NCBI GenBank assembly: GCA_022447205.1
Contig: JAKVBQ010000020.1
Location: 20,473-54,930 of the forward strand
Direction of reading: 5' to 3'
Length of the DNA stretch: 34,458 bases
Origin: Phycisphaerales bacterium
Lineage (GTDB): Bacteria; Planctomycetota; Phycisphaerae; Phycisphaerales; SM1A02
Positions 1-34,458 of this stretch are shown piece after piece. The notes beneath the pieces were generated by a model. The model saw nothing but the letters and a program-made list of their open reading frames with translations. It did no database searches and was not told the DNA's origin. Position numbers and translations under genes: made by a program. The first letter of the stretch is position 1. Each line of letters begins with the position of its first letter.

Positions 1-153
1 GAGGAGCGGATGGCCAGCAAGCGGGTGGGACGAGGCACCACCGAGTCGGAAACCGATTCCGAGGCGGGTGCCGAGCAAGCTCCGATCGAGGAGCCCGGGA
101 TCACCATGGTCATCGAGGACAAGCCGGAACCGGTTTCCTCGGGAACGAGCTGA
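1..153 (+). CDS. C-terminal tail of an unidentified protein (5' truncated)
   Basis: The reading frame is open from base 1 to a TGA at 151-153 and encodes 50 residues. It is rich in Glu, Ser, Thr and Pro and contains a short hydrophobic stretch, ITMVIEDKPEP. The composition suggests a disordered acidic C-terminus of a protein that begins outside the window. No domain is visible, so no function can be given. It lies on the same strand as the oxidoreductase that follows, about 110 bases upstream of that gene's start. Confidence 0.5.
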   Translation, partial: EERMASKRVGRGTTESETDSEAGAEQAPIEEPGITMVIEDKPEPVSSGTS

Positions 154-263
154 TCCGAAACGACGAGAAGCGGGTAGGCTATCCATGGCCGGCGATGCCG
201 CACCCTGACGGGACGGCTGCGTCGTGCCACGCTCGGTTCAATGACAACATGGAGACCAGGACG

Positions 264-1631
264 ATGCCTACCAACTGTTCAAGACGTGAGTTCATCCGTT
301 CCACTGCCGCCGCCGGACTCGGGGTCGCAACCATGAACAGCTCGCTGCTGGCACGCGTCCCGGCGATGAGCAAGGTGAACGTGCTCTCCATCGGGGTGAT
401 CGGCACGATCGGGGGCACCGACCGGACGCAGGTCGACGCACACCCCGCGGTCCAGATCACGGGACTCTGCGACGTCGATTCGAACTACCTCGAGGACACC
501 AGGCTCGAGCATCCGGACGCATTCGTCTGTCGTGACTACCGGGAGGCGTTCGCGGAGCACGGTGACAAGTTCGATGCCGTCATCGTGTCGACACCCGACC
601 ACACCCACGCACCGATCATGCTGACCGCACTCGCGAACGGCAAGCATGTCTATGGCCAGAAGCCACTCGTCCAGCAGCTGCAGGAGCTCCGACTGATCGA
701 CGAGGCGATGGCGGCGAATCCCGGGCTCGTCACCCAGGTCGGCAACCAGCGCATGGTCTACCCCGGCCGTCGAGCGGCGGTCGAGATCCTGCGTTCCGGC
801 CAGCTCGGCAAGGCGATCGCAGCCTATGCCTGGACCGGGTCCCCCAATCCAGGACGCTACTTCAACTTCGACCGGGTGATCAGCGAACCGATGACCCCGC
901 CCGAGCACATCGACTGGAACCTCTGGCTCGGCCCCTGCGAGGAGACGCCCTACCGGGACCTCCTGATGCCGGTGCGTTGGCGCTCCTGGTGGGACTACGG
1001 CACCGGCGGACTGGGTGACTGGGGCGTGCACGTGCTCGACGTCATTCTCTTCGGCTACGACGAACTGCAGTCACCGATCGCGGTGAAGACCCACGCACCG
1101 ACCCCGTCCGACACCTTCCACACCTATCCGTGCCTCTCGACGGTCACCTACGAGGTCGACTCGCCTCGCTTCGCAGGTCGCCACTTCCCGCTGTACTACA
1201 GCGACACCGGACAGACCCCCTCGCGCGCCGCACTGGGGCTTCCCCCCGGGCAGTGGAAGGATTCGAACATGACCGTCGTCCAGTGCGAGGGTGGTGTGCT
1301 CGCCCTGACCGCCGGCGGCGACCTCGAGATCTGGCGGGACGGCGTGATGACCCCCGGCCTCGAGATGCCCGGTCTTCCGGACTTCCCGGAACTCAACCAC
1401 TGGCACGCCTGGATCGACAACATCGTCGGCAAGGACACCGAACTCCGGACCCCCTTCCCGGATGGCGTCCGGATCACGGAACCCGCGCTGCTGGCCACCA
1501 AGGCTGCACGCTTCCCGAACACCGAGCTCGCCTGGGACAAGGCGAACGACCGCTTCACCAACCACGAGGAAGCGACCAGGACGATCGTCAAGCGCGACTA
1601 TCGTGACGGCTTCGGACCACCCACGACCTGA
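264..1631 (+). CDS. Tat-exported Gfo/Idh/MocA family oxidoreductase
   Basis: This is a predicted NAD(P)-dependent sugar or polyol dehydrogenase of 455 residues. I chose the ATG at 264 because GGAG sits 9 bases upstream and the protein then starts with a twin-arginine signal, SRREFIR, followed by an Ala/Gly-rich segment. The Rossmann core follows (VIGTIGG about residue 45, acidic LCDVD about 69-72). The family's active-site E-K-P triad appears as Q132-K133-P134, so the catalytic Lys is kept. The C-terminal half carries the expected GGLGDWGVHVLD pattern. Planctomycetes are known to encode many exported members of this family; the substrate cannot be told. The next gene starts 23 bases downstream, so the two are probably cotranscribed. 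Confidence 0.9.
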   Translation: MPTNCSRREFIRSTAAAGLGVATMNSSLLARVPAMSKVNVLSIGVIGTIGGTDRTQVDAHPAVQITGLCDVDSNYLEDTRLEHPDAFVCRDYREAFAEHGDKFDAVIVSTPDHTHAPIMLTALANGKHVYGQKPLVQQLQELRLIDEAMAANPGLVTQVGNQRMVYPGRRAAVEILRSGQLGKAIAAYAWTGSPNPGRYFNFDRVISEPMTPPEHIDWNLWLGPCEETPYRDLLMPVRWRSWWDYGTGGLGDWGVHVLDVILFGYDELQSPIAVKTHAPTPSDTFHTYPCLSTVTYEVDSPRFAGRHFPLYYSDTGQTPSRAALGLPPGQWKDSNMTVVQCEGGVLALTAGGDLEIWRDGVMTPGLEMPGLPDFPELNHWHAWIDNIVGKDTELRTPFPDGVRITEPALLATKAARFPNTELAWDKANDRFTNHEEATRTIVKRDYRDGFGPPTT

Positions 1632-1654
1632 GGTCAAGAAGAAAGGCCATCGAC

Positions 1655-2221
1655 ATGGAACTCGGCAAGAACGAAGAGATCATCGAGAAGGCGGTCTTCG
1701 ACAAGCAGGCGATCATCAAGTACTACTGGTTCGGCCTGCTCTTCCTCTGCATTCCGATCATCACGATCCCGATCGTGATCCTGGTCGCGATCGTCTACAT
1801 GATCGTCCTGAACCGTGTCGTCGACAACTGGGAATGCACCCTCACCACCCGGGCCCTCCACGTGAAGAAGGGCGTCCTGAACAAGCTCGAGAAGACCGTT
1901 CCGCTCGAGAAGATCACCGACCTCCAGATGAAGCAGGGCTTCATCATGCGCTTCTTCGACCTGCGGAACATCGCGGTCGAGACCGCGGGCCAGTCGGGTC
2001 CCGGCAGCCTGATCAGCCTGCTCGGGATCAAGGACACCGAACGCTTTCGACGAGATGTCCTCGACCAGCGTGACCGGATGGGTGAACGGCCTTCCTCCGG
2101 GGGAGGCGATGAGACCGGCTCGAACTCGAACACGTCGTCGGAAGACATGGCCGAGATCAGGGACTCCCTGAAGCGGACGAACGAACTCCTCGAGGAACTG
2201 GTGCGACAGGGACGAGCTTGA
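1655..2221 (+). CDS. Membrane protein with bacterial PH domain (bPH2/DUF304, YdbS-like)
   Basis: The product has 188 residues. Residues about 24-52 form a hydrophobic hairpin (one long or two short membrane spans). A bacterial PH-like domain follows at about 55-130, with the typical pattern TTRALHVKKGVLNKLE, a Pro-Leu-x-Lys-Ile-Thr-Asp-Leu segment and FFDLRNIAVETAG. A Gly/Ser/Asn-rich linker (140-160) leads to a short amphipathic helix, 163-186, that could be a coiled coil. The ATG is preceded by AAAGG at 8 bases. Members of this family are membrane-associated and mostly uncharacterised; the PH fold suggests lipid or protein binding at the inner face, but the role here is unknown. Confidence 0.82.
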   Translation: MELGKNEEIIEKAVFDKQAIIKYYWFGLLFLCIPIITIPIVILVAIVYMIVLNRVVDNWECTLTTRALHVKKGVLNKLEKTVPLEKITDLQMKQGFIMRFFDLRNIAVETAGQSGPGSLISLLGIKDTERFRRDVLDQRDRMGERPSSGGGDETGSNSNTSSEDMAEIRDSLKRTNELLEELVRQGRA

Positions 2222-2245
2222 GCGGCTCGAACCGGACCCGGAAAC

Positions 2246-3523
2246 TCAGGAGCCACCCTGGACGGGACGACGCATCGAGGCCAGCGGCCAGTGCCGGACA
2301 TCGAGCTCCCGTCCTGCAGCATCCACGTACCGACTGGTGAGCACCGGCTCATCGCCGGCGGTGTCGCACGAGAGTTCCAGGTAGATGTTGCCGGTCCCGA
2401 TGTCGAGGACCAACCCCGGATGAGGCGCGTTGGCGGCGGCGATGATCTGGTCGTGCACGGGCGATGAGATGAACTCGACCAGCTCGTAGCCGACGGCATC
2501 ACTCGAGTCGATGTGGCGCACGATGCGATGCCGGTGGACGTCGCCGCCGACCAGGACGACACCCTCCAGGCCGAGTTCCCCCACCAGATCGAAGAGGGCC
2601 TGTCGTTCGTGCGGGTAGTTGCCCCAGTAGTCCGTCTTGTTGGGACGCACCGCGTCGTTGAAGATCATCCCGGTCGCGATCACCTTGAAGGTGGCTGTCG
2701 ACGCGGCAAGGCGTGTCCTGAGCCACGACCACTGGCTTGCACCAAGCAACGTGGGCTTCGAGTCGTCGAACATGGAAGGTTCGGTGCCTGCGAACCAGCG
2801 GGCATCAAGGAGGAAGACCTCGATGTCCCCCACTCGGAACGCGCTCTGGATCCCCTGCTGGCCGTCCGGCACCGGATTCGGTCGGTGTTCCAGGAAGGCC
2901 TGCCGACTGTTCTCCTTCCCCTCGAGTCGACCGTCGGTGTCGTTGGCACCGAAGTCATGGTCGTCCCAGGTGGAATAGACGGGCGTGTTCCGGACCAGGT
3001 CGGCGAATGAGCCCACGTTCGCGAACTCACGATAACGACGACGTTGCTGCGTCAGGTCGGTGGTGTCGATGTAGGGGGTGTCACCAAGGAGCACCAGCGC
3101 ATCCACCGCCCGCTGACGCATGCGCGTCCAGACCCGCGAACTCCCGTCGTCTTCACGAGCACAGGAGGCGAAGGCGATCGTCGAAGGGACCAGTGAACCG
3201 ATCGGCGCCTGCGTCATGAAGGAACCCGCGGCAAGAACCTCCCCGTCTCCGGAAGGATCGAGAACCAGGTAGTCGTAGTCCGTGGAAGGCTCGAGTCCGG
3301 TCACCGACCAGTGCACGCAGAGATCGTGGTCCGTACTGGCGGGCAGAACCTGCTGCCAGGCGATCCCACCCTCGCCATCGAGGACCCGCAGTTCCAGTCG
3401 CTCCTGGTCGGATGCACGTGCCATGACGCACAGGCCGGTCTCCTCGAGGCAGCCGATGGCGGGGCCGGACGTCAGGTCGGATTCCGCGAGACCGATGAGC
3501 AGCAGGGGCAGCAGTGGGAACAT
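2246..3523 (-). CDS. Exported PhoD-like alkaline phosphatase / metallophosphoesterase
   Basis: The product has 425 residues. I placed the start at 3523 because the hydrophobic signal-like segment MFPLLPLLLIGLAES begins there and the frame further upstream overlaps the glycosyltransferase gene. An N-terminal beta-sandwich region (about 20-110) precedes the catalytic part. PhoD-type metal-binding motifs are visible: FASC at 118-121, GDTPY at 147-151 (usually GDQIY or similar), WDDHDFG at 186-192 and GGDVHRHR at 326-333. It probably hydrolyses phosphomono- or diesters outside the cytoplasm. It converges on the PH-domain gene, 24 bases apart, and starts 32 bases after the glycosyltransferase stop, so it may be the last gene of the carotenoid-side transcript. 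Confidence 0.87.
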   Translation of the reverse strand: MFPLLPLLLIGLAESDLTSGPAIGCLEETGLCVMARASDQERLELRVLDGEGGIAWQQVLPASTDHDLCVHWSVTGLEPSTDYDYLVLDPSGDGEVLAAGSFMTQAPIGSLVPSTIAFASCAREDDGSSRVWTRMRQRAVDALVLLGDTPYIDTTDLTQQRRRYREFANVGSFADLVRNTPVYSTWDDHDFGANDTDGRLEGKENSRQAFLEHRPNPVPDGQQGIQSAFRVGDIEVFLLDARWFAGTEPSMFDDSKPTLLGASQWSWLRTRLAASTATFKVIATGMIFNDAVRPNKTDYWGNYPHERQALFDLVGELGLEGVVLVGGDVHRHRIVRHIDSSDAVGYELVEFISSPVHDQIIAAANAPHPGLVLDIGTGNIYLELSCDTAGDEPVLTSRYVDAAGRELDVRHWPLASMRRPVQGGS

Positions 3524-3555
3524 GCGATGACTCCGAAGAAGGGTGATGGAGACGA

Positions 3556-4710
3556 TCAGGACGGGTCCGGCGTCGCGAGGCGACCTCGCCAACTTCGCCG
3601 ACCGGAGCGATCGAGCAGGTAGCTCCACCACTGCACCGCGATCAGGCAGGTGATCGCGAACGGATGGACGAAGACACCGAGCGGGGACTGCTGGAAGCGA
3701 CGAGCCATCGCGGCACGCTGGATGAACGGAAGGAGCAGGGTGCCCAGTACCAGCGAAAGAAGGAACGGATCGAGAGGTTCGCCACCAAACAGCAACCAAC
3801 CGAGCAGGCCCCAGGGCAGGAGATGGCCGACCGCATGGAGGATCGTCACCATGACCAGGAGTCCGACCGACCCCAGTCCCTCGAAGGCATTCTTCGCGAA
3901 TCCTCGCCAGGTCTCCGTGAATCCTTCATACATGCGGCAGGAGACGAGCTCCGTGCCGTCGAAGAGATCGGTCCGGTGCCCCGCCTCCCGGAACGCCCTG
4001 GGCATCTTCACACCGTCATGCATGGAATCCCGGAAGGCGGCGTGCCCGCCCGAGTCGACCCATGAACTCCTGCGGCAGAAGATGAACTGGCCGACCGCCG
4101 CGGACGCGGAGGATCGAAGCGTCTTGCGCATCATGCCGAACGGGAGGTAGCAGAGAAGGATCCAGTTGATCAGGGGAATCAGGAGCATCTCGCCGATGGT
4201 GCCGGTGAGCTCCCTCGGAACGGTCGAGATCAGTTCAGCATCGAGCTCTTCCCGCGCCAGGACCGTCCGACGAAGCATGTCGGGCGAGAAACGGACGTCG
4301 GCGTCGGTGAAGAGCAGCCACTCGGTGCCTGCCGCGCGTCCCATGCGTTCGCAGGCATGCTGCTTGCCGTTCCAGCCCGATGGGAGCGGAACGGTCGGAA
4401 CCAGTCGGACACGATGATCCTCCGCGGCGAGACGCGCGAGGATGGTCGGTGTCTCGTCCTCGCTCTGGTCGTCATACACGAGGACTTCGAGCTCGGGAGC
4501 ACCAGCTTCATCGCCGGAACGCAGGGCGGAGCGAATGCAGGCCTCGATGTTCCCGGCTTCATTGCGAGCGGGAATGCAGATCGAGACCGAAGTCGAGATC
4601 CGAGGCCCGTCGACCGGAGCGCGACGGTACCGACGAAGATTGACCCAGCCGAGCACGAACCCGGGCAGGACGCAGACCAGTGCGGCCGTGGCGAGGCTCC
4701 ATGCGATCAT
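3556..4710 (-). CDS. CrtQ-like family 2 glycosyltransferase
   Basis: This is a 384-residue membrane glycosyltransferase. An N-terminal membrane span (about 3-22) precedes a GT-A fold with SICIPARNEAGNI at about 43-55, DDQSEDET at 80-87, SGWNGK at 111-116 and the metal-binding TDAD at 135-138. Two or three hydrophobic spans lie in the C-terminal third. The layout matches the CrtQ group, which in staphyloxanthin synthesis puts a sugar on the carotenoid carboxylate. Its start overlaps the acyltransferase stop in an ATGA (4707-4710), showing translational coupling. Together with crtP- and aldH-like genes this supports glycosylation of an oxidised C30 carotenoid; that substrate is inferred from context. 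Confidence 0.85.
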   Translation of the reverse strand: MIAWSLATAALVCVLPGFVLGWVNLRRYRRAPVDGPRISTSVSICIPARNEAGNIEACIRSALRSGDEAGAPELEVLVYDDQSEDETPTILARLAAEDHRVRLVPTVPLPSGWNGKQHACERMGRAAGTEWLLFTDADVRFSPDMLRRTVLAREELDAELISTVPRELTGTIGEMLLIPLINWILLCYLPFGMMRKTLRSSASAAVGQFIFCRRSSWVDSGGHAAFRDSMHDGVKMPRAFREAGHRTDLFDGTELVSCRMYEGFTETWRGFAKNAFEGLGSVGLLVMVTILHAVGHLLPWGLLGWLLFGGEPLDPFLLSLVLGTLLLPFIQRAAMARRFQQSPLGVFVHPFAITCLIAVQWWSYLLDRSGRRSWRGRLATPDPS

Positions 4711-5519
4711 GCTTCGGTGGCCCCCTTGTCGGTCATCCGCCGAGCCTCGATCTCACCGCCTCGCCCACGCAGCCTCAACATGAGGTCGTAGAAGAAGGAA
4801 GTGCGCGCACGATCCCCGATGAGCATCGTGAACGGTTCGGCGGCCCGTGCCCGAACGAGCCGGGCAAGTTCATCGGCGTTCGACTGCATGGCCTCGGTCA
4901 TGACCCGGTGCCACCCCGCGGTGGACGCGACTTCAGGTGGGTCGACCCGGACACAACGCACGAGTGCCTCCGCACGGGACTCCTGCCAGAAGGCGTACTC
5001 GATGGAGATGCTGATGACATCCACGTCACCGACCGCCGCAGCGATGGCTGCCGCTCCGGGTCGGATCCGGATCGGCTCCCGCACATCGGTGAATCGGCCC
5101 TGAGGAGTCAACCAGAGGATCGTCCGTGGGTCGGACCGGAACGCATCGATGACATAGGCACGCATCGCTTCAAGTGACTCGGCGTCATCGGGGTCGATGC
5201 CGAACATGCCGATCCGACGGAAGAATCCGAACCGTTCCAGCTGGTCGCGATCCATGGGCGCGAGTCCGGGTCGTCGAGGGACGAGCCGCCCGGAGAGGAA
5301 GCAGGCCAGGATCGGGTCCCACCAGGAACCATGGTTCAGGAGGATGATCGCAGGTCGGGAGCGTGCACCCAGCGATGCCAGGACGTCGGCACCCTCATCG
5401 GCCAGCCGGACGGCATGAAATCGGCGACGGAGCAGGCGCCTCACGTACCGAAGGAAGAATCCAGTGAAACGATCACTCGACCGAGCCGGGATCAGACTGC
5501 CAGCACTGGCTCCGGACAT
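4707..5519 (-). CDS. PlsC-like (1-acylglycerol-3-phosphate type) acyltransferase of the carotenoid cluster
   Basis: The product has 270 residues and the catalytic HX4D motif of the PlsC superfamily, N62-H63-GSWW-D68. A second conserved block reads LWLTPQGRFTD, resembling the family's P-E-G-T region with Gln and Arg in place of Glu and Thr. No clear membrane span is present. GAGGAG lies 5 bases before the ATG at 5519, a strong ribosome site inside the end of the crtP-like gene; the genes overlap by 28 bases. In a carotenoid operon it probably acylates the glycosyl carotenoid, the step done by the unrelated CrtO protein in Staphylococcus. A general phospholipid role cannot be excluded. Confidence 0.8.
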   Translation of the reverse strand: MSGASAGSLIPARSSDRFTGFFLRYVRRLLRRRFHAVRLADEGADVLASLGARSRPAIILLNHGSWWDPILACFLSGRLVPRRPGLAPMDRDQLERFGFFRRIGMFGIDPDDAESLEAMRAYVIDAFRSDPRTILWLTPQGRFTDVREPIRIRPGAAAIAAAVGDVDVISISIEYAFWQESRAEALVRCVRVDPPEVASTAGWHRVMTEAMQSNADELARLVRARAAEPFTMLIGDRARTSFFYDLMLRLRGRGGEIEARRMTDKGATEA

Positions 5520-7072
5520 TCCGGCTCCTCCGAGGTTCGGGCATCGAGGATCCCGAAGTCCTCACAGATGGCGTCGGCGGCAGTGACTCCGCTCATGAGC
5601 ACCATCGGAACACCCGGACCGGGATTCACACTGCCTCCGGCCAGGTACAGGTTCTCGTAGATGCGACTGCGATTCCTGGGCTTGAAGCCACCCTTGAAAC
5701 GCCCGTGGGACGCCAGGCCGTAGATCGCACCACCCTCGGCGTTGTACAGGCGCTCGATCGAGTCCGGCGTCAGGAAATGCTCGACCTCGATCTGCTCCTC
5801 GATGTCCTCGAGTCCGGCACAACGCTTGAGCTTCTCGATGATGACACCGCGATAGTGCTCGAGCAGTCCCCCCGGTCCCTCCCAGCGCTGATCGCCTCGA
5901 CGATATGCGGTGTGCACCAGGACGTAGAGCGCCTCGTGTCCCTCGGGAGCCTGGCGTGAATCGGTCCTGCTGGGAACGGCGAGGTACAGCGTCGGGTCCT
6001 CCGCCGGGACACCCTTGCGATAGATGTCATCGAACTCCTTGCGACTGTCACCACTGAAGAGGAAGCAGTGGTGCGCGAGATGGTCGTACTGTCGCTTCAG
6101 TCCGAGATAGAGCACCACGCCACTGCAGGCCGGCTGGTACCGCCTCGCCACGGACTTCTGCTCGTCATGCGCGATCGGATCGGAGTCGAGGTCCCGATAG
6201 GTCCTCTGGATGTCGCAGTTGCTCAGGACGACGTCGGCCTCGATCACCGTTCCATCCTCGAGCTCGACGCCCCGGACGACCTCCTCGTTCGTGACCAGGC
6301 GACGCACCGAAGTCCCCAGCATCACGTTGACGCCCTCCTCGTGGAGGATCCGCTCGAGGCTCCTCGCGACATTGCGGGTCCCACCGCGCGAGTACCAGAT
6401 GCCGTCATCGACCTGCGCCGCGGCGATCAGGGTGAGGATGGACGGAGCGAGAAAGGGGCTCGACCCCACATACTGCAGGAAGTGCTCGGCGAGCTGTGCG
6501 ACATGGGGTTCACGGAGGTGCTTGTGAATGGTCTTCCCAACGGTGCTGTGGATCCGCATCGACATCACGTCGCCAAGCAAGCCCGGCTCCTTCGGAAGCG
6601 GGGTCCTGATCATGTCCGCGATGCCACCGAGATCCTTGTAGAAGAACACGTTCTGGCTGAGCCGGTACATGCGACGGCTGTACGCGATGAAGCTCTTCCA
6701 GCCATGACCCGGCAGGTCCTCGGGGAACTGCCGGTCGAGTGCGGACGCCATGGCGTCCGTGTCCTTGTGGAGATCGATGATCGTCCCGTCCTCGTAGAAG
6801 CAGCGCCACTGAGGATCCAGTTCGACGAGATCGATGTACTCCTCGACACGACGTCCCGAGCGACGAATGATGCCTCGCAGGACGTCGGGAATGGTGAGGA
6901 TCGTCGGCCCCATGTCGAAGCTGTACCCGGCCTGCTCGTAGAGGTTCATCTTCCCGCCGAGATGACGATTCCGTTCGATGATCGTGACGTTGAAGCCTCG
7001 AGTCGAAAGCTCCACCGAAGCAGCCAGTCCGGCAAGTCCGCCCCCAATGACCACTGCATGTCGACTGTCCAC
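5492..7072 (-). CDS. crtP: CrtP-like carotenoid oxidase (diaponeurosporene/diapolycopene oxygenase type)
   Basis: This is an FAD-dependent amine-oxidase fold protein of the CrtI/CrtN/CrtP superfamily, 526 residues from a GTG at 7072. AGGAG lies 10 bases upstream of that GTG, and no other start places the dinucleotide motif correctly. The motif VVIGGGLAGLAAS begins at residue 7. Several blocks are typical of CrtP rather than CrtN: FDMGPTILTIPDVL, FLQYVGSSPFLAP, LAHHCFLFSGD and the C-terminal GGSVNPGPGVPM. The family oxidises the terminal methyl of C30 carotenoids to an aldehyde, which fits the adjacent aldehyde dehydrogenase. The assignment to CrtP is by motif likeness from memory, not by alignment. 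Confidence 0.85.
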   Translation of the reverse strand: MDSRHAVVIGGGLAGLAASVELSTRGFNVTIIERNRHLGGKMNLYEQAGYSFDMGPTILTIPDVLRGIIRRSGRRVEEYIDLVELDPQWRCFYEDGTIIDLHKDTDAMASALDRQFPEDLPGHGWKSFIAYSRRMYRLSQNVFFYKDLGGIADMIRTPLPKEPGLLGDVMSMRIHSTVGKTIHKHLREPHVAQLAEHFLQYVGSSPFLAPSILTLIAAAQVDDGIWYSRGGTRNVARSLERILHEEGVNVMLGTSVRRLVTNEEVVRGVELEDGTVIEADVVLSNCDIQRTYRDLDSDPIAHDEQKSVARRYQPACSGVVLYLGLKRQYDHLAHHCFLFSGDSRKEFDDIYRKGVPAEDPTLYLAVPSRTDSRQAPEGHEALYVLVHTAYRRGDQRWEGPGGLLEHYRGVIIEKLKRCAGLEDIEEQIEVEHFLTPDSIERLYNAEGGAIYGLASHGRFKGGFKPRNRSRIYENLYLAGGSVNPGPGVPMVLMSGVTAADAICEDFGILDARTSEEPECPEPVLAV

Positions 7073-7177
7073 GTCTGGAGATCTCCTGCTACGGGCCCAT
7101 GCTCGCACGCTCGTCCGAACATGAACCACCGAACCGGTCCATACCGGCCGAACACATCGAACGATGCCCGACACATC

Positions 7178-7195
7178 ATCGCCTCCCGAGGCGAT
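7178..7195 (-). other. Hairpin between aldH-like and crtP-like genes
   Basis: An exact inverted repeat, ATCGCCTC / GAGGCGAT, lies five bases beyond the stop codon of the aldehyde dehydrogenase gene, inside the 127-base gap before crtP. It would fold in the operon RNA with a very short loop. No T-run follows on the minus strand, so it does not look like an efficient terminator. It could be an RNA-processing, stability or partial attenuation element. Confidence 0.45.
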
Positions 7196-7199
7196 TTCG

Positions 7200-8570
7200 T
7201 CACCCCCTGCGGGGTCCCTTGCGCATCATTCGTCGCAGGAACTCCTGGACCCGTTCCCCGGGTTCATCCGTCGAGAGGCGCATGAACGCCCCGGTCCGGG
7301 ACACGACCACGGTTCGGGTCAGCCGGAGAAGGCCTTCCCGACCTCGAGACGCGCCCCACCCACTCTCCCCCTGCCCGGTGATCGGGACGGCGGGGTGACC
7401 GGTGGGGACCACCGTGTCGTTGATGGTCACGACCCCCGAACCGAAGACCGGGCCCAGACGCTCCATCGCGCTCCTTGATCGGGTGTAGACCGATGTGGCC
7501 AGCTTCTGTTCGCAGGCCGCATGGAGCGACAGCATGGCGTCGAAACCATCGCATGGGATGACGGCCACCACGGGGCCGAAATGCGTGCCGCGAGCAAGTT
7601 CGACCGCTGCAGGACACTCCACCACGGCCGTCGGGAAGAGGGTGCGGGGATCATCATGCACCTCCCGACCCGAACCAAGCACCCGTCCACCCGACCGAGC
7701 GGCTTCTTCAAGGAGCATGCGACATCGCTCGACCTCCTCCTGACGCACCATCCTGACCGGGGATGCGGAGGAGACCAGCCGGTCGAGCTCGGCGACGAAC
7801 ACCTCACAGGCCTCGCGTGCGACGAGCACCCGTCGTGGAGCCATGCAGGTCTGTCCGGCATTCATCACGACGGCACTCCAGATCGACCGAGCGGCAAGCC
7901 GTGGATCCGCGTCCGCGAGGACGAGTGCGGAATCCCGACCGCTCAACTCCAGGGTGCTGGAGATCAGGCGATCCGCGCAGGTTCGGGCGACCTTGCGACC
8001 GACCTCGGTGGAGCCCGTGAAGATCACATGATCGAGTGGCTCTTCGAGCAGGCGCGCCCCCGCCTCGCGCGTCGCTTCCGTCCAGCGAAGCCGGTCCTCG
8101 TCCAGTCCGGCCTCCCGCGCCAGCTCCAGAAGCCTCACCTGCGAGCGGGGCGCATGCTCGGATGGCTTGACGATGACCCGGTTCCCGGCGGTGATCGCCT
8201 GGACGAGCTGGATCCCGAGCAGTTGCACCGGGTAGTTCCAGGTCGCGATGATGCCCACCGTTCCAAGCGGAGCCCGATGCAAGCGGAAGCGCTGGGAGAA
8301 CTGCCAGATCGCGCCACCACGGAGCGATCTGGGGCGCAGGATGCCGCGAAACGACCGCCGATGCCACTTGATCGAGGCGGCCAGGGGCATCAGTTCGGTC
8401 GAAAGGACCTCCCATTCAGGCTTGCCGATCTCGGATGAAACGAGTGAACACAGTTCATCGACATGCTCACCCAGGAGACGCCCGAACCGATGGAGCCAGT
8501 CCCGCCGGTCCTTCAGGGACATCGGTGACGAGGACTCATCCTGGATTGAGGATCCTGAGGGGTGCAGCAT
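7200..8570 (-). CDS. Aldehyde dehydrogenase of the carotenoid cluster (AldH-like)
   Basis: The product is an NAD(P)-dependent aldehyde dehydrogenase of 456 residues from the ATG at 8570; another ATG at 8630 would add 20 residues. Catalytic features are present: TWNYP with Asn112, Lys135 in VIVKPSE, FTGSTEVG at 184-191, the general base Glu208 in LELSGRDS and the nucleophile Cys242 in NAGQTCMAP. In C30 carotenoid pathways this family oxidises the aldehyde made by CrtP to the carboxylate that is then glycosylated. The position just upstream of crtP on the same strand supports that role. It lies divergently from the crtN-like gene with a 102-base shared regulatory gap. Confidence 0.88.
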   Translation of the reverse strand: MLHPSGSSIQDESSSPMSLKDRRDWLHRFGRLLGEHVDELCSLVSSEIGKPEWEVLSTELMPLAASIKWHRRSFRGILRPRSLRGGAIWQFSQRFRLHRAPLGTVGIIATWNYPVQLLGIQLVQAITAGNRVIVKPSEHAPRSQVRLLELAREAGLDEDRLRWTEATREAGARLLEEPLDHVIFTGSTEVGRKVARTCADRLISSTLELSGRDSALVLADADPRLAARSIWSAVVMNAGQTCMAPRRVLVAREACEVFVAELDRLVSSASPVRMVRQEEVERCRMLLEEAARSGGRVLGSGREVHDDPRTLFPTAVVECPAAVELARGTHFGPVVAVIPCDGFDAMLSLHAACEQKLATSVYTRSRSAMERLGPVFGSGVVTINDTVVPTGHPAVPITGQGESGWGASRGREGLLRLTRTVVVSRTGAFMRLSTDEPGERVQEFLRRMMRKGPRRG

Positions 8571-8595
8571 GAGGGCTTCTCGGCGTATCCTTTCA

Positions 8596-8609
8596 GGTAC
8601 GAGCGTACC
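8596..8609. promoter_or_regulatory. Perfect inverted repeat in the divergent carotenoid promoter region
   Basis: GGTACG-AG-CGTACC is an exact six-base inverted repeat with a two-base spacer. It sits in the 102-base gap between the aldH-like start (8570, minus) and the crtN-like start (8673, plus), 26 bases before the former. Its placement suits an operator bound by a dimeric regulator controlling both arms. No regulator gene is adjacent, and core promoter elements in the gap are not clear. Confidence 0.45.
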
Positions 8610-8672
8610 GGATCGCAAGGGGTCCGGCATGCGGGCATCACAGGACCCAGAGGTATCCAGCGAGATCGCAGC

Positions 8673-10307
8673 GTGAGTGGACAGGTCGACATTCCGGACA
8701 GACAGGACGACGGACGCACTTCCATCGGAATCATCGGCAGCGGACCGGGCGGCCTGTCTGCAGCCATGCTCCTCGCCCATGCCGGTGCGGACGTGCATGT
8801 CTACGAAGCACTGCCGGTCATCGGCGGGCGCAGCCGGCGCATGGAAGTCGGTGACTTCTCATTCGACACCGGGCCCACCTTCTTCATGATGCCCTACGTC
8901 CTCGAGGAGATCTTCAACGCGACGGGGCGTCGACTCGAGGACTACTGCGACCTGCACCGACTGGATCCGATGTACCGCCTGCTCATGGGACGGAAGGACC
9001 AGCCGCCTCTCCAGATCGACACCACGCAGGACATCGAGACCATGGCGGCCAGGCTCTCGGAGATCAATCCGAAGGATGGGGACGCCTTCATCAGGTTCAT
9101 GAGCGACACACGGCGCAAGCTCGAACTCATGGAACCGATCCTCCGGCGCCCGATCAGGGGGCTCGGCGACTTCCTCTCGATGGACATGATCAAGGCGGCA
9201 CCGACCATCAAGCCCTGGAAGTCGCTTCATGGCCTGCTCAGCACGTATTTCGAGGACGAGCAGATCAGGCTCGCGCTCTGCTTCCAGAGCAAGTACCTGG
9301 GAATGAGCCCGTTCGAATGCCCGAGTCTCTTCTCCATACTTCCCTTCATCGAATACGAGTACGGGGTCTGGCACCCACGAGGCGGCTGCAACGCACTGAT
9401 GAGCGCCATGGCCGAAGCATGCACCGAGATGGGTGTCACCATCTCCACCTCCAGCCGGGTCGACGAGATCACCTTCGATGGACGCAGGGCACGGGGCGTG
9501 ATGGTGAACGGCACCGAACACCGCCATGACCAGGTCGTGATCAACGCGGATGCGGCATGGGCGATCTCCAACCTGATCCCCAGCACACTCAGGAGGCGCT
9601 GGACCGACGAGAAACTGGAGTCACGCCGCTACTCCTGCAGCACGTTCATGCTCTACCTCGGCCTCGAGGGCGAGGTCGATCTCCCCCACCACACGATCTA
9701 CACCTCCAGGAGCTACGTCGAGAACATCGAGGACATCTCGAGCAACACCCGCCTGAGCGAGGATCCCTCCCTCTACGTGTGCAACCCCTCCCGCCTTGAT
9801 CCGACACTCGCCCCGCCCGGCACGACCGCACTCTACGTGCTGGTCCCGACCCCGAACACGAAGGCGGACATCGACTGGGAGGACTCGAGGGACCTGCTCC
9901 GAACCCGTGCCATCAGGCAACTGGAGGAGGTCCTGGGCATCGAACAGGTCGAGAAGCGGATCCTCGCCGAGAAGTCGATCACTCCGGAGGACTGGCGATC
10001 GGAAGGCATCGCCCATGGTGCGACCTTCAACCTGGCACACAACATCGGACAGATGCTGCACCGACGCCCCCAGCACCGACTCGAGGACGTCGACGGGGTC
10101 TGGATGGTCGGTGGAGGCACCCACCCCGGATCCGGGCTTCCGGTCATCTTCCTGGCCAGTGAGATCACGACCCGCCTGCTGTGCCGGGAAACCGGCCTGT
10201 CGGACCCCATGAGCAGCACGTCACTCCCGTTCCGACGCACGGTCGCGGAAGGTGCGCCTGCCAGGAAACAACCCGACAAGGAAGAGGCGACCGTCGGGAG
10301 CCACTAG
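8673..10307 (+). CDS. crtN: CrtN-like C30 carotenoid desaturase (squalene/diapophytoene desaturase)
   Basis: This FAD-dependent desaturase of the phytoene desaturase superfamily has 544 residues from the GTG at 8673. The start is set by the Rossmann motif IGIIGSGPGG (about 18-27); the upstream extension of the frame runs into the divergent gene and has no family likeness. CrtN-type blocks include FDTGPTFFMMPYVLEEIF, ECPSLFSILPFIE, SCSTFMLYLGLEG, NIEDIS and GGGTHPGSGLPVIF. The family introduces conjugated double bases into a C30 precursor, giving diaponeurosporene or diapolycopene. No squalene or diapophytoene synthase gene is in the window, so the precursor must come from elsewhere. The C-terminal about 35 residues are polar and probably disordered. 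Confidence 0.86.
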   Translation: MSGQVDIPDRQDDGRTSIGIIGSGPGGLSAAMLLAHAGADVHVYEALPVIGGRSRRMEVGDFSFDTGPTFFMMPYVLEEIFNATGRRLEDYCDLHRLDPMYRLLMGRKDQPPLQIDTTQDIETMAARLSEINPKDGDAFIRFMSDTRRKLELMEPILRRPIRGLGDFLSMDMIKAAPTIKPWKSLHGLLSTYFEDEQIRLALCFQSKYLGMSPFECPSLFSILPFIEYEYGVWHPRGGCNALMSAMAEACTEMGVTISTSSRVDEITFDGRRARGVMVNGTEHRHDQVVINADAAWAISNLIPSTLRRRWTDEKLESRRYSCSTFMLYLGLEGEVDLPHHTIYTSRSYVENIEDISSNTRLSEDPSLYVCNPSRLDPTLAPPGTTALYVLVPTPNTKADIDWEDSRDLLRTRAIRQLEEVLGIEQVEKRILAEKSITPEDWRSEGIAHGATFNLAHNIGQMLHRRPQHRLEDVDGVWMVGGGTHPGSGLPVIFLASEITTRLLCRETGLSDPMSSTSLPFRRTVAEGAPARKQPDKEEATVGSH

Positions 10308-10377
10308 AATCCCGGAGACGTGCCCCTGGCACGACACGAGGTACACCAGCAACGTTGCAGATGAGGCACGGATCAAG

Positions 10378-11172
10378 ATGACCAGCACCGAAAAGCTCAC
10401 CTACGACTCGTACCTCCGGATCACGGACCTCCTGGAGCTGCAGCAGCCGCTCTCGGCACCGGAGGAACACGACGAGACCCTCTTCATCATCATCCACCAG
10501 GTCTACGAGCTCTGGTTCAAGCAGATGCTGCATGAAGGCGACTTCCTCTGCACGACGTTCGGCGAGAACGATCAGCCGACCGCCTGCGCGACGCTGAAGC
10601 GGATGCTCACCATCCTGAAGACCATGGTCGCCCAGATCGACGTGCTCGAGACGATGAGTCCGGTCAGCTTCCAGAGCTTCCGACGGTTCCTCAAGTCCTC
10701 GAGCGGCTTCCAGTCCGCCCAGTTCCGTGAGTTCGAGTTCCTTCTCGGGCACAAGCGACGTTCACCCCTGGACAACTACGACGAGAACAGTCCGCTTCGC
10801 AGGAAGCTCGAGGGCAGGCTGGCCGCTCCATCGATCTGGGACGCCTTCTGCAAGTGGCTCTCGATTCGCGACTTCGATGTCCCCCAGGAACTCCTCGATC
10901 GCGATGTCACCGAGGCAGCCCAACCGAACCCCGAACTCCAGAAGCAGCTGATCGCCATCTACCACGGGCACCCCGCGGAACGCACGGTCTGCGAACTTCT
11001 CGTCGACCTGGACGAGGGCATCCAGGAATGGCGCTACCGCCATGTGAAGATGGTTGAACGGACGATTGGAACGCTCAAGGGAACCGGAGGTTCCCCGGGG
11101 GCGGCCTACCTGAGGAACACCCTTTTCCACAGCTTGTTCCCCGATCTCTGGGCGATCAGAAGCGAACTGTAG
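10378..11172 (+). CDS. kynA: Tryptophan 2,3-dioxygenase
   Basis: This cytoplasmic haem enzyme opens the indole ring of L-tryptophan to N-formylkynurenine, the first step of the kynurenine pathway. The 264-residue product has the family signature LFIIIHQVYELWFKQ with the distal His40, Arg117 in QFREFEFLLG, and the C-terminal haem ligand His251 in RNTLFHSLFPDLW. The length is close to bacterial homologues. I chose the ATG at 10378 because TDO similarity begins with YDSYLRITDLL soon after it. A TAGAAT box at 10305-10310, overlapping the crtN stop codon, could be its -10 element. Other kynurenine genes are not nearby. Confidence 0.93.
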   Translation: MTSTEKLTYDSYLRITDLLELQQPLSAPEEHDETLFIIIHQVYELWFKQMLHEGDFLCTTFGENDQPTACATLKRMLTILKTMVAQIDVLETMSPVSFQSFRRFLKSSSGFQSAQFREFEFLLGHKRRSPLDNYDENSPLRRKLEGRLAAPSIWDAFCKWLSIRDFDVPQELLDRDVTEAAQPNPELQKQLIAIYHGHPAERTVCELLVDLDEGIQEWRYRHVKMVERTIGTLKGTGGSPGAAYLRNTLFHSLFPDLWAIRSEL

Positions 11173-11258
11173 ATCGACCAACAGCTGGTACGGGGAGGAC
11201 GAACCGGACCAACGGGAAAGGTGTAGCATGCAGGGCCCACCTCAAATGGAGCCAAGCG

Positions 11259-14200
11259 ATGCACAAGACCGTACTGGACACCTCGATCCTCACCTCCGCT
11301 CTCCTCGTCGTCTCCGGACACGCCTTCGCCAGCGACGACGGAGCCTCGATGTTCCGGTACCCGGACATCTCGGACCGGGAAGTGGTCTTCGTCTACGCGA
11401 ACGATCTCTGGCGCGTCCCCATCGAGGGCGGCACCGCCTTGCCGCTTGCTTCCCCGGCCGGCGTCGAACTCATGCCGCGCTTCAGCCCGGACGGTTCGAA
11501 GGTCGCCTTCGTCGGCAACTACGACGGTGGACGTGATCTCTACACGGTCGATGTGGCTGGTGGCGTGCCTCATCGGGTGACGCACCACCCCGCGACCGAA
11601 CTCCTGAGCGACTGGACCGCGGATGACCAACTGATCTTCACCGTGCAGGGTCTCGAGGGTGTCCCCAGGATCGAACGTCCGTACATGGTGGATGCCGAAG
11701 GCGGCATGCCCGAAGCCCTGACGGTGCCCTACGGCTCCAACGCAACGATCGACAGGACCGGGCGATGGCTCGCCTACACGCCCAGTCAGCGTGACCGGAG
11801 AACGTGGAAGCGGTACCAGGGTGGACTGGCCAGTGACATCTGGCTGATCGACATGGAGGAGCGGACCTCGCGACAGGTGACGGAGTTCGACGGCACCGAC
11901 ACCCTGCCCATGTGGCACGGACGGACGCTCTACTACCTGTCGGATTCGGGCGAAGACAGTCGACTGAACATCTTCAGCTACGACCTCGACGACGAGACGC
12001 ACGAGCAGGAGACGTTCTTCAAGGACTTCGACGTCAAGTGGCCCGCCATCGGGCCGGACGACGACGAACCCGCCCGCATCGTGTTCCAACTGGGTTCCGG
12101 ACTCTACGTCTTCGATGCCGGAACCGGAGAGACCCGACGGATGGAGATCGACGTGCCCGGTGCCGGTGCGGAAACCCGTCCGCACCTCGTGGATGCCGCT
12201 GACTTCATCGAAAGCTGGGACATCTCCCCGACCGGCAAGCGAGCGGTGGTCGAGGCACGCGGCGACATCTGGACCCTCCCCGCCAAGAACGGCAGCCCGA
12301 GGAACCTCACCCGGACCTCCGGAAGCGCGGAGCGTCTTCCGGCATGGAGTCCCGATGGTCGCTGGATCGCCTACTTCTCGGATGAGACCGGTGAGTATGA
12401 ACTCTTCGTCAGGCCCAGCGATGGTTCCGGATCACCTCGAGCCCTGACCGATTCACGAGGACCGTTCAAGACCGGCATCCAGTGGTCCCCGAACTCGGAA
12501 TCCCTCCTCTTCACGGACAAGACCGGGACCGCCTGGCTGATCGAGATCCCCGCGGAGGATGAACCGGCGATCGAGCCGGTGCTCGTGGGCACCAACCCGC
12601 GCGGCGCCTTCCCGAATGTCTCCTTCTCACATGACGATCGCTACCTCACCTGGTCGATGCCGCTCGAAGAGGGCATGACCAGCCGCATCCACATCCACGA
12701 CCGGCAGACGGGCGAAACGCACGTCGTCACCGACGGCATGTTCAATGACGGATCACCCGCATTCGATCGCGAGGGAGACTGGCTGTACTTCACGTCGACA
12801 CGCCGCTTCGCACCAAGCTACTCGGACCTCGACACGACGTGGATCTACGACGACAGCGAGGTGCTGGTCGCGGTCGGTCTGCGCGAGGACGTCGACTACC
12901 CGTGGCTCGAGACCTCCGACGAGGAGTCATGGTCGGAGGAGGACGAGGAAGAGGATGAGGCCGAGGAGGAGGCCGAAGAGGCGCCGAAGCAGGCCGCGCA
13001 GATGGATCCGATCTCGGGCGTGTGGGAGTGTTCCGTCGACATCCCGGGGATGGGCGAACTGCCGATGACCCTCACGCTCACTCTCGAAGCGGACGACCTC
13101 CTGACCGGAACCCTCGTGTCCGACCTGTTCAGTGCGACGGTGTCGGGACTCTGGGACCAGGAAAAGCGGTTCGTGGAACTGATCGCAGAGATTCCCAACG
13201 GACCTTCGGTGACCATCGAGGGGACCGTGGATGGCAATGACTTCACGGGAACCGGGACCACCGACCAGCAACCCCCCGCCACCATCACCGGCACCAGGAT
13301 CGTCGATGAAGAGGATCCCGATGACGAGAAGCAGGGCGAAGAAGACGGAGAAGAGGGTGACGAGGATTCAGAGGATGAGACCTTCACCATCGACTTCGAG
13401 GACATGGAACGTCGTGCGATCCAGCTCCCCGTCCCCCCCGGCAACTTCAGGAACCTCCAGGTCAATGACCGGAACCAGCTGATGTACATCCGATCGGGCG
13501 GCGGCATCAGGGTCTTCGACATCTCCGAAGACACCGCGAACGAACAGTCGGCCGGCGGTGGTGGGCGGTTCATCATGTCCGCGAACGGCAAGAAGATCCT
13601 GATCCCCGGAGGCAACGGGGCACGAATCGCCAAGGCCGGCCCCGGCGGCGGCGGAGATCGAGTCGTCACGAAGGGCATGATGGTGACCATCGACCCTCGC
13701 GAGGAATGGCGACAGCTGGTCACCGATGCCTGGCGGATCCAACGCGACTACTTCTACGACGAGAACCTTCATGGCGTCGACTGGGACGCCGTGCTCGAGG
13801 CCTACCTCCCGCTGGTCGACCAGGCCGCGAGCCGTGAGGACGTCTCCTACATCATCGGCGAGCTCATCGGCGAATTGAACGTCGGCCATGCGTACTACTG
13901 GGGTGGCGACGGGGAGGACCAACCCTCGATGAACGTCGGCATGCTCGGAGTCGACTGGGAGATCGCGGAGGGTGATGGCGACGAACCGGATCACTATCGG
14001 ATCTCGAGGATCATCGAAGGTGGCCCCTGGGACACGGACAGCCGGAACCCGCTGAATCGTCGTGGCGCGAGGCTGCACGAAGGCGACCGGGTCATCGCCG
14101 TCAACGGCACCCCCCTGGACACCACGCGTGATCCATGGTCCGCCTTCATCGGTCTTGCGGGACAGTCCCTTGTCCTCGAGGTCATCGGAGACGAGCCGGA

Positions 14201-14939
14201 TGCGGAACCGCGGGAGGTCGTGGTCACCCCGATGCGTGATGAAGGCGACCTTCGCTATCGCAACTGGATCGAGGACCGACGGAACATGGTCGACGAGGCG
14301 ACCGACGGCAGGGTCGGCTACATCTACGTGCCAAACACCGGCGTCGACGGACAGACCGATCTCGTGCGGCAGTTCTACGGCCAGGCACACAAGGACGCCC
14401 TGATCATCGACGAGCGCTGGAACGGGGGCGGCCAGATCCCGACCAGGTTCATCGAACTCCTGAACCGACCGGTGACCAACTACTGGGCGGTCCGTGACTC
14501 GAAGGACTGGATGTGGCCACCGGATTCACACCAGGGCCCCAAGGCGATGCTGATCAACGGACACGCCGGCTCGGGTGGTGACATGTTCCCCTGGCTCTTC
14601 CGGCACAACGAACTCGGGCCGATCATCGGCACCAGGACCTGGGGCGGCCTCGTCGGCATCTCCGGGAACCCGGGCCTCATCGATGGTGGCTACACGGCGG
14701 TTCCGACGTTCGGTTTCTACGAGACCGACGGCACCTGGGGCATCGAGGGACACGGCGTTGAACCGGACATCGAGGTCGTGGATGATCCCGGACTCATGCT
14801 CGACGGGCAGGATCCGCAACTCGAGAAGGCGATCGAGGTCATGGTCCAGGCACTCGAGGATGGTCAGGGGCACGTCCGACCGGAACGTCCGGCGTCACCC
14901 GATCGTTCCGGCATGGGCATCACGGAAGAGGACAAGTAG
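11259..14939 (+). CDS. Exported tricorn-type serine protease (S41) with an inserted beta module
   Basis: The 1226-residue product has a signal peptide (1-24) and is probably periplasmic. GGAG lies 9 bases before the ATG. Residues about 30-550 and 710-790 are WD40-like propeller blades (repeated SPDG / LY-x-VD patterns). A C1-type region is at 815-895, a PDZ-like domain at about 890-990 and the S41 catalytic core at 1015-1175. Active-site candidates are His877 (NVGH; tricorn has Ser-His here), Ser1105 in NGHAGSGGDMFPW and Glu1168 in GVEPD. Unusually, an extra domain (about 584-681) sits between two runs of Asp/Glu (552-574 and 683-708). It probably degrades peptides released by other proteases. 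Assignment to the family is firm; the substrate is unknown. Confidence 0.88.
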   Translation: MHKTVLDTSILTSALLVVSGHAFASDDGASMFRYPDISDREVVFVYANDLWRVPIEGGTALPLASPAGVELMPRFSPDGSKVAFVGNYDGGRDLYTVDVAGGVPHRVTHHPATELLSDWTADDQLIFTVQGLEGVPRIERPYMVDAEGGMPEALTVPYGSNATIDRTGRWLAYTPSQRDRRTWKRYQGGLASDIWLIDMEERTSRQVTEFDGTDTLPMWHGRTLYYLSDSGEDSRLNIFSYDLDDETHEQETFFKDFDVKWPAIGPDDDEPARIVFQLGSGLYVFDAGTGETRRMEIDVPGAGAETRPHLVDAADFIESWDISPTGKRAVVEARGDIWTLPAKNGSPRNLTRTSGSAERLPAWSPDGRWIAYFSDETGEYELFVRPSDGSGSPRALTDSRGPFKTGIQWSPNSESLLFTDKTGTAWLIEIPAEDEPAIEPVLVGTNPRGAFPNVSFSHDDRYLTWSMPLEEGMTSRIHIHDRQTGETHVVTDGMFNDGSPAFDREGDWLYFTSTRRFAPSYSDLDTTWIYDDSEVLVAVGLREDVDYPWLETSDEESWSEEDEEEDEAEEEAEEAPKQAAQMDPISGVWECSVDIPGMGELPMTLTLTLEADDLLTGTLVSDLFSATVSGLWDQEKRFVELIAEIPNGPSVTIEGTVDGNDFTGTGTTDQQPPATITGTRIVDEEDPDDEKQGEEDGEEGDEDSEDETFTIDFEDMERRAIQLPVPPGNFRNLQVNDRNQLMYIRSGGGIRVFDISEDTANEQSAGGGGRFIMSANGKKILIPGGNGARIAKAGPGGGGDRVVTKGMMVTIDPREEWRQLVTDAWRIQRDYFYDENLHGVDWDAVLEAYLPLVDQAASREDVSYIIGELIGELNVGHAYYWGGDGEDQPSMNVGMLGVDWEIAEGDGDEPDHYRISRIIEGGPWDTDSRNPLNRRGARLHEGDRVIAVNGTPLDTTRDPWSAFIGLAGQSLVLEVIGDEPDAEPREVVVTPMRDEGDLRYRNWIEDRRNMVDEATDGRVGYIYVPNTGVDGQTDLVRQFYGQAHKDALIIDERWNGGGQIPTRFIELLNRPVTNYWAVRDSKDWMWPPDSHQGPKAMLINGHAGSGGDMFPWLFRHNELGPIIGTRTWGGLVGISGNPGLIDGGYTAVPTFGFYETDGTWGIEGHGVEPDIEVVDDPGLMLDGQDPQLEKAIEVMVQALEDGQGHVRPERPASPDRSGMGITEEDK

Positions 14940-14959
14940 CGGGTCGGGAACCGAGCCGC

Positions 14960-17900
14960 TCATCGCCCGGCGCCACCGACCGCTCCGGTGATCTGGATGC
15001 GCCCGGTCTTCATGTCCCAGGTGACGCTTTTCGCGCGCACCGGTGCCGCACCGCCCTTGTTCAGCACGCTGACCAGGCGATTGTCACGTGCCGTGAGCTT
15101 CGCGATCTGGTTCGCTGCGTCGTAGTCGAAGACCTCGCACTCGACATCCTGCTCCGGCGTTCGGACGAACACCCTGCCGTTGGCGACGACCCGGAGGATC
15201 TTCGCAGCCCCCCCGAGATCAAGTGCTTCACTGCCATTGAGGCCATCGGACCCGGAGGTCGAGGCGGGACGATCCAGGAGCACCTCGAGGTTGTTGGCGA
15301 TCAGGGTGAGGGTGTCGTCGACCCGCAGGCCCGCATGCAGGATCTCGACCCCGTCATTCATCGTCACCAGATACCGATCGGCCACCTGGTGACGCATCTT
15401 CATGTCACCACCCCAGCTGAATCGAGTGGTGCCATCCCCACCGATCGAGACGCCCCGCACGACCGGCTCGGCGGTCTTCGGTTCGAGCAGGTCATCCTCG
15501 ACCTGGTTCACGAGCAGTTGCCCCGCCCCGTCGACCTCACCCTCTCCACTGTCCGCGTCGTAGCGAATGAAGGGGCCGGTGATCCGGAAGAGGCCGGGTT
15601 CACCCTGGCGTTCATCACTGCTCCAGGTCCTGCTCTCCAGGCGCGAGTCACCACGTGCCGTCAGAAGCCGCATTCTGCGTGAACCCGAGAATGCGGCGAG
15701 CTGGTCCTCGGATGGAGGATTCCCTTGATCGTCGAAGATCGGAACGTCGGTTCTCGGCGCGAAATCGATCCTGAGAACGTCCGCATCAAGGTCGTTGTCC
15801 TCGAGCGGTTCGGGACGGTTGCGGACGATGACATCACCAGTCAGTTCGATCGCACCGGCACCGTCATTGGCGCCGTCATCGAACTTCATCCCTTCGCCCC
15901 AGGTCGCCTCCATGGAGAGCGATCCCTCTCCGATGGCCGGCGGCCGCGTGAATCCCGACTTCGGCATCACGATCGGTTCTTCGAAGTAGCGGAACCGACC
16001 GGGACCGGTGGAGGCCGCTTCCCGAAGCGCCTCGTCGAAGCGAAGCGCCTGAAGCTGGTCCGCGACGACGTTGCCCCGGATGATCAGCAGTGACCCATCC
16101 TCTGCGGCAAGCGTCAGGTTGCGTCTCGTCCCGCTTCCGAGCAGGGAATCCGCCCAGATCCGTGCTCCATCCGCGAGCTGCACATGCACCCCGTGATCGG
16201 CGAACACACGATCGATCTCGACACCACCCAGACCCGCATCTCCCGAGACACGCTCCGTCGAGGTGTCTGGAGCGACCGCGAAGGTGACGTCGAGTCCGTC
16301 GGTCCAGAGCGTCTGCTCCGCATCCTGGGCACGCACCGCACCCTCGGCACGCATGGTCGTCGGAATGGTTCGGCCGGTCCGGTCCTGGGAAAGGGCGAGG
16401 TCGATGACCCGTGCGGAGAGCATGCCGAGTTCGGACTTGCGACTCGCCGAAGCAGGCTCGTCATCCGACCCACGTGCGATGATCCGTTCGATGCTGTCAC
16501 GGTCCTCGTCCGCAGCGAAGCGCACGTCGAGGGAATCGGCGACCAGCTCGAAGTCGGGATTGTCGACCCGGACCGCTCCATCGAAGCGCGCTTCCTCGAG
16601 CGCCTCGGTACCGGGACGGAAACGGAGATCGACACCGTCCGCCCAGTCGACCTCGAGTTCCGGATCGGACATGTCACCCGTCGGATCCGCCGGGTCCTGA
16701 TCATCAAGGCGGTGAATCTGCATCGATCCGGGACCCTCGAGCCTGCCATTGCCGTCACGTCGGGCGAACCGGAAGCGTTCTCCACGCAGATGCAGTCTCG
16801 GACTCGTGACCACCAGGGGACGTGCCCCGGCGGATTCGAGCTCGATGAGATCCTCGGCGCTTCGATACCTCAGGAGGTCGCAGGCGATCACCGCTTCGCT
16901 TGCCGCATCGCTGACCTCGACCAGGCGTTCCGCGCCCGACGTGATCTCGACGAGGACGTCATCGACACTCCCGAGACGTTCGGAATCCGATGCCGGCATC
17001 ATGATCATCCGACCCGTGTAGTGAATGAGGACGAGACCCGCGGAATCGGGTGCGGACTGCACGGTCGAACCAAGCATGCTGCCGACCAGCAGGCTTCGTC
17101 CCCCCATCGTGGGAGATGGGGGGACCTGAAGATCCTGTCGCACGACGGCATCAGCACCGTCGAGCCCATCGCCATCGAGACTGAAGGTGGCTTGCAGGCG
17201 GTGACCGGAAACGACCGAGTCGGGGGTGAGTGCGTCGTTCGAGGCATACTGTTCGATGCGCACGTCCCGTTCGAGTTCGAGGGTGTAGAACTGAGGGGCG
17301 CCGGCATCGGGTGCCACGTCGGGTGGCGGAGCAGCCCCTTCGGTTGCGCCCGTTTCGGCAGATTCACTCGACGTGTCCTGACCGGCATTTCGGGTCAGCC
17401 TGATCGGTGCGATGGCGCGTTCGACAACCAGGCGTTCGATGCTCTGTTCGTCATCACCAAGCAGCATCGTGAGTCCCTCGCCGGAGAAGGAGGCCCCTTC
17501 GGCATCGATGCGGATCGACTTGTTGCAACGGATCTCGCCCAGGACATTGCTGAAACTCGCTTCCTCGGTGCGGACGATCACCTCGGGTTCGGTTTCCTCG
17601 ATCTTCACGGGCCGTCCGTCTCGAGGAACGAAGAGCCTGATCACGACATCGCCTTCAAGCGTGCCGGACTCGATCGCCTGCTGGGGCACGCTCACCAGGC
17701 CGCGTTCCCCGCGCAAGGTGATGATTCGACCACCGGACAGGTAGACCATGGCGCGCGGGCGGACCATCTTCAACCAGCCGTCGGGGAGCGGATCGATCCG
17801 CTCCGCGCTGTACTGCTGCTCCAGGGTCCCGGTGGGACCGGCCACCTGCACCCAGGCGCCGTCCTCGAGCTTGACCGTCGAGCCTTCCGGGGTGGTGGTG

Positions 17901-18109
17901 GCGCGGGCACGCTCCGCATCGGTCAACGCATCCGGCGTGACCAGGTCGGTCACGTCCAGGTCGCGATGGCGGCGCCGTGTCTCGGTGGGTTCCGGTTCGA
18001 TGAGCCACCCGACGTAGATGACGGCGATCGCGAGCACCACGCCCGACGCCACCGCCCAGGTGATGGTGCTCACGCCCCTTCGATGCAGTGTTCTCCGCGA
18101 CTCGATCAT
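14960..18109 (-). CDS. Giant LptC/LptA-like (OstA-fold) membrane-anchored protein
   Basis: The product has 1049 residues with one N-terminal membrane span (about 14-37) and a long beta-strand-rich exterior part. Short recurring strand patterns resemble LptA/LptC/OstA jelly-roll units: DGWLKMVRPRAMVYLSG, DFELVADSLDVRF, LFRITGPFIRYDA and RVFVRTPEQDVECEVFDYD, spaced along the chain. A Ser/Ala/Pro-rich linker lies near 243-272. LptC and LptA normally have under 200 residues each and carry lipopolysaccharide across the periplasm. The gene starts 9 bases after the kdsC stop, in the place where lptC and lptA stand in many Gram-negative bacteria. I infer a single-chain periplasmic bridge for lipopolysaccharide or a related lipid. 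Sequence likeness is weak, so fold prediction would be the test. Confidence 0.65.
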   Translation of the reverse strand: MIESRRTLHRRGVSTITWAVASGVVLAIAVIYVGWLIEPEPTETRRRHRDLDVTDLVTPDALTDAERARATTTPEGSTVKLEDGAWVQVAGPTGTLEQQYSAERIDPLPDGWLKMVRPRAMVYLSGGRIITLRGERGLVSVPQQAIESGTLEGDVVIRLFVPRDGRPVKIEETEPEVIVRTEEASFSNVLGEIRCNKSIRIDAEGASFSGEGLTMLLGDDEQSIERLVVERAIAPIRLTRNAGQDTSSESAETGATEGAAPPPDVAPDAGAPQFYTLELERDVRIEQYASNDALTPDSVVSGHRLQATFSLDGDGLDGADAVVRQDLQVPPSPTMGGRSLLVGSMLGSTVQSAPDSAGLVLIHYTGRMIMMPASDSERLGSVDDVLVEITSGAERLVEVSDAASEAVIACDLLRYRSAEDLIELESAGARPLVVTSPRLHLRGERFRFARRDGNGRLEGPGSMQIHRLDDQDPADPTGDMSDPELEVDWADGVDLRFRPGTEALEEARFDGAVRVDNPDFELVADSLDVRFAADEDRDSIERIIARGSDDEPASASRKSELGMLSARVIDLALSQDRTGRTIPTTMRAEGAVRAQDAEQTLWTDGLDVTFAVAPDTSTERVSGDAGLGGVEIDRVFADHGVHVQLADGARIWADSLLGSGTRRNLTLAAEDGSLLIIRGNVVADQLQALRFDEALREAASTGPGRFRYFEEPIVMPKSGFTRPPAIGEGSLSMEATWGEGMKFDDGANDGAGAIELTGDVIVRNRPEPLEDNDLDADVLRIDFAPRTDVPIFDDQGNPPSEDQLAAFSGSRRMRLLTARGDSRLESRTWSSDERQGEPGLFRITGPFIRYDADSGEGEVDGAGQLLVNQVEDDLLEPKTAEPVVRGVSIGGDGTTRFSWGGDMKMRHQVADRYLVTMNDGVEILHAGLRVDDTLTLIANNLEVLLDRPASTSGSDGLNGSEALDLGGAAKILRVVANGRVFVRTPEQDVECEVFDYDAANQIAKLTARDNRLVSVLNKGGAAPVRAKSVTWDMKTGRIQITGAVGGAGR

Positions 18110-18118
18110 GACGAGCCC

Positions 18119-18682
18119 CTAGGCAAGGTTTCCGGCATCGAGATGCCCGGCTACGACGTCGTCCCAGGCGCCACGGGCTCGAAGGAGGTGTTCGATCGCC
18201 TCCCGAACCGCTGCGTCACCGCCCCGGCGAGTGCCGACCCAGGATGCTCGCTTCAGGACATCGGGGTCGGCATCGACGGGAGCCATCGAGTAACCGCTTC
18301 GCTCGAAAGCGGGAAGATCCGCGAGATCATCACCCATGAACGCGGTGCGTTCCGGACCGATACCGAGTCGCTCCTGGACACTCGCGAGGGCGGACGCCTT
18401 GTCGGGAACATGCTCGAGCACGATCTCGACGCCCAGCTCCGCCATGCGGTGCCGAAGGGCCTCGCAACCACGGCCGGTGATCACCGCGATCCGGTTGCCC
18501 TGACGCTGCCAGGCCTTGATCGCGAGCCCGTCTCGAACGTGAAAGCGCTTCAGCTCGCCGCCCGTGGCGTCAAGCAGGATCGAACCGTCGGTCATCACGC
18601 CATCGACGTCGAGACAGAGCAGCTCGATGTCCGTGGGATCGACGGCATGACCGGCACATGAGGAGTCGGAGTGATCAGGCAC
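18119..18682 (-). CDS. kdsC: 3-deoxy-D-manno-octulosonate 8-phosphate phosphatase (KdsC family HAD)
   Basis: This enzyme removes phosphate from Kdo-8-phosphate, giving Kdo for the lipopolysaccharide core. The 187-residue product starts at a GTG at 18682 and matches the family's compact size (no cap domain). HAD motifs are clear: Asp25-Val-Asp27-Gly-Val with the KdsC-typical TDG at 31-33, ITGR at 68-71, Lys95 in PDKASAL and GDD at 117-119 followed by LADLP. No good ribosome site precedes the GTG, but a TACACT box ends 6 bases upstream, so a leaderless transcript is possible. It lies 28 bases after the CPBP protease gene and 9 before the giant Lpt-like gene. Confidence 0.88.
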   Translation of the reverse strand: MPDHSDSSCAGHAVDPTDIELLCLDVDGVMTDGSILLDATGGELKRFHVRDGLAIKAWQRQGNRIAVITGRGCEALRHRMAELGVEIVLEHVPDKASALASVQERLGIGPERTAFMGDDLADLPAFERSGYSMAPVDADPDVLKRASWVGTRRGGDAAVREAIEHLLRARGAWDDVVAGHLDAGNLA

Positions 18683-18688
18683 GGGGAG

Positions 18689-18694
18689 AGTGTA
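18689..18694 (-). promoter_or_regulatory. Candidate -10 box (TACACT) directly before kdsC
   Basis: Read on the minus strand, TACACT ends 6 bases before the kdsC GTG at 18682. Transcription would then begin at or next to the start codon. I see no convincing -35 at 16-18 bases upstream, so this is tentative. Confidence 0.35.
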
Positions 18695-18710
18695 CCCCTT
18701 CGGAGCGCAC

Positions 18711-19487
18711 CTAGTCCCAGTCCAGGAGGACCGCGATGTCGTAAAACGCGTGCACCGCCACCACGATGCCGAATCCACGGGCCACGTAGAGCACCCCGAA
18801 CCAGAGGCCTGCCGCGAAGTAGAAGAGCATCTTCCCCATGGAAGCGGTCCCATCGGGTCCCCAGACCGGGTGGTACCAGGTGAAGAGGCCCGCCGAGACC
18901 AGGATCGCCACGCCCGCCCCGATCAGGTCGCTGAACTTGAGCACATCGACCATCAGGGTGTGGATCACGAGGACCACCAGCATCCGGAACACCAGCTCCT
19001 CGTAGAGTCCCGCGCCGATCGAGACCGCGATCCGTCCCATGGGACCGAGGGTCTCGATGAGCTCGCCCTCGCTGCCGGCCAGGGGCATGAACTGACGAAC
19101 CATGTGACTGAGGACGATGAGCGGCACCATCAGGAGCAGCGACTCAAGGAGCATCAGGGGGATCGACCTGAAGTCCACCCGCCAGGGCTCGAGGGAGAAG
19201 ACGTGCCAGAGGAGGAGCACCACCACCACGATGAACCCGGGCAGGGAGAGGCCGAAGAAGTCGACGTTGAAGACGCCCATGAACGAGATGATCCACTCAT
19301 GCGCGAGATTGGTGATCGTGCCGCGATCCTCACGCAGCAGAAAGACCAGCCCGATCTCGTAGAAGAGCAGGAAGGGTGCCAGGAAGACGAGGATGTTCAA
19401 TGGACGCCGGGACGACAGCCAGTATGAGTCTTCGGGAGGATGCACCTCCTCGGGGACCCTGGTTGTCTTCACGGCCTTGCTGTTCAC
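18711..19487 (-). CDS. CPBP family intramembrane glutamic protease (Abi/CAAX type)
   Basis: The product is a multi-spanning membrane protein of 258 residues with about seven hydrophobic segments. The family's active-site motifs are present: Glu163-Glu164-LVF-Arg168 in GLYEELVFRML, then FTWYH with His206, and His246-AFY-Asp250 near the C-terminus. These residues form the Glu/His active site of the Rce1/CPBP fold. The start is the GTG at 19487, with GGAG 9 bases upstream; it lies just after the rpsT terminator, so the gene probably heads the CPBP-kdsC-Lpt-like transcript. Family members process prenylated or other membrane proteins; the target here is unknown. Confidence 0.88.
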   Translation of the reverse strand: MNSKAVKTTRVPEEVHPPEDSYWLSSRRPLNILVFLAPFLLFYEIGLVFLLREDRGTITNLAHEWIISFMGVFNVDFFGLSLPGFIVVVVLLLWHVFSLEPWRVDFRSIPLMLLESLLLMVPLIVLSHMVRQFMPLAGSEGELIETLGPMGRIAVSIGAGLYEELVFRMLVVLVIHTLMVDVLKFSDLIGAGVAILVSAGLFTWYHPVWGPDGTASMGKMLFYFAAGLWFGVLYVARGFGIVVAVHAFYDIAVLLDWD

Positions 19488-19522
19488 GCTGACGGTCTCC
19501 GACCACAGGGTACGTCGAGTTC

Positions 19523-19559
19523 AAAGAGAACGCCGCCACCGTCAAGGACGGTGGCGGCG
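19523..19559 (-). terminator. Rho-independent terminator after rpsT
   Basis: CGCCGCCACCGTC at 19531-19543 pairs exactly with GACGGTGGCGGCG at 19547-19559 around a 3-base loop, a 13-bp GC-rich stem. On the minus strand it is followed by TTCTCTTT. It lies 36 bases beyond the rpsT stop codon. Confidence 0.88.
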
Positions 19560-19595
19560 GATTGTTCGAGGAATCGACCGAGCGTCTGTGCGCGA

Positions 19596-19865
19596 TCAGG
19601 CGGTTCGAAGTGCGTTGACCCGCGAGGCGAGCCGGCTCTTCTTCCGGGCTGCCGTGTTCTTGTGCATCGTGCTGGTCGAGGAGACCTTGTCGAGGATCGA
19701 GCAGGTCTTGCGGAGTTCGGTTTCCGCGGTGTCGACATCCTTCGCGCGGATCGCTTCGAGGAGAGATCGAATCTGTACCTTGACACGTTCCTTGCGCCAC
19801 TTGTTGCGGGCACGACGCTGCTTGTTCTGGCGCATGCGCTTCTTGGCGGATTCAATGTTGGGCAC
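19596..19865 (-). CDS. rpsT: 30S ribosomal protein S20
   Basis: S20 binds 16S rRNA early in small-subunit assembly. The 89-residue product is Lys/Arg-rich and helical, with the family start PNIESAKKRMRQ, an RNKWRKERVK segment and the C-terminal HKNTAARKKSRLASRVN signature. The start codon is GTG at 19865, with AAGGA 8 bases upstream. A weak start codon is also known for rpsT in other bacteria. It forms its own unit with a promoter (19930-19957) and a strong terminator. Confidence 0.97.
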   Translation of the reverse strand: MPNIESAKKRMRQNKQRRARNKWRKERVKVQIRSLLEAIRAKDVDTAETELRKTCSILDKVSSTSTMHKNTAARKKSRLASRVNALRTA

Positions 19866-19929
19866 GAAGCAGTTCCTTCACCTGGGTCAACCGAAAACCC
19901 GGTCGACGGTTCAACCGGGGGAACCGATC

Positions 19930-19957
19930 ATTATGCTGGGAGTTCGTTTGTTTTCAA
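19930..19957 (-). promoter_or_regulatory. rpsT promoter (sigma-70-like)
   Basis: On the minus strand TTGAAA (19957-19952) and CATAAT (19935-19930) are 16 bases apart. The predicted start leaves a leader of about 60 bases before the rpsT GTG. The leader contains CCCGGT and ACCGGG, which can pair, and may play a part in control of S20 synthesis. Confidence 0.6.
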
Positions 19958-19994
19958 GTGGACGCCTGCATGAAATGGCCTCTGGAGCCTCACA

Positions 19995-21155
19995 ATGCGT
20001 GCCTTTTCTCGGATTTCAGAGCATCCCGACAGCCGGACGGCTGCCATGGAGGTCGCCACGGCACTGGAAAAGGACCTTCAGGGAGCCACTCCGGCCGCAT
20101 TGATCCTCCTGGGCAGCTTCCACCATGCCTCGGCATTGACGCTGGTCGCCGGGACCATCCGTGACCAGATCCAGCCTGGATCGATGATCAGCGGCACCGC
20201 CCAGACCGTCTTTTCCGGGCTCAGGGCCCCGGAGCGCCGCTCAGGCCTGGTCGGCTTCGTCCTTGAGGGCGATGGGCTCCAGGCCCGTGCCTTCATCAGG
20301 GACTGGCATCGGGGACCAGCCGAGCTGACGACACCGGAAGAGTGGTCGACCATGGCATCGACGGGCGCGGATCATGCGGCGACGATCCTCCTTGCCGACC
20401 CCTTCAGCACCGATCCACGGCCCGTGCTCCAGGCGATCGACCAGGCCCTGCCCGGCCCGGTCGGTGGCGGTCTCCTGAGTGGATCGACCCGCCCCGGAGG
20501 GAACGTCCTGATCGCGGATGACGAGCATGCCTCCACCGGACTGGTGGGACTCGGACTCGGAGGACCGATTCGATGCGGCACCCTGGTCAGTCAGGGCTGC
20601 AGGCCGATCGGGCAGCGCATGATCGTCACCGGAGTCCATGAAAGTGCGGTGATGTCGCTTGGAGGCCGACCGGCGACCGATGCTGCTCGCGAAACGATCA
20701 TGGGATTGAACCAGTCGGACCGTGACCTCGTCGCGAACGGGCTTCGACTGGGCGTGGCGGTGACCGAATACCGCGAGCACTTCGGTCCGCATGACTACCT
20801 CGTGAGGGAGATCACCGGAGTCGACGAACAGACCGGAGCCCTGAGAGTCGCGGAGCGCCCCTCCGTGGGCCAGAGCGTGCAGTTCCTCATCCGTGATCCG
20901 GCCAGCGCCGATTCCGACCTCGATCTCGCACTGGACGCGGCCTCGCTCGATGAAGCCCCCCCCTTCGGGCTCCTGCTCGCCGAGTCGGGGGTTCGTGCCG
21001 GCACCGAATCGGATCTCGAGCGGTTGAACGCGCGCCTCGGGGACCTTCCGACCGCAGGCATGATCTGCGCCGGCGAGTTCGCTCGAGGGCGGGATCGAAG
21101 CGTGGTGCATGGTGCGAGCGCGAGTGCCCTCATCTTTCGCGCAAAGGAAGGGTGA
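19995..21155 (+). CDS. FIST-domain sensory protein
   Basis: The product has 386 soluble residues. The N-terminal half matches the FIST N domain (ALILLGSFHHASAL, a Gly-rich GGGLLSGSTRPGG segment, then STGLVGLGLGG). The C-terminal half matches the FIST C domain (GRPATDAARETI, LRLGVAVTEYREHFGPHDYLVREI, and the final CAGEFARG, which resembles the family's GEI/F-G ending). FIST domains are thought to bind small ligands such as amino acids and occur in signalling proteins. Here no output domain is attached, so any partner must be separate. GGAG lies 9 bases before the ATG. The secretion ATPase gene follows 111 bases later. Confidence 0.85.
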   Translation: MRAFSRISEHPDSRTAAMEVATALEKDLQGATPAALILLGSFHHASALTLVAGTIRDQIQPGSMISGTAQTVFSGLRAPERRSGLVGFVLEGDGLQARAFIRDWHRGPAELTTPEEWSTMASTGADHAATILLADPFSTDPRPVLQAIDQALPGPVGGGLLSGSTRPGGNVLIADDEHASTGLVGLGLGGPIRCGTLVSQGCRPIGQRMIVTGVHESAVMSLGGRPATDAARETIMGLNQSDRDLVANGLRLGVAVTEYREHFGPHDYLVREITGVDEQTGALRVAERPSVGQSVQFLIRDPASADSDLDLALDAASLDEAPPFGLLLAESGVRAGTESDLERLNARLGDLPTAGMICAGEFARGRDRSVVHGASASALIFRAKEG

Positions 21156-21266
21156 TATCCACCCGGTTGCGCCGATAAACAGATGGGTTTTGGCCCAATT
21201 CCATGACCATCCTCGCAGCCGTTCCCTGCTGAGGGGATACTCAAACGAGGCGTGGAGGCATTTCCA

Positions 21267-22937
21267 GTGGGTATCGGTTCAATTCTGGTCGAGCGAGGCT
21301 TGATCGATTCTTCGCAACTCGATGAAGCGATCGAGGAGCAGAAGCGCACCGGCGAACGGCTGGACAGGGTCATGGTCCGCATGGGCCTGATCGACGACAA
21401 CAAGGTGTTGGAGGCGATCGGGATCCATTTCCAGATGCCGATCATCGACCTGGAACAGGTCGAGGTCGAGGAGGAGACCCTCCGACTGCTCCCCTCGAAA
21501 CTTGTCTTCAAGCAGCGATGCGTGCCGATCGGCCGAGGGGACGGCGTCCTTCGCATCGCGACGAGCGACCCCTTCGAACTGAGTGCCTTCGATGAACTCC
21601 GACTGCTGACCGGCCTGGGCATCGAGCTGGTGCTTGCCGACGAACGGGACCTCACCAAGTTCATCAGGTCCCACTACGGCGTCGCGGGAGACACCCTCGA
21701 AGCGCTTTCCACGGATGAAACGAAGACGATCGAAGTGGAGTCCGGGGAGAACGCGACCGAGATCGAACTCGCCCAGGAGGCGAGCGTGGTCAAGCTGGTC
21801 AACGACCTGCTGCTTGAAGCGATCAGGGAACGGGCGACCGACGTCCACATCGAACCCTTCGAAGAGGAACTGGAAGTCCGCTACCGGATCGACGGGGTCC
21901 TCGCCCCCGCCGGGGTTCCGCAGACGATCAATCGCTTCCGGAACGCGATCGTCAGTCGCCTCAAGATCATGGCGGACCTGAACATCGCGGAGAAGCGACT
22001 GCCCCAGGACGGCAGGATCTCCCTGCGCCATCGCTCACACGAGTACGACCTTCGACTCTCGGTGATCCCGATGCTGCACGGAGAAGGCGTCGTCCTCAGG
22101 ATTCTCGACCAGTCATCGGTCCTCCTGGGACTCGAGCAACTGGGCATGCCGAAGCACACCCTCGAGCGATGGGACGACTTGATCGCACGCCCGCACGGCA
22201 TCCTGCTGGTGACCGGGCCCACGGGAAGCGGCAAGTCGACCACCCTGTACGCAAGTCTCAGCAGGATCGTGAGCGAGTCGGTCAAGGCGATCACGGTCGA
22301 GGATCCGGTCGAGTACCAGGTCGAGGGCGTCAACCAGATCCAGGTGAACAGCTCGGTCGGACTGGGATTCGCCGAGGGACTCCGGTCGATTCTCCGCCAT
22401 GACCCGGACATCATCATGATCGGTGAGATCCGAGACCAGGAGACCGCGAATGCTGCGGTCCAGGCCTCCCTGACCGGGCACCTGGTGTTCTCCACCCTCC
22501 ACACCAATGACGCCGCCGGTGCCGCGACGAGGCTCCTCGACATGGGCGTCGAACCATTCCTGGTGGCCAGTGCGGTCGAGGGAGTCCTTGCCCAGCGATT
22601 GCTGAGGAAGGTCTGCCCCGAATGCGCCAAGCCGGTTTCGGTCGACAACCTCGAGCTTCCGTCGGACTTCGTGATGCCTGAGAGCCGGGCCCTGGTCGAG
22701 GGTGTCGGATGCAGGGAATGTCGGAGAAGCGGTTACCAGGGACGAATGGGAGCGTTCGAACTGTTCAGGCTCACCCCGAGAACTCGGGAGATGATCATGC
22801 AGCGCGCCCCCACCGGCAGGTTGATGGAGGCCGCCTGCGAGGAGAAAGAACTGAACCTGATCCGCACGGAAGCCTTCGAACTCGTTCGGAACCACAAGAC
22901 CACCTTGGCGGAGTCGATGCGGATCTGCCGGTCATGA
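21267..22937 (+). CDS. GspE/PilB-type secretion or type IV pilus assembly ATPase
   Basis: This hexameric cytoplasmic motor drives type II secretion or pilus assembly. I chose the GTG at 21267, giving 556 residues, because GGAGG lies 8 bases upstream; the GTG at 21252 has no proper spacing. A GspE N-terminal domain (about 1-150, beginning GIGSILVERGLI) precedes the ATPase core: Walker A GPTGSGKSTT at 317-326, Asp box TVEDPVEYQ, Walker B DIIMIGEIRD at 381-390 and His box STLHTNDAAGA. The zinc-binding tetracysteine is Cys450, 453, 482 and 485. The pseudopilin and platform genes are not in the window, so which machine it powers is open. Confidence 0.9.
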   Translation: MGIGSILVERGLIDSSQLDEAIEEQKRTGERLDRVMVRMGLIDDNKVLEAIGIHFQMPIIDLEQVEVEEETLRLLPSKLVFKQRCVPIGRGDGVLRIATSDPFELSAFDELRLLTGLGIELVLADERDLTKFIRSHYGVAGDTLEALSTDETKTIEVESGENATEIELAQEASVVKLVNDLLLEAIRERATDVHIEPFEEELEVRYRIDGVLAPAGVPQTINRFRNAIVSRLKIMADLNIAEKRLPQDGRISLRHRSHEYDLRLSVIPMLHGEGVVLRILDQSSVLLGLEQLGMPKHTLERWDDLIARPHGILLVTGPTGSGKSTTLYASLSRIVSESVKAITVEDPVEYQVEGVNQIQVNSSVGLGFAEGLRSILRHDPDIIMIGEIRDQETANAAVQASLTGHLVFSTLHTNDAAGAATRLLDMGVEPFLVASAVEGVLAQRLLRKVCPECAKPVSVDNLELPSDFVMPESRALVEGVGCRECRRSGYQGRMGAFELFRLTPRTREMIMQRAPTGRLMEAACEEKELNLIRTEAFELVRNHKTTLAESMRICRS

Positions 22938-23192
22938 GATCGGCCCTGAAACGGCTCTGACTGGCTGTTCTGGGGGGTTGAGCGGAACCACGGCTTGACT
23001 GGAGACGAACGATTCAGGAGGATTCCACATTCGGAATCAGGCCTTTGACGCTCGTGCTGGGCATCCTGGATCCGATACACTGACGAAGATGGCCCTCGTC
23101 GAGGGTCATGAAAGACGATACGGGCTCTCGACGAGTCGATCCCGAGCCCGAGTAGGCGATTCCAGCCTCACCCCAAAGGAGACGCACCCACC
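22938..23192 (+). promoter_or_regulatory. Intergenic region with candidate promoter and structured leader
   Basis: This is the longest gap in the window (255 bases) and no coding frame is convincing. A TACACT box at 23076-23081 could be a -10 element, without a good -35. Just after the predicted start a 7-bp hairpin (arms 23091-23097 and 23101-23107, one G-T pair) forms. A second hairpin pairs CGGGCTC (23121-23127) with GAGCCCG (23144-23150) and holds an inner TCGA/TCGA stem. AAAGGAG follows before the ATG at 23193. An unrelated repeat, GATTCC/GGAATC, lies near 23021-23038. Confidence 0.4.
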
Positions 23193-24557
23193 ATGGCCAT
23201 GCGTTCAGGTAGCGGTACCGGAGTCTTGGTCGCGCTGATCATCTTCATCTTCCTCACGGTCGGGAGCGCGACTGCCGCGATCCTGCTCTACGGGCAGAAG
23301 AACAGTGCCGTCGAGACTGCCAAGGCGAACCAGGAAGAACTCAAGGAGATCCTCAGGACGTCGGAGAACGTCGATGAGTTCAAGGCCGAGGCTCGCAAGA
23401 ACAACCAGTCTCTGGTCGGCTACCTCCTGAACCGTTCGGAGAAGTTCAGGACCTTCGCCACGGGTGACAAGAACAGTGACGAAGCATCCGCCAGAAGGCG
23501 GTTCAACATCCCGGGCGACATGACCCTCCAGGAGGCCTTCAGCAGCCTGCAGCAGGAGAACGGCACCCTGAAGACGCGGGTCGGCTCGCTTGAGGCCAAC
23601 GTCGACGATCTCAGGAACCAGATCACACAGTCCGACCAGGCGATGAGCCAGCTTCGCTCCGACTCGGCTGACAAGGTCGACAAGGTCCAGGATTCGATCG
23701 CGGACTACAGGGCGGAGGCGGACCGCCATCGCTCCGACATCCTCGCGACCAAGGACAAGTTCGCCCGAACCATCGACGAAAAGGAGCGTGACCACAGGAA
23801 CATGGTCGACCAGCTCCAGGACGAGATCGACGACCTCCGCGGAAACCACACCGTGGTCACCAGCCGGCTCAACGAACTCCGCAAGGTCGTTGATGCGATC
23901 CGCATCCGACCGAAGAACCCGGCAGAGCTGGTTGATGGCCGTGTCGTCGACGTGCTCGGTTCCTCCGGGCAGGTCTTCATCGATCTCGGCCGGGAGGACC
24001 GCATCCGCCCCGGCATGACCTTCGAGGTCTACGACGATCCCGGTCAGATCCGTGTCAACTCGAACAGTGGTGAGTACTCCAGAGGCAAGGCCAGCATCCA
24101 GGTGATGAAGGTCTCCGAGACCACGGCGACCGCACGAGTCACCAGAGCCTCCGGCACCAGGCCGGTGGTTCGGGACGACGTCATCGCCAACGCCGTGTTC
24201 CAGCCGGAATACCGCTTCAAGTTCCTCGTCTACGGCAAGTTCGACGTCGACGGGAACGGCTCCCCCAGCGAGAACGAGGCGGACTTCATCCGCAGTCGCA
24301 TCATGGAGTGGGGTGGAGAAGTCGTCACAGGTGAACAGCTCACCGGTGACCTCGACTTCGTGGTCCTGGGCGAGATTCCCGACTACGTCTCCGCCGAGCT
24401 GATTCCGACCAACGCCACGGATGCCGAGATTCAGGCCATCATGGACAAGCGGGCTGCCTACGACCAGTACGACGAACTCTGGCAACAGGCGATCAACGCC
24501 CAGATCCCGGTCCTGAACTGGAACCGCTTCCGGATCCTCACCGGCGAGAGCGACTGA
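23193..24557 (+). CDS. Membrane-anchored coiled-coil protein with SH3-like and BRCT-like domains
   Basis: The product has 454 residues and I do not recognise the family. A single membrane span is at about 9-33. A long coiled coil runs from about 112 to 236. Next comes a small beta domain, 240-335 (GRVVDVLGSSGQVFIDLG, then RIRPGMTFEVYD), like the SH3-type fold seen in some envelope proteins. The C-terminus, 341-450, looks BRCT-like: FKFLVYGKFD, a helix ending MEWGGEVV, a strand DLDFVVLGE, and a final AQIPVLNWNRF. The gene has a consensus AAAGGAG ribosome site and a very strong terminator, which suggests high expression. A scaffold or envelope-spacing role is possible but unproven. Confidence 0.7.
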   Translation: MAMRSGSGTGVLVALIIFIFLTVGSATAAILLYGQKNSAVETAKANQEELKEILRTSENVDEFKAEARKNNQSLVGYLLNRSEKFRTFATGDKNSDEASARRRFNIPGDMTLQEAFSSLQQENGTLKTRVGSLEANVDDLRNQITQSDQAMSQLRSDSADKVDKVQDSIADYRAEADRHRSDILATKDKFARTIDEKERDHRNMVDQLQDEIDDLRGNHTVVTSRLNELRKVVDAIRIRPKNPAELVDGRVVDVLGSSGQVFIDLGREDRIRPGMTFEVYDDPGQIRVNSNSGEYSRGKASIQVMKVSETTATARVTRASGTRPVVRDDVIANAVFQPEYRFKFLVYGKFDVDGNGSPSENEADFIRSRIMEWGGEVVTGEQLTGDLDFVVLGEIPDYVSAELIPTNATDAEIQAIMDKRAAYDQYDELWQQAINAQIPVLNWNRFRILTGESD

Positions 24558-24586
24558 TCAGGCCCCCTGAAACTGCAATGAACCCC

Positions 24587-24615
24587 AAAGGGCCCCGATA
24601 TTCGGGGCCCTTTTT
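24587..24615 (+). terminator. Strong rho-independent terminator
   Basis: AAAGGGCCCCGA (24587-24598) pairs perfectly with TCGGGGCCCTTT (24602-24613) around a TAT loop, and a run of five Ts ends at 24615. It closes the coiled-coil gene, 30 bases after its stop, and separates it from the acyltransferase gene. Confidence 0.95.
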
Positions 24616-24626
24616 CCTTGGTCGCC

Positions 24627-24632
24627 TACAAT
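24627..24632 (+). promoter_or_regulatory. Candidate -10 box (TACAAT) directly before the acyltransferase gene
   Basis: TACAAT ends 8 bases before the ATG at 24641. Transcription would start at or just before the start codon, giving a leaderless or nearly leaderless message. No purine-rich ribosome site lies between, which agrees with this reading. The -35 region falls in the preceding terminator and is not a good match. Confidence 0.45.
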
Positions 24633-24640
24633 CCGACCCC

Positions 24641-25699
24641 ATGGCCACAGCAGCCCACTGGTCCCAGTACCTGGCACTTCGCACCCTGAGTGCGGTGATG
24701 CAGTGCTTCGACGTCGAGGAGAACCTCCGGACCGTCGGTGCCTTCGGCTCGATCTACGCGACGATGAGCAGCAAGCGCAGGCAACGAGCCAGCATGAACA
24801 TCATTCGCTCGTTCCCGGGAATCTCCCAGGAACATGCGGAACAGATCGCCGAGGACTCGATCAGGAACATGTTCCAGATCTTCGCGGTGGACAGCCTCGC
24901 GATGCCACAACTGCTCACACGAGACAACTGGCCGGATCGGGTCATGATCGGCGACTTGGACGAGGTCCTGCCACTGCTGGTCAGGGAGGACCCCGGACTC
25001 TTCCTCACCGGCCACGCCGGCAACTGGGAGATCCTGGGGTACTTCGTGAGCCTGCTCGGCTTCAGGATGACCGCCCTCGCTCGCCCCATCGACAATCCGC
25101 TGATCAACAAGTGGCTGCTCGACCTGAGGGAGCGCAACGGGCTGCGCATCCTCACCAAGTTCGGCGCGACCAACGAAGTGGATCGGCTGGTGGAGCAGGG
25201 CGAGCGCATCGGCTTCATCGCGGACCAGAATGCAGGAGACAAGGGACTGTTCGTCCCCTTCCTCGGGCGCCTTGCATCGAGCTACAAGTCGATCGGCCTG
25301 CTGGCCATGCGGCACGAGGTCCCGGTGGTCGCGGGCTTCGCCAAGCGGGTCCCCGGCCAGTTCAGGTACGAGGTGATGATCACGGACATCATCCGCCCGG
25401 ACGACTGGGTGGACCAGCCCGACCCCCTCTTCTACATCAGCGCACGCTTCAACCGCGCCGTGGAGCAGTTCGTGCGGCTCGTGCCGGAGCAGTACCTCTG
25501 GGTCCACCGTCGCTGGAAGAGCCGGCCGAAATGGGAACGTGAGGGCAAGCCGATGCCTGCACGGATGATCGCGAAGCTTGAGACGCTGCCGTGGATGACG
25601 CCAGCCCTCCTCGCGAGGATCCAACTGAACTCGGCGGTCGACGCAGGGCTCGAACCACTGGAACGTGCACTGGAATCCGATCAGGGAGCCGACTCATGA
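24641..25699 (+). CDS. Lipid A (LpxL/HtrB-family) lysophospholipid acyltransferase
   Basis: This is a membrane-associated acyltransferase of 352 residues. The family's catalytic HX4E motif is His125-AGNW-Glu130 in FLTGHAGNWEILG, and the downstream block FIADQNAGDKGLFVPFLG matches the conserved D-Q region of LpxL proteins. In lipopolysaccharide synthesis these enzymes add secondary acyl chains to Kdo-lipid A. The ATG at 24641 is used because the frame upstream runs through the terminator. The stop overlaps the receiver-domain start in ATGA (25696-25699), so the two are translationally coupled. An amphipathic N-terminus replaces a clear membrane span. Confidence 0.85.
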   Translation: MATAAHWSQYLALRTLSAVMQCFDVEENLRTVGAFGSIYATMSSKRRQRASMNIIRSFPGISQEHAEQIAEDSIRNMFQIFAVDSLAMPQLLTRDNWPDRVMIGDLDEVLPLLVREDPGLFLTGHAGNWEILGYFVSLLGFRMTALARPIDNPLINKWLLDLRERNGLRILTKFGATNEVDRLVEQGERIGFIADQNAGDKGLFVPFLGRLASSYKSIGLLAMRHEVPVVAGFAKRVPGQFRYEVMITDIIRPDDWVDQPDPLFYISARFNRAVEQFVRLVPEQYLWVHRRWKSRPKWEREGKPMPARMIAKLETLPWMTPALLARIQLNSAVDAGLEPLERALESDQGADS

Positions 25700-26088
25700 G
25701 TACAGAGGGCCGATTGCAGGACGTGTCGATCCTGGTGGTCGACGACGATCCGGACATCCTCGAAGTCATGAGCCTCGCCCTCGAGAGCGAGGGGGCGTCG
25801 CTGGTCACGGCGACGACTGGAGACGAGGCGGTGACGAGTTACGCCACCCGGCGGCCGGAACTGGTGGTGCTCGACATGATGCTCCCCAAGAAGAGCGGTT
25901 TCCTGGTCCTGGAGCAGATCCAGGGATCCGAGGATCCCCCCCCGGTGATCATGGTGACGGCGAACGAAGGTCGACGACACAAGGCCTACGCGGAGACCCT
26001 CGGGGTGAGCGCCTATCTCAACAAGCCGGTGCCCATGGAACGCCTGCTCGAAACCGCCGTCGAGGTCCTCGACCGAGCGGGGTCCTGA
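25696..26088 (+). CDS. Stand-alone response-regulator receiver domain (CheY-like)
   Basis: The product has 130 residues and is a bare receiver domain with no output domain. The acidic pocket Asp16-Asp18, the phosphoacceptor Asp60 in VVLDMMLP, Thr88 and Lys110 in YLNKP are all in place, so it should be phosphorylated. AGGGAG lies upstream of the ATG, inside the end of the acyltransferase gene. No histidine kinase is encoded nearby. The coupling suggests, but does not prove, a link to envelope lipid modification. Confidence 0.9.
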   Translation: MSTEGRLQDVSILVVDDDPDILEVMSLALESEGASLVTATTGDEAVTSYATRRPELVVLDMMLPKKSGFLVLEQIQGSEDPPPVIMVTANEGRRHKAYAETLGVSAYLNKPVPMERLLETAVEVLDRAGS

Positions 26089-26178
26089 GAAGCCGAGCGC
26101 TGCGAGACGAGGACTCGACGGCCCCACGACAACCCCCTACCATCTTCCCTTCGAGTCGCCCCCCAACGCACACCACAC

Positions 26179-26523
26179 ATGTTCCCGATCAACGCAATAT
26201 TCCAGGCCAAGGAGAACGAGTCGCTCGGCACACGAGCGGAGATCGTCGCTCGCCTGTCGCAGGTGAACACGAGGCCCGAACAGGAGGGTGGAGCCACCCT
26301 GTACGGACCGGGAATCCTGGTGTCCATGCACCCGGATGGCGAGGAGGCGATCAAGAACGTCTTCGTCGATGAAACGGGCCAGGTGGAACGCGAACTCGCG
26401 CAGCTCTCACTGGACCGGATCGAACGCGCTTTTCCGGAATGGATCAGGGTCGACGATCCCCCGGTCGTCGATGACGAGGCTGAGACCGAGGAATTCTCAC
26501 TCGATGAATTCCTGGATGATTGA
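26179..26523 (+). CDS. Small acidic protein of unknown function
   Basis: The product has 114 residues and no membrane span, signal or known domain. The N-terminal part (about 1-80) alternates strands and helices and contains SLGTRAEIVARLSQVNT and LYGPGILVSMHPD. The C-terminal 25 residues are strongly acidic (DDEAETEEFSLDEFLDD) and probably disordered. A TACCAT box lies about 37 bases upstream; there is no strong ribosome site. Consistent codon use and an orderly 20-base gap to the next gene support it as real. I cannot assign a function. Confidence 0.7.
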   Translation: MFPINAIFQAKENESLGTRAEIVARLSQVNTRPEQEGGATLYGPGILVSMHPDGEEAIKNVFVDETGQVERELAQLSLDRIERAFPEWIRVDDPPVVDDEAETEEFSLDEFLDD

Positions 26524-26543
26524 ACGGCAGGTACGGAGCAGGC

Positions 26544-26942
26544 ATGCCACAGGAGACCAAGAGTTTCCCGGAACCGGATGCAGGTTCGACCGCCCACGCC
26601 CAGGGGGGGATCCTCGAACCGCATGATGAACCGTCGATGCGCGATGCCCTCGAGGTCGCCCGTGACTACCGAGGCGACGTGGAGATCGAACTGAAGGATG
26701 GAACCAGGCTCCTTGGCTTCGTGTTCGACATCGACACCAAGGCAGGAGACGGACCCGCTGCGCGGATGGAGCTTCCGAAGGATGGCGGCCGTCGGGTGGT
26801 GAAGTCCGCCGAGATCAAGTGCATCCACCTGAGTGGCAAGGACCCCGCGGCGGGCAAGTCATGGGAGAACTGGGTGCGTCGTTACGCTGAAAAGAAGCTT
26901 GCCGGAGAATCCGCGAGCATAGAAAGTGAATCGCTGGACTGA
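26544..26942 (+). CDS. Conserved-looking small protein, possible Sm-like beta fold
   Basis: The product has 132 residues from the ATG at 26544, chosen because GGAG lies 5 bases upstream. About 30 disordered residues precede a compact domain: YRGDVEIELKDGTRLLGFVFD, then ARMELPKDGG, then SAEIKCIHLSGKDPAAGKSW. The strand pattern with a D-G turn and a later I-x-x-I-x-x-x-G segment resembles the small barrel of Sm/LSm proteins, but this is only an impression. The stop is 3 bases before sucC, so it is probably cotranscribed and coupled to it. Confidence 0.75.
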   Translation: MPQETKSFPEPDAGSTAHAQGGILEPHDEPSMRDALEVARDYRGDVEIELKDGTRLLGFVFDIDTKAGDGPAARMELPKDGGRRVVKSAEIKCIHLSGKDPAAGKSWENWVRRYAEKKLAGESASIESESLD

Positions 26943-26945
26943 ATC

Positions 26946-28151
26946 ATGAAGATCCACGAATACCAAGCACGTGAACTGCTCTCCAACGCAGGCGTCCCCG
27001 TCCCTTCAGGCGAGATGGTGCAGACCGTCGAGGAAGCCGTCCAGGCGACCGAGGCGCTCCTTGCCGGAGGCGACTCCCTCGTGGTCATCAAGGCGCAGGT
27101 GCATGCCGGCGGACGTGGCAAGGCCGGTTTCGTGAAACTGGTCCGGACCGTCGAGGAGGCGAGGGAAGCCGCAGGCTTCATGCTCACGAACCGGATGGTC
27201 TCGCCCCAGACCCCGCCTGAAGGCCTGGAGGTCACGAGGTTGCTGGTCGCGGCCGGCGTTGACATCGAGTCCGAGTTCTACCTTGCCATCACGGTGGACA
27301 GGAGCCGAGGGACCAACACCCTCATCGCCTCCGCGGAAGGCGGCGTCGAGATCGAGAAGGTCGCCGAGGAGACACCTGAGAAGATCATCAAGGAGCCCCT
27401 CGACCCCCGGCTCGGCCTCCAACCCTGGCAGGCACGCAAGATCGCGTTTGCCGTCGGTTTCAAGGGCAAGCAGGTCAATCAGGCGGTCAAGACCATGCTC
27501 TCGCTGGCCGCGCTCTTCGAGAATACGGATGCAAGCCTCGTCGAGATCAACCCGTTGATCGTGACGCCCGCCGATGAAGACAACCCCGATGGACGGGTCC
27601 TCGCGATCGATGCGAAGTTCAACTTCGACGACAACGCGCTCTTCCGCCACAAGGACATCGCCGCGCTGGCGGACCCCCTCGAAGTGGTCGAGGCGGAACG
27701 ACGAGCGGAGGAGTTCGGACTGTCCTACGTCTCGCTCGACGGCAACATCGGCTGCCTCGTCAACGGCGCGGGACTCGCGATGTCGACGATGGACATCATC
27801 AAGCTCCATGGTGGCGAACCCGCGAACTTCCTGGATGTCGGAGGCAGTGCGACCGAAGAGGCCGTCACCGAGGCGTTCCGGATCATCCTTGCCGACGACA
27901 AGGTCCAGGGCGTCCTGGTCAACATCTTCGGCGGGATCATGCAATGCGACACCATCGCCAAGGCGATCGTGTCATCCGCCCGCGCGGTCGGCTTCTCCGT
28001 CCCGCTGGTCGTCCGGCTCGAGGGCACCAACGTGGAAGAGGCGAGACGGATCCTCGAAGAGGCCCGTGACGAACTCCCGACGATGCATCCCGCAAGTGAA
28101 CTGACGGATGCCGCGAGCCTGGTGTGCTCCGCGGTCGCCGTCGCCGGATGA
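26946..28151 (+). CDS. sucC: Succinyl-CoA synthetase beta subunit
   Basis: This TCA-cycle enzyme couples succinyl-CoA cleavage to nucleotide triphosphate synthesis, together with the SucD alpha subunit. The 401-residue product starts with the family signature MKIHEYQARELLSNAGVPVP and has an ATP-grasp domain with AQVHAGGRGKAGFVKL and VEINPLIVT. The C-terminal CoA-ligase part has DGNIGCLVNGAGLAMSTMD, FLDVGGSA and NIFGGIMQCD. Length is normal. The alpha-subunit gene, usually next to it, is not here; a HAD hydrolase gene overlaps the end instead (ATGA at 28148-28151). Confidence 0.96.
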   Translation: MKIHEYQARELLSNAGVPVPSGEMVQTVEEAVQATEALLAGGDSLVVIKAQVHAGGRGKAGFVKLVRTVEEAREAAGFMLTNRMVSPQTPPEGLEVTRLLVAAGVDIESEFYLAITVDRSRGTNTLIASAEGGVEIEKVAEETPEKIIKEPLDPRLGLQPWQARKIAFAVGFKGKQVNQAVKTMLSLAALFENTDASLVEINPLIVTPADEDNPDGRVLAIDAKFNFDDNALFRHKDIAALADPLEVVEAERRAEEFGLSYVSLDGNIGCLVNGAGLAMSTMDIIKLHGGEPANFLDVGGSATEEAVTEAFRIILADDKVQGVLVNIFGGIMQCDTIAKAIVSSARAVGFSVPLVVRLEGTNVEEARRILEEARDELPTMHPASELTDAASLVCSAVAVAG

Positions 28152-28864
28152 ACGAGATGCTGGTCCTCTTCGACATCGATGGCACCCTGCTCCGCTCCAG
28201 AGGTGTCGGGCTGCGCGCGATGGAGGAGGCGCTCTTCGAACTCCACGGCGTCCCGGTGGATGGCAGCACCATCAAGTCCGGGGGCAGGCTCGATCACCAC
28301 ATCTTCCTCGAGATGTCGGAGATGCACGACCTGCCGGTGCACGAGGATGCACTGAAGGCCTTCCAGGAAGCCTACGTGGCACGGATGGCGCATGCCTTCG
28401 ACATGGAGAGCTGGTCCTACTCCCTGCCCGGGGCGCATGAACTGACGAAGGCCGTGCACGAGCACTCGGAGATGACCAGCGCGATCATGACCGGCAACAT
28501 CGAACCGACCAGCTGGATGAAGATCCAGGATGCCGGCTTCTCCAAGGAGTGGTTCGAATTCGGGGTGTTCGGCGACGAAGCCGCCACCCGACGTGAGCTG
28601 ACCCCGATCGCAAGGGCAAGGCACGAGGACCGCAGGGGTCGGGCCATCGCGCCCTCGCAGGTCGTGGTGATCGGAGACACGGAACACGACATCGACTGCG
28701 CCCGTCACTCCGGATGCAGGTCGATCGCGGTGGCCAGCGGCATGACCTCCCTGGAGACACTCGAGGCTCACGAGCCGGACCTGCTGCTCCCCTCCCTCGA
28801 CGACACCACGACGATCCTGCACTGGCTTGAAAACCAGATGCAACAAGCCGGCACCCTGCACTGA
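28148..28864 (+). CDS. HAD superfamily phosphatase (phosphoglycolate phosphatase-like)
   Basis: The product has 238 residues with a helical cap domain between the core motifs. Motif I is Asp9-Ile-Asp11-GTLL, motif II is the Thr in SAIMTGN, and the motif IV region reads VVIGDTEHDIDCAR. The overall pattern resembles the phosphoglycolate phosphatase/beta-phosphoglucomutase group, but the substrate cannot be told. The start at 28148 overlaps the sucC stop, a sign of translational coupling. One odd stretch is a charged segment, ARARHEDRRGRAIAPSQ, before motif IV. Confidence 0.87.
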   Translation: MNEMLVLFDIDGTLLRSRGVGLRAMEEALFELHGVPVDGSTIKSGGRLDHHIFLEMSEMHDLPVHEDALKAFQEAYVARMAHAFDMESWSYSLPGAHELTKAVHEHSEMTSAIMTGNIEPTSWMKIQDAGFSKEWFEFGVFGDEAATRRELTPIARARHEDRRGRAIAPSQVVVIGDTEHDIDCARHSGCRSIAVASGMTSLETLEAHEPDLLLPSLDDTTTILHWLENQMQQAGTLH

Positions 28865-28892
28865 CCGCCTTCCAGCCAGGAGGAGCTTCCTG

Positions 28893-30185
28893 ATGACAAC
28901 TCCGACCACGAACACCGGATCGGGAACCTTCAAGCCCGTCAGCGGATCGGAGCGCATCCAGTCGATCGACGTCGTTCGCGGCTTCGCGCTCCTCGGGATC
29001 CTCGTGGTGAACTCACTGTTCTTCGCGCTTCCCCTGGCGGACGCCATGGGCGTCCCCGAACCCGCACCCGGAACGGAGTCGGTCGGGATCTGGCAGTGGA
29101 TCGCATTCCTCGTGGTGATGATCCTGTTCCAGTACAAGTTCATGTCCCTGTTCTCGCTCCTCTTCGGGGTCGGCGCCGCGATTCAGTTCGAACGAGCGAC
29201 CAGGGCGGGCAGACGCTTCGGCCTCTTCTTTCTCTGCCGACTGTTGATCCTCTTCTGCATCGGTGCCATTCATGCGGTGTTCTTCTGGTACGGGGACATC
29301 CTCGCCCAGTACGCACTGATCGGTGTCTGGCTGCTGCTCTTCTGTCGACTGCGTCCCGTGGCGCTTGTCATCATCGGCACCGGGCTGCTGACGATCGCCG
29401 CCCTCATCGGTGGCACCATCGCCGGATTCGAAGCCACCATGGCCCTCGATCCCGAGTACCAGAAGGCGATGAACCCCGATGGAACGCTCCCGGTTGGGTG
29501 GCTGGACACGATGGAAGCCGCCATGTGGAACCCGGAAAGTCCGATCTGGAGGGCCGGGGAGCTCCGAGCCTATGGCGAGGGTCCCTACATCGACCTCTTC
29601 ATGTTCCGGCTCGTGACCTGGCTCTTCGCGATCGTCTTCGGGTTCCTCCAGTTCGGATGGCACATCATGGCGATGTTCGCCTTCGGTGTCGCTCTCTACA
29701 AGAGCGGGTTCTTCGGTGACGAGGGTGGCAGGCTTCGTTGCTGGGCGGTGGCCGTGGCCCTGCCGATCGGACTGCTCCTCGAACTCGGGGCCATGCTTCC
29801 CGACTGGACGACACCGGTCGTCGTCGGCATGTCCAAGGCGACCCACGAATATGGCTCGACGCTGATGGCGTTCGGGTATGCCGCCCTGGTGACCACCATC
29901 GTCAGGGGAGGACAGCTTCGGATGATCGCGCACGTCATCGCCTGCACCGGCAGGATGGCGCTGACCGTCTACCTGGCGGAGACCGTGATCATGACCAGCC
30001 TCTTCTATTCGTATGGATTCGGGCTGTTCGGCGAGGTGGATCGGATCTGGCTCATCCCGATCTCGCTGGGAACCTGGATCGCGCTGGCCGTGTTCAGCAC
30101 GCTCTGGCTCGGCAGCTTCAAGCAGGGACCGATGGAGTGGCTCTGGCGTGTCCTGAGCTACGGCATCTCCGGGTCACGTGGATAA
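28893..30185 (+). CDS. DUF418/YeiB-type multi-spanning membrane protein
   Basis: The product has 430 residues and about ten membrane spans. I chose the ATG at 28893, where AGGAGGAG lies 7 bases upstream. The first span begins with the family's RIQSIDVVRGFALLGILVVN motif, related to the acyltransferase-3/heparan N-acetyltransferase fold. The C-terminal DUF418 block is GRMALTVYLAETVIMTSLFYSYGFGLFG. Function is not established for the family; a transport or membrane acyl-transfer role has been suggested by fold likeness. It follows the HAD gene by 28 bases on the same strand. Confidence 0.87.
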   Translation: MTTPTTNTGSGTFKPVSGSERIQSIDVVRGFALLGILVVNSLFFALPLADAMGVPEPAPGTESVGIWQWIAFLVVMILFQYKFMSLFSLLFGVGAAIQFERATRAGRRFGLFFLCRLLILFCIGAIHAVFFWYGDILAQYALIGVWLLLFCRLRPVALVIIGTGLLTIAALIGGTIAGFEATMALDPEYQKAMNPDGTLPVGWLDTMEAAMWNPESPIWRAGELRAYGEGPYIDLFMFRLVTWLFAIVFGFLQFGWHIMAMFAFGVALYKSGFFGDEGGRLRCWAVAVALPIGLLLELGAMLPDWTTPVVVGMSKATHEYGSTLMAFGYAALVTTIVRGGQLRMIAHVIACTGRMALTVYLAETVIMTSLFYSYGFGLFGEVDRIWLIPISLGTWIALAVFSTLWLGSFKQGPMEWLWRVLSYGISGSRG

Positions 30186-30272
30186 CCTGCGGCTGCTGGT
30201 CCCGCCCGCTTCGATCCGGATAGCGTTCCCTCATCGACACCCGACGAACGGGTGCCTTCCGGATCCCACCGC

Positions 30273-31025
30273 ATGGTCAATGATCTCGAAACCCTGGTGA
30301 CCGACTTCGCCGTGACCCAGAAGCTCACCTTGAAGATGGACCTGCCCAGCTCACGGGAGACGGTCCTCGACATGTTCGGCCGGCTTCGGCGGGACTTTCC
30401 AGACCTGTCGAACTTCAGGCGCTTCGAGAACGAGTTCGCGCTGGAATCGGACGAAAGTCACAGGACCTACACCTGGCTCTCCCTCAGGGGAACGCAGCTT
30501 GGCAGCGGCTCGGTGAATCCGGATGACCTCGGCGATGCCTACAGGCTGCACCGGAAGGTCCTTGATCTCGCCCCATGGTTCCTCTCGATCAGCCCGCTCG
30601 ACGTGGAGCACCTCGAGCTGGTCTTCGTGTTCGACCTCGAGGCGAGGCTCAACCGGGACGAGGTCGTCTACAACGCCTTGTTCGCGGATTCACCGATTGC
30701 CGGCCTCATGGACCACGAGGACGAGGTGGTCGAATGCCAGCCGATCCTCGGGATCAACCTCGAACCCAGCGCCCAGGTGCAGGCATTCCTGGAGGTCAAG
30801 ACAAGGACCACCCCGCGGGAACGGATGTCGGGCAACTGGAACCGGGAGCCGATCAGCGTCTACCTCACCGTCCGACACCTCGGTGAAATGGAGACGATGG
30901 ACGATCTGTCGAGCCGGTTCGCCGCCCTGGCGGGGCATGCGGAACGCATTGCCGAACAGCGCGTGGTCCCGAACGTCGTGATGCCGATTCGAGCCGCGAT
31001 CCTTGCCAGCCCGGACGGCGTGTGA
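30273..31025 (+). CDS. Unknown protein, 250 residues
   Basis: I do not recognise this protein. It is soluble and mixed alpha/beta with no signal peptide. Strands such as RTYTWLSLRGTQLGSGSVN and LELVFVFDLEARLNRDEVVYNAL alternate with helices, and the layout suggests two related halves. The C-terminus has an Ala-rich helix, LSSRFAALAGHAERIAEQRV. The ATG at 30273 is used; a GTG at 30252 would add seven residues, and neither has a good ribosome site. It is separated from the DUF418 gene by 87 bases, so it may have its own promoter. Confidence 0.7.
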   Translation: MVNDLETLVTDFAVTQKLTLKMDLPSSRETVLDMFGRLRRDFPDLSNFRRFENEFALESDESHRTYTWLSLRGTQLGSGSVNPDDLGDAYRLHRKVLDLAPWFLSISPLDVEHLELVFVFDLEARLNRDEVVYNALFADSPIAGLMDHEDEVVECQPILGINLEPSAQVQAFLEVKTRTTPRERMSGNWNREPISVYLTVRHLGEMETMDDLSSRFAALAGHAERIAEQRVVPNVVMPIRAAILASPDGV

Positions 31026-31079
31026 CAAGACGCGCCCTGGCATGAGCCGCCCCTTGATGCGCGTTCCTTGCTGACCCAT

Positions 31080-31112
31080 GCAAAGACATGGACCCGCTCA
31101 CGCGGGTCCATG
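31080..31112 (-). terminator. Terminator of the small basic protein gene
   Basis: CATGGACCCGC (31087-31097) pairs exactly with GCGGGTCCATG (31102-31112) around TCAC, an 11-bp stem. On the minus strand it is followed by TCTTTGC. It lies 35 bases past the minus-strand stop. The plus-strand side has no T-run, so it acts chiefly on the minus strand. Confidence 0.8.
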
Positions 31113-31147
31113 CAGTAGATCGTGTTCTGCTGTCGATGAGTCCGGGC

Positions 31148-31474
31148 TCAGGCGCTCTTCGCGTCGAGGAACGACATGACGCTCTGGAGATCGGGAATCA
31201 TCTGCGGGGTGAGCCGGAGGGTGAAGGTCTCGCCCTCGGCGACCTTGACGAGGTTGGTCCGTCGCTTGCGGTGAACCCAGATGCGGCCTGCTCGACGTCG
31301 GGGGTCGTTGCCACCCTGGGCACGGCCACGAGCAAGGTCCTTCAGGCCGTGCTGGATATGCGGCTGCATCTCCATCAGACGCTTGATGGTCTTGACCTGT
31401 GCAGTGCGGCCCGGAGCCTTCGTGATCGTGAAGGTGTAGGTGCCGGTGGGATCGAATTCAGTTGCCGTAGTCAT
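31148..31474 (-). CDS. Small highly basic protein of unknown function
   Basis: The product has 108 residues with 19 Lys/Arg against 9 Asp/Glu. The middle third is strongly positive (ARGRAQGGNDPRRRAGR, then VHRKRRTN) and is flanked by beta-like segments, GTYTFTITKAP at the start and GETFTLRLTPQMIPDLQSVM at the end. No known domain is visible. The ATG at 31474 follows a purine-rich AAGGGC. The gene is a complete single unit with a good promoter and a strong terminator, much like rpsT in this window. The charge suggests RNA, DNA or ribosome binding; this is inference only. Confidence 0.8.
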   Translation of the reverse strand: MTTATEFDPTGTYTFTITKAPGRTAQVKTIKRLMEMQPHIQHGLKDLARGRAQGGNDPRRRAGRIWVHRKRRTNLVKVAEGETFTLRLTPQMIPDLQSVMSFLDAKSA

Positions 31475-31509
31475 GGTGCATTTAGCCCTTCCGCCGAGGC
31501 GAGCCGAAT

Positions 31510-31533
31510 AGTGTACCCGCTCAGGAGATCCGT

Positions 31534-31537
<4 letters not shown>
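31510..31537 (-). promoter_or_regulatory. Promoter of the small basic protein gene (sigma-70-like)
   Basis: On the minus strand TTGAAC (31537-31532) and TACACT (31515-31510) are 16 bases apart. The predicted leader is about 30 bases. The -35 element overlaps the stop codon of the upstream dehydrogenase gene (31534-31536), so the promoter is packed into the end of that gene. Confidence 0.65.
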
Positions 31538-32427
<890 letters not shown>

Positions 32428-32620
32428 TCAGAGGCTCCAATTGAGTAGGTTCGGGGTCGCTGCAGTCAGTTCTGCAGTGGAGCACCGTAGCAGGCGAACC
32501 GCCCCACCATGGGATTCGTAGGGCTTGAGCGTGACCATCCTGCAGCCCTGATCGATTCCAGCCATAAACTGGGCGACCAGAAGGATGCCCCCCACGGACT
32601 TCTCAAGGAGACAACCCATC
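32428..32620. other. Divergent intergenic region between dehydrogenase and moxR
   Basis: These 193 bases should hold the promoters of both genes. A repeated palindrome CTGCAG occurs at 32460-32465 and 32472-32477, spaced by six bases, giving an overall near-symmetric element. A TAAACT box at 32565-32570 could be a -10 for moxR, but no matching -35 is seen. AAGGAG at 32605-32610 is the moxR ribosome site. Confidence 0.35.
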
Positions 32621-33619
<999 letters not shown>

Positions 33620-33667
33620 CCGGCGTGTGCGTGACGAGTACCGATCGAATCCCCCCGTGAGACGACC

Positions 33668-34458
33668 ATGCTGTCGACAGAACTCCTCAAGAAGATCCGC
33701 CGGATCGAGATCCGGACCAGTCACCTGGTGACCGACATGCTCGCAGGCCGATACCACTCCGCCTTCAAGGGTCGTGGCATCGAGTTCGAGGAGGTCAGAC
33801 CGTACCTGGTCGGTGACGACGTGCGAACCATCGACTGGAACGTGTCCGCCCGGACCGGCGAACCGCACATCAAGAAGTTCCGGGAGGAACGGGAACTGAC
33901 GGTGATCCTCGCGGTCGATGTCAGTCGCTCCCAGGGCTTCGGAACCCAAGGCCAGCTCAAGCGTGAGGTGGTCGCGGAGATCGCGGCAACCCTGGCATTC
34001 GCCGCCATCCGCAACAGCGACAAGGTCGGGCTGCTCCTCTTCACTGATCGGGTGGAACGTTTCGTCCCCCCACACAAGGGTGTCCGACACGTGCTTCGCA
34101 TCATCAGGGAACTGCTCGCGATCGAACCAAAGGGGTCCGGAACGGATCTTGCCGCCGCACTCGACGAACTGAATCGTGTCAGCAAAAGGAGGTCGGTGGT
34201 CTTCGCGATCAGTGACTTCCAGGACGACGACGAGGCGTGGGGACGTGCGATGAAGCGGGCCTCCCTTCGTCACGATCTGATACCGATCGTGATCTCCGAC
34301 GAACGCGAGGAAAGACTTCCGCCGGTGGGCATCATCGAGCTCGAAGATGCGGAAACCGGCCGTCGGGTGGTCGTCGACACCAGTCGACGGAGCGTACGCA
34401 GGCGTTTCGAGGGACATGCCCGGGAACGAACGGATTCGAGGACGAAGGCGTTCCGCCG
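33668..34458 (+). CDS. DUF58 domain protein (3' truncated by window end)
   Basis: The frame is open from the ATG at 33668 to the last base, 263 complete codons. The DUF58 signature GRGIEFEEVRPYLVGDD-VRTIDW lies at about 35-57. A VWA-like fold follows, with the metal-site motif Asp84-Val-Ser-Arg-Ser88 and a later SDFQDDD. Family proteins partner with MoxR ATPases. The truncation is due to the window edge and not to a mutation; BatA/BatB-type VWA genes often follow. Confidence 0.9.
   Translation, partial: MLSTELLKKIRRIEIRTSHLVTDMLAGRYHSAFKGRGIEFEEVRPYLVGDDVRTIDWNVSARTGEPHIKKFREERELTVILAVDVSRSQGFGTQGQLKREVVAEIAATLAFAAIRNSDKVGLLLFTDRVERFVPPHKGVRHVLRIIRELLAIEPKGSGTDLAAALDELNRVSKRRSVVFAISDFQDDDEAWGRAMKRASLRHDLIPIVISDEREERLPPVGIIELEDAETGRRVVVDTSRRSVRRRFEGHARERTDSRTKAFR

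What the first reader, a model, noticed from the sequence alone, without database searches (positions are those of the whole stretch)
14960..18682. Giant single-chain Lpt-like protein downstream of kdsC
Seen: a 1049-residue protein with one N-terminal membrane anchor and a long beta-rich exterior starts 9 bases after kdsC. Known: kdsC is commonly followed by lptC and lptA, small OstA-fold proteins that form the periplasmic lipopolysaccharide bridge. Inference: this planctomycete may have fused or expanded the bridge into one very long jelly-roll filament, which would remove the need for LptA oligomers and set the bridge length genetically.
Basis: partly seen in the sequence, partly recalled or inferred. 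Interest (0 to 1): 0.72.

Follow-up and report, generated by a model that had tools for sequence, protein, structure and literature searches.

The report
One-piece lipopolysaccharide bridge of planctomycetes
In this marine planctomycete, and in many members of its phylum, the protein bridge that carries lipopolysaccharide to the outer membrane appears to be one very long anchored chain instead of a row of small separate pieces, so its length would be set by a gene.

Summary
In detail: a 1049-aa protein (14960-18109, minus) starts 9 nt after kdsC, with one predicted N-terminal membrane helix and 68 predicted strands. In AlphaFold models, residues 75-241 match LptC (Z 15.0), 646-829 match LptA (Z 13.5) and 837-1018 match LptA (Z 14.0); the best non-Lpt rows reach Z 7.4-8.3. 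Residues 272-555 had no such match, but about 397-550 are LptA-like by profile comparison. The genome also encodes LptB, LptF/LptG, LptD and LpxC. No separate LptA or LptC was found, though these searches also miss its LptD N-domain. Of 60 kdsC loci sampled across Planctomycetota, 49 have an ORF of 500 aa or more behind kdsC; 33 of the 49 match Pfam LptA/LptD_N and 21 LptC. One genome has a normal 178-aa LptC there and another a 350-aa protein with one LptA domain, which suggests stepwise fusion and expansion (order untested). Best reading: LptC plus about four to five LptA-like units in one chain, a single-molecule LPS bridge of fixed length. Function is inferred. Eight searches of an open-licence library found no description of it. 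New variant of a known kind.

The parts
18119..18682 (-). kdsC (3-deoxy-manno-octulosonate-8-phosphate phosphatase), Kdo synthesis, immediately upstream
   Evidence: TIGR01670 143.8 bits, cut-off 106.95; start at 18682 is my choice of GTG (sequence)
14960..18109 (-). giant LptC-LptA(n) protein, 1049 aa, proposed single-chain LPS bridge
18002..18070 (-). predicted N-terminal membrane helix, residues 14-36 (anchor as in LptC); low pLDDT
   Evidence: AlphaFold2/DSSP
17387..17887 (-). LptC-like jelly roll, residues 75-241
   Evidence: VIA Z 15.0, rmsd 2.9, 144 aligned to LptC 6mit_C; TIGR04409 E 9.5e-4 over residues 73-217, below cut-off
16445..17296 (-). first part of the long exterior, residues 272-555; residues about 397-550 LptA-like by sequence profile, fold not matched on its own
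   Evidence: hhalign prob 95.0 / 85.6 / 85.4 in three registers against LptC-LptA proteins of other families of the phylum, reversed decoy 0.1
15602..16447 (-). LptA-like jelly-roll stretch within residues 555-836
   Evidence: VIA Z 13.5, rmsd 2.2, 125 aligned to LptA 2r1a_E at model residues 375-558, i.e. protein residues 646-829
14963..15601 (-). C-terminal LptA-like unit, residues 837-1049 (matched 837-1018)
   Evidence: VIA Z 14.0, rmsd 2.5, 130 aligned to LptA 2r1a_G; PF03968 E 0.014, residues 933-1036, below cut-off

Best explanation
The protein is a natural single-chain LPS transport bridge. An N-terminal helix anchors it in the inner membrane. The first jelly roll does the work of LptC: it takes LPS from the LptF jelly roll of LptB2FG. 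The same chain then runs on into about four to five LptA-like jelly-roll units, and the C-terminal unit docks on the N-terminal jelly roll of LptD in the outer membrane. LPS slides along the continuous groove, pushed by ATP hydrolysis as in the known Lpt machine, with no separate LptA and no LptA oligomer, so the reach of the bridge is fixed by the gene. Shown here (by prediction or sequence): the LptC-like and LptA-like parts, the anchor, the linkage to kdsC, the rest of the Lpt set in the genome, and wide occurrence in the phylum. Inferred: that the groove is continuous through residues 272-555, binding to LptB2FG and LptD, LPS transport, and the absence of any partner LptA.
For: Fold: the first 27 of 50 VIA rows are all Lpt proteins, Z 8.7-15.6, then non-Lpt folds at Z 7.4 or less. 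The middle (272-836) modelled alone (pLDDT 86.2, pTM 0.80) has its first 23 rows all Lpt, Z 9.5-13.5, then non-Lpt at Z 8.3 or less. Sequence: Pfam LptC in 12 of 16 and LptD_N/LptA in 8 of 16 members of A1 (this protein and 15 relatives, E up to 0.1); one stray family once. The profile matched one solved chain only, an LptA, at E 0.55. Profile-profile: nearly the whole chain aligns to LptC-LptA proteins of other families at 98.5 and 98.3%, reversed decoys 0.4% or less. Linkage: kdsC directly upstream in 25 of 28 named loci, in 15 of 18 unnamed order loci holding the gene (6 of the 18 are the same contigs as named ones, leaving 9 of 12), and in 14 of 19 distant loci found without using kdsC. 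Reciprocal census: 49 of 60 kdsC loci over the phylum have an ORF of 500 aa or more behind kdsC; 33 of 49 match Pfam LptD_N/LptA (best E 6.3e-33) and 21 of 49 LptC (5.7e-19); NCBIfam LptA 25 of 49, LptC 24 of 49. In 5 of 10 scanned one by one, LptC is N-terminal and one to three LptA stretches follow in the same chain. Genome: LptB 309.5 bits, LptF/LptG in tandem, LptD 1074.7 bits with a relatives' profile, LpxC 284.9 bits; only this gene matches A4 at E up to 1.
Against: The protein itself is below every curated cut-off (PF03968 16.1 of 20.4 bits, PF06835 12.4 of 21, TIGR04409 18.7 of 38). Residues 272-555 have no fold match of their own. The full model has pTM 0.66 and the anchor helix is low-confidence. 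Some Lpt rows align with very large rmsd (8-43). The negative search for a separate LptA is weak: the same profiles fail to see the N-domain of this genome's LptD. The genome is a 95%-complete draft in 86 contigs. 11 of 60 kdsC loci do not have the giant next, 16 of the 49 long ORFs have no Pfam LptD_N match, and 1 of 10 scanned singly has no match at all (L147). Outside the class only 11 of 240 genomes match profile A1. No functional data exist.
Confidence: 0.78

Rival explanations
1. It is an enlarged LptC: only the first jelly roll works as LptC, the rest is an extension, and separate, very diverged LptA molecules still complete the bridge.
For: OstA-fold proteins of this lineage can escape the profiles used: own LptD, 1026 aa, gives no Pfam hit and is missed by A4. 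One genome of the phylum (G228) has both a 350-aa kdsC-linked protein with one LptA domain and a separate 207-aa LptA-domain frame.
Against: Residues 837-1018 and 646-829 are themselves LptA-like with Z 13-14, which would make a separate LptA redundant.
Confidence: 0.14
2. It is a single-chain bridge for another lipid (AsmA/TamB-like phospholipid conduit) that happens to look like LptA.
For: Long beta-groove bridge proteins exist for phospholipids (recalled), and Foldseek lists an LPD-3 chain at rank 47 (prob 0.12).
Against: Among the Pfam matches of 65 proteins (16, 49) there is no AsmA or TamB model; LptC and LptD_N/LptA dominate. It mostly sits beside kdsC, an LPS gene.
Confidence: 0.04
3. 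It is a beta-rich surface or envelope protein unrelated to Lpt, placed next to kdsC by chance or for regulation.
For: No family hit above cut-off for the protein itself.
Against: Fold and profile evidence, and linkage seen across the phylum.
Confidence: 0.02

Closest known systems
LptC (PF06835 / TIGR04409)
   Same: One N-terminal membrane helix, first jelly roll at residues 75-241 (Z 15.0), gene directly after kdsC
   Different: 1049 aa instead of one jelly roll of about 190 aa (size recalled); continues into LptA-like units
LptA (PF03968 / TIGR03002)
   Same: Residues 646-829 and 837-1018 match the LptA fold (Z 13.5 and 14.0); proposed role as the periplasmic part of the bridge
   Different: Not a separate soluble protein; the units are covalently joined and membrane-anchored, so no oligomer is needed in principle
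LptC-LptA-LptD bridge of E. coli
   Same: The genome has LptB, LptF/LptG, LptD and LpxC
   Different: LptC and the LptA array appear to be one polypeptide; LptF (543 aa) and LptD (1026 aa) are also larger than in E. coli (LptD 784 aa, PMC3422733 passage; LptF size recalled)
Two OstA-domain proteins of about 200 aa in diderm Firmicutes (PMC5007114, one passage seen)
   Same: LptA and LptC candidates next to LPS genes
   Different: Two small separate proteins there

Membership tests
OstA/Lpt jelly-roll superfamily | LptA/LptC-type beta jelly-roll fold | tested here: met
   Residues 75-241, 646-829 and 837-1018 of the predicted models; residues 272-555 not established by fold
OstA/Lpt jelly-roll superfamily | sequence match over curated cut-off (PF03968, PF06835, TIGR04409) | tested here: inconclusive
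   P0001 itself below cut-offs; several kdsC-linked relatives above the Pfam ones
LptC | N-terminal membrane helix followed by an LptC jelly roll | tested here: met
   Helix 14-36 predicted, low confidence; LptC fold 75-241
LptC | single-domain protein of about 190 aa (size recalled) | tested here: not met
   1049 aa
LptA | soluble, separate periplasmic protein | tested here: not met
   LptA-like units are part of one chain with a predicted anchor
LptA | self-oligomerisation | not testable with these tools
   needs experiment
Lpt LPS export machine | LptB, LptF, LptG and LptD partners and LPS synthesis in the same genome | tested here: met
   LptF and LptG told apart by the better of two scores, both below the NCBIfam cut-offs
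Lpt LPS export machine | carries LPS from LptB2FG to LptD | not testable with these tools
   needs experiment
AsmA-like / TamB bridge proteins | AsmA/TamB domains or fold | tested here: inconclusive
   No such Pfam family among matches of 65 proteins; absence from fold lists excludes nothing

The most novel reading that the evidence does not exclude
Much of the phylum Planctomycetota moves LPS across its periplasm on a one-molecule bridge whose unit number, and so length, is fixed by one gene and differs by lineage (about 550 to 1200 aa), acting as a molecular ruler for the spacing between inner and outer membrane.
Probability: 0.4. Interest if true: 0.85.

Novelty: new variant of a known kind. 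Interest (0 to 1): 0.74.

Why it matters
How many LptA molecules make the LPS bridge is stated as unknown (PMC10094684, passages seen). A natural single-chain bridge would fix the number in one gene, so bridge length and periplasm width could be changed unit by unit and measured, and a complete bridge could be solved as one molecule. It may also explain why a gene survey calls the planctomycete Lpt system largely reduced (PMC8871954, passages seen): the parts would be there, fused and diverged. The series 178 aa, 350 aa, about 660 aa, about 1000-1200 aa suggests how such a bridge could have grown.

Tried and rejected
Direct Pfam, NCBIfam and PDB sequence searches with the single protein gave only sub-threshold LptC and LptA hits and one ribosomal-protein hit at E 0.02 that I take for chance; profiles from relatives were needed. 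PF03968 and PF04453 searches of the own genome found nothing. The LptD negative was a sensitivity failure: an LptD profile from seven relatives, themselves found by weak PF04453 matches (two of the seven below the cut-off), found it at 1074.7 bits. Therefore the PF03968 negative is not taken as proof that LptA is absent.

Foldseek on the whole models ranks teneurins and Rhs/Tc shells beside LptD with rmsd of about 28-44; these long low-TM alignments were disregarded. OspA, radial-spoke and similar rows at Z about 6-8 were treated as background. Some Lpt rows also have rmsd 8-43 over long stretches (6mjp_C and several LptD chains); I quote only rows with rmsd 2.2-2.9. AsmA/TamB structures do not appear in the fold lists shown, which excludes nothing.

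Segment-against-segment hhalign: two relations above 90% between different stretches (736-822 with 898-980; about 404-462 with 985-1049, seen twice). Three other hits above 90% come from segments that overlap by construction and were dropped. Against the LptD profile, no segment exceeded 57%.

Exceptions in the census, 11 of 60: L157 normal LptC; L163 350 aa with one LptA domain; L166 a 669-aa LptC-LptA protein somewhat further down; L187 and L188 no giant at kdsC, but proteins with several LptA stretches at other loci of the same genomes (L125, L128); L151 and L184 cut by the contig end; L143 (its genome has a 781-aa LptA-domain frame on another contig, not identified), L176, L177 and L179 next to unrelated or unmatched ORFs. 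The census picks the longest same-strand ORF beginning within 600 nt after kdsC, which favours long ORFs; the family matches, not the length, carry the claim. One of the 49 matches HDOD. I take this to be L152, which lacks a membrane segment, and dropped it from the length statistics; I did not check that single row.

Not tested: other phyla. Viral, phage and plasmid collections were not searched.
Full report
WHAT IS THERE. On the minus strand, kdsC (18119-18682, start chosen by me) is followed after 9 nt by an ORF of 1049 codons (14960-18109). kdsC matches TIGR01670 at 143.8 bits. Upstream of kdsC lies a CAAX-protease-like gene (Rce1-like). Downstream, a tricorn-type protease gene on the plus strand converges on the giant gene, so the giant is the last gene of its run. 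The closest named relative (60% identity) is a Phycisphaerales metagenome-assembled genome (L064).

SEQUENCE FAMILY. Alone, the protein gives sub-threshold hits only, but fitting ones in fitting places: TIGR04409 LptC at residues 73-217 (E 9.5e-4), PF06835 LptC at 92-217 (E 0.12) and PF03968 LptA/LptD_N at 933-1036 (E 0.014). Of the 16 members of A1 (this protein and 15 relatives), each scanned alone, 12 match LptC and 8 match LptD_N at E up to 0.1, with one stray family once. The profile finds one solved chain, an LptA, at E 0.55.

STRUCTURE. AlphaFold2 with 27 sequences, all from the window or named loci, gives mean pLDDT 79.7 and pTM 0.66: a long helix (14-36, low confidence) and 68 strands from 87 to 1043. 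Against solved structures, the first 27 of 50 rows are Lpt proteins: LptC on 75-241 (6mit_C, Z 15.0, rmsd 2.9, 144 aligned) and LptA on 837-1018 (2r1a_G, Z 14.0, rmsd 2.5, 130 aligned); some of the other rows, LptD above all, have large rmsd. The next rows are unrelated at Z 7.4 and below. Residues 272-836 modelled alone reach pLDDT 86.2 and pTM 0.80. Their first 23 rows are Lpt proteins, best LptA 2r1a_E, Z 13.5, rmsd 2.2, 125 aligned, on protein residues 646-829; unrelated rows follow at Z 8.3 and below. Residues 272-555 are not matched on their own by fold. Profile-profile alignment against eight proteins found behind kdsC in other families of the phylum (A7; Pfam finds LptC plus one to three LptA stretches in the four of them scanned singly) aligns nearly the whole chain in two registers: 397-1042 at 98.5% and 7-711 at 98.3%. 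It places the LptC-like part on their LptC part (92.9%) and about 397-550 on LptA repeats in three registers (95.0, 85.6 and 85.4%). Reversed decoys give 0.4% or less. Two internal sequence repeats are visible directly. From this I estimate LptC plus four to five LptA-like units; the exact count is an estimate.

THE REST OF THE MACHINE. The same genome has LptB (C20, 309.5 bits, cut-off 240), two LptF/LptG-family genes in tandem (C30, over the Pfam cut-off; the 543-aa one scores better as LptF and the 392-aa one as LptG, both below the NCBIfam cut-offs), LptD (C45, 1074.7 bits with a profile from relatives; 1026 aa from the first ATG) and LpxC (C3, 284.9 bits). lptB has a CorC-like gene before it and a PEGA-domain ORF behind it, with a PagL-like gene nearby; none of the ten ORFs scanned there matches LptA at E up to 0.01. 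The phylum-wide profile A4 hits only this gene at E up to 1, all 13 first-look candidates scored; A1 likewise hits only this gene, but only 2 of its 13 candidates were scored. These negatives are limited: the LptD N-domain of the same genome is missed too.

CONSERVATION AND LINKAGE. 162 of 201 genomes sampled from the order match the single protein. With profile A1, 61 of 294 genomes of the phylum match: 42 of 44 in the own order, 8 of 10 elsewhere in the class and 11 of 240 beyond. Of those last 19 loci, found without using kdsC, 14 have the gene, as seen by a local profile, directly after kdsC. 25 of 28 named-genome loci have kdsC directly upstream; the other three are cut at the contig end.

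CENSUS FROM THE OTHER SIDE. kdsC is found in 256 of 294 genomes at E up to 1e-3, in 227 over the family cut-off. I fetched 60 of the listed loci, chosen by me to cover families. 49 of 60 have an uninterrupted ORF of 500 aa or more on the same strand beginning within 600 nt after kdsC; the choice of the longest ORF favours long ones. Of the 49, 33 match Pfam LptA/LptD_N and 21 match LptC at E up to 0.01; NCBIfam gives LptA in 25 and LptC in 24. One matches HDOD and is probably unrelated. Ten were scanned singly: in five (L167, L189, L190, L191, L197) LptC is N-terminal and LptA follows; L161 has a clear N-terminal LptC and only a weak, overlapping LptA match; L142, L154 and L172 match LptA (for L142 and L154 the LptC model matches the C-terminal part); L147 matches nothing. 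In 48 of the 49 length runs from 547 to 1199 aa, median 987. It is alike within families: mean range 40 aa in 13 families with two or more members, against 210 aa for shuffled labels, 0 of 10000 shuffles as low. Shared descent alone could give this, so it does not prove a ruler.

HOW IT MAY HAVE ARISEN. One genome has a normal LptC of 178 aa after kdsC (L157, PF06835 E 4e-22). Another has a 350-aa protein with one LptA domain after kdsC (L163) and a separate 207-aa LptA-domain frame elsewhere. Others have about 660 aa with LptC plus two or three LptA stretches (L167, L189, L190), and many of the sample about 800-1200 aa. The order of these steps on a tree was not tested.

MECHANISM (inferred). 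As in E. coli, LptB2FG would lift LPS into the LptF jelly roll and pass it to LptC, here the first unit of the chain, then along the groove to LptD. Because LptC and the LptA array are one molecule, the bridge would need no assembly of LptA and its reach would be fixed.

LITERATURE. PMC10094684 (passages seen) says the number of LptA in the bridge is unknown and that the jelly roll is a hallmark occurring in LptA, C, D, F and G. PMC8871954 (passages seen) calls the Lpt system of Planctomycetes largely reduced. PMC3422733 (passages seen) reports LptD and BamA in all planctomycete genomes it searched; the words LptA and LptC do not occur in its main text. PMC5007114 (one passage seen) describes two OstA-domain proteins of about 200 aa in diderm Firmicutes. 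Eight searches of an open-licence library listed no description of a fused or giant LptC-LptA protein in planctomycetes; other listed papers were seen as listings only. Most subscription papers, and all bioRxiv preprints, were not covered. That E. coli LptC and LptA have about 190 and 185 residues, and that kdsC-lptC-lptA-lptB is their gene order, is recalled.

VERDICT. It is a new variant of the Lpt bridge: same parts, one chain.

Noticed in passing
L042 10600-12231 (G000:C30), minus: The LptF-like protein of this genome is 543 aa; its best LptF/LptG family stretch ends at about residue 204 and a second one follows later, so its periplasmic jelly roll may be enlarged too.
   Followed up: partly
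L213 1477-4554 (G000:C45), plus: LptD of this genome is 1026 aa and invisible to the Pfam LptD and LptD_N models; listed LptD frames in the order are mostly about 1000-1200 aa.
   Followed up: partly
L043 5799-6464 (G000:C20), minus: A PagL-like lipid A deacylase lies about 2.6 kb from lptB.
   Followed up: no
L157 5310-5843 and L163 912-1961: Possible ancestral or intermediate states: a normal 178-aa LptC, and a 350-aa protein with one LptA domain, each after kdsC.
   Followed up: partly
L125 4753-7491 and L128 4013-6661: Proteins with three and four LptA stretches that are not beside kdsC in their genomes.
   Followed up: partly
window 11259-14939, plus: Tricorn-type protease (1226 aa) with beta-propeller, PDZ and S41 domains, converging on the giant gene.
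   Followed up: no
window 10252-11172, plus: Tryptophan 2,3-dioxygenase-family gene beside a flavin amine oxidoreductase gene (8562-10307).
   Followed up: no
window 19995-21155, plus: FIST-domain gene, followed by an MshEN/T2SSE-type ATPase gene (21252-22937).
   Followed up: no
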